Below the pieces are notes generated by a model. That model saw nothing but the letters and a program-made list of their open reading frames with translations. It was not told where the DNA came from and made no database searches. Shown piece after piece: positions 1 to 64,000 of a stretch of DNA of 64,000 nt. Made by a program: the position numbers and the translations under genes. The stretch covers positions 1 to 64,000 of IMG/VR virus record IMGVR_UViG_3300027770_000026. One strand, 5' to 3'. How positions within the stretch are numbered: the stretch's first letter is position 1; every line of letters starts with the position of its first letter. The stretch comes from a virus.

Positions 1-137
1 GGACCCTGTGGGCCAATCTCACCCTGTGGACCCTGTGGGCCAATCTCACCCTGTGGACCCTGTGGGCCAATCTCACCCTGTGGACCCTGTGGGCCAATCT
101 CACCCTGTGGGCCCTGTGGGCCAATCTCACCCTGTGG
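1..137. repeat. 27-bp tandem repeats in collagen-like stalk
   Basis: About five near-identical copies of a 27-bp unit (ggaccctgtgggccaatctc plus accctgt) encode the nine-residue unit GPQGPQGEI on the minus strand. Copies differ only by single substitutions (gga/ggg), suggesting recent expansion or contraction. Confidence 0.9.
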
Positions 138-1274
138 GCCAACGCTACCTGTATAGCCAATTACATCGCTAGCTGAACCAGTGTAGCCATCTGTGCCAAC
201 GCTACCTGTATAGCCAATTACATCGCTAGCTGAACCAGTGTAGCCATCTGTGCCAATTGAACCAGTAAAACCAATACTACCTGTATAGCCCTGTGGGCCA
301 GTGTCGCCTGTGGGACCTGTTGGTCCTCTATTTCCCTGAAGACCCGGGTTACCTTGTGCGCCAAGTGAACCAGTATAACCCTGTGGACCTTGTGCGCCAT
401 TAGTACCTGCACTACCACTAAATCCTTGTTCGCCATTAGTACCTGCACTACCATTATAACCAGATTGTCCTCTTTGTCCTAGTGTTGCAGTGACTTGCCA
501 TCCGTTTACATTGTTATTATAAACAAAGTAAACATGTATACCTTGCAAGTTAATGAGAACATCCTGGGTGTCTCCTTCAATCAACGAGCCATTTCTTGTA
601 ACAGTGAGAGGATTAGTCGACCAATCATTTCCGTCTACAATGTAAATGTAATCTCCTATTGAAGGAGAAGCAGGCAATGTTATGGTAAAAGAACCGCCAG
701 TAGTATCGGCGATATAGTGTCCGGTTGAAACAGCAGTGGTATTAGAGGTGATACGTATCCAACTAGATATAGCATCGGTTCCTGCGCTACCAACATATCC
801 GCGTGATCCAACATATCCGCGTGATCCAGCAAATCCGCTAAATCCCCCTGATCCTGTATAACCCGGACTAATTAATGCAGGATCTAACCATGATCTTGTG
901 CCGGCAGTTAAACGTACAGTAGAAACAACGCCACTATTGTTTATGGTTAGAGACGGATCATAACTGCGGTCAATCTTAATTCGAATGTAGGTAAAATTGC
1001 CCACAAAGTTTTCTGTTTCGTCGCCATTTGTTGCATTGTCGTATTGCTTATACGACGCACCATTGGTCCATGTTAGTTCAAACCAGTCTTCGGTACCAGG
1101 CGCATTCGCTAGTGTTGCTTGTACAGTGACACGTCCTTTAAACTGATTTAGATTCCACTGTACAGTGTAGAACCCACTCCTGGCACTAAGGCTCCCGCCT
1201 ACTGCGTAAGCGTCACCAATTATGTCAAGACTACCTGATGAGGTAGTTAATAGTATCAGATTATTTGCGGGCAT
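1..1274 (-). CDS. Collagen-like tail fibre protein, 3' end outside window
   Basis: Reading the minus strand from an ATG at 1274 gives an open frame that runs off the window. The first ~125 residues look like a fibre head domain, then come short G-x-y stretches ([11 protein letters not shown]), a second globular block of the phage-fibre type ([20 protein letters not shown]), and then a long run of Gly-X-Y triplets such as GEIGPQGPQ. Gly-X-Y repeats are known in phage fibres, where they form trimeric collagen-like stalks. The encoding DNA is itself tandemly repeated. It follows the small gene at 1278-1442 after 3 bases. The receptor-binding tip is presumably beyond the window edge, so the target cannot be judged. 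Confidence 0.85.
141..254. repeat. 57-bp direct repeat, two perfect copies
   Basis: Bases 141-197 and 198-254 are the same 57-bp unit. It encodes 19 residues including [19 protein letters not shown], in frame in the fibre gene. Confidence 0.85.
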
Positions 1275-1277
1275 TTG

Positions 1278-1442
1278 TTACTCTTCGACAAGCTCAACTA
1301 CAATACCATCACCAACTAGTTCTTGTACAACTTGTTCTATACTATTTATAGCCTTGCTATCTAGCAGTTTTTCATCCGCATCTGAGTCTTTGACTAGCTT
1401 ACTAACCTTAATTATAACCAATTCTTCAACAATTTTAGCCAT
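1278..1442 (-). CDS. Small acidic protein, 54 aa, unknown
   Basis: An ATG at 1442 with AAAGGA about 9 bases upstream opens a 54-codon frame starting MAKIVEELVIIKVSKLV and ending in an acidic tail GIVVELVEE. It stops three bases before the fibre gene start, so the two are probably co-transcribed. An AATAAATA late-promoter-like box lies about 20 bases upstream. I do not recognise a family; the position suggests a fibre-associated or chaperone-like role, which is inference only. Confidence 0.6.
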   Translation of the reverse strand: MAKIVEELVIIKVSKLVKDSDADEKLLDSKAINSIEQVVQELVGDGIVVELVEE

Positions 1443-1506
1443 AGTAAGTATCCTTTGAGTTATTTATTAAAATATAAACTAAACGGTAAAAATTAAAATC
1501 AAAAAA

Positions 1507-1528
1507 AAGCACGGAGTTACCCGTGCTT
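1507..1528 (-). terminator. Rho-independent terminator after clpA-like gene
   Basis: AAGCACGG and CCGTGCTT form an 8-bp stem with a 6-base loop. On the minus strand the stem is followed by eight T residues and a further T-rich stretch. It lies just downstream of the clpA-like stop codon. Confidence 0.85.
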
Positions 1529-1549
1529 TGCTGCAATTTACTGCAACAT

Positions 1550-3769
1550 TTACCTAGATGTCGTTAATAACAACTTATCTGTATCTCTATCAAATTGGAA
1601 TGTTACACGCTTTTTAGCTGCACCAATTGCTAGTAATTTACGACTTAGCGGTACCTTAATTAGTTGATCAATCGCCCTACCCATCGGACGTGCGCCCATT
1701 TTCTCGTCGTATCCCTTTTCTAGCAGCAGATCATATGCAGCATCTGTGAGAGCAATCTCACAGTTCTTGTCTGCAATAAGTTCATTAATCTCACGTACAA
1801 ACTTACCTGCAATCGTGCGGATATTTGCACGATCCAGCTTGTTGAATTTGATTACTGCGTCCAGTCGATTGCGGAATTCTGGCGCAAAGAATTCCTTTGT
1901 GGCCTTTTCTTCGTCATCCCTACTTTGATGTATAAAGCCCAAACCAGGTCGTTCTGCTTGTGCAGCACCCAAGTTACTAGTTAATATCACAATACAGCTA
2001 CGGCAGTCTACCCGCTTACCATTGCTGCTGGTAATCCAACCACTGTCCATGATCTGTAGCAGTACATTGCTAACCTGTGGATCTGCTTTTTCAATTTCGT
2101 CTAGTAGCAGTACACAATGAGGATTCTTTTCCACTGCAGAGATTAGCAAGCCGCCGCCAAGATTAGCATCCTCATAGCCAACATATCCAGGAGGTGCGCC
2201 AATTAGCTTGGCAACGCTGTGCTTTTCCTGATATTCACTCATGTCAAACTTAGCAAAGTGAACGCCCATTGCATCGGCGAGCGTCTTAGCTAGTTCAGTC
2301 TTACCTACACCAGTTGGACCTAGGAACAAGAACTGCGCAACAGGACGATTTGGACTCTTAAGTCCTGACCTGCTGATCGTAATACGTTCAATTACCATGT
2401 CCACTGCATGTGTTTGTCCAAACACCCTGTCCTTAATAGTCTTTTCAATGAGGTCAATGCTGTCTGCAGTCTTGATCTTCTCGCTCTTGAACACTTCAAC
2501 AGGCAGCTTAGTAGTCTTGCTCAGTTCCTCATAGATGTCATCACTGTGCAACTTCTTGATCTTCTTAAGACGACTGCGTGTCATAGCAGCATCTAGTATG
2601 TCAATGCACTTGTCGGGCTGCTTACGATCTGAAATCCAACGGTCACTGAGGTCAACACACAGTTCTAACTGTGCAGGAGTCACGTTTACTGCATGGAAGT
2701 CCTGATACTTGCTACGCAGACCCTGCAGAATCTCCACACACAATGCGCGATTTGGCTCGTCAACAGTAATACGATTAAATCGACGCATCATCGCGCGATC
2801 CTTTTCAAAGCTCTTACGGTAATCTTCCCATGTAGTGGCGGCAATTACCTTAAACTCGCGTCGACTTAGCCCTGGCTTAAGCATGTTAGCTAGGTCCATA
2901 CTGCTGTTTTGTCCGGCACCTGCGCCATTTAGCATATGTGCTTCATCGATAAACAACACGCTGTTTGGCTTCTTAGCTAGTGCAGAGGTAACTTCCTTAA
3001 ACCGTTCTTCAAGATCGCCTCGATACTTGGTACCTGCCATCATTGCAGAAATATCTAGACTCCAAATTTCAATCTTGGCAAGTGATTCTGGAATATCCTT
3101 GCTAACGACTCGCTGTGCTAGTCCTTCTACAATAGCAGTCTTACCTACACCCGGATCGCCAATTAGCAACGCATTATGTTTAGTACGACGACTAAGAATG
3201 TGCACCAACTGGTCTAGTTCATTTTCTCGTCCTAACATGGGATCTAGCTTGTTAGTAGCAGCCATGTCGCTGATATTGATACAGTAGGTGCGTAGTACTT
3301 TGGTATCATCGTCGTCAGGCGAGATAGCAGGAACTAAACACTTTACTAGAACTTTCTTAGTAATGCCAAAATTCTTAGCTTGTGTAGCAGCCCAGGACTG
3401 TTGTTCGTCTAGCATGCTATCTAGAATGTCAATACAATCTACTTCGCGCTGCGAATAGAATACACCCTGTCCAAATGCACGATTCATTACTCGTTCAATG
3501 CTTTTAGTTTCTTTTGGCGTGCTGTCGTTTGATTTGGGAATTTCGTTTTCTACGAACGAAACTAATTCCTGCTTATAGTCGTTTACTTTAACATGTAGAG
3601 TTTTGAGTTTAGATACCAGTTCACGATCCTCTTCGAGGATAGCTAGTACTAGTACTTCAATGGTAATGTATTCGCATTCATTCTTACGGGCAATATCGTT
3701 TGCTCGAATAAGAGCTCGCTGCAACGTATGACTTGGTGCTGCGATTAGCATGGGTTTTTCTTTGGCCAT
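1550..3769 (-). CDS. clpA: ClpA-like AAA+ unfoldase
   Basis: The 739-residue protein has the full ClpA plan: Clp N-domain (about 1-140), first AAA+ module with Walker A GDPGVGKT (204-211) and Walker B VLFIDE (271-276), second module with GPTGVGKT (484-491) and VLLLDE (553-558). ClpA (about 758 residues in E. coli) unfolds proteins and feeds them to ClpP. The ClpP-docking tripeptide (IGL in E. coli ClpA) appears here as LGF at 610-612, a form used by ClpC-type partners, so ClpP docking looks possible. No ClpP gene is in the window; host ClpP is the likely partner. The upstream J-domain gene overlaps its start by 25 bases. The N-domain is where ClpS binds, and a ClpS-like gene lies at 53675-54061. 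Strong terminator downstream. Confidence 0.93.
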   Translation of the reverse strand: MAKEKPMLIAAPSHTLQRALIRANDIARKNECEYITIEVLVLAILEEDRELVSKLKTLHVKVNDYKQELVSFVENEIPKSNDSTPKETKSIERVMNRAFGQGVFYSQREVDCIDILDSMLDEQQSWAATQAKNFGITKKVLVKCLVPAISPDDDDTKVLRTYCINISDMAATNKLDPMLGRENELDQLVHILSRRTKHNALLIGDPGVGKTAIVEGLAQRVVSKDIPESLAKIEIWSLDISAMMAGTKYRGDLEERFKEVTSALAKKPNSVLFIDEAHMLNGAGAGQNSSMDLANMLKPGLSRREFKVIAATTWEDYRKSFEKDRAMMRRFNRITVDEPNRALCVEILQGLRSKYQDFHAVNVTPAQLELCVDLSDRWISDRKQPDKCIDILDAAMTRSRLKKIKKLHSDDIYEELSKTTKLPVEVFKSEKIKTADSIDLIEKTIKDRVFGQTHAVDMVIERITISRSGLKSPNRPVAQFLFLGPTGVGKTELAKTLADAMGVHFAKFDMSEYQEKHSVAKLIGAPPGYVGYEDANLGGGLLISAVEKNPHCVLLLDEIEKADPQVSNVLLQIMDSGWITSSNGKRVDCRSCIVILTSNLGAAQAERPGLGFIHQSRDDEEKATKEFFAPEFRNRLDAVIKFNKLDRANIRTIAGKFVREINELIADKNCEIALTDAAYDLLLEKGYDEKMGARPMGRAIDQLIKVPLSRKLLAIGAAKKRVTFQFDRDTDKLLLTTSR

Positions 3770-4380
3770 ATGTATTTGGGTTGGACTGAAATGTCTAACC
3801 TATCTCCCTCATTGATTTTGTAACCTTGTGATATTAACACAGCATGACCGTTATCGTCAACGCTTAGTTTGAGCAATTGCCGATCCCATGTAGCAGATAT
3901 AACTCTGGTTTCTAATACTGATACAAGATCTAGTTTTGGTTGCCAAATTAGTTGCTCTTCTTGCCAAACTAGTTCGTCGTTCTCTAGTGTAATGTTTACC
4001 ATGAGATTGAGCTGATTGGCACGTACCAGTATTGATTTATTACGACCCCATTCTGCTTCCCATTCGGGAATTAGTATAGAGCATTCTAATATTTCACTAA
4101 GATAATCAAATCTCACTGTGATGTATTGTGGGCGCAATACTTCGCTGCAGCCCAATGTTACTGCTACAGGAACAGTGCTTACTGTTTTTTTAATTTCAAC
4201 TATAGTACTACTTTTAACAAGTGCTTGTTCGTATGCTGCACGTAGCAGTTTAAACAATTCTGGGTCGCCGCCATGATCCGGATGATATTGACTGGCTAGT
4301 TTACGCCATGCGTGGCTAATTGCTTGTTTGTCTCTTGTGGGCTTTAACTTAAGTACTTTCCAAGGATCATCCGTGGACAT
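3745..4380 (-). CDS. J-domain (DnaJ-like) protein
   Basis: Residues about 5-55 form a J domain with the diagnostic HPD tripeptide (SQYHPDHGGDPELFKLLRAA). J domains stimulate the ATPase of Hsp70 (DnaK). The remaining ~150 residues lack the Gly/Phe, zinc-finger and C-terminal domains of true DnaJ and look like a beta-rich domain of unknown role. The gene overlaps the clpA-like start by 25 bases, so the two are translationally coupled, suggesting a shared proteostasis function, perhaps targeting host Hsp70 clients for unfolding (inference). Confidence 0.82.
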   Translation of the reverse strand: MSTDDPWKVLKLKPTRDKQAISHAWRKLASQYHPDHGGDPELFKLLRAAYEQALVKSSTIVEIKKTVSTVPVAVTLGCSEVLRPQYITVRFDYLSEILECSILIPEWEAEWGRNKSILVRANQLNLMVNITLENDELVWQEEQLIWQPKLDLVSVLETRVISATWDRQLLKLSVDDNGHAVLISQGYKINEGDRLDISVQPKYIWPKKNPC

Positions 4381-4388
4381 TGCGATTA

Positions 4389-4598
4389 TCAGCTAGGAGA
4401 GACCGAAGAGATTATGCTTCTGGTAATTCGCTCTTCTAGTATGGATTTTTGCATATCAACTTGTTCTAAAAATTCTAGGGAATCTGCACCACCTTCGGGC
4501 AAGTACATGGTGCGAGTGTAACTTTCGCCTCGTTCATTTTCAAAACGAACTTGTACTCTGTTGCCCTTTATAGGTATTACTGTATGTGTGAATGCCAT
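4389..4598 (-). CDS. Hypothetical protein, 69 aa
   Basis: Short protein beginning MAFTHTVIPIKGNRVQVRFENER with an N-terminal beta-like half and a helical C-terminal half. It sits 2 bases after infA and 8 bases before the J-domain gene, in the same operon. Family not recognised. Confidence 0.6.
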   Translation of the reverse strand: MAFTHTVIPIKGNRVQVRFENERGESYTRTMYLPEGGADSLEFLEQVDMQKSILEERITRSIISSVSPS

Positions 4599-4600
4599 AT

Positions 4601-4828
4601 TTAATCCTTGTATCGGTAAACGATCCTTCCCTTGGTTAGATCATAGGGACTCATTTCAAGTTTTACTCTATCCCCACATAAAATATTTATGTTATTAATA
4701 CGAATCTTACCGCTTAAATGTGCAAGTATCGAATGGTTGCTTTCGCCTAATACAACCGCAACTCTAAAGGTTGCATTGGGCAAGCATTCGGTTACTGCAC
4801 CGTCTATGGACACTACTTCTTTAGACAT
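4601..4828 (-). CDS. infA: Translation initiation factor IF-1
   Basis: The 75-residue product has the S1/OB-fold pattern of bacterial IF-1 over its whole length: [38 protein letters not shown] and IVYRYK all line up with E. coli IF-1 (72 residues). IF-1 binds the A site of the 30S subunit and helps IF-2 and IF-3 select initiator tRNA. The insertion [10 protein letters not shown] is slightly longer than the host loop. The start overlaps the upstream stop by 8 bases. IF-1 is seldom seen in phages; an initiator-type tRNA is encoded at 52757-52830. Confidence 0.92.
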
Positions 4829-5537
4829 TCAATGAGACTAATATTTTTTGATTTGATTTGGAATTGGTTAACAGGAAATTTGATCCTGATTCTTGTATGT
4901 TAATATTTGGACCTAGCATTTTACCTAGCCATGTTGCTGCTGTGTTACTTATAGCTGGTTCGTTGCCTTCCTCCAAATCTTCTGATGGAGCTTCATTTAC
5001 TAGTGTAAAATTGATTGCGGAATGCATCTTGTGAGGTTGGAAAAACTGTTGTAGGCTTAATTGATCACCTTCTACTACAACGGTGTTGAAAGGAGCATCA
5101 CTGAAAAACTCCATCATGCTTTCTTTCTTGTGTTGATTTTGTTGTTCGTAATATTCTTCTGGCGATGCAGCAACCTTTTGCTCTAGATTGGATAGCTTAA
5201 CATGGTGTACTGTGAGCTTCTTGCCCACATTGAACTGCCAACGTAGTGTACCAGTTAAGCGTTCAGTGATATCCAACACTTCCATAATGCGTTCATGTAG
5301 GCGACGGTTGCGACGAATTTCAGCAAATACTAGGAACTTGCCTGCATTATCTTCGCCAGTACTAACGTCGCAATCTAATATCCATGAACCTTCTTTTTCT
5401 AAAAACTTGGATAAGTCTCTTGCAGCATATTCTCCCCGTACACGAAAGGAAATCACACAAACGTCGTCGTCGCTGCCCGACTTAGCAGAGTACACATCAA
5501 TTCCGATGTGTGCAGAAACCATTTTTTCAAGATCCAT
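4821..5537 (-). CDS. Conserved-looking hypothetical protein, 238 aa
   Basis: I chose the ATG at 5537 ([13 protein letters not shown]) because it lies 10 bases after the upstream stop; a longer frame opens at 5588 but overlaps the neighbour by 41 bases. The first ~130 residues alternate beta and helix; the middle (about 150-165) is a charged helical stretch; the C-terminus ends in a beta-like [10 protein letters not shown] segment. No motif recognised. It is coupled to infA by an 8-base overlap. Confidence 0.6.
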
Positions 5538-5547
5538 TGTTGATAAA

Positions 5548-6090
5548 CTACCCACTAAAGTTTTCTTCCGTTCCCTGATTAACCGCACCCTGCTTGTCTA
5601 GATCTTCGTCATATGCTTGATCTAATTCGGACAAGTCCATCTTCTCACCGCCTAAGTCCATATAACCCTTTTCAACTTCCTGGGTTAGGTGCTTGGGTAT
5701 GCTGATCTCAACAACCCAAACTGGATGTTTAACCAACTTGGGATAGAATGTACCTGGTTTAAAATCTTCTCTGCTTTCTACATGCTTTGGACGATTGAGG
5801 TCACCTGTATGTACAGACACGTCAATCCCGTTATTCTGCATGCGCTTGATAAACAGTGGATCCGGCGGCATTTTCTTAGGCCATATGAACTTGCAGGTTA
5901 CCCAATAGCGTGTGCTAATTGGCCCCTCTGCTAGCTCCCCCCTGCCCCAGTTCTTGTATGCATATACGTCTAGGTTATCTAGCACCCGCTCGTAGTCTGT
6001 TAGGATCTCCAACAGATTAGTGCTTTCGTAGATTCCCTTGATATTCTCAATGAGTTCTTTCAGTTCTACAGTCTTAGACAGGTTGCTCAT
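5548..6090 (-). CDS. Hypothetical protein, 180 aa
   Basis: First gene of the infA/clpA-like operon. A TATAAATA box ends 7 bases before its ATG, so its late transcript would have almost no leader. The protein has a conserved-looking core (RYWVTCKFIWPKKMPPDPLF, HPVWVVEISIPKHL) and an acidic tail. Family not recognised. Confidence 0.65.
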   Translation of the reverse strand: MSNLSKTVELKELIENIKGIYESTNLLEILTDYERVLDNLDVYAYKNWGRGELAEGPISTRYWVTCKFIWPKKMPPDPLFIKRMQNNGIDVSVHTGDLNRPKHVESREDFKPGTFYPKLVKHPVWVVEISIPKHLTQEVEKGYMDLGGEKMDLSELDQAYDEDLDKQGAVNQGTEENFSG

Positions 6091-6097
6091 AGTGTTT

Positions 6098-6105
6098 TAT
6101 TTATA
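6098..6105 (-). promoter_or_regulatory. T4-type late promoter TATAAATA
   Basis: Exact match to the T4 late consensus, 7 bases upstream of the ATG at 6090. Probably drives the 5548-to-1550 operon. Confidence 0.7.
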
Positions 6106-6187
6106 CCAAATCTATCACTAAACTTGTTTTTGACTGCCATGAGTAAATACTTTGAGGGCGAACTGCCCCTACTAGAGGAGATAAACC

Positions 6188-6913
6188 TTGAGAAAAAGAC
6201 TAAAGGCTGTTGGAAAACAGCAAACAGTAGCATACGAAGATAACTTATTACACTTAGTTCCCGAACTAAAGAAAAAGAAGGTTGAACTTAAAGCAAGGAA
6301 CCCCAACCAACAATATTACATACAATTACTTGAAGATTGGAATAAAACCATAGTATTTGCCTCGGGGCCAGCAGGCACAGGCAAAACACTGTTAGCTGTT
6401 CAAGCAGCAGTGAAAGCGTTCATGAACCGCGATGTAGACAAAATAGTTCTCACCCGCCCCGCAGTAACAGTAGAAGAAGATCACGGCTTTTTGCCTGGCA
6501 CCCTAAATGAAAAAATGGAGCCATGGACTAAGCCTATCTTTGACGTACTGCAAGACTATTGGAGCACCAAACAGATTGAGTACTATTTGGAACACGGTAA
6601 AATTGAAATCAGTCCTCTAGCTTTTATGCGTGGACGCACTATGAAACGAGCTTGGATTATTGCAGACGAAATGCAAAATGCCACAGTGAATCAGATGAAG
6701 ATGCTGCTCACACGCATCGGCGATGACAGTAGAATGGTCATAACCGGCGACCTCAATCAAGGAGACCGTATCCGCGATAACGGACTACGTGACTTCATTG
6801 AAAGAAGCCGCATGTATGTTTCGCCCTACTTGTCATTTGTAAGTTTTGATCACGCAGATATTGAACGTCACCCTGCGGTACGTGCAATCCTGCAGATATA
6901 CGGAGACGAGTAA
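6188..6913 (+). CDS. phoH: PhoH-like ATPase
   Basis: The 241-residue protein has Walker A GPAGTGKT at 60-67, the PhoH-typical LTRPAVTVEEDHGFLPG, the ADEMQNAT Walker-B region and ITGDLNQGD. PhoH proteins are RNA/DNA-dependent ATPases common in marine and freshwater phages. The only supportable start is a TTG at 6188 with AGAGGAG 7 bases upstream; an in-frame stop lies just before it. The gene ends exactly where the convergent gene 6914-7765 ends. An AGTAAATAC late-like box lies near 6142. A 34-codon frame from an ATG at 6139 overlaps the start in another frame. Confidence 0.9.
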   Translation: MRKRLKAVGKQQTVAYEDNLLHLVPELKKKKVELKARNPNQQYYIQLLEDWNKTIVFASGPAGTGKTLLAVQAAVKAFMNRDVDKIVLTRPAVTVEEDHGFLPGTLNEKMEPWTKPIFDVLQDYWSTKQIEYYLEHGKIEISPLAFMRGRTMKRAWIIADEMQNATVNQMKMLLTRIGDDSRMVITGDLNQGDRIRDNGLRDFIERSRMYVSPYLSFVSFDHADIERHPAVRAILQIYGDE

Positions 6914-7765
6914 CTAAGCAACCACGCGATATTCTTCGATACAACGAATATACGTGTTGCCTAGACCCAGTATTAGCAGGCCAAGGTTAGAATCATCTTC
7001 GAACCAAAGCCTGCTAGTACCACGCCACATATGATCCCACAGGTTAGTGGAAGCAATCCTTTCGTGTTCAAATTGAATAATGCTTTCGAGATTTGCGTTA
7101 GGCAAGCAGGCATTTTGCTCCACTAGATCCTTGATCATGCTCAACAGTCCAGTATTGTTAACTGCTAGGTCTCGCATACGCTTGAGTTCTATACTAAAAC
7201 GATAGCGATCATTCTTTAGCCGTTTCTTGCACACAATCTTGCGCATGACTGAATCTTCTGCAGCATGTTCGATCAGTGCTTGCTTGTGTGTATCGCTAAC
7301 AGGCTTGCCAACACAAACAACAAGTTCAGGAAAGTTCTTTAGCATTTCATCTTGCAAGGCACTAGTATTGCTAAAGAAACTCACACGCCGATGCTCTATA
7401 CGTGCAGTACCTAGGTCAAACGTGTCACGATGCTGTAGAAGAAAATCAACAAGCCGCTCGGCAGATTCAATATCTGCAACACTAACTAAAGGCTTTAGGG
7501 TATGCCACGAGCTGTTGATAGAGGTTTCCATTCGTTCAAACTCGCCACGATAGCTAATTACCATGTCGCCACGTTTAACTTTATCCTTCATCTCTGCAAA
7601 CCGTGTTTGCATGTAAGCAGACCAAGTTAGAGTGCCCTTGCGACCATACGCTCGCATGAAGCTCCTAATCTCGTATTTTGGAAACAGCACATGCTCCATC
7701 TGAATCATGTGCGTGTACTTTTTGTAGTACAGTCGACCAACGTGCTTTTCTAGAATCTTTTTCAT
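6914..7765 (-). CDS. Hypothetical protein next to clamp loader, 283 aa
   Basis: Begins with an ATGA overlap at the end of the clamp-loader gene, so it is co-translated with it. The sequence is rich in basic and aromatic residues (YYKKYTHMIQMEHVLFPKYE, WDHMWRGTSRLWFEDD) and lacks a recognisable motif. In T4 the small clamp-loader partner gp62 follows gp44, but this protein is much longer than gp62 and shows no clear likeness, so that role is only a positional guess. Confidence 0.6.
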   Translation of the reverse strand: MKKILEKHVGRLYYKKYTHMIQMEHVLFPKYEIRSFMRAYGRKGTLTWSAYMQTRFAEMKDKVKRGDMVISYRGEFERMETSINSSWHTLKPLVSVADIESAERLVDFLLQHRDTFDLGTARIEHRRVSFFSNTSALQDEMLKNFPELVVCVGKPVSDTHKQALIEHAAEDSVMRKIVCKKRLKNDRYRFSIELKRMRDLAVNNTGLLSMIKDLVEQNACLPNANLESIIQFEHERIASTNLWDHMWRGTSRLWFEDDSNLGLLILGLGNTYIRCIEEYRVVA

Positions 7766-8685
7766 AGGCGACTCAACTCAATTAGGCATGCACTGAGATT
7801 GATTTCAGGATCAGCAACCAGTGCATGATTTACCAGTGCATTGCGGATCACCAGCAATGCGCCATCCTGACGTTCTTCATCTCCCCATAGATCCAAGTTG
7901 TCATACAGCCAACGATATACTTCGTTGTATTCTTCCGTAGCAACCTGTCCGCAAATTAGCTTGCGAGCTTCACGGATCTTGCCTGTGCGGAACAACTGTA
8001 CCATGTTCAACTTGTAGTCATCTGTGCGGTCATTGTCCGTAACTAACGACGCAAGTTTGCCACCACCGCTGTTCTGCTGCAGCTTGTTCAGTGCCTTGCG
8101 TAAGTCTGGATAGGTAACACGAACATAACTGTCCAGTTCATCTAAATCAAACTCCACACCTTCTTCTAACAACACAGTGGCACAACGAGCTGTGAACTCC
8201 ATCATGTCTGTCTTGTCGATATGAAAGCCCTGACACCTACTATGGATTGCGGGAATAATCTTGTTAGGATAGTTGCAAGTAAGAATAAACCTCACGTGGT
8301 CCGCAAAGGTTTCCATTAGGTTACGTAAGATAGCTTGTGCTGCCGGCGTGATGTAATCTGCCTCGTCCAGCAGCACCACCTTAAGGTCACCTAAGGCCAT
8401 GGTCTGACAAAAGCCGTAAATGGTATCACGGAAGTTATCAATCTTGTTCTCGCGACTGGCATTGATTTCCTTGATGTCATAGGGATTAACACCAATGGCT
8501 TCAATTAGAATCTTAGCCAGTGTGGTCTTGCCAGTTCCCGCAGCACCACTTAGTAGTAGATGAGGGATGTTCTTAGTGGCAATCCAGCCTTCGATTTGCT
8601 CGCGCTGACGCTGGTCCCTGAACACATACCCATCTACTGTCTTGGGTCGATACTTTTCAGTCCATAGGTTGTTGAGTACACTCAT
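7762..8685 (-). CDS. Sliding-clamp loader ATPase subunit (T4 gp44-like)
   Basis: 307 residues with the RFC/gp44 pattern: EKYRPKTVDGYVF, Walker A GAAGTGKT (47-54), Walker B VVLLDEADY, sensor-1 ILTCNYPNKI and the arginine-finger motif SRCQ. This family uses ATP to open and load the processivity clamp at primer ends. It is preceded by a small AbrB-like gene (stop abuts the ATG) and followed by an ATGA-overlapping gene. Confidence 0.93.
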   Translation of the reverse strand: MSVLNNLWTEKYRPKTVDGYVFRDQRQREQIEGWIATKNIPHLLLSGAAGTGKTTLAKILIEAIGVNPYDIKEINASRENKIDNFRDTIYGFCQTMALGDLKVVLLDEADYITPAAQAILRNLMETFADHVRFILTCNYPNKIIPAIHSRCQGFHIDKTDMMEFTARCATVLLEEGVEFDLDELDSYVRVTYPDLRKALNKLQQNSGGGKLASLVTDNDRTDDYKLNMVQLFRTGKIREARKLICGQVATEEYNEVYRWLYDNLDLWGDEERQDGALLVIRNALVNHALVADPEINLSACLIELSRL

Positions 8686-8850
8686 TCACACTACTCGCTT
8701 GATTACAATACGTCCAGTTTCATCAACTTGAATTTCAACTTCCGTGCCTTCATCCCAACCTAGATCATTGACCAACTCGGGTGGGAATTGCAGCACAGCA
8801 TCTCCGTTGTCAAGTATTTCTACAATGGTCGCAATGTACTGCTTACTCAC
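8686..8850 (-). CDS. AbrB/SpoVT-like small protein, 54 aa
   Basis: A GTG at 8850 opens a 54-codon frame whose core FPPELVNDLGWDEGTEVEIQV matches the swapped-hairpin AbrB/MazE pattern (hydrophobic-P-x-E-[LV]-x-x-x-L-G-W-x-x-G-x). Such proteins bind DNA as dimers and are common small phage genes. The start overlaps the mazG-like stop as GTGA and the stop abuts the clamp-loader ATG. Possible transcription regulator; target unknown. Confidence 0.75.
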   Translation of the reverse strand: MSKQYIATIVEILDNGDAVLQFPPELVNDLGWDEGTEVEIQVDETGRIVIKRVV

Positions 8851-9395
8851 AGGTCACCCTCCGCACGGTTCTCGCTGCTCCACACATTAAATTTACCACC
8901 GGGATAACGTGCTTCCAACTTCTTTACATTTTCCGCAATAACATCATTGGGATCGAGATACAGTGCGCGGCAAGCATTAACCCAGTACCACATGATATCA
9001 CCTAGCTCACGCTTGAGATGATAGTGATTCTCTGCACTGAGATTCTTGCCCTGGAACAGCATTTTCTTTACGATCTCTTGGAATTCGCCGCTTTCGCTAC
9101 CCAATCCCAGCGCAGCAGTAATCAACAAGGATACATTAATATCTGGACCGTGCTGCATCTCACCATTCTCGCCATAGGCTTCGTAATTGGTATCAATCTC
9201 ATCCAACCTATCCATAAACGTAGTAAGGTCCTTGCTGGGCAAGCTGGTTACTTCGCGTACAAATTCGCTGTAGCGATTTAGGATAGTGGTGGGTGTAGCA
9301 CTTGTAGGTTTGCTAACTAGTGTGCGATTGGCATCCCCAAATTCACGAGCAAAAACGGTAGCCCCACCATCCGGCGATTCAAAAATCTTAGTCAT
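8847..9395 (-). CDS. MazG-like nucleotide pyrophosphohydrolase
   Basis: 182 residues. The C-terminal two thirds carries the all-alpha NTP-pyrophosphatase signature: LGLGSESGEFQEIVKK (E-x-x-E-type metal site) followed by LKRELGDIMWYWVNACRAL and DVIAENVKKLEARYPGG. MazG enzymes hydrolyse NTPs and in phages have been linked to nucleotide balance or alarmone control. First gene after a perfect-consensus sigma70-type promoter at 9429-9457. A second, smaller MazG-like gene is at 61597-61857. Confidence 0.85.
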   Translation of the reverse strand: MTKIFESPDGGATVFAREFGDANRTLVSKPTSATPTTILNRYSEFVREVTSLPSKDLTTFMDRLDEIDTNYEAYGENGEMQHGPDINVSLLITAALGLGSESGEFQEIVKKMLFQGKNLSAENHYHLKRELGDIMWYWVNACRALYLDPNDVIAENVKKLEARYPGGKFNVWSSENRAEGDL

Positions 9396-9428
9396 TGTAT
9401 ACTCCTAGTGAACGAAAACTGTTTTACA

Positions 9429-9457
9429 ATTATACGGTCTGTATTGTGTTATGTCAA
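9429..9457 (-). promoter_or_regulatory. Consensus sigma70 promoter TTGACA-17-TATAAT
   Basis: On the minus strand TTGACA (9457-9452) and TATAAT (9434-9429) are separated by exactly 17 bases, about 33 bases before the mazG-like ATG. It should be read by host RNA polymerase and drive the 9395-to-6914 replication operon early. Confidence 0.9.
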
Positions 9458-10125
9458 TGAAGTACTATGGATCCGTTGCGTATAGATTCGCAAGCCCGTG
9501 TATATATTGGAGATTCTATATCCATAAATCCATGTGCTACGTGTCTTGTAGTAGTTGCCCACGGGGAATAACTGAAACAATTGGTAATTATATAGTTCGT
9601 TCGATTCATTATCAGTTGTGCATTAAATGCCCAATCATCTCCAAAGTAAATGTTTAATCCGTCGGGAATAACATTCCAATTTTCTTTATGCACAAAGAAT
9701 AAACTGCCAAACCCGTAAGTGTGTTGTCTGGTCCAGGGTATAATATCAATACTCCCGTCAATGAATGGAGGTTGATTAAACGCTGGGTTGCCTGGACACA
9801 GACCCACAAGACCAATGTCTTTAGTTAAGAACTTGTCTACTTTATAGAATAATTTAAGATCAACAATAACGTCATCGTTTAGGATACACACCTTATCATT
9901 TTTACTAACTCTAACCCCAAAGTTCCATGCAGGATTTACATAAACATTGCGCGCTGCGTTGGCTAGTTTAACTTTTGGATGTGATAAGTTGATATTATTT
10001 GGCATTGCCTTAACGTCATTATTGATAATGATAATTTCATCAATGACATCAATATTTGCTAGATCTCCTACAAAGTCTGCAAATGGTTCAAACTTCCACA
10101 TTGTAGGAACAACAACAGTAATCAT
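9454..10125 (-). CDS. GT2-type glycosyltransferase, 223 aa
   Basis: Starts MITVVVPTMWKFEPF and contains the GT-A nucleotide-binding DxD-like segment CILNDDVIVD and YFGDDWAFNA. It is a paralogue of 50402-51118 (shared pattern PTMW-F-PF-DF, NVYVNPA-NFGV, CILNDD-IVD). Probably transfers a sugar to a virion protein, host glycan or modified DNA base; the acceptor cannot be read from sequence. The start overlaps the upstream stop by 4 bases. Confidence 0.78.
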   Translation of the reverse strand: MITVVVPTMWKFEPFADFVGDLANIDVIDEIIIINNDVKAMPNNINLSHPKVKLANAARNVYVNPAWNFGVRVSKNDKVCILNDDVIVDLKLFYKVDKFLTKDIGLVGLCPGNPAFNQPPFIDGSIDIIPWTRQHTYGFGSLFFVHKENWNVIPDGLNIYFGDDWAFNAQLIMNRTNYIITNCFSYSPWATTTRHVAHGFMDIESPIYTRACESIRNGSIVLH

Positions 10126-10475
10126 AGTTCGTGATCCAATGGTGCGCTTTCGTGTACAGCCATAATATCTTTAACGTCTACTCGACGAATCATAACTTCT
10201 TTGTCTGCTCCGTCCTCTAGATATTTTACACCTCTGGTCCATCGACCGTGTGCGATCAGTACCCATTGTCCAACTTCAAAATCAGTTTGCTCGGGACCAA
10301 GAGCATGTATTCGTGCCCAACGCGGACGAATGCCACGATCCTTACCGTCATCGTCTAGTATCAAAATACCGTGTTGCGTAAATCTATGATCAAAGACCAT
10401 ATCGGTTACAAGAATATGGTCTTTGATTGGACGCAGCTTACCTGTAACTGTTGGAACTATTGCTTTATCGCTCAT
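10122..10475 (-). CDS. GroES-like co-chaperonin
   Basis: 117 residues with GroES-type elements: LRPIKDHILV at the start, a mobile-loop-like stretch ending GILILDDDGKD, RWARIHALGPEQTDFEVGQW with the VGD-like turn, and VMIRRVDVKDIMAV at the end. Functionally this would parallel T4 gp31, which replaces GroES for capsid-protein folding. Overlaps both neighbours by 4 bases. Confidence 0.72.
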   Translation of the reverse strand: MSDKAIVPTVTGKLRPIKDHILVTDMVFDHRFTQHGILILDDDGKDRGIRPRWARIHALGPEQTDFEVGQWVLIAHGRWTRGVKYLEDGADKEVMIRRVDVKDIMAVHESAPLDHEL

Positions 10476-10747
10476 TCTTCTAATCCTTCTATTCCTTCGG
10501 GGTCTTCGAGCGGATCGGGTTTTTCTTCTGGTGGGGGCGGAGCAGCTTGAGCCTTCAGTGCCTTTTGGCGTTGGTAATATTCTCGCGCTTTTTGTTCGCG
10601 TGTTTTAACAACAGAGCCACCGGGGCCAAGTTCATCTCCACGAGCATTAGCTTGCATATTACCCACGGCAACTGCTAATTCGTTTTTTCTAAACAAGGCT
10701 TCAATATCAACTTGTTCGCCTTGCATGGTTCTATAAATCTTAGGCAT
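10472..10747 (-). CDS. Small conserved-looking phage protein, 91 aa
   Basis: Pattern IYRTMQGEQVDIEALFRKNELAVAVGNMQANARGDELG followed by a charged helix (REQKAREYYQRQKALK) and a Pro/Glu-rich acidic tail. This kind of small protein recurs in T4-like phages but I do not know its function. Confidence 0.6.
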   Translation of the reverse strand: MPKIYRTMQGEQVDIEALFRKNELAVAVGNMQANARGDELGPGGSVVKTREQKAREYYQRQKALKAQAAPPPPEEKPDPLEDPEGIEGLEE

Positions 10748-10767
10748 GTATGTGTCCTCAAGGATAC

Positions 10768-11256
10768 TTATTTAAAAAATTCACTGGCATCCAAATTCCA
10801 CTTGATCGGATCAATTCTATGTACGCCTAATAGGAATAATACTAGACTACTAACACTACTGCCGCGCCCTACACCCCATACGATCTTGTGTGTTCGCATA
10901 ACATCAACCAAATACTTAATGGTCTGTAACACCGGTAGTAATTTACGTTTTTCAAACTCTTTCAATTCCCATTGTACTCGCGCTAGGTCATGTTCGTCAC
11001 GCGATAATGTCAGCAAATGACTGATTATGTCCAACTCTCTGTACGACTGGGGTATTAGCCATTCGTCGATACGCTCCTGCCAACTTAGTTGTGGAGGCAA
11101 ACTGGGGAACAAGTCTTGATTGATCTCTAGCTTATCTTCTAGTTGCTCACGTAGGTCATTGGTAATCCAATCTAATGCAATTGCGGGGTCACAATTTTGC
11201 ATTAGTACATGGACGAATTCGTCGCCGCCGATTGGGTTAGTTGTTACTGCTTCCAC
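10768..11256 (-). CDS. DnaE-like fragment (DNA polymerase III alpha palm remnant)
   Basis: 162 residues. The C-terminal half matches the DnaE region just before the catalytic aspartates: a helical stretch then IVWGVGRGSSVSSLVLFLLG and HRIDPIKWNLDASEFF, corresponding to [28 protein letters not shown] in bacterial DnaE. The protein stops where the family continues into MPDFDxDF, so the catalytic Asp residues are absent. It cannot be a polymerase by itself; possible roles are a decoy, a clamp/tau-interacting piece or a remodelled fold. Overlaps the next gene upstream by 20 bases. Confidence 0.65.
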   Translation of the reverse strand: MEAVTTNPIGGDEFVHVLMQNCDPAIALDWITNDLREQLEDKLEINQDLFPSLPPQLSWQERIDEWLIPQSYRELDIISHLLTLSRDEHDLARVQWELKEFEKRKLLPVLQTIKYLVDVMRTHKIVWGVGRGSSVSSLVLFLLGVHRIDPIKWNLDASEFFK

Positions 11257-11839
11257 CTTTTAACACTTTAGGAGTAAACTGAATGACTTTATTAAGTTTA
11301 ACATCCTGATCGGATTTAGTCAACTGCCAATCAAGTCCTATAGACTTCCATGTAGGAAACTTTTGAAAACGATTGAAGTTGATGTTGGGTGTGTTCCACC
11401 AACGATCAGCAACCGGCAGGTCGTTGAGAATTTCTGCTAGCAGTTCTTTGCGTCCCCACTCAGCATAGTAACTGATGTTGTCACCTAGACTGCTGCTAAC
11501 TTCAACTTCTTCGATGGTAAATCTTCCTTCTGCGATAGCATTCAGTTTAAATGCAAGCGCACAACTTAGTACCCAGTCAGGGCCATCATCGGGCAACACT
11601 ACAATTTTGTTCTGCAGCTTTTGCATGGTCTTGAATATACTACTAGTCTTCTGCATGATTACTGTGCAGTTGAGCTCGTTGTTTAGGAAATGCTTGATAC
11701 GTTGGAACGCTATGTTCTGCGCATGAGCACTTGCATCGTTCACTGTGAAAGTGACGTTCACTTCAAAACTATTTGGTAGTAGTGCATTTTCTACTACCGT
11801 GAGCGCAACAAAGTTGGCTCGAAATTTACAAAATTCCAT
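11237..11839 (-). CDS. Hypothetical protein, 200 aa
   Basis: No recognised motif. The sequence DDGPDWVLSCALAFKLNAIAEG and YYAEWGRKELLAEILNDLP look like an alpha/beta core. It is coupled to the DnaE-like fragment by a 20-base overlap and abuts the upstream gene (1-base overlap), suggesting a joint role. Confidence 0.6.
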   Translation of the reverse strand: MEFCKFRANFVALTVVENALLPNSFEVNVTFTVNDASAHAQNIAFQRIKHFLNNELNCTVIMQKTSSIFKTMQKLQNKIVVLPDDGPDWVLSCALAFKLNAIAEGRFTIEEVEVSSSLGDNISYYAEWGRKELLAEILNDLPVADRWWNTPNINFNRFQKFPTWKSIGLDWQLTKSDQDVKLNKVIQFTPKVLKGGSSNN

Positions 11840-12093
11840 TAGCTTATATCTATTACCGAGAATGGATCAGGATCGTTTTTGCTTTGCTGACTAGCATGCT
11901 TGGCATAACGTGCAGTGGTTCTGTTTATAACTTCATTGCGATAAGCTTCAATAATTCCAGACAACTGCATTTGCAATCCAAAATTACCTATACTTTGCGA
12001 TGTTACGTACTTTCTGGACAACTCGTTTAGTTTTTGCTCCAACTGTTGGTCAGTGAGTGCATCTAAGTTATCCAGCAAAGGATTATAAAACAT
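11839..12093 (-). CDS. Small helical protein, 84 aa
   Basis: Predicted mostly helical (LTDQQLEQKLNELSRKY, IEAYRNEVINRTTARY), likely coiled-coil forming. Lies between fibre genes and the DnaE-like fragment. Unknown function. Confidence 0.55.
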   Translation of the reverse strand: MFYNPLLDNLDALTDQQLEQKLNELSRKYVTSQSIGNFGLQMQLSGIIEAYRNEVINRTTARYAKHASQQSKNDPDPFSVIDIS

Positions 12094-12099
12094 AATGAA

Positions 12100-12657
12100 T
12101 TATGCTGCGTACTTTTTGAAGTTAGTCAAGTAGATAGTAGTGCCCGCATCCCTTGTTACAAACTCATAAATGTAAATGTAGTTTGCAGCAGTGGTAGTAA
12201 CTGCACCATCATAGACCTGGACTGGGGTGTCAAAGTCAACTGTGAATGTACCCGATGATGGTAGGGTAAGTTCTACAGTCATTCTAGCTTCGGATCCTGC
12301 GGTTCCAAAATTGCTAAATGCTAATGTTCTAGTGCCGTTAGTTCCGCTAAGTGTTGCGTACTGATATCCACCGTTCGTCCAATTTAGAGTAACTGTGCCA
12401 GTACCTAGACTAGCACTAAAGTTATATCCCTTGGTTAGATTCTGCAACGAAACATAGTTCTGTAGTGTGTTACCTGCAAACCCGTTGTCAGTATTGGTCT
12501 TGGCAGTGTAATCTTGCAGTATGGTTACTTCGCTTGCAGCAGTTTCTAGCTGTGTCTTAATAGCTAGAAAATTGTCTCTGAATCCTTGGCTGTCGTTTGC
12601 AACGCCGGCAACTGGGTAATTGGCATTAATCCCACTTGTGCTAATTGTTGATGTCAT
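12100..12657 (-). CDS. Fibre/structural protein, 185 aa
   Basis: N-terminal NYPVAGVANDSQGFRDNFLAIKTQLE resembles the virion-attachment head found in several phage fibres (also in 14841-15656: NDGLGDTLYAAFFKCNDNFTAIE). The remainder is Thr/Gly/Ser-rich beta sequence. It overlaps the large Ig-like protein gene by 17 bases. Probably a virion tail or baseplate-associated protein. Confidence 0.65.
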   Translation of the reverse strand: MTSTISTSGINANYPVAGVANDSQGFRDNFLAIKTQLETAASEVTILQDYTAKTNTDNGFAGNTLQNYVSLQNLTKGYNFSASLGTGTVTLNWTNGGYQYATLSGTNGTRTLAFSNFGTAGSEARMTVELTLPSSGTFTVDFDTPVQVYDGAVTTTAANYIYIYEFVTRDAGTTIYLTNFKKYAA

Positions 12658-14839
12658 AAATCGCTCCGTCAGTATTAAAGTATATGTACTTATCTTCAGT
12701 TATGGATGCATCAAAAGTTGTGTAGTCAAACAAGGTTCCGCCTTCGTCGAACAGTGTAATTGTTGGCAATATTGTCGCACCCTTAAGTATCATACGATCT
12801 ACATGGAAGTCGATGTAGCTGAGTTTGTGCGTACTGGTCTTAATTTTGCGCAGTACCTGTGTACCATTTCCAGGCTTAACATGGCACAGCACTGCTGCAG
12901 CGATCCAACCTAATGGACGACCATCTAATTGGGGACTGGTCATCCACTGTGGCAGTAAACTGTCTGTTGCTTGTCCCGGACCATCTTGCAGTCGAGCCAA
13001 TTGATTTTGTAGAGTAGCCGGATAAATTTCCTGTATGCTAGAATACAAATCATCAGTAGACGGAATAGCTACAATTTGTGGAGGGCCTTCCATTACGCTG
13101 TTTAGCTGTGGATCAATGATGTCCACATAAACTGTATCGCATACATGATTGCCCAAGCGATCCTTAACTGTGGCATAATGCACGTTGCCCAAACGGAAAC
13201 GCTTTAGATCCCAGTTTTGGCTCACTGCATCTGCAAACTGTTCTGCGTCCGATTCTGCAATACCCACAAATGCTAGGAACTCACATTCCAAACTTCTACC
13301 ATATTCACTATCCTCGCTGCGATACACGATCGAATTATTGAATATACGTTGGTCGGTTACCAAGTTCCTCCACACAGTACGTTGACTGTTGGCCATATAT
13401 GCTCGGTAGTACATGTTAAACGCTTGCGCAACTTCGCCGCTGTTTGCCACAAACGGTAATACTTCTATTTCAAAGTTTTGTATCTGTGTAGTTAACGGAG
13501 ACAGATCCGCATAATCTTGTGATGGGTTATATACCTTAACAGAGAACGAGTAAACACCTTCGGCTGTGGCCCAAACTACCTTACCACTGAGATAGCCCCT
13601 GGGTGTTAGTGTTAGTCCAGGTGGGAGATTGCCTTCATATAACTCAAAGAACAACGGCGTAGACGAATTCTGAACCATGTAGCAATTGATTGCCAGATCG
13701 CTAACCTCACCCTTTCGTATGTTGTATCGATATGTTGCGGCGTCTGTGATTGCTACGCCCATTGGATCTAAGAATTGGAAATCAACTCCGTCGCCGCCTA
13801 CTACACGTAGACTAAATTCAGGAGTAATTGTATCTTGTACAGTAACAGATGCTACAACTTTTTTAATTGCAACGGAAAAACTATTGTATTGGTCCTGATA
13901 TGCAATGTTAGGAATTAATCCAGTAACATAACCATTGCGTAGTTCCACTTGTAGATACGGGGCAGTAGTTGCTTGATATCCGTCGTACCCCAATATTGAT
14001 CCTTCGTCATATCCCTGCATGTCATAGGCATTTTGCGCGCCCATTATAGAGTATTCTAGATCTTCTCCAGTAGGATTCCATGCTCGTAACTGTTTGAGAA
14101 ATTGATTACTGTGTCTGTATGTGCCCAGGTTGGATGAGGTTAGCAGTACGATAGGCAAGGATGAACTTGCATCTGCAGATATAATTGTGGTATCTGCAGT
14201 AATGTCAGTACTACTAGCATCTAATCCTTGTGTATCAAGTGTATACAGCGTGAACGTTTTATCTACATATGTATTTTTTTGTTCTATACTACGGGCACGT
14301 ATGGTAAACTCGCTTACTCCGGTATAGAAAAATGTGCTATTACTAACATCCCAATTATCACTGGTAGTCGACGTGGCTACAAGATTAGCCCCGGCAATAC
14401 CATATAGTTTACCTGTTGCATCTAGAAATACACCCTGTGGTAAAGAACCATTCAGCAGTACAAATTCTAATGGTTTAATCCAGGATGCAGTGAATGCTAA
14501 TTCGCGACGTGTACCGGCAACCCATCCGGGCAGTATTGTATCCTGTGTCCAACTAATACCTGGCGCTGCAGCTACGGTCAGTGTAAATGTACGATCAGTT
14601 ACACCAGTGGCGTTTTGCGCACGTATAATGATTTTGTACACAGTGCTAGCAGTGACATTTGGCGCATCAAATGTCACAACAATAGTGGTTGCGGTTTTTG
14701 CAATAGATGAGTTGGGTATCTCGTTATCAATTACTGTAATAGATGTACTGTCGCTGGCCGTAATCGTGTACGATACTGCTTCATCACCGGATGTAACAGT
14801 TCCTAAGGATGCGTTGGTAATCCAAATTGGATAAGACAT
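12641..14839 (-). CDS. Large Ig-like structural (tail/baseplate) protein
   Basis: 732 residues. Contains at least two putative-Ig (He_PIG-like) repeats recognised by the pattern GSLPQGVFLDATGKLYGIAG and GNLPPGLTLTPRGYLSGKV. Such domains decorate phage tails and fibres. N-terminus MSYPIWITNASLGTV has no signal peptide. The C-terminal third (about 460-700) is different, mixed alpha/beta. It begins one base after the neighbour at 14841. Confidence 0.7.
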   Translation of the reverse strand: MSYPIWITNASLGTVTSGDEAVSYTITASDSTSITVIDNEIPNSSIAKTATTIVVTFDAPNVTASTVYKIIIRAQNATGVTDRTFTLTVAAAPGISWTQDTILPGWVAGTRRELAFTASWIKPLEFVLLNGSLPQGVFLDATGKLYGIAGANLVATSTTSDNWDVSNSTFFYTGVSEFTIRARSIEQKNTYVDKTFTLYTLDTQGLDASSTDITADTTIISADASSSLPIVLLTSSNLGTYRHSNQFLKQLRAWNPTGEDLEYSIMGAQNAYDMQGYDEGSILGYDGYQATTAPYLQVELRNGYVTGLIPNIAYQDQYNSFSVAIKKVVASVTVQDTITPEFSLRVVGGDGVDFQFLDPMGVAITDAATYRYNIRKGEVSDLAINCYMVQNSSTPLFFELYEGNLPPGLTLTPRGYLSGKVVWATAEGVYSFSVKVYNPSQDYADLSPLTTQIQNFEIEVLPFVANSGEVAQAFNMYYRAYMANSQRTVWRNLVTDQRIFNNSIVYRSEDSEYGRSLECEFLAFVGIAESDAEQFADAVSQNWDLKRFRLGNVHYATVKDRLGNHVCDTVYVDIIDPQLNSVMEGPPQIVAIPSTDDLYSSIQEIYPATLQNQLARLQDGPGQATDSLLPQWMTSPQLDGRPLGWIAAAVLCHVKPGNGTQVLRKIKTSTHKLSYIDFHVDRMILKGATILPTITLFDEGGTLFDYTTFDASITEDKYIYFNTDGAIYDINN

Positions 14840-14840
14840 C

Positions 14841-15656
14841 TTAGACTACTGTTGCCCCGCTAAGTGCAGTTACGATCCATGCGCTTCCCGTAAAAATTAA
14901 GGTAGCAGAATCTGCAACCGCATTAAACAACACGTGGCTACTAAATCCTAACTTGTTGGTTACGTATACTCGAACATCGCCCCCGTCTACTATCATAGTC
15001 ATTACCAATAATTGACCTTCTACGCCGTCAGGTAGAGTAGCGTCAAATGCTCCGTCTACACTGCTGATCATGGTGTAGGAGCGGTTGAGATTGATATTAG
15101 CAGGTGCAGCAATAGTTTCAGGATCAGTTAGTACTACTTTAGAACCCGAAACAATTAATGTCTGTACGTCGGTCCAACGCTTAAGAGCAGTACCTGCAGA
15201 ATATGCAGCATCTGTATTAGGAGTGAGACCATTGCATAACAAGCTACCAAATGTACCCTGTTGCGGATTAGTTCCACCAATGACTACGCCATTGATTGTA
15301 CCGCCAGTTGCGTTGAGTGCGTTGATATTAGTAACACCAGTTCCAGATGTGGTTAAACTGATATTTGTACCGGTTATTACCGTACCGTTAACTGATAATT
15401 CATCAAGTATTAAGTTGCCAGTACCGTCGGGGATAATGCTAATATTGCCGTTTGACGCGCTGCGGATAGCATGCCCTGCTACATACAAGTCATTGCCTAG
15501 TGTTGGATTTGTATCGCTGGATAGTTGGAAACTGGTATTAACAGCACCTTCTATTGCTGTAAAATTATCGTTGCATTTGAAAAATGCAGCATATAATGTA
15601 TCGCCTAGGCCATCATTTGGCGTACTTATATTAACTTGTTGTAGTGATATGGTCAT
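14841..15656 (-). CDS. Fibre protein with repetitive beta body, 271 aa
   Basis: Head motif NDGLGDTLYAAFFKCNDNFTAI, then Gly/Thr/Asn-rich beta stretches (GNISIIPDGTGNLILDELSV, TGGTINGVVIGGTNPQQGTF) typical of trimeric fibres. A GAATAAATAC box at about 15668 and an AGAGGATA ribosome site precede the ATG. Stop is one base before the next gene's start region. Confidence 0.72.
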   Translation of the reverse strand: MTISLQQVNISTPNDGLGDTLYAAFFKCNDNFTAIEGAVNTSFQLSSDTNPTLGNDLYVAGHAIRSASNGNISIIPDGTGNLILDELSVNGTVITGTNISLTTSGTGVTNINALNATGGTINGVVIGGTNPQQGTFGSLLCNGLTPNTDAAYSAGTALKRWTDVQTLIVSGSKVVLTDPETIAAPANINLNRSYTMISSVDGAFDATLPDGVEGQLLVMTMIVDGGDVRVYVTNKLGFSSHVLFNAVADSATLIFTGSAWIVTALSGATVV

Positions 15657-16308
15657 ACTCTATCCTCTGTAGAGTATTTATTCTTTCCTGTAGTAATAGA
15701 GTGCTGCCCCAGCTCTTATATTCTGATATAGTTAATTCTACCGCTTCGTGCTTGCAATGTAGGTATTCTTCATCACTAATATCCAAATGTATGCGGGGAA
15801 ATTCGCCAATTTTTAATCCCGTGCGCGGGGATAGGTATATCTGCTTGATGCCTTCGGTTCTTGATGCCAATTCCCGCATGGTGATCTGAGCTTTATTATT
15901 ATACATTCCCGTGTGGTCGTTAACAATGGCAGGTACTCTGAGCCCTAGCTTCTTGGCTGCAAGTATACGCAAGCCGCCCTGGTCTTCGCATACGGTCCAG
16001 AATTTGCTGGGTGTTGCTCGATAACTTAAGGGAATAGAAGATAACGCTCGATTCTTAGGAAGACCAGTGTTAACTACAATGGGATAAATGATACCCCATT
16101 TTTCAATATGCTCCAACAAACGGGACCAATGTCCCGTTAGTATGTCAATGTAGTAAAGATATCGTTCGTTAATTTGATCAAACGTTTCGACAGTATTGTA
16201 AAGATAGCCCGGCAATTCGTGAAAGTCCTCGTAATGGCAGGGCTGATCTAAATTAATAATGCTATCGGGTCGTAGTTGAGAGGAATAAATCTTAACCTGA
16301 TTAGCCAT
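15631..16308 (-). CDS. ParB-like fold protein, 225 aa (tentative)
   Basis: The segment EKWGIIYPIVVNTGLP... DQGGLRILAAKKLGLRVPAIV resembles the ParB/sulfiredoxin fold, where a G-[GH]-x-R-x-x-A-x-x-x-L-G pattern forms the nucleotide-binding box. The rest is not informative. It overlaps the fibre gene by 26 bases. Could also be a kinase-like or regulatory protein; the assignment is weak. Confidence 0.45.
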   Translation of the reverse strand: MANQVKIYSSQLRPDSIINLDQPCHYEDFHELPGYLYNTVETFDQINERYLYYIDILTGHWSRLLEHIEKWGIIYPIVVNTGLPKNRALSSIPLSYRATPSKFWTVCEDQGGLRILAAKKLGLRVPAIVNDHTGMYNNKAQITMRELASRTEGIKQIYLSPRTGLKIGEFPRIHLDISDEEYLHCKHEAVELTISEYKSWGSTLLLQERINTLQRIEYDHITTTS

Positions 16309-16319
16309 TATATTTTGCC

Positions 16320-16667
16320 TTATTTGGCACTTGTCACTTTAGCTTTTGCAACCTTTTTCTTTGCTGCCTTTTTGGCTGCTTTCTTCTTGGCTGGCTTTTT
16401 AGCTGCGGGCTTCTTTTCTATAGATTCTTCAAACACCATAACTTTAGGTTCTTGCGGAAGCTCTAGGAATTCTGCTGGCTTGACGGCTAGTGTTAGTTTA
16501 AATTCTTCTGCTAGGAATTCTTCGTATGGATCTGATTCAGGTGCCTTGTCTTTCTTCCTTAGTAGAGCGTAGAATACCACTAGTGAAACTACAGTAACAC
16601 CCACAATCACTAGTGTTGATAGTGTTGTTGCATCCCAAAAAAACCATGTTTGTAAATCATTTAACAT
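16320..16667 (-). CDS. Single-pass membrane protein with Lys/Ala tail
   Basis: 115 residues. One transmembrane helix near the N-terminus (STLVIVGVTVVSLVVFYALL), an acidic middle, and a histone-H1-like C-terminal tail of KKPAAKKPAKKKAAKKAAKK type. The tail should lie in the cytoplasm by the positive-inside rule and could bind DNA or ribosomes. Unknown function. Similar basic tails end the membrane proteins at 32263-32655 and 32666-33028. Confidence 0.65.
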   Translation of the reverse strand: MLNDLQTWFFWDATTLSTLVIVGVTVVSLVVFYALLRKKDKAPESDPYEEFLAEEFKLTLAVKPAEFLELPQEPKVMVFEESIEKKPAAKKPAKKKAAKKAAKKKVAKAKVTSAK

Positions 16668-16675
16668 ATATACTC

Positions 16676-17224
16676 CTAGGCCAATTTGGCTGTTATTTTG
16701 CTCCAGTCAATGATCTGCCAAATCTTTTTTAAATAACCTGCCTTATCGGGACCGTAGTCTGTATACCACGCATGCTCCCACCAGTCTATTAGCAGTACAA
16801 TATCATTTTTGATTTGATGATTCTTGATGGTTTTAATTGTGCCATTCTTAGCCAAGTAGACCCACCCGGATCCTTGGATACCCATGGCAACCTTACTCAC
16901 TTCGTCCTGAAATTCGTCATAGGACTTGAAATGTCGTTCGATGAAAGCCAGTGCATTATCACTGGGCTTGTTTGAGCGGCGGGGCGGTTGGAATTGGGCG
17001 AAGAAGATGTTATGTAGAAATGCACCTGCCTTGTTAAAGTCTGGATCTCCTTCGCCCCGGTTGTAACGGTCCACATAGGCCCGTGCCAATTTCCCATAGT
17101 GAAAATCTAGATTCTGTTTGCTTAGAACAGGATCCAGATCGTCACGTGAATAGCTCAGAGGCTCTTGAACTAGTTGTTCTTTGTCCTCTAGTAGTGCTTT
17201 GTATTTTGATTCCCAGTTGCTCAT
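16676..17224 (-). CDS. Fe/Mn superoxide dismutase
   Basis: 182 residues with all four metal ligands of the family: H42 (LDFHYGKL), H71 (AFLHNIFF), D147 and H151 (LIDWWEHAWYTDYG), plus GSGWVYLA. The enzyme converts superoxide to H2O2 and O2, with no signal peptide, so it would act in the host cytoplasm. An ACTAAATA box ends 6 bases before the ATG, predicting a leaderless late message. A peroxiredoxin at 26796-27446 could remove the peroxide. Fe versus Mn cannot be decided. Confidence 0.93.
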   Translation of the reverse strand: MSNWESKYKALLEDKEQLVQEPLSYSRDDLDPVLSKQNLDFHYGKLARAYVDRYNRGEGDPDFNKAGAFLHNIFFAQFQPPRRSNKPSDNALAFIERHFKSYDEFQDEVSKVAMGIQGSGWVYLAKNGTIKTIKNHQIKNDIVLLIDWWEHAWYTDYGPDKAGYLKKIWQIIDWSKITAKLA

Positions 17225-17230
17225 TATTTT

Positions 17231-17238
17231 TATTTAGT
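17231..17238 (-). promoter_or_regulatory. Late promoter ACTAAATA (leaderless class)
   Basis: Six bases separate the box from the SOD start codon, leaving no room for a Shine-Dalgarno sequence. Confidence 0.6.
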
Positions 17239-17263
17239 GCAACTAGGAGTATTTGGGATTTAT

Positions 17264-18292
17264 CTAATCCACATATTTTACAAACTGCTGGGCAGAATTG
17301 CACCAGGATATGTTCTTCACTGTGTTGTGTACCTGCGCACGGGGAATCTCAAAACACTTAGTTACAGCATAGGCCAGATCGCTGTTCATGTAACCGTTGA
17401 CTCCGTTTACAATTTGATCTCGTGGACCCGTGACGTTGAACGCAGCAACAGGAGTACCGCATGCCATAGCTTCCAGTATCACAATGCCGTAGGTGTCGGT
17501 GCAACTGGGGAATACAAACACGTCTGCAGCCTTGTAATAGCTGGCTAGTTCGTCCCCAAACTTGTAACCCGCAAAGTCAATATCGGGATACTTCTTTTTA
17601 AGACGCTTACGCTCGGGTCCGTTACCCACTACTACCTTGTGCAGCTCTACACCTGGAATGTAGAGTTTGCAGAATTCCTCAATGTTCTTTTCCTTACTAA
17701 CACGCCCCACATACAGCAAGGTCTTAAAGGGCTGTTCTATCTTATGATACAATCTAAAATGCTCATCGTACCCCTTCTCCATTACGGCGCTGTGCCAATT
17801 GGGGTTTTCGTTAGAGCTAGATTTGGAGGAGGTGATCACCAACTTTGAATCGCGATGGAACCAGTCAAAGTACCACTGTGTCCAACTCGTAGGAATACCC
17901 CACATAGCTTTAGCAAATTCAGGAAACTTGGTATGATATGCTGTGGTATACTGTATGCCTAAATCCGTAAGCACTTGCCTAGCTTGGTATCCTAGCGGGC
18001 CCTCGGTGGCAATATGGAAACGAATGATGCTACTATCTGCTTGTAATCGTAGTATGAGATTGCGCAGCAGCCGATACATGGTCATACGACGTACTAGTGC
18101 AAGGCTAACTTCCTTGTAGAAAGGAAACTTAACAGTTTTAAACTGACTAGGTTCAATCAGTTCTACATCATAATTAGGTGGCAAGTTCTCGATAATGTTC
18201 TTGTAAGTGGTTACAACGCCGTTTACCTGTGGGTACCAAGCGTCAGTGACTATTACGATTTTTGTACGTCGTTCCAATATATTAACTCCCAT
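17264..18292 (-). CDS. GT4-family glycosyltransferase, 342 aa
   Basis: GT-B enzyme: N-terminal VIVTDAWYPQVNGVVTTYKN typical of the MgtA/SqdX subgroup, LLYVGRVSKEKNIEEF, and the C-terminal donor motif DTYGIVILEAMACGTPVAAF (E-x7-E). Members transfer hexoses from nucleotide sugars to lipids or glycans. It overlaps the upstream LpxH-like gene by 40 bases, so the pair is likely one functional unit acting on host lipid A or membrane lipids (inference). Confidence 0.88.
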   Translation of the reverse strand: MGVNILERRTKIVIVTDAWYPQVNGVVTTYKNIIENLPPNYDVELIEPSQFKTVKFPFYKEVSLALVRRMTMYRLLRNLILRLQADSSIIRFHIATEGPLGYQARQVLTDLGIQYTTAYHTKFPEFAKAMWGIPTSWTQWYFDWFHRDSKLVITSSKSSSNENPNWHSAVMEKGYDEHFRLYHKIEQPFKTLLYVGRVSKEKNIEEFCKLYIPGVELHKVVVGNGPERKRLKKKYPDIDFAGYKFGDELASYYKAADVFVFPSCTDTYGIVILEAMACGTPVAAFNVTGPRDQIVNGVNGYMNSDLAYAVTKCFEIPRAQVHNTVKNISWCNSAQQFVKYVD

Positions 18293-19014
18293 CGTCCGTC
18301 GGTGTGCTCGACTAGTGCAGTGCAGCTTTCAACCCAATCCCCGTCATTCATGTAAGTAATGCCGTTGATATCTTTGATAACTGCCTTGTGTATGTGTCCG
18401 CAGATAATGCCATCTGCATGTTTGTTCTTGCAGTAGCCCGCAATCAAATCCTCAAAGTCACTCATAAAGCTGACTGCTTCCTTGGTCTTGTGCTTGAGAT
18501 ATGCACTCAAGCTCCAATACTTTAGCCCCATCTTACGGCGTGCCCATGCTAGTGCATTGTTAATGTCTAGCAGTATACCGTATGCAAAATCGCCTAGGTG
18601 ATAGAGAAACTTGAGATGTCCGCGTAGTGCCGTGTCAAACATGTCGCCATGTATCACAATATACTGCTTACCATCTAGTCCGTGATGGCGATGATGATTT
18701 TTGATTTCAATATTGCCAAAGCTGAGATCATATTGCAGTGTCTCGCGCAGTGCTTCGTCATGGTTGCCCACAATGTAGACGACATGCGTGTCACGTTTGG
18801 CTGCGGTCAGTATACGACGCACCACATTGGTATGACTCTGTGGCCAATAGACCTTGCGGCTTAGTCGCCAACCATCAATGATATCTCCTACCAGGAAAAG
18901 ATTATCACAGGTGGTGTGCTTGAGGAAATCGCATAAAGCATCGGCTTTACAACCTTTTGTACCAAGGTGAATGTCCGAGATGAATACGGATCTATAGTGC
19001 GTGGTTGGGTGCAT
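18253..19014 (-). CDS. LpxH-like calcineurin metallophosphoesterase
   Basis: 253 residues with the full metallophosphoesterase set: FISDIHLG, VGDIIDGW, IVGNHDE, VIHGDMFD and ICGHIHKA. The spacing and long insert with KYWSLSAYLKHK fit the UDP-2,3-diacylglucosamine hydrolase-like branch. True LpxH cleaves UDP-diacyl-GlcN in lipid A synthesis. It overlaps uvdE by 23 bases and the GT4 gene by 40. Exact substrate unproven. Confidence 0.82.
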   Translation of the reverse strand: MHPTTHYRSVFISDIHLGTKGCKADALCDFLKHTTCDNLFLVGDIIDGWRLSRKVYWPQSHTNVVRRILTAAKRDTHVVYIVGNHDEALRETLQYDLSFGNIEIKNHHRHHGLDGKQYIVIHGDMFDTALRGHLKFLYHLGDFAYGILLDINNALAWARRKMGLKYWSLSAYLKHKTKEAVSFMSDFEDLIAGYCKNKHADGIICGHIHKAVIKDINGITYMNDGDWVESCTALVEHTDGRWELIYWNDVQKS

Positions 19015-20032
19015 GTTGTGTCTCTTGCAGGGGCTTACGCATACTATTTAGTTGCTCGTAGAGGCGCCTGCTGGCTTGATTCTTAGCCTTGCTTTCACAC
19101 ATCATGTCTGCCCAGGACAAGTGTTCTAGTGCCCACGTGTTAACAGCACGGTTCCAGTAGAAGTCACTGTGCGCCCGCAGCTTCTGCTTTTTGTGCCCTA
19201 GCTCTAGTAGCAGCTTATGGTCAGGCAAGGTCTCGGCACAATGGTCTACTAGAACGTCCTCACGAGATACGCTATAATGGATAACAGGCCTAACGCCACG
19301 CCAGCTATCCACCACACGTGAAACGCAACTATCGGAGGGTAGGATGTACTCTGCGTCACGTATCCAATTATGATGTATGTCAAGCACAATAGGGACCAAA
19401 TTGCCCAAACTAAGACAATCATCGAGCCCATATGTCATCTCCTCATTTTCGATAGTAATAGTGTTGCGAGCTTCGGGACTTAGGCGAGGGTACACGTCAC
19501 GAATGCCCTGTGCGCCACGCCGTCCGGCAATATGCACGTTGATCTTGAAGTCCTGAAACGTTTTACCATACCCCATCCAACGTGCTAGAGTAGCATGGTA
19601 TTCAAATTCTTCTATACTCCTTTCGACCACATCATCACGCTCACTAGCGAGTACAGTGAACTGGCCAGGATGAAAAGAAGTACGAACCCCAGTACTGCGA
19701 GCAAGGTTTCCCACTGGCTCAAGATGCTTTTCCGCATAAGCACGAACGTCGCTACGTTGCCAAAAGTAACGCCAACTAGGCTCAGTAAAAACAGGCAGTA
19801 TGTCGCTACCCAAACGAACCATTCGAAGTTGCTCATCTAATATCCCCACACGAGCTACAAGGTTATATGCTGCGTCAATATTATGGACCATGATGTCCCA
19901 TAGTCGCTGTTCGGCTACCTCACGAGTTTGGCGATTAAGCCAAGCCACAGTGGTGCTACGGTTGTTTAGTTCTGGAACCGTTTCTAGTGAGTCGTCTACC
20001 CACTTACATGCAAAACCAATCTTGCCTAGCAT
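18992..20032 (-). CDS. uvdE: UV-damage endonuclease UvdE
   Basis: 346 residues, TIM-barrel UVDE family: GFACKW at the start, RTSFHPGQFTVL (H121), KINVHIAG, TIENEEM, LDIHHNW (D218, H220) and IHYSVSRE supply the three-metal site. UvdE nicks 5' of UV photoproducts, giving a light-independent repair path. Transcribed from a near-consensus sigma70 promoter at 20062-20090 with the LpxH-like and GT4 genes downstream. Confidence 0.9.
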   Translation of the reverse strand: MLGKIGFACKWVDDSLETVPELNNRSTTVAWLNRQTREVAEQRLWDIMVHNIDAAYNLVARVGILDEQLRMVRLGSDILPVFTEPSWRYFWQRSDVRAYAEKHLEPVGNLARSTGVRTSFHPGQFTVLASERDDVVERSIEEFEYHATLARWMGYGKTFQDFKINVHIAGRRGAQGIRDVYPRLSPEARNTITIENEEMTYGLDDCLSLGNLVPIVLDIHHNWIRDAEYILPSDSCVSRVVDSWRGVRPVIHYSVSREDVLVDHCAETLPDHKLLLELGHKKQKLRAHSDFYWNRAVNTWALEHLSWADMMCESKAKNQASRRLYEQLNSMRKPLQETQHAPNHAL

Positions 20033-20061
20033 ACTGTACTCGTAGTAATGAACATGCGTGT

Positions 20062-20090
20062 ATTATACATGAAGTAGATGCACAAGTCAA
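20062..20090 (-). promoter_or_regulatory. sigma70 promoter TTGACT-17-TATAAT
   Basis: TTGACT at 20090-20085, TATAAT at 20067-20062, 17-base spacer, 30 bases before the uvdE ATG. It begins immediately after the terminator at 20094-20116. Confidence 0.88.
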
Positions 20091-20093
20091 AAG

Positions 20094-20116
20094 AAAAGGC
20101 GCAAGATGCGCCTTTT
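20094..20116 (-). terminator. Rho-independent terminator after OmpX-like gene
   Basis: Perfect 10-bp stem AAAAGGCGCA/TGCGCCTTTT with a 3-base loop, followed on the minus strand by TTTTCTTTTG. It separates the barrel gene from the uvdE promoter. Confidence 0.88.
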
Positions 20117-20134
20117 CCTAAGGTACAAGTTGGA

Positions 20135-20569
20135 TTAGAACTTGTAGACTACGCCCGCAAACACGCGGCTACCATCCCAACTACCTTCACCAATTTGGTA
20201 ACGGTAATCAGCGGTTAGCGACAGCTTGTCCACTAGTGGTAGTGTTGCGCCAACACCAACCTGGACCAATGTTACGTTATTGCCACGGTCTGGATCAACC
20301 ATAGCTAGACCTGCTTTGGCTACAACGCTTGCACCCAATACCTTAGCAACGTCATAGGTACCAAGTACGCCATAACGGTTAACCTCGGAACGCTTGTCCA
20401 ACTCTACTGCGACACCGTATGGTCCGTGTAGTGGTAGGCTGGCACTTACGCCCAATGTGCTATCACCCTTGCGACCAGCATTATCCCAACCGGCATTAAC
20501 GCCAACGTCTGCAGCTTGGGCTGTTCCCATTGCTGCGGCCAATAGTGTTGCAAAAATAATCTTCTTCAT
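20135..20569 (-). CDS. Small outer-membrane beta-barrel protein
   Basis: Start chosen at 20569 (MKKIIFATLLAAAMGTAQA) because AAGAGGT lies 5 bases upstream and this creates a clean signal peptide cleaved after AQA. The mature ~125 residues show alternating aromatic beta strands and end in Phe, the outer-membrane targeting signature; size suits an 8-strand OmpX/opacity barrel. Flanked by its own terminator and by another 22 bases upstream. As a lone moron-like gene it may mask receptors or block superinfection (inference). Confidence 0.78.
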   Translation of the reverse strand: MKKIIFATLLAAAMGTAQAADVGVNAGWDNAGRKGDSTLGVSASLPLHGPYGVAVELDKRSEVNRYGVLGTYDVAKVLGASVVAKAGLAMVDPDRGNNVTLVQVGVGATLPLVDKLSLTADYRYQIGEGSWDGSRVFAGVVYKF

Positions 20570-20590
20570 AATATACCTCTTGTAATAAAA

Positions 20591-20612
20591 AATGCAGCAT
20601 CGCTGCTGCATT
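20591..20612 (-). terminator. Rho-independent terminator before OmpX-like gene
   Basis: Nine-bp stem AATGCAGCA/TGCTGCATT with loop of 4, followed on the minus strand by TTTTTTATTAC. It ends the transcript of 20647-21498 only 22 bases before the barrel gene ATG. Confidence 0.8.
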
Positions 20613-20646
20613 AATATTTAACGAAGCATTTGGTCTACGCCAAAAA

Positions 20647-21498
20647 TCATAGGTACTTGTTTAAAATTTCTTCCCAGGATATGTTGGAATCGTCTTCCTC
20701 GCTTACAGGGTTACGCTGGTCTTGTTTGACCGGGTTATCATCCTTACGACGGTCGCCAGAAACTATGGCAGCCACATTAGATTTACCAATACGCTTTAGT
20801 AGGAACAGCAGGTGGGCATCATTATGGTCTTTAAGATATAGCTCACCGTTCACATCAATTAATCCAATTGGGTTTGCATTATTGTAATCAACCAACTTTT
20901 CCTTAAAGTTAGGCTCTCTGAGGAATAAACTGAGTTGATTTCTAATAGGAGTACTATCGGGAATTTTTAATCCCATTTTAATTAATAGGGTACTCAATAT
21001 TTTAGGATCTATTTTCTTATCAAATACAGAAATTTTATCAATTTTTTCTGTAGGGACTTCTGGGGCGTCGGTTCCCATAGAGAAATCAGTCCAGGTACCG
21101 GCGCTCAGATTTGCCAAAGTTTTAACTATACCAGCGTCGTGGTGCAGTTTGCCAGACTGCCCAGAATCTGTGCCTAATTCTTTATGCGAAAATATGCTAT
21201 AGAGTTTTATGGTCTTATCATCACCGCTTTGTACAATACTATAAACCAAATTAACATCACCTGCTAGGTGCATGTGACGTAAATTTTCTCCCTGTACTGC
21301 ACCCCGCAACGGACCACCCGAGCTAAATGCTTTGTCATAACTGCTAACTGAAGGAATTATTCCTGACGGATTCTGATTATAAAAATCTATTTTCTTTTTT
21401 AGAAAATCCAACAATTTTTCATCTAGAAAATCAAAACGTGGGCGTTGATTTTCTAGATATTCGTCAAATCGTGAGGATTGTTTTACGAGTAATGCCAT
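20647..21498 (-). CDS. Hypothetical protein, RelE/YafQ-like segment, 283 aa
   Basis: The middle (about 70-110: LRHMHLAGDVNLVYSIV... KLYSIFSHKELG) recalls the RelE/YafQ toxin core, in which an HL-D-LLIY strand is followed by a ...HSDLF strand. The first and last thirds are unrelated; the C-terminus is acidic (EEDDSNISWEEILNKYL). A structural or internal virion protein is equally possible. Followed by a terminator. Confidence 0.5.
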   Translation of the reverse strand: MALLVKQSSRFDEYLENQRPRFDFLDEKLLDFLKKKIDFYNQNPSGIIPSVSSYDKAFSSGGPLRGAVQGENLRHMHLAGDVNLVYSIVQSGDDKTIKLYSIFSHKELGTDSGQSGKLHHDAGIVKTLANLSAGTWTDFSMGTDAPEVPTEKIDKISVFDKKIDPKILSTLLIKMGLKIPDSTPIRNQLSLFLREPNFKEKLVDYNNANPIGLIDVNGELYLKDHNDAHLLFLLKRIGKSNVAAIVSGDRRKDDNPVKQDQRNPVSEEDDSNISWEEILNKYL

Positions 21499-21722
21499 TA
21501 GTTTGGGTCAGCCTTCTTCCGTGCTGCAATACGAGCTTCCAACATCTTCACATAATCTTCCGCCAGCACGGGCTTGCTCCACTCTGCGGGGTCGTTCGCC
21601 ATACGAATAACCTGTGCTACATCTTCGCTACAGAAGCCAGTATCGTTGTGCTGTTCCACGTGCTCGAGAAGAGCTTTGTCGGAGAGATTGTTGTAATAGT
21701 TGTTGACTTCTTTCAGCTTCAT
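21498..21722 (-). CDS. Small paralogous protein A, 74 aa
   Basis: Shares LSDKALLEHVEQHNDTGF-EDVAQVIR-ANDPAEW with the neighbour 21747-22004, indicating tandem duplication. Preceded by AATAAATA and AAGGA. Function unknown. Confidence 0.65.
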   Translation of the reverse strand: MKLKEVNNYYNNLSDKALLEHVEQHNDTGFCSEDVAQVIRMANDPAEWSKPVLAEDYVKMLEARIAARKKADPN

Positions 21723-21746
21723 ATGATGTTCCTTGTGAGATATTTA

Positions 21747-22004
21747 TTAGTGTTTGGTAAAATTCATCTGTGCAATCTGCTGAGCCATTTCCTCTGCAAT
21801 TTGTTCGCAGCCAGGCATTGCCTGTACGGACTTTAGCAGTTCCTGCAGAAGCTGTTCACCAGTCATGGACTCGCCCCATGCGGCGGGATCGTTTGCTGCC
21901 CGCACAATCCTAACCAAGTCTTCGGTACGGAAACCAGTATCATTATCCTGATCCAGTTCCTCGTACAGTTCCAGATCGGTCATTGCGTTGTAGTCCTTTT
22001 CCAT
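21747..22004 (-). CDS. Small paralogous protein B, 85 aa
   Basis: Contains MTDLELYEELDQDNDTGF and VRIVRAANDPAAW, the same pattern as 21498-21722, plus a longer helical C-terminus. A CGTAAATA box ends 4 bases before the ATG with no room for a ribosome site. Confidence 0.65.
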   Translation of the reverse strand: MEKDYNAMTDLELYEELDQDNDTGFRTEDLVRIVRAANDPAAWGESMTGEQLLQELLKSVQAMPGCEQIAEEMAQQIAQMNFTKH

Positions 22005-22008
22005 ATGG

Positions 22009-22016
22009 TATTTACG
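22009..22016 (-). promoter_or_regulatory. Late promoter CGTAAATA (leaderless class)
   Basis: Four bases before the ATG at 22004. Confidence 0.5.
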
Positions 22017-22018
22017 CC

Positions 22019-22408
22019 TCAGACCAACACAGGACCAAGGAGAAATCCAGGCTTAACACCGCTGAGGTAACCGTAGGGCACACCAAGATGGAACTCGAGG
22101 TAGCTGATGTCGCCAAGGGTTTCGTGCGCGTCGTCCAGGAAGCGGATAGCGTCCGCACGAGTGGCGCCGGCTACAGTATCCAGGATTTTCTGAATACGTG
22201 CTTCGGTGGCAGCGATCGCTGCTTGGTGCGCGGCCTCTTCCTCGCGGTTGGAGTGACCAAGGTCTTCGATCAGCTCGTCCCAAATACGCTGCTTGCCCGC
22301 GTCGTCGGCAGCATGCCACTCGGACCAAAAGTATTCGCGAGGGCGATAGCCGTGGGCGTCCTTGTGCAGGTCGCTGACAATGTGAGCGTCGAAGGTGTAC
22401 TGAGTCAT
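22019..22408 (-). CDS. Hypothetical phage protein, 129 aa
   Basis: Start at 22408 (MTQYTFDAHIVSDLHKDAHG) chosen for the GGGAG ribosome site 8 bases upstream. Segments YRPREYFWSEWHAADDAGKQ, an alanine-rich helix, and the C-terminal FHLGVPYGY recur in short phage proteins I have seen but cannot name. Higher GC than the surroundings. Confidence 0.65.
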   Translation of the reverse strand: MTQYTFDAHIVSDLHKDAHGYRPREYFWSEWHAADDAGKQRIWDELIEDLGHSNREEEAAHQAAIAATEARIQKILDTVAGATRADAIRFLDDAHETLGDISYLEFHLGVPYGYLSGVKPGFLLGPVLV

Positions 22409-22409
22409 A

Positions 22410-22598
22410 TTACTTGCTCCCTTGGAAGTACTTACCCGTGCCGCCACAACCGTAGCAAACGTAAGGGCAGCCCGTTTCATCGTAGCCGTGGTCACCGCAG
22501 CCGTCGCAGCTGGGGCAAATGTTCTGGTGCTGGTAGTAGAGCTCGACGCTCACAATGCGGAGCTCTTCGGAGTATTCAAGCCACGTTTTGATCTGCAT
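22410..22598 (-). CDS. Small zinc-finger protein, 62 aa
   Basis: Two cysteine clusters CPSCDGCGDHGYD and CPYVCYGCGGTGK match the CxxCxGxG repeats of the DnaJ zinc finger. First gene after the promoter at 22630-22658, with GGAGCAG ribosome site. Probably binds zinc; partner unknown. Confidence 0.7.
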   Translation of the reverse strand: MQIKTWLEYSEELRIVSVELYYQHQNICPSCDGCGDHGYDETGCPYVCYGCGGTGKYFQGSK

Positions 22599-22629
22599 GC
22601 TCTGCTCCTTTCCCTAACCCTATGTGCAT

Positions 22630-22658
22630 ATTATAGGGTCAAGTAGAGCTGCTTGCAA
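22630..22658 (-). promoter_or_regulatory. sigma70 promoter TTGCAA-17-TATAAT
   Basis: Spacer is exactly 17. The ~35 bases downstream, through AAAGGAGCAG, are almost identical to those after the promoter at 25280-25308. A dispersed hairpin repeat lies just upstream. Confidence 0.85.
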
Positions 22659-22687
22659 CCAAAATTTTACCAATTTTTCAGCAGATT

Positions 22688-22745
22688 GCGTAAGTTGTTG
22701 ATTTTATTGGGAATTTAGTTTTCTAGCAAAATCAATGACTTACGC
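22688..22745. repeat. Dispersed intergenic hairpin repeat, copy 1
   Basis: Arms GCGTAAGTTGTTGATT and AATCAATGACTTACGC surround an inner ATTGGGAATTTAGTTTTC. Related copies: 25309-25342, 55026-55045, 57600-57658. It overlaps the stop codon of the upstream gene and precedes a sigma70-like promoter. Confidence 0.8.
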
Positions 22746-22957
22746 TACCGCTCCAAAATATCAGGGAGAATTTCCAGGTGAATTACGGACAGCTTTTCGC
22801 TTAGGCTATTTTCCAGCTCGTCCTTTAGGATGTTGACCAAATGGTCAAATTCTACTGGGTCAAATCTTCCACCATTGTTGTGCAGTGCAGCCAATGGTTC
22901 AAGGTCGCCATCGCTGCGCTTGTAGGCAATAACGTAGGAGTTCTTCTTGTACTTCAT
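22745..22957 (-). CDS. Hypothetical protein, 70 aa
   Basis: MKYKKNSYVIAYKRSDGDL... acidic/helical C-terminal half. Its TAG stop is the edge of the hairpin repeat. Last gene of the early-type run starting at 25248. Confidence 0.55.
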   Translation of the reverse strand: MKYKKNSYVIAYKRSDGDLEPLAALHNNGGRFDPVEFDHLVNILKDELENSLSEKLSVIHLEILPDILER

Positions 22958-22965
22958 GATATACC

Positions 22966-23151
22966 TTAGTAGTGAACTAGAATAGGTTTAGGTTCGTGAG
23001 AACCGTCTAGTTGTTTGAGATGATCAAAGTATACACAAGCTTGGTCGAGACTGCAAGTGGTTTGGTACAGTTGCCACCAACCAAAAATACCAAACCCGCG
23101 CCGCCACTCCACTGTATACAGTTTGCCATGCTGTACTACTCGAGCTTTCAC
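22966..23151 (-). CDS. Hypothetical protein, 61 aa
   Basis: Aromatic-rich small protein (VEWRRGFGIFGWWQLYQTTC). Overlaps the upstream stop by 4 bases (ATGA). Unknown function. Confidence 0.5.
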   Translation of the reverse strand: MKARVVQHGKLYTVEWRRGFGIFGWWQLYQTTCSLDQACVYFDHLKQLDGSHEPKPILVHY

Positions 23152-23417
23152 GCCTCACCCCTCGCACGGATGTCAGCCGCAATCGCCTCGGCAGCGTTAA
23201 ACCACCCTGCTTCGTATGTGCCCACCATCATGGGTTCCTTAGGGCCACCGTAGGAGTTGGCAATCCGCGCACACGCCTTACGCTCGGCAGCGGCGACAAT
23301 TTGAGCAAAACGCTCTACACCATAGCAATCAAAGCTGAAGGTCTCTCGCCCGCGGCTGTCCTTTTCAACGTCGCCGGCCTCCCGCGCCCAGCGGATGATG
23401 TCTTCACGATTCATCAC
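23148..23417 (-). CDS. Small early-type protein, 89 aa
   Basis: Begins MMNREDIIRWAREAG and has ERFAQIVAAAERKACARI, the same pattern as 24435-24668 (MERDDIIRMAREAG, ERFAALVAAAEREACAKV). The family is common as short phage early proteins; function unknown. Confidence 0.6.
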   Translation of the reverse strand: MMNREDIIRWAREAGDVEKDSRGRETFSFDCYGVERFAQIVAAAERKACARIANSYGGPKEPMMVGTYEAGWFNAAEAIAADIRARGEA

Positions 23418-23611
23418 TCAAATCCAAAATGAGTTTTAAGGTCCTGAGCTAGCAAGTGCCCATGCTCCCAGTTACGGGAGGCATAGTTGGCACATTCTTG
23501 AATAATCAACTCAGCAAACTTTTCAGGATCCAGTTCACCTGCAACATAATCACCGTTGCTGTCAACGGCCAGTGCTCGGTCGTAGAGTTTTGCAATTCGT
23601 TGGTTCATCAC
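23414..23611 (-). CDS. Small early-type protein, 65 aa
   Basis: C-terminal EKFAELIIQECANYA... THFGFE parallels 23608-23835, suggesting duplication. ATGA overlaps at both ends. Confidence 0.55.
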   Translation of the reverse strand: MMNQRIAKLYDRALAVDSNGDYVAGELDPEKFAELIIQECANYASRNWEHGHLLAQDLKTHFGFE

Positions 23612-23835
23612 TCAATTCCAAAGTGTTGTTGAATCTTGCTTGCATAAGTGCTGGCGGGTTCACGATGGTCGACCGCATCTGCTACAACTGTAACACATTC
23701 CCGCACAATCAACTCAGCAAACTTGTCACGATACAACTGATGAAATTCTGAGAGACCGCCAGCATTTACAGTGGCGAGTTGCACTGCCGCAAAGTCTTGT
23801 GCCTGTTCAGAAAGTTTAACAATTCCTTTAATCAT
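23608..23835 (-). CDS. Small early-type protein, 75 aa
   Basis: DKFAELIVRECVTVVADA... KIQQHFGIE is paralogous to 23414-23611. ATGA overlaps with its neighbours. Unknown function. Confidence 0.55.
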   Translation of the reverse strand: MIKGIVKLSEQAQDFAAVQLATVNAGGLSEFHQLYRDKFAELIVRECVTVVADAVDHREPASTYASKIQQHFGIE

Positions 23836-24026
23836 CGACCTACAACCTCCATGCGCTTCTGTAGTGCTACCATACCCTCGCGATACGTCTCAAGTTGGTC
23901 TCGCGCTTGCATAAGCGCCGTATGCTTATGGGCATCATGGCTAATGCGCTGTTCGATGTCAATAGCCTTGTTCACATTGCGAATGGCTAGATTGAGTGCC
24001 TCAATCAAGTCTTGATATTCGTTCAT
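23832..24026 (-). CDS. Small helical protein, 64 aa
   Basis: Start chosen at 24026 (MNEYQDLIEALNLAIRN) since it overlaps the upstream stop as ATGA. The whole chain is predicted helical (RDQLETYREGMVALQKRM). Confidence 0.5.
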   Translation of the reverse strand: MNEYQDLIEALNLAIRNVNKAIDIEQRISHDAHKHTALMQARDQLETYREGMVALQKRMEVVGR

Positions 24027-24238
24027 GGGCGTTCCGTCACACGATAGGCCACCGTGCGTCCATTTGGCGAACTGCGGCGCGGGATCGTTCGTTCGGACTG
24101 CTGAACTGCAGCCAACATCTCCGTGACATAGGCCAGCTTGTTGTTGGCTTCGGTCAGTGAGGCATGGGAACTCAAGGTATCCCAACGCGAGGGACGGGTT
24201 TCAAATTCCAACAGTCGTTCAACAATATAATGACTCAT
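24023..24238 (-). CDS. Hypothetical protein, 71 aa
   Basis: MSHYIVERLLEFETRP... with a basic, possibly disordered C-terminus. ATGA overlap at both ends. Confidence 0.5.
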   Translation of the reverse strand: MSHYIVERLLEFETRPSRWDTLSSHASLTEANNKLAYVTEMLAAVQQSERTIPRRSSPNGRTVAYRVTERP

Positions 24239-24438
24239 TGCTGCTCTCCCAAAATTGCCTGTACCTGTTTCTGCTTGAGACCTAGCGTTTGGGCAATGCG
24301 TCGCACCCCGTATGCATGGTCACGATGTAAGTGTAGCACCATTGTGCGGTTGATTGCAACCAGTAATGCGGTCTTGTCCACACCACTGCCGCTGGTCATG
24401 AGATTGTACAACTGCGATTCGGTTAGGGTAGGCATCAC
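24235..24438 (-). CDS. Small helix-turn-helix candidate, 67 aa
   Basis: The C-terminal half YGVRRIAQTLGLKQKQVQAIL fits a helix-turn-helix (Ala at the turn approach, Gly at the turn). It may bind DNA and regulate this early block; unproven. Confidence 0.5.
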   Translation of the reverse strand: MMPTLTESQLYNLMTSGSGVDKTALLVAINRTMVLHLHRDHAYGVRRIAQTLGLKQKQVQAILGEQQ

Positions 24439-24668
24439 TGCCCCTTTGCACGGATAAGTTTGGCGGCATATTCAGTCCAGCACTCTGCTCCGTCGCCATA
24501 GGTGTCAATGCTGTCACACACCTTCGCACACGCCTCACGCTCGGCAGCGGCGACGAGGGCGGCAAAGCGTTCAAGTTCTTCATCGGATACACTCCAAGGA
24601 TTCATTAGGTGATTCGGTTCGGTAAACCCAGCCTCTCGTGCCATGCGGATGATGTCATCGCGTTCCAT
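24435..24668 (-). CDS. Small early-type protein, 77 aa
   Basis: Paralogue of 23148-23417 (see that entry), with the variable middle replaced by NHLMNPWSVSDEEL. Start overlaps the upstream stop by one base. Confidence 0.6.
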   Translation of the reverse strand: MERDDIIRMAREAGFTEPNHLMNPWSVSDEELERFAALVAAAEREACAKVCDSIDTYGDGAECWTEYAAKLIRAKGQ

Positions 24669-24883
24669 TACTTCACCTCCACAGTCTTAAGAGACTCTTT
24701 ACTGATGCATTCATAGCCACCATATACTTCCATGTAAATACCATTAGCATTTACGCAAGCATCAGCTCTCTTATCCAGTTCTGATATAACAAAAAATTGT
24801 GCAATAAACAGAAAAATAGAAAACAACATAATGCTAATCAAAAAAATATTGAAAATCTTTTCAAGAATCCATTTAAAACTCAT
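24668..24883 (-). CDS. Small membrane protein, 71 aa
   Basis: Start at 24883 (MSFKWILEKIFNIFLISIML) puts one strong transmembrane helix at residues ~9-35, followed by a soluble part with two cysteines (ADACVNANG, GGYECIS) that would lie in the periplasm and could form a disulfide. A start at 24925 is possible but overlaps the 22-codon frame at 24873-24941. Confidence 0.5.
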   Translation of the reverse strand: MSFKWILEKIFNIFLISIMLFSIFLFIAQFFVISELDKRADACVNANGIYMEVYGGYECISKESLKTVEVK

Positions 24884-24941
24884 TACTGTACGCAGTGCTG
24901 TAGCCACGATCGTACGAGTCATCACCGTTATAGCAAGGCAT
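24873..24941 (-). CDS. Possible 22-aa peptide
   Basis: ATG at 24941 preceded by GAGGAGT, giving MPCYNGDDSYDRGYSTAY and four more residues; the stop overlaps the following gene start. It fills an otherwise empty gap, and the ribosome site is good. Confidence 0.4.
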   Translation of the reverse strand: MPCYNGDDSYDRGYSTAYSNEF

Positions 24942-24951
24942 ACGTTACTCC

Positions 24952-25248
24952 TCAGACCTGTTCAAAGCCAACAAACTTCACGCGGTACTTGACGCCGTCC
25001 CGTACCATGACGTCACCTACCATGGTCGAGCGCAGGCCGTACTCGCGACCGTTGTGAACGTGCAGCGGAGCCATGACCTGCACCTCAGGATGGAAGTCAC
25101 CGTTCTCAACCAGCTCATTATTCTCGCCAAACACCAGTCGCGTCTTGGACCACGAACCCATGATGTTCTGCGTCATGCAGTAGGCAGTATCGAGCTTGTC
25201 GGTCATGACCTCAGCAACGAGCTGCTCACCGTGATACACCTGGATCAT
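24952..25248 (-). CDS. Hypothetical early protein, 98 aa
   Basis: First gene after the promoter at 25280-25308, with GGAGCAGA upstream. Sequence MIQVYHGEQLVAEVMTDKL... REYGLRSTMVGDVMV looks like a small beta-rich protein. Unknown function. Confidence 0.6.
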   Translation of the reverse strand: MIQVYHGEQLVAEVMTDKLDTAYCMTQNIMGSWSKTRLVFGENNELVENGDFHPEVQVMAPLHVHNGREYGLRSTMVGDVMVRDGVKYRVKFVGFEQV

Positions 25249-25279
25249 GTTCTGCTCCTTTCCCTAACCCTATGTGCAT

Positions 25280-25308
25280 ATTATACGGGTCAAGGGTCCA
25301 AAACGCAA
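25280..25308 (-). promoter_or_regulatory. sigma70 promoter TTGCGT-17-TATAAT
   Basis: Spacer of 17. Leader is nearly identical to that of the 22630 promoter. Likely drives the early-type genes 25248 to 22745. Confidence 0.83.
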
Positions 25309-25342
25309 GAACTAAATTCCTAATAGAATCAATGACTTACGC
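25309..25342. repeat. Dispersed intergenic repeat, copy 2 (half-unit)
   Basis: On the minus strand GCGTAAGTCATTGATT then CTATTAGGAATTTAGTTC. The TAA inside GCGTAAGT is the stop codon of the HNH gene. Opposite orientation to copies at 22688 and 57600. Confidence 0.75.
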
Positions 25343-25909
25343 AGCCCGATGTAAACGACTGTTTTTTGGGACTCGTGCAAGCAGGAATTCCATCTGATCT
25401 GCTAGAATTTTACGATTTTTTAGGATCATTTTCTCAAATACACTGGGCGCATAGGGAACGTAGAGCAGGGGCATGCGGGCTTCTTCTGGAGTCTTGCAGC
25501 CCTTAGCACTGTTACAGGGCTTGCATGCGCTCACGGTGTTGCTCCAAAAATGTCGCCCACCCTTGCTACGGGGAATGATATGGTCAATGGTCAGTTCTCG
25601 ATCACCAAATGCGTCACCGCAGTAGGCACAGACGTTACGGTCGCGAGCATAGAGGATTTCACGCACAGTAAATTGATTGTTTACGCGATTTAAGAACTTG
25701 TCCCCAAACAGTGGCCCTGTTACACCTACGATCGAGCTGATGTCAATGGAACTTTGCTCACCGTATGCGTTAATGCCACCGTAGAATGTCTTGATAGTTG
25801 CGCCTACTTCCCACAGCACCTTGTGCTTGGCATAGTAGCAAACAGCGTCTTCGTAACAAACCCAATCTTTGGGCATGCCCGCGCTGTCTGTAATCAATAC
25901 TTGACTCAT
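25337..25909 (-). CDS. HNH endonuclease
   Basis: 190 residues. Residues ~93-150 have the zinc/HNH pattern CAYCG...LTIDHIIPRSKGG...W-N-VSACKPCN. A perfect AAGGAGG ribosome site precedes the ATG. HNH enzymes in phages act as homing, packaging or host-DNA-degrading nucleases; the position outside any split gene gives no sign of intron homing. Confidence 0.88.
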   Translation of the reverse strand: MSQVLITDSAGMPKDWVCYEDAVCYYAKHKVLWEVGATIKTFYGGINAYGEQSSIDISSIVGVTGPLFGDKFLNRVNNQFTVREILYARDRNVCAYCGDAFGDRELTIDHIIPRSKGGRHFWSNTVSACKPCNSAKGCKTPEEARMPLLYVPYAPSVFEKMILKNRKILADQMEFLLARVPKNSRLHRAA

Positions 25910-25976
25910 GATTTCCTCCTTTGATCTATTGTATTACTTATTTTGTATGAATACAACAGCTTAGATATATATTTTT

Positions 25977-26654
25977 ATGATTACAGTATTCTACCATTTA
26001 TACATTCCGCCAGGCGATGATTGTTTTACATTTCCCTTGATATTAGACGAACAGTTAGGACTCATCGAGCGTTCGTTATTGGGCAAACATGCCAAGATAA
26101 AAATGTGCATCACCATGCCTAAGAATCAATGGTTGCCATTGATGTGTCGAAATTACGTTCACTTAGTGACCGAATATATCAGCGGTCATTTCCCCAACGT
26201 AGAAATAATTGATATTCGGGATGTTAGCGAACCAAATCTATACGAAGGTCAGACCTTATACGCATTATGGCGATATTCTCATTTATATGAAGGGAATTAT
26301 CTATATCTACACAGTAAAGGTATATCTCACAGGAATATTGCATCTACTCATGATTGGCGTAAATGCATGCAATATTTTCTAGTGGGGAAATGGGAAACAT
26401 GTTTGGCCTATTTAAAATCGCACGATGTAGTTGCTACTAAATCACATTGGTTGGGTAATTTCTGGTGGGCAACGTCGGACCATCTCCGACGTTTACCAGA
26501 CCCGTTGTCTTTAGCGGGAGATTCTACAGACCCAAACGTGCGTTTAGTGTATGAATCCTGGGTCTTACATGCAAATCCAAAAATTCACTACATGCATGAA
26601 ACTAAGGTGAATCATTACCTTGAGTTTTATCCGCCTTCGGCTTACGAAACTTAA
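25977..26654 (+). CDS. Glycosyltransferase-like protein, 225 aa
   Basis: Contains GNYLYLHSKGISH and a C-terminal HWLGNFWWATSDHL, a pattern I associate with phage and bacterial sugar transferases of the YLH-x-KG type. One of the few plus-strand genes; its 3' end overlaps a convergent small gene by 53 bases. Confidence 0.6.
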   Translation: MITVFYHLYIPPGDDCFTFPLILDEQLGLIERSLLGKHAKIKMCITMPKNQWLPLMCRNYVHLVTEYISGHFPNVEIIDIRDVSEPNLYEGQTLYALWRYSHLYEGNYLYLHSKGISHRNIASTHDWRKCMQYFLVGKWETCLAYLKSHDVVATKSHWLGNFWWATSDHLRRLPDPLSLAGDSTDPNVRLVYESWVLHANPKIHYMHETKVNHYLEFYPPSAYET

Positions 26655-26754
26655 CGGCTTTCTTCTTAAAAATCTTATCCCAATTTGCTCGATAAACATT
26701 ACTAGTATGCTTGGTCTGAATTAGGTCGCCGGTAACATCATTTTTAGTGGTCAT
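26602..26754 (-). CDS. Small basic phage protein, 50 aa
   Basis: ATG at 26754 opens MTTKNDVTGDLIQTKHTS followed by NVYRANWDKIFKKKAV and a basic tail. The T-G-D-x-I-x-T pattern near the start recurs in small phage proteins. It is read antiparallel to the end of the glycosyltransferase gene (53-base overlap). Confidence 0.65.
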   Translation of the reverse strand: MTTKNDVTGDLIQTKHTSNVYRANWDKIFKKKAVKFRKPKADKTQGNDSP

Positions 26755-26759
26755 AATAA

Positions 26760-26788
26760 AAGGCGCAGAGTTATTAGCCCTGCGCCTT
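26760..26788 (-). terminator. Terminator after peroxiredoxin gene
   Basis: Nine-bp stem AAGGCGCAG/CTGCGCCTT, loop 11, followed by TTTATTATG on the minus strand. Confidence 0.75.
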
Positions 26789-26795
26789 AGTTTGG

Positions 26796-27446
26796 TTACT
26801 TAACTTCGAAGTCGCCAATTCCGTCTGCAACTACTCCAAAAATCCGTTCGGTAGTAACAACTGCAGTCTTCTTAGCTGCAGTCTTGCGCACAGTCTTGGG
26901 ACTAAATGCTTCTTCCACAATTGGGGTTGCAAGATAAGCAAGTACATTCTCAGGCGTGCTTTCAACGTATGGGTCATCACCAGCATTGTTCTTCTTACCT
27001 GGCTCAACAAATGCAGCTTCAATGATGCCATTGTTGATTACTACTGCATAACGCCAACTGCGAACACCAAAGCCCAAATTGTCCTTAGCAACTAGCATTC
27101 CCATCTTGTCTGTAAACTTATCGGAACCGTCTGGTAGCAACTTGACATTCTTGATCTTGAGATCCTTGCCCCAAGCATTCATAGTGAATGCATCGTTAAC
27201 GCTGAGGCAGTAAACCTCATCCACATGCTTGCGGAATGTCTTGTAATTACGTTCAAAACCAGGTAGCTGCTCATTGCTGCAGGTTGGGGTAAACGCACCG
27301 GGTAGTGCAAACAGTACCACACGACGATCCTTGAATAGATCCCGGGTATTAATATCCTGCCAATCGTACAGCCCGTCCTCGTCCTTCACACGAGTACGCA
27401 GTACAACTGCAGGCGCCTTGGTACCAATCAACTTAGACTTAGCCAT
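26796..27446 (-). CDS. Peroxiredoxin (Prx5-like) with basic C-terminal extension
   Basis: Peroxidatic Cys56 in FALPGAFTPTCSNEQLPGF, then CLSVNDAFTMNAWGKDL and DKFTDKMGMLV, all Prx5 hallmarks. The enzyme reduces peroxides. The normal domain ends near residue 165; an extra ~50 residues with a Lys-rich segment (KTVRKTAAKKTAVV) follow and have no known role. Could act with the SOD at 16676. Confidence 0.9.
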   Translation of the reverse strand: MAKSKLIGTKAPAVVLRTRVKDEDGLYDWQDINTRDLFKDRRVVLFALPGAFTPTCSNEQLPGFERNYKTFRKHVDEVYCLSVNDAFTMNAWGKDLKIKNVKLLPDGSDKFTDKMGMLVAKDNLGFGVRSWRYAVVINNGIIEAAFVEPGKKNNAGDDPYVESTPENVLAYLATPIVEEAFSPKTVRKTAAKKTAVVTTERIFGVVADGIGDFEVK

Positions 27447-27527
27447 TTGTTTCTCCTATTCTAGCTAAAATATATAACGCAGATATAAGTTTAACAGAAT
27501 AAATTTAAATGTCTACGACTATTTTGG

Positions 27528-28625
27528 TTAGTCTTCTTTGTCTCCACCCCAATCAAAGTAACGTAGCCAAATGTATTCGCTTCGCTTGTTGTACTTGTTT
27601 AGTGAACGTAATGCGAATCCTGCCTTGCCTAGGAAACCAAATCCAAACAATACACTTTCCATAGTCTTTTCAATATCACCGGAATCGGTTGGCTTGCAAT
27701 AAAAATGGCTGGGCATCCAATCAATTTCATTGGACACAACAATTGGAATACCGCGGCTTACAAAGTCTGCTGCCACAATATTAAAGCTTTCAGTTAAACT
27801 GGCCTGTAGTCCGATATCCATTTCTTCAATTAATTTCAAAAAGTCGTCGTGCTGCAACCAACCATGCTCCACTAGCTGGTAATTGTCCCCGAGATTATTA
27901 AACAATCCGCGTAGGTTCTTTAGTACGTTGTTGCCCTGATTTTCGATACGCGCCACATTAATATGGAAGCGAAGCTTTTTATTATTCTTTTGTGCGTAAC
28001 TGATTGCGGCAATTGCTTGCACCAAGTGATTCTTCATGGGACGAATTGCACCAAAGCAACCTACGTTAATAGTGTCAACAATTGGTTTGCGGGTTACTAC
28101 GTTTTGTTTGATATTGTAGAAATTAGGCAAGTAAATGACTCGCTTGCAAATTGGATGCTTGCGTCCATATGCTGATGCTACAATTTTACAAGTATCGTTA
28201 TACGCCTTTACACTGTTTGGGGCAATATAAACATTTCTGTAGGTGAGATACTTCAGAGTCCAGTCTAGCGCAACTCCGTCGCTTGCAAGGAATGGCATTT
28301 CGCTGTGATTACGAACAATCCATTTCACATGAGGATGCAGTTGTTGTAGTACTGCAAACTTCTCGGGTACTACCCAAAATGCTTCAATGATCACATGGGT
28401 GGGTTTGTATGCTTTAACTTCGCGATCAATTGCGTTGTTGTCTGGTACTTCTACTAGTTTACTTTCTGTACCATTTTGATTCAGCATGTCTACTACAAAG
28501 CTTGCGCTATTACGCAGACCACTTGACACACAGTATTGGAAGTATGGATGATAATCTTGATGTAATGTGGTATTTTCATCAAGAGTCATTTCTCTCTTTT
28601 TGAGAATAAAAAGTAATTTAGACAT
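27528..28625 (-). CDS. GT-B glycosyltransferase, 365 aa
   Basis: Two Rossmann-like halves; GCFGAIRPMKNHLVQAIA and FNIVAADFVSRGIPIVVSNEIDW resemble the donor-binding region of GT4-like enzymes. ACTAAATA at ~28653 plus GAGGTG ribosome site upstream. Acceptor unknown, probably part of the phage glycan system. Confidence 0.75.
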   Translation of the reverse strand: MSKLLFILKKREMTLDENTTLHQDYHPYFQYCVSSGLRNSASFVVDMLNQNGTESKLVEVPDNNAIDREVKAYKPTHVIIEAFWVVPEKFAVLQQLHPHVKWIVRNHSEMPFLASDGVALDWTLKYLTYRNVYIAPNSVKAYNDTCKIVASAYGRKHPICKRVIYLPNFYNIKQNVVTRKPIVDTINVGCFGAIRPMKNHLVQAIAAISYAQKNNKKLRFHINVARIENQGNNVLKNLRGLFNNLGDNYQLVEHGWLQHDDFLKLIEEMDIGLQASLTESFNIVAADFVSRGIPIVVSNEIDWMPSHFYCKPTDSGDIEKTMESVLFGFGFLGKAGFALRSLNKYNKRSEYIWLRYFDWGGDKED

Positions 28626-28686
28626 GGGACACCTCAGAGTAGTAGCAGCAGCGACTACTATTTAGTATAATAATTAAAAGAATGTA

Positions 28687-29073
28687 TTAATTTCTACCTG
28701 GCTGTGGTTCACGATGCCACACACCATAGATGCAGTGTACTAGTTCATGACCAAAGAACTCGGGCTCGTAACTGACCTTAGGATCAACCATGTATATGGT
28801 GCAGGTTAAATCATCTTTACGCAGCACACTGAACGCAGCAACGTTCTTAGGAGTAATAGTTCCTTGTATATTATTGCGTTTTGCAATCTCTGCACTTAGT
28901 GCAGCGGCACTGGGCATTAACACTATCTTCATGGGGAACTCTGTGCGTGTAAATGTTTCCTTTTCAAAGTAGTAACCATCTTTGCCCACCTTACCGGTGT
29001 CGCTGTTAGGTCCGCAAGCAACCAGAGCTAGTGCTGCAAAGAATGTTAATATTAATTGTTTAAAGTTTGCCAT
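28687..29073 (-). CDS. Lipoprotein with HExxH zinc-protease motif
   Basis: Start at 29073 (MANFKQLILTFFAALALVAC) because an ACTAAATA box ends 5 bases before it. LALVAC|GPN is a lipobox, so the mature protein would be lipidated and probably periplasm-facing. Near the end, HELVHCIYGVWH is an HExxH zinc motif followed by a third candidate His; it differs from the metzincin consensus by one residue of spacing. Last gene of the cytochrome operon. Confidence 0.65.
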   Translation of the reverse strand: MANFKQLILTFFAALALVACGPNSDTGKVGKDGYYFEKETFTRTEFPMKIVLMPSAAALSAEIAKRNNIQGTITPKNVAAFSVLRKDDLTCTIYMVDPKVSYEPEFFGHELVHCIYGVWHREPQPGRN

Positions 29074-29078
29074 ACTAT

Positions 29079-29086
29079 TATTTAGT
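29079..29086 (-). promoter_or_regulatory. Late promoter ACTAAATA (leaderless class)
   Basis: Five bases before the lipoprotein ATG, inside the end of the cytochrome b-like gene. Confidence 0.5.
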
Positions 29087-29552
29087 AAACATGTACGGTT
29101 ATCACATGCACAAATACGCATATGATCATGATAAACACAATAGGCAAGTGTCCCACATGCCATGCGGAAAACAATCGTTCAAAGCCCTTGCGGTTACGTA
29201 GGTATCGACCTATTATGCCACTGGCTGCTACTATCAACATACTGAATAGTGCTATGTTACTGTTGGGACTGCCCAAATGATAATTGCTGTGATAGAGAAT
29301 AGTAATGGGTCCAAATATACCCAACAGTTGATGTATGTTAAACCATTCTGCAGTTTTACCAATCTTCCACATCCATTCAAATCTTTTGTGCATGGAATAA
29401 GAAAACATCAGTGCCATCAAGCTAGCACCTGTCCAACCTAGTATATAGCCTAACCCGTTGTGTGGGTCAATGAGCCTGTAGGGAGATATGACCCATCCAA
29501 TAAAGATTGTAGTTACGGCCATAACCGTAACTACAACTATGCTAGTTTTCAT
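29082..29552 (-). CDS. Four-helix cytochrome b-like membrane protein
   Basis: 156 residues with four hydrophobic helices. Candidate heme ligands form two pairs spaced 14 residues apart: H74/H88 (FNIHQLLGIFGPITILYHSN) and H135/H149 (HLPIVFIMIICVFVH), the arrangement of bis-His diheme cytochrome b helices. The stretch NIALFSMLIVAASGIIGRYL and the second helix match membrane proteins that accompany multiheme cytochromes in bacteria. It would pass electrons between inner-membrane carriers and the periplasmic cytochrome encoded 6 bases upstream. Confidence 0.75.
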   Translation of the reverse strand: MKTSIVVVTVMAVTTIFIGWVISPYRLIDPHNGLGYILGWTGASLMALMFSYSMHKRFEWMWKIGKTAEWFNIHQLLGIFGPITILYHSNYHLGSPNSNIALFSMLIVAASGIIGRYLRNRKGFERLFSAWHVGHLPIVFIMIICVFVHVITVHVY

Positions 29553-29558
29553 CCTGCC

Positions 29559-30326
29559 TTAAATTAACTTCCGTGTGGCGCGGTAATTAATGGCAAAGAA
29601 TTCGCCTTGCAACATCTTCTGAATGCGTGGATCGTTAATGAGCTGTGTGCATTTGAAGCTGATGCTGCTGTTTACACTATGGCAAGTTTCACAAGAATCG
29701 CTAGTAATTGGGTGTCCGCCCGGAGCATTGATCTTGCCCTTGGCAGTTGTACCATTATGGCAAGTTACACAGCCGGTTGTGATGCCTGCGTGAATTGCAG
29801 CAAAGCTACTATCCCAGTTACGTCCAGTGTTCTTGTGGCATACACCGCAGTCTTGTGTGGTTGGAATGTGGTCACTTGGCTTACCTTGTGCACCATATGT
29901 TCTAAATGCGTTATTGTGACAACTATCACATCTCTGTGTACTTACAGAGGCGTGGTTCATGTTTACACCTGATGTAAATGTCACTGTTGCGTGGCAGCTA
30001 CCGCAGTCTGTAGTTCCAATTGGAATGTGGCTGGTACTGCGTCCAACAGTTGCACTTGTTGGCGAACCGTTGTGGCAAGTTGCACAAACTTTAGGGGTAC
30101 CAATAAATCTACCACCTGCGTGACAGCTGGCGCAGGTTGAACACTTGCCTGTGCTTAGGTGCGCACCAGTTAGCGGAAAGTTTGGGTGAATGGTTTCGTA
30201 GAGGGTGCATTCTGCAGCAGATGCGTCCGGAGAAAAAGTAGTTAGTACTGCTGTGGGTATTGCATAAGTTGCAAACACGATTACAGCCATAAGAATAGAC
30301 GCAAAGAAACTCTTTAATTTCGCCAT
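29559..30326 (-). CDS. Seven-heme periplasmic cytochrome c
   Basis: 255 residues. Signal peptide (helix ~7-30, cleavage near SAA|E39). Seven CxxCH heme-attachment motifs: CASCH 65-69, CATCH 81-85, CGSCH 108-112, CDSCH 133-137, CGVCH 160-164, CVTCH 186-190, CETCH 212-216. Exactly seven further histidines (47, 56, 100, 125, 153, 179, 205) could give bis-His ligation of every heme. The class resembles cytochrome c3/c7-type electron carriers. Heme attachment would rely on host Ccm machinery. An exact TATAAATA box at 30350-30357 indicates late expression. I know of no standard phage function for such a protein. Confidence 0.93.
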   Translation of the reverse strand: MAKLKSFFASILMAVIVFATYAIPTAVLTTFSPDASAAECTLYETIHPNFPLTGAHLSTGKCSTCASCHAGGRFIGTPKVCATCHNGSPTSATVGRSTSHIPIGTTDCGSCHATVTFTSGVNMNHASVSTQRCDSCHNNAFRTYGAQGKPSDHIPTTQDCGVCHKNTGRNWDSSFAAIHAGITTGCVTCHNGTTAKGKINAPGGHPITSDSCETCHSVNSSISFKCTQLINDPRIQKMLQGEFFAINYRATRKLI

Positions 30327-30349
30327 GATAATGGTCCCCGTTAGGATAG

Positions 30350-30357
30350 TATTTATA
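30350..30357 (-). promoter_or_regulatory. T4-type late promoter TATAAATA
   Basis: Exact consensus, 23 bases before the cytochrome ATG with GGGGACC between; lies just upstream of the barrel gene stop. Confidence 0.7.
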
Positions 30358-30358
30358 C

Positions 30359-32260
30359 TTAGAAGTCGTAACGGTACCCAATGTAAAAGGTTTGATTGGT
30401 GAATACGGGACTTACTTGATAGATGGTTACAGCATATGGACGTAGTATTAAGGATCTAGCATACTGTGCTTCCAGCTTGCCGTGCTCGCCAAATGCGTAT
30501 ATTATGCGTAGGTTTGCACTAATTGTGCGCGATGTGTGCGCTATGTCGTCATAGCGTAAGGTAGCAGACAAGCTGTTTGTATCCCAAAATCTATAGTTGT
30601 TGGCCACTGTAACAAAGTAGCTGCGGCGTTCACCAATGGTACGATTGGCTACAAATTCAACTGTGTTGTGAGAGTCCCAAACGTTTTCGCCGGACAAGTG
30701 TAGTGTTAGCGAATAGTTGTTGCGTGTGCCCACAGTTACTGGCACGGGATCAAACTGTGGCGAAATAGTAAATCCCGGAGTAGTACTCAAGTTGGTTACT
30801 TGCGCATCACCGGTCAGCGTCCATGTTTTATCTATGGTATAGCCCGCACCTACTACTAGCGAACTAGCTATGGGTGTGGTGGTGATAATATAACGATAGA
30901 TGTCGTTTGAATTCAATCCTGACCTAGCTAATAATTCTCCCACTGAATTGTATACTTGACGTTCGGGTTCCAGTATACCTAAGCCCAATGCAACGTCTGC
31001 GTATGGTATAGGACTGCGCCGGCGTTCGTAGCTAGCAAATATGTTGTAGCCGTTAAAGTAGTGTATGCCCTGAAAGTTAACCTTGTTAAACTTGCTGTAC
31101 TGAAAGTCATATTCGGTATTCAACAGTGCAGTAGTGGAAGTACCACCGTATTCTACATCTGCACCCAGTGCCATGCGTTCAACAAATCCATCTGCTATGC
31201 TGCGATTGATGTATAATGAAGTAGTGGTATTGTTAAATGGTCGCCATTCAAACCCCGCACCCACAAAGCGTCTAGTGGCAGTAGTTTCTCCGGTATATGG
31301 TACACCTGCTGCAAACGTCCACTTGTATTGGTCTTCGGTGCGGTACCAAGCACTGACTCCATCATACCGTCCAATGGCACCAGCTGAGGGGTTTTGTCTA
31401 CCCAGTCGTATGTTGTATCTAACGAATGTATCTTCAAAGTTTACATAAGCAATGTTAAGTCTTGCAGTGTTATCTTTATTCTCTAGTAGATCTCTTGCTG
31501 CGGTAAAGCGTAAACGACTGCTCCATATGTATTGATTGTGATGACGTTTGGCATCCAGTTGCAGTCCAGTTAAGCTGCTTATCTGAGAAGTGTTCCACTG
31601 TATGATACCTGCACTGTTACTGGTTGCACCAAAGTATAGATATTCACTAGCGGACCCTGATAGTTCAAAGCTGTCGCCTTGTCGTGGTGCGCGTTCCTTA
31701 AAGTTGTTTGCTGTTTCCGTGGGCTCAATTATTTCCAATGCCATTAAACGCTGCTGTACTCGCACACGGTCGTCAGTTTTCACATCATATAACTTTAAGT
31801 ACAGTGCGTATTCTACTTTGGCTTTGTCATACAGTTTGGACTTTTCGTATGCATACCCCAATAGTTCGTGTGCTTCTCGTGCGGTGGCTGGTGGCTGTGT
31901 GAGAATGAACGAACGTAGATTATTGATTGCTACAGTGTAGGGACCTTCTCTGCTGGTTAATACTTGTCGTGCTTCGCGTATGAGTTCTTCAGGTGGGCGT
32001 GTATCAAATGTTACTATGGGTTGATCTGGATCCGTTGGTGTGGCTGTAGCAGTGCGTGGTCGAGGTTTTGTCTCGGTGGGAACTGTTTCCACAATAGGCG
32101 GTAACCAACGTACAATGGTTACAGTTTCTGTTCTGCGTCGTGGTACTGGAGCTGCAGGTGGCGCAACTGGTGGACGATTAATAATGCCACTGACCTGGCT
32201 ATAAGTCACAGCGGGATATACTGCTGCACACAGTACGGCTACAACTAAAAACCTAATCAT
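30359..32260 (-). CDS. TPR plus outer-membrane beta-barrel (porin-like) protein
   Basis: 633 residues. Signal peptide (1-~21), Pro/Thr-rich linker with APPAAPVPRRRTETV, TPR-like helices at ~95-180 (AREAHELLGYAYEKSKLYDK), then ~450 residues of amphipathic strands ending GYRYDF with terminal Phe. The segment RLGRQNPSAGAIGRYDGV resembles TPR-barrel proteins that occur beside cytochrome c genes in bacteria. With the cytochromes downstream it could form a porin-cytochrome conduit, though the N-terminal CxxC of MtrB-type porins is absent. Alternative: a polysaccharide or NfrA-like exporter. Confidence 0.78.
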   Translation of the reverse strand: MIRFLVVAVLCAAVYPAVTYSQVSGIINRPPVAPPAAPVPRRRTETVTIVRWLPPIVETVPTETKPRPRTATATPTDPDQPIVTFDTRPPEELIREARQVLTSREGPYTVAINNLRSFILTQPPATAREAHELLGYAYEKSKLYDKAKVEYALYLKLYDVKTDDRVRVQQRLMALEIIEPTETANNFKERAPRQGDSFELSGSASEYLYFGATSNSAGIIQWNTSQISSLTGLQLDAKRHHNQYIWSSRLRFTAARDLLENKDNTARLNIAYVNFEDTFVRYNIRLGRQNPSAGAIGRYDGVSAWYRTEDQYKWTFAAGVPYTGETTATRRFVGAGFEWRPFNNTTTSLYINRSIADGFVERMALGADVEYGGTSTTALLNTEYDFQYSKFNKVNFQGIHYFNGYNIFASYERRRSPIPYADVALGLGILEPERQVYNSVGELLARSGLNSNDIYRYIITTTPIASSLVVGAGYTIDKTWTLTGDAQVTNLSTTPGFTISPQFDPVPVTVGTRNNYSLTLHLSGENVWDSHNTVEFVANRTIGERRSYFVTVANNYRFWDTNSLSATLRYDDIAHTSRTISANLRIIYAFGEHGKLEAQYARSLILRPYAVTIYQVSPVFTNQTFYIGYRYDF

Positions 32261-32262
32261 TG

Positions 32263-32655
32263 CTACTTGGTGATGCGGCGAGCAACCTTCTTCTTGGTCT
32301 TCTTAGCAGCAGTCTTAGGTGGGGCCTTGCTTAAAAAATGATACTTGTGGAATATCACAATCCATACAAACAGTGCAGCCAATCCTATGTTAAGTAATAT
32401 CTCGCCAGGAGGAGCTTTTACTGTATCAATGATCATGCCGTGACGTGGTATCATATCATAGTAAATGGTATTCATAGCGTTCCATGCTGAAGTAGCAATA
32501 ATGGAAACCAGTGCTATTTTAAGCGACCAATGTTGTAGTACAGGCCATTTGTAAATAATGCTGTTACCGTTACCAAACAGCAGTACAAAGAACGCAGTCA
32601 TTGCCAGACAAATAACAATATTAGCCGCTATATTCAACAGGTACATGAATTCCAT
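32263..32655 (-). CDS. Three-helix membrane protein with basic tail
   Basis: 130 residues, hydrophobic helices at ~5-27, 45-65 and 85-105, ending KTAAKKTKKKVARRITK. Topology suits a class I holin-like protein, but it sits at the head of the cytochrome operon. Two bases separate it from the barrel gene. Confidence 0.6.
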   Translation of the reverse strand: MEFMYLLNIAANIVICLAMTAFFVLLFGNGNSIIYKWPVLQHWSLKIALVSIIATSAWNAMNTIYYDMIPRHGMIIDTVKAPPGEILLNIGLAALFVWIVIFHKYHFLSKAPPKTAAKKTKKKVARRITK

Positions 32656-32665
32656 TGTCTACTCC

Positions 32666-33028
32666 TTATCTTTTTCGCACAGTCTTTTTTCGAGCTATGG
32701 GTTTCTTTCTAGTTAGCTTACGCCTATTAGGAATTATTTCCTCTGCAGCATCGGGTATGAATTTTTTAATGGCATATTCAATACCAGTTAACCCAAGAAA
32801 ACCCAGTATGAATGCAATACCAAAAGTAAGATTTTGATTACTAATATTTAAAGTATCAACTACAATTGGGGTTATATAATTGGCGCTGCCAATACCGGTG
32901 GCAATACTAACAGCAATGCTGTATAAATGCGTATTAGCTCCTTTTTTAATGGTTAGAAGCGAACCAAATAATCCCGACACAATAAGCCCCGCATTGATTC
33001 CAACTTCCTGAAGAAGATTCTCCTGCAT
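32666..33028 (-). CDS. Holin-like membrane protein, 120 aa
   Basis: Start at 33028 (MQENLLQEVGINAG) with GGGGGT 7 bases upstream; a start at 33043 lacks a ribosome site. Three hydrophobic segments (IVSGLFGSLLTI, YSIAVSIATGIGSANYITPIV, FGIAFILGFLGLTGIEYA) and a basic tail KKPIARKKTVRKR match phage holin-type proteins. Confidence 0.62.
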   Translation of the reverse strand: MQENLLQEVGINAGLIVSGLFGSLLTIKKGANTHLYSIAVSIATGIGSANYITPIVVDTLNISNQNLTFGIAFILGFLGLTGIEYAIKKFIPDAAEEIIPNRRKLTRKKPIARKKTVRKR

Positions 33029-33071
33029 TGTCGTTACCCCCATAACCTAGTATTTATTCACAGGGATAAAT

Positions 33072-33159
33072 TGGCGGAAGCGGTAGGATTCGAACCTACG
33101 GACCTGTGACAGTCGCTAGTTTTCAAGACTAGAGCCATAAACCGCTCGACCACGCTTCC
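33072..33159 (-). tRNA. tRNA-Ser(TGA)
   Basis: Acceptor GGAAGCG/CGCTTCC, anticodon loop CTTGAAA, long variable arm, T-arm TTCGAAT, encoded CCA. Confidence 0.95.
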
Positions 33160-33166
33160 GTAACCT

Positions 33167-33242
33167 TGGCTGAGGGACTAGGATTCGAACCTAGGTACTT
33201 GGAATCAAAATCCAATGTCCTACCAGACTAGACGATCCCTCA
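33167..33242 (-). tRNA. tRNA-Gln(TTG)
   Basis: Acceptor TGAGGGA/TCCCTCA, anticodon loop TTTTGAT, encoded GCCA. Confidence 0.95.
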
Positions 33243-33253
33243 ACGCTGTAATA

Positions 33254-33280
33254 GTTATACTGTACACTAACGCTAGTCAA
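33254..33280 (-). promoter_or_regulatory. sigma70-like promoter for tRNA pair
   Basis: TTGACT and TATAAC with a 15-base spacer (16 if TTTGAC is used), 12 bases before tRNA-Gln. Confidence 0.55.
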
Positions 33281-33281
33281 A

Positions 33282-33310
33282 AATAAAGGGACTGTTAAAG
33301 CCCCTTTATT
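33282..33310 (-). terminator. Terminator after 33333-33953
   Basis: AATAAAGGG/CCCTTTATT 9-bp stem, followed by TTTTTGAC on the minus strand. Confidence 0.75.
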
Positions 33311-33332
33311 GTATAGTGCATTTCTGCTGGGC

Positions 33333-33953
33333 TTACTTGTGACGCAGCACGTTGCTCAGTGTTTCCATAAACGACTGAAACTCTGCGTCTTCCTGTGTTG
33401 GCTCACTTTCTTTTACTGCAGGTGCAGTTGGACGATGTGGTCTCATGTCGGTAACTGTTTTTCTATCGGCTTTTGTAAACTGTTTGGTTGGAGTCAACCC
33501 CATTTTTCTTTGTGTAGCAGGTGACAAGTCCTTTACTGCAGATACTTGACTGTTAAAGTTAAACTGATCCTGTTGTCTACGAAGGCCCGTATTGTTTAAT
33601 CTGTCTTGTGCAGCTTTAAAACCTCGAACAGGAGCAGGAGCTGTGTCAGAATCCGCAGCATAATCGGCTACACCCATGTTTTTTGCCTGAGCTAGCTTCT
33701 GTGCTTTGCGAGCATCAGATGCGCTGAAATAAGTGTCGGGCTTTAGTTCGTCAAGCTGACTGCCAGTCATTTCACGGATACTTTCTAGGAATGCGTCAAA
33801 GTCAAAGTCTTCTTCTACTTCCTCGGGGACAGAAGTCTCCTCAAATTCCTCTGCAAAATTATTAATACTATCAACTTCATCAAGTTCCTGCGATTGTTCG
33901 CAAGAGCATGATTCTACTAGCATTAACATTTTCTTCATATCTTCACTGGCCAT
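33333..33953 (-). CDS. Acidic hypothetical protein, 206 aa
   Basis: Very acidic N-terminal half (EEFEETSVPEEVEEDFDFDA), basic disordered C-terminal half (TKADRKTVTDMRPHRP). Resembles an internal virion or scaffolding-type protein in composition only. AATAAATA late box and TGAGGA ribosome site upstream; own terminator. Confidence 0.55.
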   Translation of the reverse strand: MASEDMKKMLMLVESCSCEQSQELDEVDSINNFAEEFEETSVPEEVEEDFDFDAFLESIREMTGSQLDELKPDTYFSASDARKAQKLAQAKNMGVADYAADSDTAPAPVRGFKAAQDRLNNTGLRRQQDQFNFNSQVSAVKDLSPATQRKMGLTPTKQFTKADRKTVTDMRPHRPTAPAVKESEPTQEDAEFQSFMETLSNVLRHK

Positions 33954-34000
33954 AACAAAATCCTCAAATACTAATTTTATTTATTCCAATCAAAAGAAAA

Positions 34001-34029
34001 GGGTCAGCAAGGACTAGCCCCACTGACCC
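34001..34029 (-). terminator. Terminator after 34036-34224
   Basis: GGGTCAG/CTGACCC stem followed on the minus strand by TTTTCTTTTG. Confidence 0.7.
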
Positions 34030-34035
34030 CGTTAC

Positions 34036-34224
34036 TCACTTGCCGCTTAGTGGCTTGTCAGTGAGTGTACGCAGCCATACAATTACTGCACCCAGAATTG
34101 GGCCAGCCATTCCCAACTGTTCAGCGGATAGTCCGCCCAAGCTGGCCTGTAGTGCTGACAGAGCCGCAACTACTACGCCTAACCAAATTGTCTTCGACTT
34201 TAATGCGCCTTTTAGAGCTTCCAT
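34036..34224 (-). CDS. Small holin-like membrane protein, 62 aa
   Basis: KSKTIWLGVVVAALSALQASL and GMAGPILGAVIVWLRTLTDKPL form two membrane helices; the pattern (LKSKTxW... LRxLTxxPL) recurs in phage holin-like proteins. AAAGGAG ribosome site; AGTAAATA late box at 34259-34266. Confidence 0.65.
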   Translation of the reverse strand: MEALKGALKSKTIWLGVVVAALSALQASLGGLSAEQLGMAGPILGAVIVWLRTLTDKPLSGK

Positions 34225-34258
34225 GATTCGTCTCCTTTAAATGCCTTTAGGGCATGAG

Positions 34259-34279
34259 TATTTACTACAGGACTAAATA
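34259..34279. promoter_or_regulatory. Back-to-back divergent late promoters
   Basis: AGTAAATA (minus, 34259-34266) and ACTAAATA (plus, 34272-34279) lie 5 bases apart and point outward to 34224 (minus) and 34307 (plus). Confidence 0.6.
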
Positions 34280-34306
34280 AACACATAACATTTTGAGGTT
34301 ATTCCC

Positions 34307-36232
34307 ATGAAAAGAAGTATTAGTTCACGCACAATATTAGAAGATAAACGCGCATTGTTAGAAGATCTATGCGAAGGCATGAATCTCAGGGATCGACTGC
34401 TAACAGAAGAAATCTACAATGAGTTTCATGATATTGGACGCATGATTTCCGAAGCCCAACTGACACAGGATCAGATACAGAAGCTGTTTGCAGCAGTATC
34501 CAAGGGTGCAGAAAAGGGTTGGAACGTGGACTTACCTGGTGGTGATCCAGATATTGGACCAGCAGGCGAAGGTGGCAACAAGACACTAATGGGCAAGATC
34601 TCGGGCGCGTGGCAAAAGCTCAAGAGTAAGATTGCACAAAGTGGCCCAGTAAGCGGATTTGACGTTACAGTAGACAAGCTACAAAAGCAAATCTCTGCAA
34701 AGTCAGGACCAGACGGAAAGCTAACCAAGGCAATCGCAGCATATAGAAAGTTTGGTGATAAGCATCCCGTCATGCAGGGTGTTGTTATTGCAGGTCTAAC
34801 TGCGGCAGCAGCAATGGGCGGCGGACTAGGCCTAGGTGCAGTTGCAGGCGTGGCAGGCGGACTAAGAACACTGGACCGCATGCTAATGGGTGATCGTGCT
34901 AGTAGCGCACTATGGAAGGGCTTCAAGGCAGGCGCAGTTACATACGGCGTTGGTTCAATCATCCAGGGTGTACAAGGTGGGCAGACTGCCACAGATACTG
35001 GTGCCGGACAAACTGCATCAGCGCAGCCGGCAGCAACACCAGCTCCAACTGGTGTAGATACAGCCACTCAAACTGTTGCAGCAGCTAAGGGCGATACACT
35101 AAGTCAGATTGCTCAGAAGATGGACGTTAGTGTTAAGGATCTAGTGCAAGCAAACCCACAAATAACCAATCCTAATGATTTGGGGCTTGGTGAGATTGTC
35201 AATATACCAAGTGCAACAGGAAATGCTGTATATCAAGGTGGAGTGGGAACTGCGTCCGACACTGCTGCTAAGGTCGCAAGCGGTCAATATACTCCAAGTC
35301 GCTACGGTATTAAAGAAAGCGTAGACTGGGACAAGATTTGCACTACTTTTGCAATCCAAGAAAGTATGAAGATGCCACTAAAGAGCGCAGTATACCTAAC
35401 ACCATATGGTGTACAGCAGGTAATGGAAACTGTTGAAAAGTATAAGGATGAACTAGACGAAGGTATTTGGGATGCAGTTAAGGCTGGATGGAACACTTCC
35501 AAGAACAAGATCACAACAGACAAGTTGGACTTGTGGTGGCGTAGAAACCGCGGCGAGAATCCAACAGACGGCCCAGTAGACAAACAAGTTGTCGTCGACT
35601 TCCTCAAGAAGATGGGCGTTAAGAGTGGTCTGGTTGATCGTGCGTTTAAGGAAGTTGGTATTCCGGACGAAGTTAACAAAGACGATGTTCCACCAACACC
35701 TACACCTACACCTACACCTACACCTACACCTACACCTACACCTACACCTACACCTACACCTACACCAAAACCAACACCAACTCCTCCGCCAACACCTACA
35801 CCTGGCGATAAAGAGCCTAAGCCCGGTGAGGTAGAACCTAAGCCAACACCTAATCCTGGTGACACTAAGCCACAGGATGGCGGTCAGGATGCAACACCGG
35901 CTCCAGCACCATCAATTACTCCTGCCAAGAGCAGCCAGGAATTGCTCTCAGGTCTCAATGCATTGTGGGATGACAATGCGGAATGGATCTACGAGAAGGG
36001 CGTTGGTAAGGATCTAATCAATTGGTTACAGGCCAAGATCAAGAAGTATCACACCGGTCCAGTTGGAGTTGGCCCAACTGATAAGAAAACTGTCAGTAAG
36101 TACGGTCTTGCAGAAGCCAAGCGCCGTAAGATGCTGATGATCGAACGCAAGATTGCTCAATACGAACAGCTAATTGCCGAGAACAAGAAAAAGCAAAAGA
36201 AGACGCTAACCGAATCTCGTAAAAAGAGATAA
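34307..36232 (+). CDS. LysM-domain protein with Thr-Pro repeat stalk, 641 aa
   Basis: N-terminal helical region, a Gly/Ala-rich membrane-like stretch at ~155-185 (GVVIAGLTAAAAMGGGLGLG), a LysM domain at ~260-300 (AAKGDTLSQIAQKMDVSVKD... GEIVNIPS), two related C-terminal modules, and a Pro-Thr spacer of about 14 repeats at ~463-492. LysM binds peptidoglycan. A virion protein that contacts the cell wall, or a lysis-related protein, is likely. It has its own late promoter and terminator. Confidence 0.75.
   Translation: MKRSISSRTILEDKRALLEDLCEGMNLRDRLLTEEIYNEFHDIGRMISEAQLTQDQIQKLFAAVSKGAEKGWNVDLPGGDPDIGPAGEGGNKTLMGKISGAWQKLKSKIAQSGPVSGFDVTVDKLQKQISAKSGPDGKLTKAIAAYRKFGDKHPVMQGVVIAGLTAAAAMGGGLGLGAVAGVAGGLRTLDRMLMGDRASSALWKGFKAGAVTYGVGSIIQGVQGGQTATDTGAGQTASAQPAATPAPTGVDTATQTVAAAKGDTLSQIAQKMDVSVKDLVQANPQITNPNDLGLGEIVNIPSATGNAVYQGGVGTASDTAAKVASGQYTPSRYGIKESVDWDKICTTFAIQESMKMPLKSAVYLTPYGVQQVMETVEKYKDELDEGIWDAVKAGWNTSKNKITTDKLDLWWRRNRGENPTDGPVDKQVVVDFLKKMGVKSGLVDRAFKEVGIPDEVNKDDVPPTPTPTPTPTPTPTPTPTPTPTPTPKPTPTPPPTPTPGDKEPKPGEVEPKPTPNPGDTKPQDGGQDATPAPAPSITPAKSSQELLSGLNALWDDNAEWIYEKGVGKDLINWLQAKIKKYHTGPVGVGPTDKKTVSKYGLAEAKRRKMLMIERKIAQYEQLIAENKKKQKKTLTESRKKR
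35696..35764. repeat. Hexanucleotide tandem repeat (acacct)n
   Basis: About 11-12 near-perfect copies encode Thr-Pro dipeptides in the LysM protein; length likely varies between strains. Confidence 0.9.
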
Positions 36233-36253
36233 TACACCTTAGCAAAGAAGCAG

Positions 36254-36273
36254 AAAGGGCAGTAACGCCCTTT
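36254..36273 (+). terminator. Terminator after LysM gene
   Basis: AAAGGGC/GCCCTTT stem with 6-base loop then TTGTTTG. Confidence 0.8.
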
Positions 36274-36294
36274 TTGTTTGATTGCAACATCAAA

Positions 36295-36302
36295 ACTAAA
36301 TA
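36295..36302 (+). promoter_or_regulatory. Late promoter ACTAAATA (leaderless class)
   Basis: Only CATC separates the box from the ATG at 36307. Confidence 0.6.
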
Positions 36303-36306
36303 CATC

Positions 36307-36963
36307 ATGCGACTGCTAGAATTAATAGAGCCCGTTCAAGAAATTGAAAGCATACCTCTGAGCGCGTATGGCGAACGTGGCATGGACGAAGAACTACAAT
36401 CAGCAATGACGGATGCTGGCAAGGCTAAGAAGTGGCGTGACTTATGGTATTTCTTTAATAAAGATACGTTACACACCTATTCTCAGGATAAAAAAACAGT
36501 TACAGGACGTATAATTTTTATTGAGCCAGGCAAGCATGCAAATACTGGCGCAAGAGTACTAAACGTCTACGTACACAAAAAACATCGTGGTGAAGGCGTT
36601 GCTGCAGGCATGTACGCTATTATGTTGGATACTTTTAAAGTAATACGCAGCGACGACATACAAACTCTGGGTGGACAACGTATGTGGGTTAGTTTGCACA
36701 ATAAACCAGGTGTTACTGTACGGGCAGTGCTGTATATCTTCCCTCAGGAAGTAACTGCTCGCGTAGAGAAAGAACTAGATAAACTAGGTGCGATTAAAAA
36801 ATCTCAGAATAAAATTGGTCTAGATACTTACGAAATTCCCGTAGAAACCAACGAAAGCATGCGTCGATTAATCACTAACAGTCGCATGCTAAAGATATAC
36901 AATAACGATAACTACGCTCTAGGTCTGGTAGCGTATAAAGGGGCCAGACGTGCAGCTACATGA
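36307..36963 (+). CDS. GNAT-like acetyltransferase with MRLxE leader, 218 aa
   Basis: Residues ~85-110 (VLNVYVHKKHRGEGVAAGMY) match GNAT motif A (R-G-x-G-x-[AG] acetyl-CoA loop). The N-terminus MRLLELIEPVQEI belongs to the recurrent M-R-[LI]-x-E motif. Start chosen at 36307, just after the late box. It may be a packaged acetyltransferase analogous to T4 internal proteins (inference). Confidence 0.6.
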   Translation: MRLLELIEPVQEIESIPLSAYGERGMDEELQSAMTDAGKAKKWRDLWYFFNKDTLHTYSQDKKTVTGRIIFIEPGKHANTGARVLNVYVHKKHRGEGVAAGMYAIMLDTFKVIRSDDIQTLGGQRMWVSLHNKPGVTVRAVLYIFPQEVTARVEKELDKLGAIKKSQNKIGLDTYEIPVETNESMRRLITNSRMLKIYNNDNYALGLVAYKGARRAAT

Positions 36964-37426
36964 ACTATTTGAAGGTTATAAACCGCTAGAACCCGCAGCG
37001 GCGTTCAACATGCCCACAACCGTATTTGTCAGTCGCAGAGATACTCCGGATCAAGAAGAGCGTGTGGACGATATCCCTCGATGGGCAGCAGCAAACGGCA
37101 TTAACATGAGCTTGCTACGATTATTACTGAATCCACTTGATGCAGTATTTGGTCGTCCTATTAGAGGTTGGCGTTTCAGATTACCGGGACAACCGCCACT
37201 TGATGTTTATCGCAAACAGGATAGACACAGTCGAGGACTAAAGCCCGGCAAGTACACTGTTCAGAAAGTGGGATCTAATCTTGCGCCTAAAGTAGTTGGC
37301 ATAGCTCAACTACGTCAATGGGCTAAGGACAATGAAATTAGCACTGCTGCTCTGGTGCAAGCTATTAATCGTAAACAACCTGTGCGTGATGGACTGGACC
37401 GTAAGTGGATGGTTACGCTTGCTTAG
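36950..37426 (+). CDS. Two-repeat protein with MQLxE leader, 158 aa
   Basis: GTG start at 36950 overlapping the preceding stop by 14 bases. Two similar units, DIPRWAAANGINMSLLRLLL...GWRFRLPG and GIAQLRQWAKDNEISTAALV...KWMVTLA, resemble the short DNA-binding modules found in phage homing-type proteins (NUMOD-like). N-terminus MQLHELFEGY fits the shared leader motif. Confidence 0.55.
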   Translation: MQLHELFEGYKPLEPAAAFNMPTTVFVSRRDTPDQEERVDDIPRWAAANGINMSLLRLLLNPLDAVFGRPIRGWRFRLPGQPPLDVYRKQDRHSRGLKPGKYTVQKVGSNLAPKVVGIAQLRQWAKDNEISTAALVQAINRKQPVRDGLDRKWMVTLA

Positions 37427-37589
37427 GCACAAAGATCCACATCAGCAAATAGATTAATAGTCCGGGACCAAAGAAAAACGCTAGGGTAAACAGCAAACGC
37501 CACGCCCATGTTTCCATGCCTGTAGCATCAGCTAGTCCTGCGCAGACTCCGCCAATTACATTTTTTTCTTTGTTTAATCTCAGAGACAT
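37413..37589 (-). CDS. PspC-domain membrane protein, 58 aa
   Basis: ATG at 37589 opens MSLRLNKEKNVIGGVCAGLA followed by DATGMETWAWRLLF, one membrane helix and LLIYLLMWIFVPK. This is the PspC pattern (GVCxGxA-x-G...RLLF...YLxxWxxxP). PspC takes part in the phage-shock membrane-stress response. The gene is convergent with, and overlaps by 14 bases, the end of 36950-37426. GGAACATCC upstream gives only a weak ribosome site. Confidence 0.75.
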   Translation of the reverse strand: MSLRLNKEKNVIGGVCAGLADATGMETWAWRLLFTLAFFFGPGLLIYLLMWIFVPKQA

Positions 37590-37605
37590 GGATGTTCCTT
37601 TAAAA

Positions 37606-37680
<75 letters not shown>

Positions 37681-37690
37681 ATGCTTATAT

Positions 37691-39316
37691 TTACGAATTA
37701 AATAGGTAATGTTCAAAATATTTAATACTGTCATCATTTGCTATCATTTTACTAACATGTTCCATATCTACTAGATCGGGGTGTACCCACCAATCTTCAA
37801 AGTACGCTGTTTCTGTAACTGCTAGCTTTGATACTACTAGCACATACCCTAGATTAGTTAAATGTTCTCTACTCAATTTTAACCACTCGTCACCCGCTAT
37901 ATAACCATCGTGTTCGTATGTAAGTACTGCGAACTTTAATTTGTCAAAAGGAACATTGAGCAGCGCAATATATGTATTATAAGCAGGTTCACAGTCCACG
38001 CTCAGATAGTCAATATGTAAATCGTTTATGCCTGCTCGTTCTAATGCAGATTTAATATCTACAGTTCGAGCGTCAAATAGTTCTGTTTTGTTTTGTCTGA
38101 CAGTATTAAAATTTAGAACACAGTTGAGATCAATCTCAACACTGGTGCCTTTCCAAAAGAAAGTATGTTCTAATAGATATGTATTTGAGCCTAATACTGG
38201 ATCGTTTGACCCAATCTCAAAGTAAGTTCCGTTTACTTTTCCCTTATGTACAGCAAGCACAAATAAATCTTGCCCTGCTTGTGAATAACTGGTGTTTATC
38301 TTATTAAAATTTGTATAAGGGAATTTAAATTTACTTCTGCTTATTGGTTTGTTCGTCACATGATTCATGTGATTCACATGAAACGTCAGATTGTCTGACA
38401 GAAACTGATCAAATTTTTGCTCAAACGCAGATATAAAACTTTTTGCACTCCAAGCATTGTAAAATTCTTCAAGAGGTATTATAGAGTTCTTAACAATGTC
38501 TTTAATCTTGTTTTTACTGAGCAATAGATTTGTATTATGCGCAACATGACGATACATACTGCTGTCGCTAATAGCGAATGGTTTGCGAGCAGCTAGCGCA
38601 AAGTCGATACAACTACTAACACCTCTACCTGGTTGATCGTCGTAATTAAAAATGTTAATGTCGTTGCCATTAAGGAATTGTATCACTTCTTCATTGGTTT
38701 TAAAGTCATGTGTGATATTCAATTTGACGTTGATATTGGCAATTGCACGACATTGATCTGCAATTTCATGGGCAAGTGCCCCACTAGCATCCACAAAGTT
38801 ACCGTAGGGAATGTGTAGATTTACTACTACTGGTTCAATGAATTGGTCATTGACCATGCGAACAACACCGGGAAAGTTTTTACTGTATTGTCCAAATCCA
38901 AAACTACCAATCTTTAGAATTGGTCCAGGTGGCGTATAAACTATATTTAGGTCATACGGTACTGGTCTTGGCATTGTAGTGAACTGTTCGCTACTAAAAG
39001 TTGGGTCGCATACAAAATGTGCTAATACCGTAGGATAGTATGTACAAACATCATGCCCAGTGATCATGAACTGAGGTAGTGTTATTTCTTCAGACAAGGA
39101 TTTGGTAACCCATCTTAGTGTGTCATGATGATAGTTCCATAGGATGGCGTTAGCATCTGTTGTAGTATACCATACAGCTAAATCCTGTATATCATTGACT
39201 GTGACAAACTCAAATTGGTACTTTGTTGATTTGCTTAGTATATCATAAGTTGTCTTTGCAAAGTTATGAACTCCACAGTTAGTTTCTTTATGCGTGATGA
39301 TTGCAATTTTATACAT
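37691..39316 (-). CDS. Fused glycosyltransferase-methyltransferase, 541 aa
   Basis: Residues ~1-330 are a GT-B-like glycosyltransferase paralogous to 40303-41280 (shared MPRPVPYDLN/FPRPIPSMNFEY and GSFGFGQYSKNF/GTLGFPCYSKCF). Residues ~345-541 are an FkbM-like methyltransferase paralogous to 41282-42016 (SQAGQDLFVLAVHKGKVNGT / AQAGQDLFVLGILEGKSNGT, VDCEPAYNTY / IDCEPASNTY, EDWWVHP). In the neighbouring copies the two domains are separate genes in the opposite order. Predicted to add and methylate a sugar. Confidence 0.8.
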   Translation of the reverse strand: MYKIAIITHKETNCGVHNFAKTTYDILSKSTKYQFEFVTVNDIQDLAVWYTTTDANAILWNYHHDTLRWVTKSLSEEITLPQFMITGHDVCTYYPTVLAHFVCDPTFSSEQFTTMPRPVPYDLNIVYTPPGPILKIGSFGFGQYSKNFPGVVRMVNDQFIEPVVVNLHIPYGNFVDASGALAHEIADQCRAIANINVKLNITHDFKTNEEVIQFLNGNDINIFNYDDQPGRGVSSCIDFALAARKPFAISDSSMYRHVAHNTNLLLSKNKIKDIVKNSIIPLEEFYNAWSAKSFISAFEQKFDQFLSDNLTFHVNHMNHVTNKPISRSKFKFPYTNFNKINTSYSQAGQDLFVLAVHKGKVNGTYFEIGSNDPVLGSNTYLLEHTFFWKGTSVEIDLNCVLNFNTVRQNKTELFDARTVDIKSALERAGINDLHIDYLSVDCEPAYNTYIALLNVPFDKLKFAVLTYEHDGYIAGDEWLKLSREHLTNLGYVLVVSKLAVTETAYFEDWWVHPDLVDMEHVSKMIANDDSIKYFEHYLFNS

Positions 39317-40229
39317 ATTTGAATCCTGAAATTTGATTGTTAGTTCTTGCGTCTTCTATTGCTTGTTCTAGTATCTCAGATGCATAATACAGATAGGTAG
39401 TACTGGTGTGCCTGAAGTCAGCAGAAATGTCCAAGTCATAAGGTAACGTATCAACTCCGTGATTACTAAAATTAACAAAGATCTTCTTTGTATCTAATAG
39501 ATTTCTTTTAGTGTTAGTATATGTAAACGGTCCGCTGTTTTTACCTACAATGAGATTTACTTTAGTAGAGATATAGCTGATCTCGCAAAGGTCATTATCA
39601 CACTGAAACAAATCAGATGTGAATTTGATATTAGGTAGGACAGTATCAAACTTTTCGGTAACTAGAAAAGTTGCATCCTTGTGTCTTTCTGCTAAAATTT
39701 CTATAATGGATTTCATATTATCCATTTGACTTTGCATGCTCTGAACATGACCATTACAGAATAGATATATCTTTTCGTGATTGGTTAAAAACTGATTTGC
39801 AATGGTAAGATCATAATGATCATAATTGATATCTGGAATATAATGCCATATATTAGGGTTTAGCTTTACATTAACTGCTAGTTCTGAATTCAGTATGTTA
39901 TAGCAATTCTCAAATATCTTATACAGATAAACATAGGATGGGTGCCCTCCGGGCCATTGACCATGGTATGCGCCAACCCATGTGTTTAAAACTGGAATTA
40001 TACTACCATTAACATTAACTCTAACAAACTTCTCAAAATGATAATCGTTCCAAACAGATCTTGCTAATGCAGTATCTAAACTGGGCATTATATCATTCAT
40101 TACCTTATGATTACAAAAATGTGCGTAATATAGATGCAAATGCGATAATTGTTTAACTAAGTCGGCAACCATACCACGTATAATAAACAAATCACCATGA
40201 TGAGCATGGTTGCAGAACATTAGATTCAT
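39309..40229 (-). CDS. Glycosyltransferase-like protein, 306 aa
   Basis: C-terminal half (IYLFCNGHVQS, LVTEKFDTVLPNIKFTSD, STKVNLIVGKNSGPFTYTNT) resembles heptosyltransferase-type GT-B folds. Begins MNLMFCNHAHHGD. Its ATG overlaps the stop of a 26-codon peptide frame. Overlaps the fusion gene by 8 bases. Confidence 0.55.
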   Translation of the reverse strand: MNLMFCNHAHHGDLFIIRGMVADLVKQLSHLHLYYAHFCNHKVMNDIMPSLDTALARSVWNDYHFEKFVRVNVNGSIIPVLNTWVGAYHGQWPGGHPSYVYLYKIFENCYNILNSELAVNVKLNPNIWHYIPDINYDHYDLTIANQFLTNHEKIYLFCNGHVQSMQSQMDNMKSIIEILAERHKDATFLVTEKFDTVLPNIKFTSDLFQCDNDLCEISYISTKVNLIVGKNSGPFTYTNTKRNLLDTKKIFVNFSNHGVDTLPYDLDISADFRHTSTTYLYYASEILEQAIEDARTNNQISGFKYV

Positions 40230-40306
40230 ATCAATTGCCTACAACCAACACCGCATGCTGCTTTTTTTACAAGAGTGGGAGTTACAAATAGTACTGTTGA
40301 TTTCAT
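40226..40306 (-). CDS. 26-aa peptide coupled to both neighbours
   Basis: An ATG at 40306 overlaps the upstream stop as ATGA, and the peptide stop overlaps the next ATG as ATGA. The product starts MKSTVLFVTPTLVKK and ends with AACGVGCRQLI. The double coupling argues that it is translated. The two cysteines are suggestive of a modified peptide or metal site but no family is recognised. Confidence 0.5.
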   Translation of the reverse strand: MKSTVLFVTPTLVKKAACGVGCRQLI

Positions 40307-41280
40307 TTAATGCTCGTAAGTATGTTGAGTAATTTAGTCTGACACGCTATCGGCGACCAATCTTTTTTCATTTGTTGTACCGCATCTTGTCCGTACTGCA
40401 ATGAATCTTTCAATGACCATTTGCTACAATCAGGTTGATATTGATGTATATGTCGCATGTGTGCCGATGAACTTACCGACAGCGGCCTTCCACTGGCTAT
40501 TGCAGGGTCTGCAGATCCTGATAATCCTGGAGTAGACCCGTCTCGTGTATACCAAAAAACATTAAGGCTGTTCTCTGAACACCACTTGTACAAGTCAATT
40601 CGACTCATGTGATGATTAGTAATAATTAATTTTACGGTTGAGCCAGTTTCTCTCTTGCACTGTCCGATGATATCATTGTACATGTCTTCGTGCATGCTAT
40701 AGTATGAATGAGGATAAGGAATATTCATTCGTACCACGCTTCGCTCAAATTCCATTCGCGCAGCTTTGACAATTAAGTTAAAGCATTTTGAATAGCAAGG
40801 AAACCCTAATGTGCCGATAACAGGAATACCTGTATCTTTATATTCAAAATTCATTGACGGAATGGGGCGAGGGAATGCATAGAATCTGGGATCATGATAT
40901 TTCATTGTAGGATCCAGGACCAGATATGCATCAAAATAATCTGGGTTATCTAAGTCAACCATTGGATCGTTTGGACGCATCTCTAGTACAATTGCTAGCA
41001 CTCGTCCAGGTAATTGTTTTAGATATTGTCCCTGGATTCCTATCATTTGTTGCATTGCAATTTTATGATAGTTGAATATATAAAAATCAAACGGAGGAAG
41101 AGTAATATTACTACTCTTCAGTGTTATTTTCCCCCGATGCAAATGATCCAGATCTAGGTCGTTTGCGTTGACATACTCCATGGACCAATTCGTACTATCT
41201 TTAACCGATTCATATATCATCGATCCTGACTCATGAATACTGCATATAGCCGCAGCAGTATTAACAAATAGAATTTTCAT
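40303..41280 (-). CDS. GT-B glycosyltransferase, 325 aa
   Basis: Start chosen at 41280 (MKILFVNTAAAICSI), 1 base after the upstream stop. Paralogous to the N-terminal domain of 37691-39316. Contains HPDPTMKYHDP-type central region and SGSADPAIASGRPLSVSSS near the C-terminus where family members bind the donor. Confidence 0.65.
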   Translation of the reverse strand: MKILFVNTAAAICSIHESGSMIYESVKDSTNWSMEYVNANDLDLDHLHRGKITLKSSNITLPPFDFYIFNYHKIAMQQMIGIQGQYLKQLPGRVLAIVLEMRPNDPMVDLDNPDYFDAYLVLDPTMKYHDPRFYAFPRPIPSMNFEYKDTGIPVIGTLGFPCYSKCFNLIVKAARMEFERSVVRMNIPYPHSYYSMHEDMYNDIIGQCKRETGSTVKLIITNHHMSRIDLYKWCSENSLNVFWYTRDGSTPGLSGSADPAIASGRPLSVSSSAHMRHIHQYQPDCSKWSLKDSLQYGQDAVQQMKKDWSPIACQTKLLNILTSIK

Positions 41281-41281
41281 T

Positions 41282-42016
41282 TTAGGACTCATGAATGTTG
41301 TCAAACAAATAACTCATAAAGAATTTTGTATCATCACTATTAGAGAAAAATCTAGACACTCGATTCATATCCACTAGTTCTGGATGTACCCACCAATCCT
41401 CGTAATCTACGTATTCTAAATTACCGGTGCCAGCATCACCTGCACTAATATTGCTAGCAACTAATACATAACCATGACTCCATAGATAGTTGCGACTACT
41501 GTATTTGAATTTGGGGCCTGCATAGTAACAATCATGTTCGTATGTTATGACTGCAAAACGAAGAACATCTAACGGCAGTGCTCTGAGCGCAGCATATGTG
41601 TTTGACGCAGGTTCACAGTCAATACTGGCAAAATCAAGATCTCGTGTGTGTATCCCAGATTTCTCTAGTAGATCCAGATAGTCAACTGTGGTCGCATCGC
41701 TTACTACTGCTTTATTTTTTCTAGAAAGATTATAGCTCTGAACAATAGAATCTTCTATGTCTAAACTTACACCTTTCCATCCAAACTGTTGCTCTAATAG
41801 ATATGTATTTGAGTACGACTTTGGTTCGCCACACCCAATTTCTAAATAAGTGCCGTTACTCTTACCCTCTAGTATTCCCAATACAAACAGATCTTGCCCT
41901 GCCTGAGCATAGCATTCGTTTATTTGCTCAAACCCTGCATGTTTCATCTTAAATTTAGACTTCCTAATCTGATAATTTGGCGTTACCAGATGCAGTTGAT
42001 CGTTTTCAACTTTCAT
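41282..42016 (-). CDS. FkbM-like methyltransferase, 244 aa
   Basis: AQAGQDLFVLGILEGKSNGT and YLEIGCGEPKSYSNTYLLE (SAM-binding motif I), then FASIDCEPASNTYAAL (motif with Asp-Cys-Glu). Paralogue of the fusion protein's C-terminal domain. Likely methylates a sugar built by neighbouring enzymes. Confidence 0.78.
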   Translation of the reverse strand: MKVENDQLHLVTPNYQIRKSKFKMKHAGFEQINECYAQAGQDLFVLGILEGKSNGTYLEIGCGEPKSYSNTYLLEQQFGWKGVSLDIEDSIVQSYNLSRKNKAVVSDATTVDYLDLLEKSGIHTRDLDFASIDCEPASNTYAALRALPLDVLRFAVITYEHDCYYAGPKFKYSSRNYLWSHGYVLVASNISAGDAGTGNLEYVDYEDWWVHPELVDMNRVSRFFSNSDDTKFFMSYLFDNIHES

Positions 42017-42029
42017 TATAATATAAATC

Positions 42030-42773
42030 CTAAATTATTGAATTATGTTTGAACAAGAGGCTTTGTAGCTTCTGTGGTATAGATATATTTTGCCCAATAT
42101 CAACTTGCATTGTTGTTATAGTAGAAACTTTTTCTATTAGGAACCCGTGCTTAGTAAAATCATCTATTAGTTTGCTATATGTGTAGTTATTTTGTTTCAT
42201 CCAAAATTCATTGTATTCGCAAATAATCCTACCTATCTTATTTTTTTCTAATAGATTTCTCATGCCCCACAATGCATCAGGTTCGCTACCTTCTATGTCT
42301 ATTTTTACCAAATTGATGAAATCACATGCTGCTAGATCTTGATCGTTGTCCAACAGATCAACACTAACAAAAATTTTGTTGTGTTGACCTGCACCGGGTT
42401 GAGAAAAACAACTGGGAGTATACAAAGTTCCTGCTTCGGGTTCGTATAATGAAATATAGCCGCTAGTTTTACCTGCAGCTATATTTCTAATAAACAAGTT
42501 GCTAACATGACCAAGATTACTCACCAATGACTGGAATGCGCGGGGACCTGGTTCTATCGCAAAAACTTTTCCGGTTGGCCCAACTAAATTTAACGCCATA
42601 GTTGTATACCAACCAAAACTTGCGCCAATATCCACAAATACTTGTCCTGGCCTCAATGTATCAATGACCCATTGAGATTCTTCGGGCTCATATCCATTGA
42701 TCAACATCATGTATTGAATGAGTTCTTTTTCATCCAAAGTCATTTGATACCCATTCACAACTTGTGTGTACAT
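42030..42773 (-). CDS. FkbM family methyltransferase, 247 aa
   Basis: Classic motif I VFVDIGASFGWYTTMAL, acidic loop FAIEPGPRAFQSL and motif VKIDIEGSEPDALWG. FkbM enzymes O-methylate sugars and polyketides. Same operon. Confidence 0.88.
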   Translation of the reverse strand: MYTQVVNGYQMTLDEKELIQYMMLINGYEPEESQWVIDTLRPGQVFVDIGASFGWYTTMALNLVGPTGKVFAIEPGPRAFQSLVSNLGHVSNLFIRNIAAGKTSGYISLYEPEAGTLYTPSCFSQPGAGQHNKIFVSVDLLDNDQDLAACDFINLVKIDIEGSEPDALWGMRNLLEKNKIGRIICEYNEFWMKQNNYTYSKLIDDFTKHGFLIEKVSTITTMQVDIGQNISIPQKLQSLLFKHNSII

Positions 42774-42776
42774 AAA

Positions 42777-44003
42777 TTACTTGCTAATTACCTGAAAACG
42801 TGGGCAAGGTACAACTAATTTACCGCCCGCATTAATAAAGTCTTGCTCTCGCTTGACAAATTCATCAATAAAGTGCCAGGGCAGAACTAGCAGATAATCA
42901 GGTTTAGCAGCTCGCATTTCTTCCTCACTAACAATGGGAATACGTGTACCTACAGTTTCCAATCCAAACTTGTATGGACTACGTTCCGCAATAGCAGTAA
43001 CTAGGTCGGGCGTAATACCAAACAATTGTAATAGAGTATTGCCCTTAGTGCTAGCCCCATATCCATAAACAGTCTTGCCTTCTGCTTTGGCTGCATGTAG
43101 GAACTCCGTTACTTCACGCTTAAGCTGATCAATATTAGCACCAAAGTCTGCCCACAATTGGGGATTGCTTAGATCCCAGTGTGCAGCTTCATATTCCAAT
43201 GTGCTAGCAACGCGGTAGTCGCATACATCGCGCTGCTGTTGTGTGGCAAAGGTGCGCTTGTCACTGGTACTTTTTTGGAAGTAGACGCGGAAACTACCAC
43301 CGTTGGTGTCATTGAGGCTGCAATCGCGGATTACAAAGCCTTCTGCTTCAAACAGTGCCTTGATACTGGTGAGATTGTAATAGTACACATGTTCGTGGCA
43401 AATGTTATCGAATGCCATCTGCTTAAGCATGAGCGGAGTGTAGCTCATCTGCACCACAAACACACCATCGTCTGCTAGGATCTTGTGTACATCACGAATA
43501 AAGGGACGTGGATTTTCTAGATCGTAGAACATAGCAACACAGGTCACTACCTTGGCCTTGCGATCACCGTAGCCCGTGCGCTGATATGCTGCTTCACTGA
43601 AGAAGTCCTGCACTACTGCGTCTGCCACACGAGTACTTTCTGCAATATAGCTATCATCTGCTGGGTCGATACCCACTTTAATAGCAGTATCTGGCACTGC
43701 AGCTAGTAGTGTGCCGTCATTACAAGCAATATCCAACCAAACATCGCCAGTCTTAATGCTGACGCGCTCGCAAACTTCGGCTACAATCTGTTGTAGCTGC
43801 TTGGTCATGCTGGTGTTGATACCCGAACGATACCAATACTGTCCATACATCTTGTCTAGGGGAGCAACACCGTCCAGGCGTACTGCACCAATAGTTTCAT
43901 CCAGATAAAGATCCAAGCTCCAGGGCTTGGTTTCGCGCATCTCACTGCCGGGCTTTACAAAATCACTTACGTAGTGATTGCCTAGTTCTAGTAACTTCTT
44001 CAT
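42777..44003 (-). CDS. Sugar C-methyltransferase, 408 aa
   Basis: Central SAM domain VWLDIACNDGTLL and the conserved DNICHEHVYYYNL, plus the C-terminal domain EGKTVYGYGASTKGNTLLQ and PDYLLVLPWHF of NDP-hexose C-methyltransferases (TylCIII/TcaB9 type). The usual N-terminal CxxC zinc segment is missing; the protein begins directly at LLELGNHYVSDFV. Confidence 0.85.
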   Translation of the reverse strand: MKKLLELGNHYVSDFVKPGSEMRETKPWSLDLYLDETIGAVRLDGVAPLDKMYGQYWYRSGINTSMTKQLQQIVAEVCERVSIKTGDVWLDIACNDGTLLAAVPDTAIKVGIDPADDSYIAESTRVADAVVQDFFSEAAYQRTGYGDRKAKVVTCVAMFYDLENPRPFIRDVHKILADDGVFVVQMSYTPLMLKQMAFDNICHEHVYYYNLTSIKALFEAEGFVIRDCSLNDTNGGSFRVYFQKSTSDKRTFATQQQRDVCDYRVASTLEYEAAHWDLSNPQLWADFGANIDQLKREVTEFLHAAKAEGKTVYGYGASTKGNTLLQLFGITPDLVTAIAERSPYKFGLETVGTRIPIVSEEEMRAAKPDYLLVLPWHFIDEFVKREQDFINAGGKLVVPCPRFQVISK

Positions 44004-45026
44004 TTATACCTCTCGTTTAGCTTGTTCATAGTCGGACTCGCACATATCACGTACAAGTTGTGCAAGATCACAATCAGGTTCCCATCCTAATATTTCTTTA
44101 ATTTTAGTTGGATCACCTAGAAGATTAGTAACGTCAACTGGGCGATAGTATGCGGGGTTAACACGTATTAGTACTTGCCCCGTATTAACATCGCGACCTA
44201 TTTCGTCAACGCCTGACCCTTCCCATTGCAAATCAATACCATAGTATTCCGCGGTAAGTTTGCAGAACTCTCGAATACTGGTTTGCTTGCCGGTAGCAAC
44301 TACATAGTCGTCGGCTCGATCTGTTTGTAGCATCATCCACATGGCACGTACATAGTCCTTAGCATGCCCCCAATCTCGCTTGCTGTCTAGATTACCTAGT
44401 TCAAGCACGTTCTGTTTACCTAACATCATGCGAGCAAATGCGCGGGTGATCTTGCGTGTAACAAATGTTTCACCACGTCGTGGACTTTCGTGATTGAACA
44501 GTATGCCATTACAAGCAAACATGTTGTAGCTTTCACGATAGTTTACAGTGATCCAATAGGCATATAGTTTAGCTACGCCGTATGGACTGCCCGGATAGAA
44601 TGGCGTAGTTTCATTTTGCGGACTGATTTGCCCCACACCAAACATTTCGCTGGTACTGGCTTGATAGAACCTAATACGGTCTTCCATCTTGAGACTGTGT
44701 ATTGCATCTAGTATGCGTAGTGTACCTAGTGCATTAATATCGCTGGTCATAACAGGAGCGTTAAAGCTAACCTTAACATGACTTTGAGCAGCTAGATTGT
44801 ACAACTCATCTGGACGAATTTCGTCAATCAGATTGCGAAGACTATTGCCATCGCTGAGGTCGCTTTGCTGCAATATAATGTGCTGCTTGAGATGACTGAT
44901 GTTTGGATGTGCTGCGTCTGCCGTTCTACGTACTAGTCCATGTACTTCATAACCCTTGTCTAGTAACAGTTCCGCAAGGTAGCTGCCATCTTGTCCGGCA
45001 ACACCTGTAATAAGTGCTCGCTTCAT
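44004..45026 (-). CDS. gmd: GDP-mannose 4,6-dehydratase
   Basis: 340 residues, SDR fold: [20 protein letters not shown] (NAD(P) loop), [10 protein letters not shown] (Ser/Thr-Glu catalytic), [10 protein letters not shown] (YxxxK), [15 protein letters not shown] and [11 protein letters not shown]. Makes GDP-4-keto-6-deoxymannose, precursor of fucose, rhamnose, perosamine or colitose. Followed one base later by the C-methyltransferase. Confidence 0.96.
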
Positions 45027-45113
45027 TTAACTTCCTATGTGAAATACTATGTGTAATTATGTGCGTACTAACACACTGGGAAAATTTTGCGGCGCGTCAG
45101 CAATAGTGCGAAA

Positions 45114-45189
45114 TGGTACCCGGTGACGGAATCGAACCGCCGACATTTGCCGTGTAAAGGCAACGCTACTACCGCTGAGCTAACCGGGC
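45114..45189 (-). tRNA. tRNA-Val(TAC)
   Basis: Acceptor GCCCGGT/ACCGGGT with a G1-U72 pair, anticodon loop TTTACAC, encoded CCA. Confidence 0.93.
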
Positions 45190-45195
45190 ATAAAC

Positions 45196-45271
45196 TGGCG
45201 TCCCTAAGGGGATTCGAACCCCTGTCGTCGCCGTGAAAGGGCGATGTCCTAGGCCTCTAGACGATAGGGAC
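45196..45271 (-). tRNA. tRNA-Glu(TTC)
   Basis: Acceptor GTCCCTA/TAGGGAC, anticodon loop CTTTCAC, GCCA end. Confidence 0.95.
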
Positions 45272-45279
45272 AATAAACT

Positions 45280-45355
45280 TGGTGCCCCCACACGGATTCG
45301 AACCGCGGACCTACTGATTACAAATCAGTTGCTCTACCAGCTGAGCTATAGGGGC
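45280..45355 (-). tRNA. tRNA-Thr(TGT)
   Basis: Acceptor GCCCCTA/TGGGGGC, anticodon loop TTTGTAA, ACCA end. Confidence 0.95.
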
Positions 45356-45364
45356 AATGTAGTA

Positions 45365-45392
45365 ATTATACACGATTATGCTCGTGTGTAAA
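45365..45392 (-). promoter_or_regulatory. sigma70-like promoter TTTACA-16-TATAAT for tRNA triad
   Basis: TATAAT lies 10 bases before tRNA-Thr; the Thr-Glu-Val genes follow in series. Confidence 0.75.
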
Positions 45393-45404
45393 ATTTATTT
45401 TGAA

Positions 45405-45779
45405 TTACAGGGGCAGTTTCTTAGCAGCAGCCAGTGCTTGCTCTAGATCGCGTTTGGTAAATGCGCGTAGCTCGCCTCGAGCGACAGTGTCCTTAATAAG
45501 GTCCTGATCAAAGTCAATGACTTGAACATCTTCTCCACCAGTATCATCCGGACCTAATAGCGTATCCTCACTATCATGACGTCCGCGACAATCGTATGCG
45601 GTGCCGTTGGGTGCGGTTATGAACACATGATCCACTCTAAAATTTTCGTCTTCACCATCTTCATCCCACCCTATGCGGGCACGTATAGTCCAGTCTGGAT
45701 GCAGTTTCTTTAGTGCGATAGCCATTACATGACAGTGACCTGTCATGTAATCGGGAGACTCAATCTCATCTATACGCAT
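45405..45779 (-). CDS. Papain-like-fold candidate with MRIDE leader, 124 aa
   Basis: A Cys-His-Asp series fits a compact cysteine-protease/transglutaminase fold: C16 in GHCHVMAIALKKL, H51 in RVDHVFITAP, D63 in AYDCRGRHD. The same order is seen in 49640-50059. N-terminus MRIDEIESPDY matches the shared leader motif. The start overlaps the upstream stop by one base. Confidence 0.55.
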   Translation of the reverse strand: MRIDEIESPDYMTGHCHVMAIALKKLHPDWTIRARIGWDEDGEDENFRVDHVFITAPNGTAYDCRGRHDSEDTLLGPDDTGGEDVQVIDFDQDLIKDTVARGELRAFTKRDLEQALAAAKKLPL

Positions 45780-46606
45780 TAACGCAGTCTACGAGCGGGA
45801 GGTGGTAGTGAGGTTACTTCGTCTGGCGCAGCAACTTGTCCGCCGCTGATACTGTCCTTGCTGGGCCACGAATAGATGTAGCGTCCCGCAAAGTCCTTGA
45901 CCATCATAAAGGTATAACCATCAGCTTCGAACATGCTAATCTGCGCATCGTAGTCAGGCATAAGCTCGCGCATGCTAACTTCAGCTTGGCGCAGTCTACG
46001 GCCGCGATCACGCAGTTTGGCAGCAACTATATTAAGTTCATGCTGTTCGTTTGGACCTTGTTTGCCTAGAGTTGCCAGCACGTTGATCTTCTCGATTGGT
46101 GTGCGTGTGAACATGCTGAATAGCTGTCGTCCCATAGCACGTATGGGCTTGCTGATGTATCCGGGCAAGTTCTTAACTTGGTGCCATTTGGGTTGTATTT
46201 CGTCGCCACGCATGAGTCCACGCTGTAGTACAGCAGGTAGATTATCTGTGGTTGGTACGGTGGGTTCATCAAATCCAAGTTCAGTATCCAGATCAGGTTC
46301 TTGACTTGTATCAATTTGATTCAGATTGCGTGTCAAATCCAGCATGTGACGCATGCCTTCGGGACCAGTAGTTATGTTACTGGTTCTAGCACGTGTCTTT
46401 TCAGCACTTGCAGTACGCTGTGCTGCAGGCTCTGTCTCGGGCTTGCCGGTAGTAGGAGCAGCACGACCAATCTCAGGATCTTTAATATCTAAACCTGGTA
46501 GTTTAGTCTTGTCCTGAGTCTTAGTGGGCTTGCCCTTTTTATCTTCATCGTCTGCTTCGTGCAGCAGACCGTAATTGAACAGTTGGAAGTTATGATATTG
46601 TGCCAT
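45779..46606 (-). CDS. Hypothetical protein, 275 aa
   Basis: Start at 46606 (MAQYHNFQLFNYGLLHEADD) because a GCTAAATA box ends 5 bases before it. Long charged, low-complexity N-terminal half (GKPTKTQDKTKLPGL), then a helical/beta C-terminal half with RRLRQAEVSMRELMPDY. Possibly a virion protein. Confidence 0.55.
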   Translation of the reverse strand: MAQYHNFQLFNYGLLHEADDEDKKGKPTKTQDKTKLPGLDIKDPEIGRAAPTTGKPETEPAAQRTASAEKTRARTSNITTGPEGMRHMLDLTRNLNQIDTSQEPDLDTELGFDEPTVPTTDNLPAVLQRGLMRGDEIQPKWHQVKNLPGYISKPIRAMGRQLFSMFTRTPIEKINVLATLGKQGPNEQHELNIVAAKLRDRGRRLRQAEVSMRELMPDYDAQISMFEADGYTFMMVKDFAGRYIYSWPSKDSISGGQVAAPDEVTSLPPPARRLR

Positions 46607-46611
46607 ATGTG

Positions 46612-46619
46612 TATTTAGC
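46612..46619 (-). promoter_or_regulatory. Late promoter GCTAAATA (leaderless class)
   Basis: Five bases before the ATG at 46606. Confidence 0.5.
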
Positions 46620-46636
46620 ATAGTGGCACAATTAGC

Positions 46637-47158
46637 TTACTTACCTGGTGGGTTATATGTTTGCTCGTACTCTGCTTTGGCAATACGATAATAGCCAGCA
46701 TCACCATCTTTAACCAAGTAGTCGCCAGGCTTGAGTACCATGGACTCGCCCCAGGGAGCAGTAAAGTTTACCATGTCCTTGCCCGTGTATGCAGCAACCA
46801 TACGCGGACTCTGTTCGGGAATCGCAGTATCGCCTGTTACTTGATATAGCTTAGGGAACTTAGCAGCTTTAAGTACATACTGTTCCTTACTGGGCCCACT
46901 CATAATGATATCGCCCGGAGCAGCTACGTTCTGAGTTTCCTTGCCATCCGCTGTAACTGTTACAACTGGCATTTCCTTTTCTGCAGTAGCGTAGCTCATC
47001 GCTGGCATGTTTTCCGTGCTTGCTACCTGTGTGTACTTTTTGGCCAATTTGCGTGTTGGCTTAAATTCTAAACTTGCAGCAACTTGGCCAATGTCAACCA
47101 AAGGAGCTTCTGCTTCCATAACGATATCCGAATACTTTCTAAAAAATTCAGTGGTCAT
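46637..47158 (-). CDS. Hypothetical protein, 173 aa
   Basis: N-terminus MTTEFFRKYSDIVMEAEAP loosely recalls the T4 internal-protein leader (MKTYQEFIAEA). The C-terminal LKPGDYLVKDGDAGYYRIAK and the internal APGDIIMSGPSKEQYVLKAA are duplicated barrel-like units. Function unknown. Confidence 0.5.
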   Translation of the reverse strand: MTTEFFRKYSDIVMEAEAPLVDIGQVAASLEFKPTRKLAKKYTQVASTENMPAMSYATAEKEMPVVTVTADGKETQNVAAPGDIIMSGPSKEQYVLKAAKFPKLYQVTGDTAIPEQSPRMVAAYTGKDMVNFTAPWGESMVLKPGDYLVKDGDAGYYRIAKAEYEQTYNPPGK

Positions 47159-47183
47159 ATCTACTATCCTTATGTTTATAAAA

Positions 47184-47257
47184 TGGAGCGGGATAGGGGA
47201 ATCGAACCCCTGACAAGAGTTTGGAAAACTCTAGTTTTACCATTAAACTAATCCCGC
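47184..47257 (-). tRNA. tRNA-Gly(TCC)
   Basis: Acceptor GCGGGAT/ATCCCGC, anticodon loop TTTCCAA, TCCA end. Confidence 0.95.
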
Positions 47258-47264
47258 AATAATC

Positions 47265-47858
47265 TTATCCTATCTTCTGAATAACTAATACCATATCATC
47301 ATAGCGCATGTTGATATTACGTAGATCAAACACTTGAATTCGTGTTCTCATCCCATTGGGACTGAGATCATCGAGCAGTGTTTTAATCCAGGCAGAATCT
47401 GGAATGTCTTCGATGACTGCAATACCATTGATATTTAGTTTTGACAGATAGTGCTTAATAAAAAATCTCATCGAGTCCAGTGTGTGGGGACCATCATCAA
47501 TGATGATGTCATACCCGTTGTCTAGCTCGTTAACTGTTTCTGTAGTATACGCATCACATTTCTTTAGTTGTATTCTGTCGTGCTGCTTCCAAAAAAATAG
47601 ACTAATCGTATTATCTAAGCCTTGTATCTCGGCATTGGGAAAGTAACGCTGCCACAACAGCATAGACCCACCATTATGTACCCCAATTTCTAAAACTTTT
47701 TTAGTGGAAAGTCTATAGGGTGCAAATAGCGTTTCGTATACTTCATCAATATAACAATGTCCATTGACTCCTAAGTTCTTATCTAAAACTTGATAGTTTG
47801 GCAAATCTGTTCTGTGTGATCTTAGAACATCATTTGCCAGCTCGCTTAGTAATTTCAT
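47265..47858 (-). CDS. Class I SAM methyltransferase, 197 aa
   Basis: Start at 47858 (MKLLSELANDVL) with AGGAG 7 bases upstream. VLEIGVHNGGSMLLWQRYF is motif I; IIIDDGPHTLDSMRFF and GIAVIEDIPDS match the CmcI/macrocin-O-methyltransferase pattern. Likely modifies a sugar. Confidence 0.8.
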   Translation of the reverse strand: MKLLSELANDVLRSHRTDLPNYQVLDKNLGVNGHCYIDEVYETLFAPYRLSTKKVLEIGVHNGGSMLLWQRYFPNAEIQGLDNTISLFFWKQHDRIQLKKCDAYTTETVNELDNGYDIIIDDGPHTLDSMRFFIKHYLSKLNINGIAVIEDIPDSAWIKTLLDDLSPNGMRTRIQVFDLRNINMRYDDMVLVIQKIG

Positions 47859-47878
47859 TATCATACTCCTATTAAATC

Positions 47879-47966
47879 TGGCGGAGACGGTGAGATTCGA
47901 ACTCACGGACCAATTACGGTCGCCTCGTTAGCAGTGAGGTACTTTCGGCCACTCAGCCACGTCTCC
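47879..47966 (-). tRNA. tRNA-Ser(GCT)
   Basis: Acceptor GGAGACG/CGTCTCC, anticodon loop CTGCTAA, long variable arm, GCCA end. Confidence 0.95.
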
Positions 47967-47970
47967 AATT

Positions 47971-48047
47971 TGGCGCCCCCGGAAGGATTCGAACCTCCGA
48001 CCTGGTGGGTAGAAACCACTCGCTCTAATCCTCTGAGCTACGGGGAC
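47971..48047 (-). tRNA. tRNA-Arg(TCT)
   Basis: Acceptor GTCCCCG/CGGGGGC, anticodon loop TTTCTAC, GCCA end; one weak pair at 27-43. Confidence 0.92.
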
Positions 48048-48054
48048 AAAATTC

Positions 48055-48140
48055 TGGTGCAAGTGGCGGGACTCGAACCCGCAAGCCATTACAGCGACAG
48101 ATTTTAAGTCTGTTGTGTATACCGATTCCACCACACTTGC
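48055..48140 (-). tRNA. tRNA-Leu(TAA)
   Basis: Acceptor GCAAGTG/CACTTGC, anticodon loop CTTAAAA, long variable arm, ACCA end. Confidence 0.95.
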
Positions 48141-48147
48141 ATAATAA

Positions 48148-48783
48148 TCATACGATCCCACACCGCCACAAGAACAATGTTCTGTCGCTTGTAGTAGGGT
48201 CTTCTGCTGTACCTTCAAAAATAAAGTCTACTGGCTGTGGCAAGTTGAAAGGAGGCAGAAATAGGTTCAACCTAGTCCACTGTACACGACCAGATGAATC
48301 GTCAACACAGTCTTCGTTAGGATATGCTTTCCATGTATAAGACGTAGTTAAAATATATTTTGCACCCGATCGTTGAATATTAGTCAATGCACGATGTATA
48401 TTGGAAAACGACATATGAAACAAGCAATCGCGGCACATTACAAGATCCACCTTGGGTAGATCGTCTGTCAGCAAATTAAGCGTTCTGAAATCGACAGAAG
48501 GGAATCGCTTTTTATTATCCTCGATCATAACTGGCACAATGTCTGCGCCAATATACTTTGTATATCCTAGATCAACATGCTGCATCCAGTTAAAATCACC
48601 GCAAGGAATATCCAACATAGATGTAATGTTATGACGTTCTAATAGTAACGGTAATTCCCGTCTAATATTAACTGTTTGTCGCAAAGTAGAGCCCAATCCT
48701 GATTTGGTCTCGGGATAACCGCCATATGGACCCCATATGTCGTTAACGTATGCATCGGTAAAAATTTGTTCTTCTTTGTTCAT
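48148..48783 (-). CDS. Class I SAM methyltransferase, 211 aa
   Basis: Start at 48783 overlaps the upstream stop as ATGA. Motif I MLDIPCGDFNWMQHV, then DLVMCRDCLFHMS and a C-terminal RTLFLWRC. Sugar or small-molecule methyltransferase type. Confidence 0.78.
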   Translation of the reverse strand: MNKEEQIFTDAYVNDIWGPYGGYPETKSGLGSTLRQTVNIRRELPLLLERHNITSMLDIPCGDFNWMQHVDLGYTKYIGADIVPVMIEDNKKRFPSVDFRTLNLLTDDLPKVDLVMCRDCLFHMSFSNIHRALTNIQRSGAKYILTTSYTWKAYPNEDCVDDSSGRVQWTRLNLFLPPFNLPQPVDFIFEGTAEDPTTSDRTLFLWRCGIV

Positions 48784-49193
48784 ATTTCTGTCCAACTGTA
48801 ATCACCCAAACATTTTACTTCCGCAACATAATGGTAGTCAACCGGTATTCCGGAAGACCATTCGGTGGGACCAGTAAATGCCAGTATCACTTTGTTCTTG
48901 CGAGTATCACGGACCAGCCAATAGCTGCGTCCGGGTACTACCTTAAAGTTATATTCTGCAGCGTGTACCATATCGGTAACTTCTAGCCTACGCTGTATAG
49001 CGTCTGCTTGCCGTTTAAGTACAGTAACCACTTCCATAATACGATGGTATTCTTGCTCGGCTTGCATGCGAGCAATGTTACGCATAATGTCTTTTTCTTC
49101 GTGAATGGCGATGGGCGCAAATTTTGGCGCACCAACTTCCATTGGATACGCTATTGCGTGTCGCTTCATACGATCTTCGTCAGTTAGGTCCAT
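48780..49193 (-). CDS. Hypothetical protein, 137 aa
   Basis: N-terminal helical segment (MRNIARMQAEQEYHRIMEVV) then a beta segment YWLVRDTRKNKVILAFTGP. No family recognised. Confidence 0.5.
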   Translation of the reverse strand: MDLTDEDRMKRHAIAYPMEVGAPKFAPIAIHEEKDIMRNIARMQAEQEYHRIMEVVTVLKRQADAIQRRLEVTDMVHAAEYNFKVVPGRSYWLVRDTRKNKVILAFTGPTEWSSGIPVDYHYVAEVKCLGDYSWTEI

Positions 49194-49206
49194 GCTGCTT
49201 CTTTGT

Positions 49207-49280
49207 TGGCACCGGATGAGGGAATTGAACCCCCGTTAACGGTTTTGGAGACCGCTGTAATACCATTATACCAATCCGGC
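49207..49280 (-). tRNA. tRNA-Trp(CCA)
   Basis: Acceptor GCCGGAT/ATCCGGT, anticodon loop CTCCAAA, GCCA end. Confidence 0.94.
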
Positions 49281-49289
49281 AAATAAAAG

Positions 49290-49366
49290 TGGTCGGGATG
49301 ACAGGATTCAAACCTGCGACATTTTGCTCCCAAAGCAAACGCTCTATCAAACTGAGCTACATCCCG
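49290..49366 (-). tRNA. tRNA-Pro(TGG)
   Basis: Acceptor CGGGATG/CATCCCG, anticodon loop TTTGGGA, ACCA end. Confidence 0.95.
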
Positions 49367-49407
49367 TCAAACTATTTAATACTGCTGTTGAGCAGTGTTA
49401 ACAAAAT

Positions 49408-49498
49408 TGGTCCTTGACCTGGGTAACGATCCCAGCCGTGAACGGTAATCTGCCGCTAAAGAGTTTATAAATCTCTCCTGCACCCTGTGCTGTCAAGG
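49408..49498 (-). ncRNA. tRNA-like element with CCA end
   Basis: Seven-bp acceptor CCTTGAC/GTCAAGG, discriminator A, CCA, and a T-arm CTGGG-ATCGTTA-CCCAG. The anticodon-like arm GAGAG/CTCTT closes a loop containing TTTATAA (TAT if read canonically). The D-arm is reduced to GCAC-AGG-GTGC without the usual loop guanines, U8 is missing and the variable region is ~22 bases. It lies between tRNA-Lys and tRNA-Pro and could be a divergent tRNA, a decoy or a processing signal. Confidence 0.5.
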
Positions 49499-49503
49499 AA
49501 ATT

Positions 49504-49579
49504 TGGTGAGACTGGTGGGGTACGATCCCACGACACACGGATTAAAAGTCCGATGCTCTACCAACTGAGCTACAGTCCC
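49504..49579 (-). tRNA. tRNA-Lys(TTT) with unusual T-loop
   Basis: Acceptor GGGACTG/CAGTCTC, anticodon loop CTTTTAA, ACCA end. The T-loop reads ATCGTAC instead of TTCGAAC: the T54-A58 pair is exchanged to A54-T58. Confidence 0.9.
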
Positions 49580-49588
49580 AATATGTGT

Positions 49589-49616
49589 ATTATACAGCAA
49601 TAGTGTATGCTGTCTA
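49589..49616 (-). promoter_or_regulatory. sigma70-like promoter TAGACA-16-TATAAT
   Basis: Ten bases before tRNA-Lys; would transcribe Lys, the tRNA-like element, Pro and Trp. Confidence 0.7.
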
Positions 49617-49626
49617 TAGCTAATTC

Positions 49627-49634
49627 AATAAATA
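49627..49634 (+). promoter_or_regulatory. Late promoter AATAAATA (leaderless class)
   Basis: Five bases before the ATG at 49640. Confidence 0.55.
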
Positions 49635-49639
49635 TATCT

Positions 49640-50059
49640 ATGAGATTATACGAAATATCTGATTCCGCACAATTGCCAACGTTGGCGATGTTAAAGCAAC
49701 TGCGTCCAGAAATGGTCCAAGTTGCCCAACATGCGTACGATGCATGGGATGAGGAAGAACGAGACACTTACGCCGGCGGCGGGATCTGTCATATCATTGC
49801 AGATGCCATACTTGATGTTCTATATCAGCACAATATCACTGCTACTACTCAAAGCAGCAGCCACGAACAACATGTTTATGTTGTAGCGCAAGTTGAAGAG
49901 GGTGTGTACATGGTAGACATACATCACAGTATCTACGAGCGTGGTGGGGGCTTTAGCTGGACCAAAGTACCCGATGTAGTGTTTGAACCAGATGATATTA
50001 CCTTCTACCGTATATCAGGCGATCCTGACGAGTTTGATCAAATAACAGCAGAATATTAA
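49640..50059 (+). CDS. Papain-like-fold candidate with MRLYE leader, 139 aa
   Basis: C50 in GGGICHIIADAIL, H78 in HEQHVYVVAQV and D93 in YMVDIHHSIYE give the Cys-His-Asp order of papain-like folds, as in 45405-45779. N-terminus MRLYEISDSAQ carries the shared leader motif. Start at 49640 directly after the late box. May be a packaged peptidase or deamidase (inference). Confidence 0.58.
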   Translation: MRLYEISDSAQLPTLAMLKQLRPEMVQVAQHAYDAWDEEERDTYAGGGICHIIADAILDVLYQHNITATTQSSSHEQHVYVVAQVEEGVYMVDIHHSIYERGGGFSWTKVPDVVFEPDDITFYRISGDPDEFDQITAEY

Positions 50060-50061
50060 TT

Positions 50062-50137
50062 TGGTGGGACAACATGGGTTCGAACCATGGACCTAAGCGT
50101 TATCAACACTTTGCTCTACCGGCTGAGCTATTGTCCC
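50062..50137 (-). tRNA. tRNA-Ile(GAT)
   Basis: Acceptor GGGACAA/TTGTCCC, anticodon loop TTGATAA, ACCA end. Confidence 0.95.
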
Positions 50138-50143
50138 AATAGT

Positions 50144-50389
50144 TTACCAGGGCTTGCCTGATACTGTAACGACCTGACGCGCCTGATTTGTTGTAAGATG
50201 ATGTGTTACTTCGCCAGTGCGATCTATAAATCCTATATATCCTTGTCCTGGATGTGGATTTGCATAAAATGCAGTCATATCATCATAGTTGTCTGAATTT
50301 ACTGCTTCTATGGGCTTGTGATCTGCATTGAGTAGAAACCAACCACCGGGCTTTTTTGTTTTCTTAGGTGTTAATTGTTTTAGTCGCAT
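50144..50389 (-). CDS. Hypothetical protein, 81 aa
   Basis: Begins MRLKQLTPKKTKKPGGWFLL, a degenerate form of the MR[LI] leader. Contains YANPHPGQGYIGFIDRTGEV. A CATAAATA box is 4 bases before the ATG. Unknown. Confidence 0.55.
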   Translation of the reverse strand: MRLKQLTPKKTKKPGGWFLLNADHKPIEAVNSDNYDDMTAFYANPHPGQGYIGFIDRTGEVTHHLTTNQARQVVTVSGKPW

Positions 50390-50393
50390 GTGG

Positions 50394-50401
50394 TATTTAT
50401 G
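50394..50401 (-). promoter_or_regulatory. Late promoter CATAAATA (leaderless class)
   Basis: Four bases before the ATG at 50389. Confidence 0.55.
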
Positions 50402-51118
50402 CTAGTCTAGAACTGTGCATCCAGGTACAATTGAATATCCATTTACATCTCTAAATCGTCTAAATACAGCTTCATATATCGCACCTTCCCGCCATAACAA
50501 GTTGCCGTTAGTAAAGCTACTACTAGTAGTGTTCATTGGTGTATAAAAAAAGGTATTTTTAATTATAAAGTTCTGCCTAAACCTTGTTTGCATAACGTCA
50601 TTGAGCCAATTGTCCCCATAACATATGTCTAATCCACCTGGAATATCTATCCAATCAGATTTATGGATAAACATCAACGATCCGCCATTGCCTCCGGTGA
50701 CTCCTTCATGCCAGGGAACAAGATCAATTTCTCCTGTTACTGGCAAACCACAAGATGCATCATAGGATATGTTATAAAATTGATTTGGTTTGAACACCTT
50801 ATGAATCTTATGGAATAGTTTTATATCAACTATGATGTCATCGTTGAGAATACAGATTCTGTTATATCGGCTTACGGCTACGCCAAAATTATATGCAGGA
50901 TTTACATATATGTTTTTACCAAGATCGTATAATTTAACCTTAGGGTGCGTTAATACTTCATGATTTGGCGTAGCTGCAGTATCATTGTCGATGATAATAA
51001 CTTCGCCAATTATGTCTAACTGCACAACAACAGAAAGAAAATCTAAGAATGGAGCAAATCTCCACATGGTGGGCGTCACTACTGAGAATTTAGATTCCTC
51101 TGAAATTGTTAATTCCAC
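50402..51118 (-). CDS. GT2-type glycosyltransferase, 238 aa
   Basis: Paralogue of 9454-10125: VVTPTMWRFAPFLDFL, IIIDNDTAATP, NIYVNPAYNFGV, ICILNDDIIVDI (DxD region) and CYGDNWLND. Overlaps the upstream dehydrase gene by 10 bases. Confidence 0.78.
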   Translation of the reverse strand: MELTISEESKFSVVTPTMWRFAPFLDFLSVVVQLDIIGEVIIIDNDTAATPNHEVLTHPKVKLYDLGKNIYVNPAYNFGVAVSRYNRICILNDDIIVDIKLFHKIHKVFKPNQFYNISYDASCGLPVTGEIDLVPWHEGVTGGNGGSLMFIHKSDWIDIPGGLDICYGDNWLNDVMQTRFRQNFIIKNTFFYTPMNTTSSSFTNGNLLWREGAIYEAVFRRFRDVNGYSIVPGCTVLD

Positions 51119-52404
51119 AGCTCGAGCACCTGTTCGTAATACACAAACACATCTTCACTGTAATGCGGAGGACACCCTACAAAGAATACATTCGACAATG
51201 CCTTGTTTGCATTTGGATAGTCTGCTGCTATGCCCAGATGTTGATATCCAGGATGCAATAGTATATTGCCCGCAAAGTAGTTGCGAGTCTGAATTCGATT
51301 ACTTTCAAAGAAAGCCTGCAGTTTTTCTTTATTTGCAGCACTATCTACAATAATAGGTACACCGAACCAGCTGGGATCTGCAGCATCTAGTTTATCTGCT
51401 ATACGAGCTTGTGGAATATGTTTTTCAATTAGCGACTTAATCTTAGCAAAATTAACACGACGCTTACTATCGATTTCGTCAACCTTCTTGAGTTGCTCTA
51501 CTCCAATAGCACCTTGCATATCTAGCGGCTTGAGATTATATCCCATATTGGTAAAGAGATATTTGTGGTCAATCACACCATCATATCCATCCAACCACTT
51601 ATCAAATCTGTTACCACATGTACCACATGCTAATAGATTAGCTGCACCAACACAACGGCAATCTCGCCCCCACCAACTGATACTACGAACAAGATTAATT
51701 AGTTCGATATCGTCAGACGATACCATTCCACCTTCACCGGTAGAAATATGGTGGGCAGGGTAAAATGATGTGGACCAAGCATAATAGTAATCAGTTAACA
51801 GCTTGTTGTTCCACTTTGAACCCAAGCTATCACAATTGTCACCGACCAGTATTAGATTGTGTCGTTGACAGATATCTGCCAGCACATCCATATTGGGCGG
51901 ATTACCCAATACTGGGGACACAAAGATTGCCACCGTATTAGTGTTAATAGCTGATTCGATCTGAGTTACATCAAAATTAAGCGTGTTCATTTCAATATCA
52001 ATGAACACGGGCTTGAGATTATTTTGTACCAGAGGTGCAATGGTGGTGGGAAAGCCCACAGGGGACACAATTACTTCTGCACCGTCGCGCCATGATAGGT
52101 GCTTCTTTAGTGCAGCAATCATGGTAAGGTTAGCCGATGAACCTGAGTTCACCATGTGACTATACTTTACATTGAACTTTTTACCAAATGCCCACTGAAA
52201 CTTAGCAACATTCTCTCCGGATACCAGCCACTTGCCAGTAAGGAATGCACGTACTCCTGCTTCGATCTCATTATGGTCCCAGTATGGGCCAGAATAAAAA
52301 ACTGTGTCCTTAGAGGGATCTAGTTCCTTAGGAGTGTATGCATACTTGGGAGCGCCATTGGCTTTGACTAAAGCCGCAATCATTTGATCAATTTCAGTAG
52401 ACAT
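51109..52404 (-). CDS. RfbH/E1-type NDP-hexose 3-dehydrase
   Basis: 431 residues of the DegT/DnrJ/EryC1 fold (PLP enzymes). The usual Schiff-base Lys is replaced by His in TSFYPAHHISTGEGGMV, the hallmark of 3-dehydrases such as RfbH and ColD. A cysteine set DCRCVGAANLLACGTCGNRF matches the [2Fe-2S] site of RfbH (CDP-4-keto-6-deoxyglucose-3-dehydrase), absent from ColD. It would make a 3-deoxy sugar on the way to 3,6-dideoxyhexoses and needs a reductase partner not seen here. Confidence 0.85.
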   Translation of the reverse strand: MSTEIDQMIAALVKANGAPKYAYTPKELDPSKDTVFYSGPYWDHNEIEAGVRAFLTGKWLVSGENVAKFQWAFGKKFNVKYSHMVNSGSSANLTMIAALKKHLSWRDGAEVIVSPVGFPTTIAPLVQNNLKPVFIDIEMNTLNFDVTQIESAINTNTVAIFVSPVLGNPPNMDVLADICQRHNLILVGDNCDSLGSKWNNKLLTDYYYAWSTSFYPAHHISTGEGGMVSSDDIELINLVRSISWWGRDCRCVGAANLLACGTCGNRFDKWLDGYDGVIDHKYLFTNMGYNLKPLDMQGAIGVEQLKKVDEIDSKRRVNFAKIKSLIEKHIPQARIADKLDAADPSWFGVPIIVDSAANKEKLQAFFESNRIQTRNYFAGNILLHPGYQHLGIAADYPNANKALSNVFFVGCPPHYSEDVFVYYEQVLELWN

Positions 52405-52471
52405 TTAATCCTCTAGATATTGTATAGTGTGCATATATGTATATGTTAGGTATACATAATGTTATTTTATT

Positions 52472-52555
52472 TGGTGGGTAGTGATGGATTCGAACCACCG
52501 TTGCCGAAGCGGCAGATTTACAGTCTGCTGGTATAAACCGCTCACCCAACTACCC
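52472..52555 (-). tRNA. tRNA-Tyr(GTA)
   Basis: Acceptor GGGTAGT/ACTACCC, anticodon loop CTGTAAA, long variable arm, ACCA end. Confidence 0.95.
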
Positions 52556-52569
52556 TAAATTAGAAGCTT

Positions 52570-52740
52570 CCCCTTGCTGGCTTACATCTTACGCTAGGTT
52601 TTCCTAGTAGTCATAATAGACGACATCAGCAGCAGCTCAACACAAGGGGATTAACGCATTGCCAGCGCCAGTTAGGTTGAACTGGAACCACCCGTACCTA
52701 TCACGGCACTTCTCGTCGTGCGGGTCACACTATCCGTTGA
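52570..52740. other. Structured non-coding region between tRNA genes
   Basis: No convincing reading frame. Several stems: CCCCTTG/CAAGGGG (52570-52576 with 52643-52649) enclosing CTAGG-TTTT-CCTAG; CCAGTT-AGGTTG-AACTGG; and CACGGC...GTCGTG nested in ACCCG/CGGGT. Strand of the active RNA is unknown. It lies between tRNA-Tyr and the initiator-type tRNA. Confidence 0.5.
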
Positions 52741-52756
52741 TTAGACGGAACGTTCT

Positions 52757-52830
52757 TGGTAGCGCAGCTTGGAGTTGAACCAAGTTCTCCGGGTTATGAG
52801 CCCAGTGTAGTGCCGTTCTACTACCGCGCA
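52757..52830 (-). tRNA. Initiator-type tRNA-fMet(CAT)
   Basis: Aligned from U8-A9, the acceptor is TGCGCGG/CTGCGCT, leaving T1 opposite T72 unpaired as in initiators. The anticodon arm CTGGG-CTCATAA-CCCGG has the three consecutive G-C pairs and the same loop as bacterial tRNA-fMet. D-loop AACGGCA and T-loop TTCAACT are canonical; CCA is encoded. The A11-U24 pair of many initiators is not present (T11-A24). Confidence 0.82.
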
Positions 52831-52839
52831 ACAGTTGAT

Positions 52840-52914
52840 TGGTGGACCGTGGGAGAATTGAACTCCCTTCTCTGCGATGCAAACGCAGCATAATACCCAG
52901 TATACTAACAGCCC
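52840..52914 (-). tRNA. tRNA-Ala(TGC)
   Basis: Acceptor GGGCTGT/ACGGTCC including the G3-U70 alanine identity pair; anticodon loop TTTGCAT; ACCA end. Confidence 0.92.
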
Positions 52915-52958
52915 CATAATACTATTTACTTGCGATATAACAATTGCAAAAATTAATT

Positions 52959-53042
52959 TGGTGCGCAAGGAGAGATTCGAACTCTCAAGCCTTTCGGCAA
53001 CGGCTTCTAAGACCGTCATGTATACCGTTCCATCACTCGCGC
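52959..53042 (-). tRNA. tRNA-Leu(TAG)
   Basis: Acceptor GCGCGAG/CTTGCGC, anticodon loop CTTAGAA, long variable arm, ACCA end. Confidence 0.94.
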
Positions 53043-53048
53043 ATTAGT

Positions 53049-53124
53049 TGGGGTGACTGATGGGACTCGAACCCACAGCGACCGGAATCACAATCCGGGG
53101 ATCTACCATTGATCTACAGTCACC
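53049..53124 (-). tRNA. tRNA-His(GTG)
   Basis: Extra G at -1 opposite C73, acceptor GTGACTG/CAGTCAC, anticodon loop TTGTGAT, CCA encoded. Confidence 0.95.
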
Positions 53125-53130
53125 ACTGAG

Positions 53131-53208
53131 TGGCGGTCTCAACGGGATTTGAACCCGCGTCTACTACGTGACAGGCAGTTATTCTTAACCAGACTGAACT
53201 ATGAGACC
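53131..53208 (-). tRNA. tRNA-Asp(GTC)
   Basis: Acceptor GGTCTCA/TGAGACC, anticodon loop CTGTCAC, GCCA end. Confidence 0.94.
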
Positions 53209-53216
53209 AATAAATA
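53209..53216 (+). promoter_or_regulatory. Late promoter AATAAATA (leaderless class)
   Basis: Six bases before the ATG at 53223; starts at the base after tRNA-Asp. Confidence 0.55.
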
Positions 53217-53222
53217 AAACTA

Positions 53223-53528
53223 ATGTCTATTCAATATTATATTATGGTTGACCCAGATAAACCTAATAAATGTAAATTAGGTATTACTAAGGATCCACAC
53301 AATCGTATAAGATCATATCGAACAGCAAATCCAAATTGCTATTTTCTAGTAGTATACACTATACCTGATAAAATACACGAGAAAAAAATACTAGATCTTC
53401 TTAAAGATAGATTTCGTGTACAAAGCGAATATGTACATTGCCATCCTAATCTAGTAAAAAATATTGTTGAATGTTATCTAAACGATAACAATATCAAATT
53501 AGATGACGAAATTTACGGGCTGTATTGA
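53223..53528 (+). CDS. GIY-YIG / T5orf172-like nuclease domain protein, 101 aa
   Basis: YYIMVDPDKPNKCKLGITKD, NRIRSYRTANPNCYFLVVYT and HEKKILDLLKDRF follow the T5orf172 variant of GIY-YIG (K-[LI]-G-[IV]-T-x-x-x-x-R-[LI]...E). Plus-strand gene inside the tRNA cluster, consistent with a mobile homing-type nuclease, but no split gene is visible. Confidence 0.72.
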   Translation: MSIQYYIMVDPDKPNKCKLGITKDPHNRIRSYRTANPNCYFLVVYTIPDKIHEKKILDLLKDRFRVQSEYVHCHPNLVKNIVECYLNDNNIKLDDEIYGLY

Positions 53529-53591
53529 TTAACCCGAGAGCTCGTCACACTCTCGATGGGCCGTAGAGCGAATCTACACTGCGCCAATATT

Positions 53592-53666
53592 TGGCTGGAG
53601 TGGCAAGGGTCGAACTTGCGACCAGACGATTAACAGTCGTCGGCTCTGCCTCTGAGCTACACTCCA
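53592..53666 (-). tRNA. tRNA-Asn(GTT)
   Basis: Acceptor TGGAGTG/CACTCCA, anticodon loop CTGTTAA, GCCA end. The 60 bases on its 3' side (53529-53591) hold two stem-loops (CGAGAG/CTCTCG; GTAGA/TCTAC) without a gene. Confidence 0.94.
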
Positions 53667-53674
53667 AAAATTAA

Positions 53675-54061
53675 TTAACGGGCGTCTTCTGCGTCCATTA
53701 CGTCGCAAGTAAGAGGCCATGGGCCGCGATGCGGTACCATCGGCTTCAACATATCATAGTCTGTATTGCCAGCAGCATGTTCTTCAATTCTGCTGGCAAC
53801 AGTTTCTGCAAGGTCACGACTGGCGTAACTGGCTACTGCGGAGTATCCACCTCTGTGTGCCTGCATCATGCGTTTGGTAGCAGCAAACTTACTAAGTCCT
53901 GCGCCATGCATGATAGCCTCAATCACCACTTGGAATGGTGTTACGTTATCGTTAAGTACAACCACTGTAGCACCACCAGGAACATACAGAGGAGCATCCT
54001 GCTTGTCTGTGCTAGGTGGACGGTCTAGTACTGTTTCTTCGGCAATTTCGTTTAATCTCAT
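53675..54061 (-). CDS. ClpS-like N-degron adaptor
   Basis: 128 residues. Residues 33-96 match ClpS: VVVLNDNVTPFQVVIEAI (N37-D38-N39 for the NDD signature; T41-P42), an alpha-helical block ending MMQAHRGG with the conserved pocket His (H69), then DLAETVASRIEEHA and a final PLTCDV strand. ClpS binds N-terminal destabilising residues and delivers proteins to ClpA. D36 of E. coli is replaced by Asn. The first 10 residues MRLNEIAEET carry the shared leader motif. A ClpA-like unfoldase is encoded at 1550-3769. Confidence 0.82.
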   Translation of the reverse strand: MRLNEIAEETVLDRPPSTDKQDAPLYVPGGATVVVLNDNVTPFQVVIEAIMHGAGLSKFAATKRMMQAHRGGYSAVASYASRDLAETVASRIEEHAAGNTDYDMLKPMVPHRGPWPLTCDVMDAEDAR

Positions 54062-54065
54062 TATA

Positions 54066-54431
54066 CTATTTTACCGGTGTTGATTGAGGTTTACGGTTGA
54101 ATATTACTTTATTAAGTTCAGTATCCATAATGGTATATTCTACTGTGGTACGCTTTCTAGTGCGTACACTATTTGTATGTATAGCTTCTAGTATTACAGC
54201 AAATGCCTGCGGGCCTGTCAAGTTAGAATCGCTGATAGGCTTGCCATCTGCCAATACTTGGTGAACCTTTCTAGATCTAGCTTTGTAGTGCTTGTACTTG
54301 TCAATTATTAGTTTAACAACACCTGCGCCAAATGCTGCAGTTAATACTGCAGTGGCATCAATATTAGGCATTAGCTCTGAAAGCCAGTTTTCGTTGATCT
54401 GTTTGGATTCAGTTAGTTCATGTATTCTCAT
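54066..54431 (-). CDS. Hypothetical protein with MRIHE leader, 121 aa
   Basis: MRIHELTESKQINENWLSEL at the N-terminus (shared leader motif), a hydrophobic stretch VLTAAFGAGVVKLIIDKY that may be membrane-associated, and a basic C-terminal half. Exact TATAAATA box 5 bases before the ATG; four bases separate it from the ClpS-like gene. Confidence 0.6.
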   Translation of the reverse strand: MRIHELTESKQINENWLSELMPNIDATAVLTAAFGAGVVKLIIDKYKHYKARSRKVHQVLADGKPISDSNLTGPQAFAVILEAIHTNSVRTRKRTTVEYTIMDTELNKVIFNRKPQSTPVK

Positions 54432-54436
54432 GCAGT

Positions 54437-54444
54437 TATTTATA
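54437..54444 (-). promoter_or_regulatory. T4-type late promoter TATAAATA (leaderless class)
   Basis: Exact consensus, 5 bases before the ATG at 54431; probably serves the ClpS-like gene too. Confidence 0.7.
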
Positions 54445-54745
54445 CACGAGAATGAAATATATTCCCAACTTTTCGCTGCGGGACCGCAGCTGAGCCACGT
54501 GGGCTACCTACTCGTTACACGGTAGGTGGTGTGGGGCGACCATAAGAATTCTTTTTTACCAAGGGGCACACCGTGCTGTTGTTTAAGAGTAAAAGCTGTA
54601 TAACCCCAGCCACTCCCCCATAATACTAATGCTGACGGATTTTACCAGCCACGTTTTCACCATGGCCTTCATCCTCGCCGCCGCCCATTTGAACTTTGTT
54701 TAAGGTGGCGTTCGCAGTCGCGTTCCGCATTACCACCAATAAAAA
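54445..54745. other. 300-bp region without a confident gene
   Basis: GC-rich stems such as CTACCTAC..GTAGGT and GGGACCGCAG/CTGCGGTCCC edges are visible. One weak minus frame (54626-54730) is listed separately. Nothing else can be supported. Confidence 0.4.
54626..54730 (-). CDS. Weak 34-codon frame
   Basis: ATG at 54730 preceded by GGTGGT; product has MRNATANATLNKVQMGGGED then a His/Gly/Lys-rich end. It starts 16 bases after a terminator stem, so expression is doubtful. Confidence 0.25.
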   Translation of the reverse strand: MRNATANATLNKVQMGGGEDEGHGENVAGKIRQH

Positions 54746-54771
54746 ACCCTGGGATCTTTCGATGCCAGGGT
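54746..54771 (-). terminator. Rho-independent terminator
   Basis: ACCCTGG/CCAGGGT stem with 12-base loop, then TTTTTATT on the minus strand. It closes the unit that begins at the promoter 54987-55014. Confidence 0.8.
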
Positions 54772-54799
54772 CTATGTTAACACAGCAGTTGCTGCATTT

Positions 54800-54904
54800 C
54801 TAGACCCTAGTACGATAATCTCTTGGATTTTTCGACCAATAGCCACAGCGATTGGCTTCACGTATTTGTGCTTTACTAATACTGATTCCTCTCGTTGCTG
54901 CCAT
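54800..54904 (-). CDS. 34-aa peptide in its own transcription unit
   Basis: ATG at 54904; product MAATRGISISKAQIREANRC then GYWSKNPRDYRTRV, polar and helical-like. AAAGGA lies about 17 bases upstream, rather far. Bounded by a strong promoter and a terminator. An RNA function for the ~230-base transcript is an alternative. Confidence 0.4.
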   Translation of the reverse strand: MAATRGISISKAQIREANRCGYWSKNPRDYRTRV

Positions 54905-54986
54905 GTTGTGTATATTAAATCCTTTGTGTACGTCTGTCAACTACAGTGTTGACTTTGTATTTAGTCCTATTTCTTAATATGTGTGT

Positions 54987-55014
54987 ATTATACACGATAT
55001 TTTGAATACGTCAA
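54987..55014 (-). promoter_or_regulatory. sigma70 promoter TTGACG-16-TATAAT
   Basis: Strong -35 and perfect -10. Follows a dispersed repeat half-unit; directs transcription to 54746. Confidence 0.8.
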
Positions 55015-55025
55015 ATTTTATTTGT

Positions 55026-55045
55026 CTAATAGAATCAATGACTTA
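55026..55045. repeat. Dispersed intergenic repeat, copy 3 (partial)
   Basis: CTAATAGAATCAATGACTTA; the TAA on the minus strand is the stop codon of the Rz1-like gene. Same half-unit as at 25309-25342. Confidence 0.65.
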
Positions 55046-55234
55046 GTTGTTGGGAGTAATTGGGCTAACTGGTTCCGCAGTTTTCTCTGGATATACTGAA
55101 CGAATGGTCTTGAGCGGTGCTGGTGCACGGTTCAATATTTCCGGAGCTTCGGGCATGACAATCTCAGAAGTTAACTGAGTTGTGGTTCCGCATCCTGCAA
55201 GTAACAGTGTGGCTAATATGATTGTGTATTTCAT
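55043..55234 (-). CDS. Rz1-like o-spanin lipoprotein, 63 aa
   Basis: Lipobox TLLLAGC at residues ~10-15, then a Pro-rich mature part (MPEAPEILNRAPAPLKTI) typical of o-spanins. Outer-membrane partner of the i-spanin at 55244-55789, 9 bases upstream. Confidence 0.78.
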   Translation of the reverse strand: MKYTIILATLLLAGCGTTTQLTSEIVMPEAPEILNRAPAPLKTIRSVYPEKTAEPVSPITPNN

Positions 55235-55243
55235 CTTGATCTC

Positions 55244-55789
55244 CTACTTGGCCTTAGGACGGTCTGATACCGACTTGTTAGACTTTTCTACAGCTTCCTT
55301 GACCTTTGCAAAGTAATCCTGCCAGGCTTTGATCTGTGCATCCTTCTCACGGCAAGTACTGTAGTTGTCTGTTACTACATTTAGTGCATCGGTATCTTTT
55401 ACGCCACTGATGTCAGGATTGGCACTTGCGGTAGTATCTGGAACTGCTCCAGTTACTGCCTGATCGTGTACATATACCCAGCCTTTGCTAACCTCGCATA
55501 TGCTAGGTACATCACGAATGCGGTCACGATATACTACCTGCATTTCCTTGATCTTTTGCACACGGTCAACGTACTCGGTTACTACTTTTTCCTTAATGGT
55601 GTTCTTTTCCTTATCAAATGCAAGCTGTAGATTTTGCTTTTCGATAACGTAGTTGTTGATTACTGTTTCGTATTCAGCTTTGGTTACTTTGCTGCCAGTA
55701 CGGTATCCGTAAAAGTATGTGCCGCCGATGACTAAAGCACCAACGATAATACCACCAATGATCAGATATGGGGAAGGAATGCCTAACAT
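55244..55789 (-). CDS. Rz-like i-spanin, 181 aa
   Basis: N-terminal membrane helix (LIIGGIIVGALVIGGTYFYG) followed by a long coiled coil and the SKGWVYVHDQAV segment seen in Rz proteins; C-terminal periplasmic helix. Spanins fuse inner and outer membranes at lysis. CGTAAATA box and GAGGA ribosome site upstream. Confidence 0.78.
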   Translation of the reverse strand: MLGIPSPYLIIGGIIVGALVIGGTYFYGYRTGSKVTKAEYETVINNYVIEKQNLQLAFDKEKNTIKEKVVTEYVDRVQKIKEMQVVYRDRIRDVPSICEVSKGWVYVHDQAVTGAVPDTTASANPDISGVKDTDALNVVTDNYSTCREKDAQIKAWQDYFAKVKEAVEKSNKSVSDRPKAK

Positions 55790-55840
55790 ATTGCGTCCTC
55801 TGTTACGTTGTATTTACGCAGAGAACGCGGTTTTGTTAAA

Positions 55841-56068
55841 CTATTTGGGTGCCTTTGGGGCAAACTTTTCCAATCCAGTTGCACCTAATCCCGCAATGAC
55901 CACGTACATCACACTGCTGTACATGAACTCATCTATCTTGTATCCCCAGAACAGGTTAGCAACAAACGCCAAGGTCATGAGGAACACGCAGACAAATGTG
56001 ATCACTCGCTTGCTGGAAATAGAACCATCATGCCCATCTGCGAGCATGCTTCGTAAACTTGATAGCAT
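55841..56068 (-). CDS. Holin-like membrane protein, 75 aa
   Basis: Pattern DGSISSKRVITFVCVFLMTL ... FMYSSVMYVVIAGLGATGLE with two membrane helices and a FAPK tail, seen in small phage membrane proteins near lysis genes. The ATG follows a terminator-like stem directly. Confidence 0.65.
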   Translation of the reverse strand: MLSSLRSMLADGHDGSISSKRVITFVCVFLMTLAFVANLFWGYKIDEFMYSSVMYVVIAGLGATGLEKFAPKAPK

Positions 56069-56072
56069 AAAA

Positions 56073-56111
56073 AACCCCCCTACTGGAATATTTATTCCAA
56101 AATTGGGGGTT
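56073..56111 (-). terminator. Terminator stem carrying a late promoter in its loop
   Basis: AACCCCC/GGGGGTT stem then TTTTATG. The loop contains the palindrome GGAATAAATATTCC, i.e. an AATAAATA late box (56089-56096). The stem would end the phosphoesterase transcript while the loop starts the next one. Confidence 0.65.
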
Positions 56112-56703
56112 AAGGGGCGCGGCTATTGTGGAATCCGCGTATGGGTCTTGCGCCCAGTATACGGTCAATCTGCTCCCACGACCACAGGCTCATGGCACCG
56201 TTGTCGGGTGCAATGCCCAGCGGACGACTATCTACGCCCACGTCCATGATACGGGCATCGACCACTTCGGGATGGTGGTCCATGTTGCCATGTACATGCC
56301 CAAACAGTGCATAACTGCCCCGATTCATACCCAGCCATTCCAGCATGGGATAGTGGAACAGGGTAACCAAACGATTACCAATCGTCAGATCCATGTAGTC
56401 GTTGATGCTGGCAAACTGCTTCTGCAGCAGATGATCACTGCGGATTACCTTGTCGTGATTGCCATAGATCAGGTGCTTGCGTCCGGGCAGCTGCCCCATG
56501 ATGTCACGGGCCCGCTTGCTGTCGCAGAAGAAGATGTCGCCCAGCATATAGACATCATCAGTATCCGCAACATCTCGCTGCCAATTTGCAATCAGTATAC
56601 TGTCCATCTCGTCGGTCGTAGTACCATGACGAGTGTTGGGACAGAAACTAAGAATGTTCCTGTGCCCAAAGTGACAGTCGCTAGTGAACCAAATCTTTGA
56701 CAT
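56110..56703 (-). CDS. Calcineurin-like phosphoesterase, 197 aa
   Basis: Start at 56703 overlaps the upstream stop by 1 base. Motifs FTSDCHFGHRNI, MLGDIFF, IYGNHDK, LFHYPM and FGHVHGN give the bimetal site. Compact phage-type phosphoesterase; substrate unknown. Confidence 0.85.
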   Translation of the reverse strand: MSKIWFTSDCHFGHRNILSFCPNTRHGTTTDEMDSILIANWQRDVADTDDVYMLGDIFFCDSKRARDIMGQLPGRKHLIYGNHDKVIRSDHLLQKQFASINDYMDLTIGNRLVTLFHYPMLEWLGMNRGSYALFGHVHGNMDHHPEVVDARIMDVGVDSRPLGIAPDNGAMSLWSWEQIDRILGARPIRGFHNSRAP

Positions 56704-56846
56704 TATGCAATGCAAGCTTGAATAGTAAGAATGACCATGGTAAGAATGCTAATCCAGACAACGAAATTGATCCAGCGATCGCGGTCGTCTGTTCGCTTGT
56801 CGCTGGCGCGTTGCCGATCCTTCCAGGCGTAATCTTCATCACTCAT
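56703..56846 (-). CDS. Small membrane protein, 47 aa
   Basis: Charged start MSDEDYAWKDRQRASDKR followed by one membrane helix VVWISILTMVILTIQA. ATGA and TAATG overlaps with both neighbours. Confidence 0.6.
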   Translation of the reverse strand: MSDEDYAWKDRQRASDKRTDDRDRWINFVVWISILTMVILTIQACIA

Positions 56847-56950
56847 TGCTTGTCCTCCACGTATTTAAGAAACATTGCCATCATAAAGCACATCAGTGCC
56901 GTGACCCATTGTCCCATAGCAAGGAACAATAAGGATAGTACTGCAAACAT
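56843..56950 (-). CDS. Small membrane peptide, 35 aa
   Basis: MFAVLSLLFLAMGQWVTALM then CFMMAMFLKYVEDKQ; nearly all hydrophobic. Coupled on both sides (TGATG and ATGA). Confidence 0.55.
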   Translation of the reverse strand: MFAVLSLLFLAMGQWVTALMCFMMAMFLKYVEDKQ

Positions 56951-57147
56951 CAATAAGGTCGCAGTTCGTGATAGTCTTCGCTATCATTGATCATGACGCT
57001 GAAACTGTTATCCTGTTCCTGTAGCCACAGATCGTAGTTCTTGTCATCCTGCTCAGCAGCACTGACGTAGGCTGTATTCAGTTCCGCAATGTCCCGCATG
57101 AACTGTACCATGTCATCATCGGTCATGTCCTCGTAGTAGCGTTTCAT
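56950..57147 (-). CDS. Acidic hypothetical protein, 65 aa
   Basis: Start at 57147 (MKRYYEDMTDDDMVQFMRD) for the GGGATGGGA ribosome site. Acidic, helical. Confidence 0.55.
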   Translation of the reverse strand: MKRYYEDMTDDDMVQFMRDIAELNTAYVSAAEQDDKNYDLWLQEQDNSFSVMINDSEDYHELRPY

Positions 57148-57159
57148 ATGTCCCATCCC

Positions 57160-57516
57160 TTAGTCCATCCGGCTAGTGGAGTACGCATCTAGGCCGTAGC
57201 GGCGAAGTGTCCGGGCAAACTCTTCAGCATAGGCTTCCTTGAGCTCCATGCTCTGCCCACCACGGTGTACGCTGTACTGCAGGCAACGCTCGTAGCTGTT
57301 CTTGTAGAAGCCGTGCTTGATCAGCTCCTTACCCAACTTGCTGTTGCTGCGAACGCCTGGTACGTTCACCGTAGCAAAGCCGCAGACACCGCTGGGCACC
57401 ACATAGCGGGTAGCACCATCCTGCACCACCATGGGTTTGGGGATGGTCTGCTGCATGCCCTGTTCGCCCGCACACTGCGCTTCGCTGATAATAAAAGGAA
57501 CGTCGTCGTGATTCAT
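57160..57516 (-). CDS. Hypothetical early protein, 118 aa
   Basis: Start at 57516 (MNHDDVPFIISEAQCAGEQG) with GGAG 6 bases upstream. First gene after the promoter at 57552-57580. C-terminal YAEEFARTLRRYGLDAY helical. Unknown. Confidence 0.58.
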   Translation of the reverse strand: MNHDDVPFIISEAQCAGEQGMQQTIPKPMVVQDGATRYVVPSGVCGFATVNVPGVRSNSKLGKELIKHGFYKNSYERCLQYSVHRGGQSMELKEAYAEEFARTLRRYGLDAYSTSRMD

Positions 57517-57551
57517 TTTGAACTCCAACTGTTATTTAACCCTATGAACGT

Positions 57552-57580
57552 ATATTACAGCCGTTCGGGTAGGGTTACAA
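57552..57580 (-). promoter_or_regulatory. sigma70-like promoter TTGTAA-17-TAATAT
   Basis: Weaker -10; TGTAAT two bases upstream is an alternative. Same arrangement (repeat, promoter, leader with CATAGGGTTA) as at 22630 and 25280. Confidence 0.6.
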
Positions 57581-57599
57581 CCAGAATTTTCGCCAGATT

Positions 57600-57658
57600 G
57601 CGTAAGTCATTGATTCTATTGGGAATTTAGTTTTCCCTTAGAAATCAACAACTTACGC
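57600..57658. repeat. Dispersed intergenic hairpin repeat, copy 4
   Basis: Arms GCGTAAGTCATTGATT and AATCAACAACTTACGC with an inner GGGAATTTAGTTTTCCC stem. On minus-strand RNA nearly the entire element pairs, using tandem G-U pairs. The TAA in the right arm is the stop of 57653-58309. Confidence 0.82.
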
Positions 57659-58309
57659 AGGGACAAATTGACGTTGGTAGTAGTCGTCTTGTACAGGACT
57701 TGTGGCGCCAGAAATCAACACTTTAACAAAGCTGGATTTGAATTTCCATGTTGGCTGAGGCTTCTCACTTGTACCTGACCAAGTCACTGTTAGGTATTTG
57801 GTCTTTGGCGGTGACATACCTTTGGTAAGGTCTTTGTACTTTTCACCCTTCATCCAAGTTGTCAATTTCTGAAAATCCTGATCTAGTTCATAAAGTGTAT
57901 AATTATCAAGTCGATGTAGATCACAGATAATACCATCCTTCACCTTATAGTGTGTATCTTTGTTACGAATTTCGTTGTAAGTGACCAAGATAGTTCGAAC
58001 CATCTTCTTAAACACTACACTTTCATTAAATGTTGGAGCAAAGTTTTTATGTTCCTTGGCTGTAATTTTAGCAACGGTTAAATCTTTGCCACGGTCTAGA
58101 CTATAAGTCTTGACTTCACCTTCGGGAGAATCGGGCATACCTGGCAGATTGTGATTACTTAGATCAAATAGATCTTCAATATGGTTACCAACTCTACCGC
58201 TGTTCTTTTTGCTATATCTCTTTGAGATTTTTGGGTTTATCGAGTACCATTCAGCTTTTAAAGGCTCAAGTACACGATCAATTACAGGTTGACTAAGTTT
58301 AGCAGGCAT
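57653..58309 (-). CDS. MutH/Sau3AI-like nuclease candidate, 218 aa
   Basis: GRVGNHIEDLFDLSNHNLPG then PDSPEGEVKTYSL and LTVAKITAKEH parallels the MutH/Sau3AI core (G-x-x-G-x-x-[IL]-E...PD...E-[VI]-K-T), a PD-(D/E)xK nuclease fold. The remainder is Lys-rich. May cut specific host or competitor DNA; unproven. Confidence 0.5.
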   Translation of the reverse strand: MPAKLSQPVIDRVLEPLKAEWYSINPKISKRYSKKNSGRVGNHIEDLFDLSNHNLPGMPDSPEGEVKTYSLDRGKDLTVAKITAKEHKNFAPTFNESVVFKKMVRTILVTYNEIRNKDTHYKVKDGIICDLHRLDNYTLYELDQDFQKLTTWMKGEKYKDLTKGMSPPKTKYLTVTWSGTSEKPQPTWKFKSSFVKVLISGATSPVQDDYYQRQFVPA

Positions 58310-58320
58310 TGTTCCTCCGA

Positions 58321-58779
58321 TTAATTGCCAGAATAGGTTTTTAGAACTAGTTGTCCAGAATCAATCTCGTCCGGATATCGAGATGCAATCATGGAATTAT
58401 CCATGAATCGCAAACGCATTTGGTCTACCTTTTCGCTTGGTACACCGTGTACATTATCCCACTTACCTGTGCAATGTACTACAATCACTTTGGCTTGGTT
58501 GTTAAGTGCATAGTCAATGTAGTTTTTGATTTCCCAAAGTTGGGTAAAGGTATTGCTCACAATCACAGGCTCGCCTCGTTGCACAGACTGGGAAAACTTT
58601 GCAAAGCACCAAGCATGAGCACGTGGTAGGTGTTCGGGAACAAACTTGTGGTAACCTGCTTGTTCAAAATACTGGTCTGCTTCGTAGTGTTGTGCGTTGG
58701 GTGTACCTGCTGCAAGTTTAGCAGCAAGAGTGCTCTTGCCTGATCCCGGAACGCCACGAAGTAGATATACAATGCTCAT
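58321..58779 (-). CDS. P-loop kinase (polynucleotide kinase-like), 152 aa
   Basis: LLRGVPGSGKSTLAAKLA (Walker A), YEADQYFEQAGYHKF and a C-terminal Arg/Lys lid MRLRFMDNS. Typical of AAA/zeta-toxin/PNK-like small kinases in phages. AGTAAATA box 5 bases before the ATG. Confidence 0.8.
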   Translation of the reverse strand: MSIVYLLRGVPGSGKSTLAAKLAAGTPNAQHYEADQYFEQAGYHKFVPEHLPRAHAWCFAKFSQSVQRGEPVIVSNTFTQLWEIKNYIDYALNNQAKVIVVHCTGKWDNVHGVPSEKVDQMRLRFMDNSMIASRYPDEIDSGQLVLKTYSGN

Positions 58780-58784
58780 ACTAG

Positions 58785-58792
58785 TATTTACT
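58785..58792 (-). promoter_or_regulatory. Late promoter AGTAAATA (leaderless class)
   Basis: Five bases before the ATG at 58779; overlaps the stop region of the deaminase gene. Confidence 0.5.
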
Positions 58793-59184
58793 CAGATAGT
58801 GTCTATTAGACCCAGCTCGTTGGTGTATTTTACATTCTTAATACCGAACTCTGCAATAGCTCGCATGCAACCTTCGCAAGGCTTGGCCATGCCCCAACCA
58901 CTAGCAGTATCCTCTCGGGTACGCAACACCAGCAAGGTAGCTCGCCTAAGATCATCCACAGTTATGTGACGCAGTGCGTTCTTGATTGCATGCATTTCCG
59001 CATGCATATAGATACGCTCCTTGTTCACACTGTACTTGGCCTGCATGGGATCAGTCTTCATACGGTTGTATCCAAAACTGATCACACGCCCACGAATTAC
59101 TACCGCAGCAGCCAACTGATAGCGAAGGTGATCGGACGACTCTGCTATGCGCATGAGCAGTGGAAAAATCCTGTCATTACGCAT
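58792..59184 (-). CDS. Deoxycytidylate deaminase-like protein, 130 aa
   Basis: Zinc motifs YMHAEMHAI (HAE) and KPCEGCMRAIA (PCxxC). The fold deaminates dCMP to dUMP, feeding dTTP synthesis, as in T4 gene cd. Confidence 0.85.
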   Translation of the reverse strand: MRNDRIFPLLMRIAESSDHLRYQLAAAVVIRGRVISFGYNRMKTDPMQAKYSVNKERIYMHAEMHAIKNALRHITVDDLRRATLLVLRTREDTASGWGMAKPCEGCMRAIAEFGIKNVKYTNELGLIDTI

Positions 59185-59185
59185 G

Positions 59186-59452
59186 TCAATCAGCCGTAGT
59201 CGAGTCCACCATCGGGTTGGTTACTGTTTCTGCTAGTCTAGCATTCTGATAGTAATCACCGATATGAGCTTCAAAGGTACGGAACAGCTGATCAAACTTG
59301 AGCTCGTAAAGGCTTACTACGCCCAACAGCAGATTGGCAATTTCATCCTGGGTCATGTTGCGGTTCTGTAGAGTATCAAGAATCAACTTGACATCTTCGG
59401 TTACGCGCCAAGCACCCAAAATCTGCTGTTCCAAATCAAACTGATGACTCAT
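59186..59452 (-). CDS. Small helical protein, 88 aa
   Basis: MSHQFDLEQQILGAWRVTED then mostly helical; no motif. Possibly related to phage nucleotide-metabolism accessory proteins by position. Confidence 0.5.
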   Translation of the reverse strand: MSHQFDLEQQILGAWRVTEDVKLILDTLQNRNMTQDEIANLLLGVVSLYELKFDQLFRTFEAHIGDYYQNARLAETVTNPMVDSTTAD

Positions 59453-59455
59453 TGC

Positions 59456-59659
59456 TCACTCCAAAAAATGTTTATCAATAACCTGTTGAATCTCTACGTG
59501 GCTTACTATAGCACGACATTCCTGGGCTGTCAACACTATTAGTTTACGACTGTAGGCTTCTAACCAATCTTCTAGGGATATTTTGGTTTTATCCGGGTAG
59601 ATTTCGTCCACACCAATCATTGCTTGGAGTACCAAACGTCTTTCAAGCTTTCGATTCAT
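59456..59659 (-). CDS. Small helical protein, 67 aa
   Basis: MNRKLERRLVLQAMIGVDEI... unknown. Three bases before the preceding gene's start region. Confidence 0.45.
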   Translation of the reverse strand: MNRKLERRLVLQAMIGVDEIYPDKTKISLEDWLEAYSRKLIVLTAQECRAIVSHVEIQQVIDKHFLE

Positions 59660-59665
59660 TTTGGA

Positions 59666-59974
59666 TTAGGTAGTAGCATCGGGCGCCATGCAAGCATGGT
59701 ACAAGGTCATTGCTGCTATGTTTACATCTTCGTTGCGAGCAGTCCATCCTAGCTCAATCAACTTGGCAATTAGTCTTTGGTTATCCCTGTCTGCATTACC
59801 TTCCAGTAACAGTTTGTACAGTACGCCATCGTACTCCTGCTTGTTGCTAGCCCTGCGGGCAATCATGGTAAATGCCGTAAACCTAACGGTGATTTCCGTG
59901 CAGGCTTCTGGATTAGCAGCCAGTGCTGTGGTTGTGAACATCAACAGTGCCGCAGCACATAGCATCTTTTTCAT
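59666..59974 (-). CDS. Secreted hypothetical protein, 102 aa
   Basis: Signal peptide [20 protein letters not shown], mature domain helical with two cysteines (PEACTE, LYHACMAP) that could pair in the periplasm. Coupled to the upstream gene by ATGA. Confidence 0.6.
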   Translation of the reverse strand: MKKMLCAAALLMFTTTALAANPEACTEITVRFTAFTMIARRASNKQEYDGVLYKLLLEGNADRDNQRLIAKLIELGWTARNEDVNIAAMTLYHACMAPDATT

Positions 59975-60261
59975 ACAGTTTCCTTATTAGGTACAATCAA
60001 TTGAGCATCATAATATGCCCCGCATTTGGAACACGACATCCTTGTAACCAAATCAGCTACAATGTTCTGTGTGCTACCTTCGTGGTCACAATCGCCCAAT
60101 CGATTGTTTTCCAAATCAATTGCACGAAGTATCATACTGGGAGTGGTATCGGTATCTCGTAGCTTGCCCAGCGCACGACGTAGGGCAACAGGATTACTGA
60201 GCAGTTCAAAGTATTGATCTTCAAACTTCTGTGCGTGAGCTTGCCAGTGTTCTGCGCTCAT
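59971..60261 (-). CDS. Small zinc-ribbon candidate, 96 aa
   Basis: C-terminal [10 protein letters not shown]...[14 protein letters not shown] gives a CxxxH/CxxC type zinc site; N-terminal half helical. Overlaps the decarboxylase stop. Confidence 0.55.
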
Positions 60262-61202
60262 ACAAACCTCTTAAAGTATTCAATAGTTGGGATTAGTCCT
60301 TGTTCCAATGCAATAGTAGGACTCCAACTTAGTTGTTCTTTGGCTAGTGTGATGTCCGGACGGCGCTGGCGCGGATCATCATGTGGCAATGTTTCGTATA
60401 ACAATTGTGACTTACTGCCAGTTAGCTGCAATATTTTTTCAGCCAACTCTCGCATGGTGAATTCGCTAGGATTACCCAAGTTAATGGGTCCGGTTACACC
60501 ACTGTTTGTTGCCATCATGCGAACGAATGATTCAATCAAATCGTCTACATAACAAAAGCTGCGAGTTTGATTACCATCACCATAAACGGTAATTGGTTGG
60601 TTGCGTAGTGCTTGCATAATAAATTTACTAACCACACGACCATCATTGGGATGCATACGTGGACCATATGTATTGAAGATGCGCACAACTTTGATGTCTA
60701 GATTATGTTGCCTACGATAGTCAAAGAACAGCGTTTCTGCGCAACGCTTGCCTTCGTCGTAACAACTGCGCACACCAATTGGGTTTACGTGACCCCAATA
60801 GTTTTCTGTTTGTGGATGTTGCTCTGGATCACCATACACTTCGCTGGTGCTGGCTTGTAGAATTTTAGCGCCTGTACGTTTGGCTAGGCCCAGCATGTTA
60901 ATAGCACCATGCACACTGGTCTTGGTTGTTTGTACGGGATCATGTTGATAATGAACAGGACTTGCAGGACACGCCAGGTTATAGATCTCGCCTACTTCAA
61001 TATAAAGCGGGAAGGTAACATCGTGTCGTAACAATTCAAAACGTGGATTATTGAGTAGATGCGCCACGTTAGCTTTGCTGCTTGTATAGAAGTTATCCAG
61101 GCAAATTACATCACGACCTTCATTGAGCAGGCGTTCACAAAGGTGCGAACCTAGGAATCCGGCTCCGCCCGTAACCAATACAGTCTTGTTAAGACGTGTC
61201 AC
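60258..61202 (-). CDS. UDP-glucuronate decarboxylase-like SDR, 314 aa
   Basis: [19 protein letters not shown] (NAD loop), [43 protein letters not shown] (YxxxK) and [18 protein letters not shown] all match UXS enzymes that make UDP-xylose from UDP-glucuronate. Adds a second nucleotide-sugar route to the glycan system. Confidence 0.9.
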
Positions 61203-61432
61203 AGTTCGTCCTCATCGGGTAGTAGGTCGTCTACGTTGAATGGCCAGGATGGATTGTAATTGTAGCCTAGCTCATGTTCTAGATATTGCATGCCGCGGTC
61301 TAGCATTGCACTTTCAATCCAGGTAGCATCCACATGTTCTAATTGATCTGGTGTAAAAAACGCAACTGCGCAGCCCATGCTACGCAGTGTGGTAACCAAT
61401 TCAAAGATTTTTTCGTCGTACTTAATCTTCAT
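61199..61432 (-). CDS. Hypothetical protein, 77 aa
   Basis: Contains [20 protein letters not shown]-like segments (read [20 protein letters not shown]) and ends with an acidic [10 protein letters not shown]. Recurs in pattern in phage small proteins; function unknown. Confidence 0.5.
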
Positions 61433-61604
61433 CGTGTGATTGAGTTTCTACACGTAGACGTTCAATTAAATCTTTAAGGCTTTGATTTAATAACGACATA
61501 TCTAGATCAAGTTTAATCTCGGGATAGATTATCACTATATCAGCTTTGGGCTTGCTCATCTTCTTCTTGAGAAGATAAGGCATGAAGTCAACAACCTTAC
61601 CCAT
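61422..61604 (-). CDS. Hypothetical protein, 60 aa
   Basis: MGKVVDFMPYLLKKKMSK... short, ends acidic. Overlaps neighbours on both sides. Confidence 0.45.
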   Translation of the reverse strand: MGKVVDFMPYLLKKKMSKPKADIVIIYPEIKLDLDMSLLNQSLKDLIERLRVETQSHDED

Positions 61605-61857
61605 CTGGCTCCGCCTTGTTGTTCATGTACTTCTCCAACTTGGCAATCTTCTCCTCACCAAGTTCAGGTAAACGAAAGCCATCAATGTAGCCTTCTTCTA
61701 CGATGAGCTTGAGTACGCCCATAAAGTCGCCAATCTCTTGCTCCAGTCGTTGCTGGTTAGCAATGCTCTTGCCAAAGCGATGAATCTTGCTGACTGCTTG
61801 CACAATCTCGCCGCATTCCTCGGACAACACAATCAACAGTTCTTGTTCGCGATTCAT
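61597..61857 (-). CDS. Small MazG-like protein, 86 aa
   Basis: VLSEECGEIVQAVSKIHRFG and LEQEIGDFMGVLKLIVEEG give the two metal-binding helices of the MazG fold (EExxE ... ExxD). Single-domain version; second MazG-like protein of the window. Confidence 0.78.
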   Translation of the reverse strand: MNREQELLIVLSEECGEIVQAVSKIHRFGKSIANQQRLEQEIGDFMGVLKLIVEEGYIDGFRLPELGEEKIAKLEKYMNNKAEPDG

Positions 61858-61872
61858 CTTTTTCCTTTAATG

Positions 61873-61949
61873 TGGTGGGCCCAGTAGGATTCTAACCTAC
61901 GATCGGTCGTTTATGAGACGACTGCTTTTGGACACTAAGCTATAGGCCC
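61873..61949 (-). tRNA. tRNA-Met(CAT), elongator or Ile2 type
   Basis: Acceptor GGGCCTA/TGGGCCC fully paired, anticodon arm GTCGT-CTCATAA-ACGAC without the GGG/CCC initiator run, T-loop TTAGAAT (C56 replaced by A). CCA encoded. Confidence 0.85.
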
Positions 61950-61955
61950 TTAAAC

Positions 61956-62315
61956 TTAATACGATGCATTATCCGTTAGTGGCGGGTAACCTCGTTGATT
62001 CTCCAAATCTACTGCTTCATACAGCATGTTGTGTATAGTCAAGTATCCCGAGTACTGTGCCGGTGCATAAGAATCTGTACCAAACTCAAACACATCGTAT
62101 AGTACTCCGCGGTAGCTTTGACGTTCCTTGATCTCGCCTCGGTATATACGTCTAACTACAGCACAGAATAGCATAAGCTGCTGGTCTTTGTCAAGTGCAT
62201 TCCACGCTGCTTCGCTGTCTGCATCAAACTGCTTTGCAGCCTCACGCATGGCTTCACCTGCTGCAGCTAGTTCCTGCAGTAGATCCATATTTGTTTTATC
62301 TGCTGTACTGACCAT
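61956..62315 (-). CDS. Hypothetical protein, 119 aa
   Basis: Helical, alanine-rich N-terminal half and LMLFCAVVRRIYRGEIKERQ. Unknown family. Confidence 0.5.
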   Translation of the reverse strand: MVSTADKTNMDLLQELAAAGEAMREAAKQFDADSEAAWNALDKDQQLMLFCAVVRRIYRGEIKERQSYRGVLYDVFEFGTDSYAPAQYSGYLTIHNMLYEAVDLENQRGYPPLTDNASY

Positions 62316-62610
62316 ATATGTATGTTAACACTTCTTCAGGATAAGTTGCAAGTACTTCTCGGGGGGTGCGACTATCAAATGCCAAATTAGGTGACGCCAA
62401 CCATTCCTCCACCAACTCGTCGCTGCCTAATATTGGTAGTAGCAACTGGTTAATTTCATTACGAATATGGTTATACCTTAACCAATCACTACACCATCGC
62501 ATGTGGTCGTCTCGCTGTATACGAACTTTGTCGTTAGACAGCTCCACATAATCACGAGCGATGGTGTAGATTAGGTCTTCTGCACTAAGTCGATTAGTGT
62601 ACTGGCTCAC
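62296..62610 (-). CDS. Hypothetical phage protein, 104 aa
   Basis: GTG start at 62610 assumed because the frame 5' of it lies under the neighbour. SAEDLIYTIARDYVELSNDK and MRWCSDWLRYNHI form a helical phage protein pattern; function unknown. Start uncertain. Confidence 0.5.
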   Translation of the reverse strand: MSQYTNRLSAEDLIYTIARDYVELSNDKVRIQRDDHMRWCSDWLRYNHIRNEINQLLLPILGSDELVEEWLASPNLAFDSRTPREVLATYPEEVLTYIYGQYSR

Positions 62611-62905
62611 TTGGTGTCTCGGTTGCAACTGATGGAACAGTTTCAGCGGGTGCCACTGGCTCTTCTGGATCAGGTTCAGGTGCAAACACTGCCGGTTCAG
62701 ACTCGGACGGTGATGTGCAAGTAGTCCATGCAAACTCTCCGGTCAGATCATCAAACCGTGCGCCGCAATTTTGTGTAGCAGCTTTCTGCAGCTTTGCAGT
62801 GGCAATATTACTACCAACTACAGCACCAGTACCAAACACAACAATTGCTGCACCAATTACGATACACAGTAGTGTTAACTTTTCAAATCCTGTACGCTCT
62901 GACAT
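62594..62905 (-). CDS. Single-pass membrane protein, 103 aa
   Basis: One membrane helix (LTLLCIVIGAAIVVFGTGAV) and a periplasmic tail rich in Pro/Glu/Val with two cysteines (QNCGARFDD, WTTCTSPS). Unknown. Confidence 0.6.
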   Translation of the reverse strand: MSERTGFEKLTLLCIVIGAAIVVFGTGAVVGSNIATAKLQKAATQNCGARFDDLTGEFAWTTCTSPSESEPAVFAPEPDPEEPVAPAETVPSVATETPSEPVH

Positions 62906-62920
62906 TATGGTCTCCTTATA

Positions 62921-63103
62921 TTACCATTCTGAATTTTCAAGTCTAAACTTGCTCTTGGGAGCAGCACGGTTTAGTACCTGGATTAGTTCTGCACCAAGCA
63001 GTTCAAAGTTTGGTGCTTCAAATATGGGATGCTCGCTATCGTTATCGATTACAATAATAGGATGCGTTTCGTCGTCTTGATAGATTAAAATTGATTTAAT
63101 CAT
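62921..63103 (-). CDS. Hypothetical protein, 60 aa
   Basis: MIKSILIYQDDETHPIIVID; small alpha/beta. Its ATG overlaps the stop of the upstream gene as ATGA. Confidence 0.5.
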   Translation of the reverse strand: MIKSILIYQDDETHPIIVIDNDSEHPIFEAPNFELLGAELIQVLNRAAPKSKFRLENSEW

Positions 63104-63225
63104 AGTTGTTGTTCCTCATCATACGGCAACCAGTTCTTAGATTGTATCTGCTTAAGTGTATGTAGTACTACTGCAAACACCAAACCAATAAAAAATCCAC
63201 CTAAAAATACCAATGTATCATGCAT
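63100..63225 (-). CDS. Small membrane peptide, 41 aa
   Basis: MHDTLVFLGGFFIGLVFAVV then a polar tail ending DEEQQL. One membrane helix. ATGA overlap downstream. Confidence 0.55.
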   Translation of the reverse strand: MHDTLVFLGGFFIGLVFAVVLHTLKQIQSKNWLPYDEEQQL

Positions 63226-63235
63226 ATTTTATACT

Positions 63236-63457
63236 TTATGATTCGTCAACAGTAGTTAGTACGTTATGTACATCTGCAATATACCGCCAGGGATCAAAGC
63301 GATGACTGCGGCAACGATGTACAGTATCTAACCATGCCCAATAGCCATCTTCGGACAATACAGGAAACCATGCGTATGCTGTATGCCACTTACGCTGGGC
63401 TTGCATCTTCTCGTCTTTTGCTAAACGTTGAAGATTGGCTCGTTTAGTTGCGGTCAT
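63236..63457 (-). CDS. Small basic protein, 73 aa
   Basis: Start at 63457 (MTATKRANLQRLAKDEKMQA) overlapping the upstream stop by 14 bases. Rich in Trp/Arg/His; unknown. Confidence 0.5.
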   Translation of the reverse strand: MTATKRANLQRLAKDEKMQAQRKWHTAYAWFPVLSEDGYWAWLDTVHRCRSHRFDPWRYIADVHNVLTTVDES

Positions 63458-63620
63458 TTTTGAGCTGTTCCTCAACAGCAACCGTCGCTAGCATGGCAGG
63501 AGTCCCCATCATAATAATTATAAGTAGCACACCGCTAACACCCGATACTGAATATGCCCAGACGCTCCATACGACAAACCATGCAGCGAGAGAGATTACG
63601 GCAAACTTACGGCGAAACAT
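63444..63620 (-). CDS. Small membrane protein, 58 aa
   Basis: Start at 63620 (MFRRKFAVISLAAWFVVWSV) with AAGGAG 7 bases upstream. Two membrane helices. Confidence 0.55.
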   Translation of the reverse strand: MFRRKFAVISLAAWFVVWSVWAYSVSGVSGVLLIIIMMGTPAMLATVAVEEQLKNDRN

Positions 63621-63873
63621 TCGATTGCTCCTTAATAATCTGTATATCTTTAACACACATAAGGTAGTTATCGTTGACTACCCTAACCAACACACCACCT
63701 TGTTGTTGGCATTTATTCATATAGGCTTTTTGCTCTTTTTTGAAGGCGTCATGCATTAGCCTAAAACCAAATACGCCAAAACCTACGATGATTAGGAATG
63801 GTAGTGTCTTTTTGAATACATCCCACGCCTTGCCTAATCGCAGTGCTGTGGTTTCTGTTACGGGAATACGCAT
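63607..63873 (-). CDS. Membrane protein, 88 aa
   Basis: MRIPVTETTALRLGKAWDVF, one membrane helix (LPFLIIVGFGVFGFRLMH), then a soluble part with CQQQGGVLVRVVNDNYLMC. First gene after the promoter at 63912-63940. Confidence 0.55.
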   Translation of the reverse strand: MRIPVTETTALRLGKAWDVFKKTLPFLIIVGFGVFGFRLMHDAFKKEQKAYMNKCQQQGGVLVRVVNDNYLMCVKDIQIIKEQSNVSP

Positions 63874-63911
63874 ATTTTCTCTACTTAGTTGTGCTAGAAC
63901 CGTGTACTAGT

Positions 63912-63940
63912 ATTTTAGCAGGGTGTGCGGGGTAATGCAA
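63912..63940 (-). promoter_or_regulatory. sigma70-like promoter TTGCAT-17-TAAAAT
   Basis: Spacer exactly 17, about 40 bases before the ATG at 63873. A short stem TCCAAAAT/ATTTTGGA (63949-63969) lies just upstream. Confidence 0.7.
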
Positions 63941-64000
63941 GAGCATGTCCAAAATATAAAATTTTGGATAAATATTGGCATGAAGTCCACCACCCTAAAA

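Follow-up and report, generated by a model that had tools for sequence, protein, structure and literature searches.

A lake jumbo phage encodes a predicted miniature of the PCC3 porin-cytochrome cluster

The DNA analysed here (the window, 64,000 bases) comprises bases 1-64000 of IMG/VR record 3300027770_000026, a 265,892-base record of a T4-like jumbo phage from a lake. The T4-like assignment follows from the Gp23 major capsid protein (MCP) gene at 216524-217486 of the record (E 4.8e-101); similar MCP genes are found in large T4-like phages, among them Vibrio phage 2.275.O and Escherichia phage A4. The window contains 22 tRNA genes, and the cassette described below is flanked on either side by proteins of phage families. 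The minus-strand gene order was found to be holin-like protein, small membrane protein, TPR-barrel, seven-heme cytochrome, His-pair membrane protein and small lipoprotein; the cytochrome, membrane-protein and barrel genes are thus consecutive and co-oriented, as an earlier note on this DNA had stated. The features are as follows.

32666..33043, minus strand: holin-like protein (phrog_2359, E 5.1e-11), upstream neighbour outside the putative conduit
32263..32655, minus strand: small hydrophobic (membrane) protein, encoded between the holin-like and barrel genes, with no family match above background
30359..32260, minus strand: predicted outer-membrane TPR-barrel, PCC3 porin homologue, 633 aa (HMM, profile and structure model)
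30350..30357, minus strand: predicted late promoter TATAAATA, 24 bases 5' of the cytochrome ATG
29559..30326, minus strand: secreted seven-heme c-type cytochrome, 255 aa (motif count and Pfam matches)
29082..29552, minus strand: inner-membrane protein (IMP), predicted di-heme b-type and quinone-interacting, 156 aa (motifs)
28687..29073, minus strand: small predicted lipoprotein (lipobox LVAC, HELVH motif), directly downstream of the IMP gene

The holin-like neighbour proposed in the earlier note was borne out by the phrog_2359 match. For the lipoprotein protease candidate of the same note, the lipobox and the HELVH motif were retrieved, while profile searches returned no family match. By inspection, the lipoprotein start was reassigned and probably is an internal ATG near 29073, just past the IMP gene; membership of this protein in the conduit is doubtful. 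An ORF of 216 aa at 26796-27446, near the cassette, was called peroxiredoxin-like based on its sequence.

PCC3, with which the cassette is compared throughout, is a putative extracellular-electron-transfer porin-cytochrome cluster of Proteobacteria (He et al. 2017, PMC5566968), which consists of a porin, extracellular and periplasmic multiheme cytochromes and an inner-membrane protein, and is carried by Gallionellaceae, Leptothrix, Methylotenera and others (PMC5566968).

The cytochrome has a signal peptide, exactly 7 CxxCH motifs and exactly 7 other His residues (H47, H56, H100, H125, H153, H179 and H205), conforming with the counts given earlier for a secreted seven-CxxCH protein. All 14 His were invariant among seven viral homologues, and bis-His hemes would be expected. 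Pfam matches were obtained to Cytochrome_C7 (E 2.3e-10), Paired_CXXCH (1.2e-8) and Cytochrom_CIII (9.6e-8). In the simple ORF set of the 265,892-base record this was the sole CxxCH protein, and no periplasmic cytochrome of about 21 hemes is in that set; a second CxxCH-like DNA match at position 133686 of the record fell outside the coding frames of the ORF set and was discarded. The N-termini of bacterial giant cytochromes aligned to most of the length of the phage protein with 50-88 bits, and these giants continue past the aligned part with tens more hemes. Judged by these alignments, the phage cytochrome is predicted to be homologous to the N-terminal module of the extracellular PCC3 cytochrome, matching that module only and lacking the long repeat extension.

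The barrel protein starts with a signal peptide and a disordered proline-rich linker, followed by TPR helices (about residues 90-178), the profile search confirming the TPR segment. The earlier description of a TPR-plus-barrel protein ending in Phe was upheld in that the last residue is Phe and that a second structure model yielded the TPR domain and 22 predicted strands at a pLDDT of 76.5; the first model was poor (pLDDT 64). In a fold search both models matched generic porins, weakly for the 22-strand model with a TM of about 0.3, and no porin-cytochrome complex was among the 50 matches listed for that model. Porin matches in a viral structure library were also weak and included phage OmpC-like proteins. 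The barrel HMM, in turn, found relatives beside IMP-21heme-17heme clusters, by which the TPR-barrel is identified as a predicted homologue of the PCC3-type porin.

The membrane protein had been noted as a four-helix protein with two His pairs. The pairs were found (H74/H88 and H135/H149), within the motifs W70-X3-H74-X13-H88 and W131-X3-H135-X13-H149, together with S111-G-x-x-G115; the helix count was revised, five being given in the literature on the bacterial family. Members of that family have five helices, two WX3HX13H motifs and SGXXG, and are considered likely to bind two b hemes and to contact quinones (PMC5566968). Both WX3HX13H pairs and SGxxG were invariant in an alignment of eight sequences including bacterial relatives. 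The phage protein measures 156 residues versus about 300, the soluble loop that joins helices 4 and 5 (roughly 130 residues) being absent. On the evidence of its motifs it is the putative PCC3 inner-membrane protein, with both heme-b His pairs kept and the large loop gone. A comparison of the IMP profile with the PDB returned noise only, and the aligned IMP sequences proved too divergent to serve for scanning viral sequences.

The exact TATAAATA that the earlier note had placed before the cytochrome was found at the position listed above, and its distribution is beyond chance as judged by an anagram comparison. It occurs 13 times in the record, 10 of these at most 60 bases upstream of an ORF start, and it was the most ORF-upstream-concentrated of the 56 anagrams of the 8-mer (10/13 versus an average of 9.6%). 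Genes 3' of TATAAATA include those for the tape measure, baseplate wedge, tail tube, tail spike and two virion structural proteins, and the exact motif also precedes head genes of the record. The core TAAATA was located 29-48 bases 5' of the cytochrome gene in 11 of 12 phage lineages, against a background of 67/201 ORFs in the same loci (binomial P about 5e-5, to be taken as a guide only, as the lineages are related). That the cytochrome carries a T4-type late promoter is well supported by these motif data, and expression of the cassette late, along with virion genes, is likewise supported; the late expression suggested earlier thus gains from a promoter motif common to virion genes.

Viral scans returned nine and later nineteen loci, which gave 13 lineages with cytochrome homologues once near-copies were merged. 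The barrel lies directly upstream of the cytochrome(s) in every lineage whose contig reaches that far (12/12), and the pair spans two unrelated Gp23 capsid groups. An extra cytochrome of 4-6 hemes is present between barrel and seven-heme cytochrome in 9/13 lineages. The IMP was found in 5/13 lineages, several of the records being fragments; in three of these it stands beside the pair, namely in the window, in a 327-kb record where it precedes the barrel and in a 166-kb record where it follows the cytochrome; in the other two it is about 60-70 kb away from the barrel. Of the three-gene set for which the earlier note had proposed a search in other phages, it is the barrel-cytochrome pair that recurs consistently. 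Among 50,697 records of isolate phages, no cytochrome or barrel homologue was found.

As far as sequence goes, the recurrence of the pair in 13 lineages and the Gp23 T4-like capsid protein encoded in six cassette-bearing records exclude bacterial contamination. A recent capture of host genes or an assembly contamination, functionless in the phage, would agree with the homologues being bacterial, and can practically be dismissed given these lineages and records, a second contig (G001) with a layout identical to that of the window's cassette, the late promoter core in 11/12, purifying selection and a deep viral cluster. For the closest pair, dN/dS was 0.13 for the barrel, 0.07 for the seven-heme cytochrome and 0.04 for the four-heme partner, a clear indication that barrel and cytochromes are under purifying selection. 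In five lineages the cassette is in or beside a tRNA array. Comparing G000 with G004 revealed 33% MCP identity and 48% barrel identity, and comparing G000 with G016 revealed 70% and 26%, respectively. Because MCP and barrel histories disagree, the cassette is concluded to move between phage lineages.

In bacteria, the barrel HMM matched 25/187 genomes of the family to which a Methylophilaceae MAG belongs, two of these matches being marginal, and 49/369 genomes of its class. Forty bacterial loci were retrieved; in 39 a multiheme cytochrome adjoins the barrel, and the remaining one stops at a contig edge. The IMP is upstream in 12 of the loci, the typical order being IMP, 21-to-24-heme cytochrome, giant cytochrome, barrel. 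The closest cellular copy is in the Methylophilaceae MAG itself (JABFRO010000001.1, locus L027; order cytochrome-7, barrel, cytochrome-5). Like the phage, this locus has a seven-heme cytochrome (50% identical), a barrel (32% identical) and also a five-heme cytochrome; unlike the phage cassette, it is chromosomal and flanked by an ammonium transporter and transposases. The MAG carries an IMP and a 27-heme cytochrome as a pair at a separate locus. In the barrel tree the MAG barrel is placed inside the viral cluster (98/89) and the root position is not fixed; transfer from bacterium to phage or from phage to bacterium is possible. A methylotrophic betaproteobacterium is a fair guess for the host. 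For Methylotenera and Methylobacter of humic bogs and lakes, respiration of humics or Fe(III) by means of such genes has been put forward (PMC6344600).

Taken as a whole, the phage set is a putative trimmed PCC3 that lacks the 21-heme periplasmic component; the name PCC3 is applied on matching layout and motifs and not on direct alignment to a published PCC3 protein (of the Slit_ series). Homology to PCC3 is well supported at the level of predicted proteins; the function and the direction of electron flow we infer. We consider it likely that the cassette is a miniaturised, mobile, phage-borne PCC3 that provides a late quinone-to-surface electron path, most likely outward. Heme attachment would be performed by the Ccm machinery of the host. 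Late in infection, the IMP would oxidise quinol, drawing electrons from the quinone pool, and the periplasm would be bridged either by the PCC3 cytochrome of the host (21-27 hemes), if it has one, or by the phage's own cytochromes; as the phage lacks a large periplasmic cytochrome, the step from inner to outer membrane is accounted for only if the host supplies the missing carrier. Sitting in or beneath the barrel, the seven-heme cytochrome would conduct through the outer membrane, by itself or together with the 4-6-heme partner, and the electrons would probably be dumped outward on humic substances or Fe(III). A methylotroph or comparable host living in humic water poor in oxygen could thereby go on oxidising substrate, with the quinones staying oxidised and the proton-motive force being held till the virions are finished.

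The same conduit could be used in the opposite sense, with electrons from Fe(II) or reduced humics passing to the quinone pool or oxidases and powering late infection. This reading draws on the discovery of PCC3 by a search of iron oxidisers (PMC5566968) and on the view that Mto/Mtr-type porin-cytochrome conduits are reversible (PMC10734462). However, PCC3 did not respond to Fe(II) by induction in Sideroxydans ES-1, where it was down-regulated (PMC8788666), a slight argument for some function other than iron oxidation, and the closest cellular relatives are methylotrophs with reduced carbon as donor; we regard electron uptake as unlikely. Besides this down-regulation, two further points weigh against the main reading: PCC3 ranked low among the expression values tabulated in a study on magnetite (PMC12016527), and no demonstration of electron conduction by PCC3 was found in the papers covered.

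It is distinctly improbable that the barrel serves to alter the outer membrane, through receptor masking, superinfection exclusion or envelope weakening for lysis, with the cytochrome as a passenger or plug. Phages do encode outer-membrane porins, e.g. the phage OmpC-like proteins, and a holin is located upstream of the cassette in the record, but the cytochrome is under tighter constraint than the barrel, its 14 heme ligands are invariant, most lineages add a second cytochrome and five keep a heme-b IMP, none of which masking would require. We give even less credence to the cytochromes being a periplasmic electron store or a peroxide or radical sink with no through-membrane path: the peroxiredoxin-like ORF nearby and the capacitor role proposed for large multiheme proteins (PMC10734462) would fit, yet this reading does not account for the TPR-barrel that constantly accompanies the cytochromes, in phages as in bacteria.

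If the outward quinone-to-surface path holds, extracellular electron transfer is added to the functions carried by phages, phage infection is tied to humic and iron respiration, and the cassette is the smallest natural PCC3-like set, helping to ask which parts of the huge clusters are essential. The trimming is itself instructive, since what is left once the cytochrome repeats and the IMP loop are gone is probably the working core. The findings suggest that the respiration of an infected cell could be rewired by phages. As a more tentative extension, to which we would give somewhat less than an even chance, a transferable conduit common to unrelated T4-like lineages may make infected bacteria respire externally, sustaining the late-phase proton-motive force, so that viruses would have a direct hand in the redox cycling of humics and iron in lakes.

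Among known systems, MtrAB, MtoAB and PioAB resemble the phage set in combining a large barrel with a multiheme cytochrome for crossing the outer membrane. Membership in this group was rejected, the DmsE/MtrA model scoring 29.6 bits against a cut-off of 192.2 and the barrel being without an MtrB/PioB family match; the trans-envelope conduit that the earlier note put forward, with MtrAB and PioAB as known parallels, is now more strongly supported by homology, but to a different system, PCC3. The pmoC-bearing large phages of freshwater (Chen et al. 2020, PMC7674155) likewise carry host energy-metabolism genes but differ in that the paper makes no mention of cytochromes (PMC7674155). No AmoC/PmoC match was obtained in the present phages, a result without a positive control, since the control genomes gave none either. 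Archaeal Borg elements, which are not phages, are discussed together with multiheme cytochromes. An earlier report of a phage-borne porin-cytochrome set was not found in the literature covered, which was partial and excluded preprints. With PCC3 the phage set shares a homologous porin, IMP and N-terminal part of the extracellular cytochrome, as predicted, and adjacency of the genes; unlike PCC3, it is phage-borne, has a predicted T4-type late promoter and a variable gene order, and lacks the large periplasmic cytochrome, its hemes numbering 7 (plus 4-6) versus a published median of 34 plus 21 for PCC3 and its IMP being about half the size. What is new is thus the viral, miniaturised, late-promoter and mobile form of a cluster, PCC3, that was itself already known.

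Directly 3' of the membrane-protein gene of the cassette lies a gene for a small predicted lipoprotein, for which family searches gave no match. It is listed here with other genes of the window.

28687-29073 (-), the predicted lipoprotein, which contains an HExxH-type motif (HELVH)
26796-27446 (-), peroxiredoxin-like protein with a PGAFTPTCS motif, downstream of the cassette
1550-3769 (-), ATP-dependent protease (phage family phrog_4871, E 4.6e-230)
34307-36232 (+), LysM-like protein that carries a long Pro-Thr repeat, near the holin and on the opposite strand

The barrel of the window lacks an N-terminal extension of ~85 residues (MSHxSVLSxxNFEQLLNEDNF...) that precedes the hydrophobic segment in five other phage barrels (locus coordinates):

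L047:7220-9409
L062:7240-9429
L053:5696-7882
L049:4927-7110
L040:1134-3323

Among the phage records of relatives, IMGVR_UViG_3300045970_000182 (L061) and IMGVR_UViG_3300045970_000591 (L180) come from one sample; one contig begins inside the cytochrome and the other stops just past a barrel, and the two are perhaps fragments of a single phage. A 369-kb record carries a tmRNA gene (L060:16643-16982).

The biggest cytochromes encountered in the analysis were two bacterial open frames, with 73 (L028:4257-9755) and 69 (L140:10657-15771) CxxCH motifs. In a Bacteroidetes MAG (L030:1-9731), a partial IMP-like frame precedes cytochromes with 20, 41 and 9 hemes and what may be a Phe-ending barrel; this locus is a PCC3-like cluster beyond Proteobacteria.
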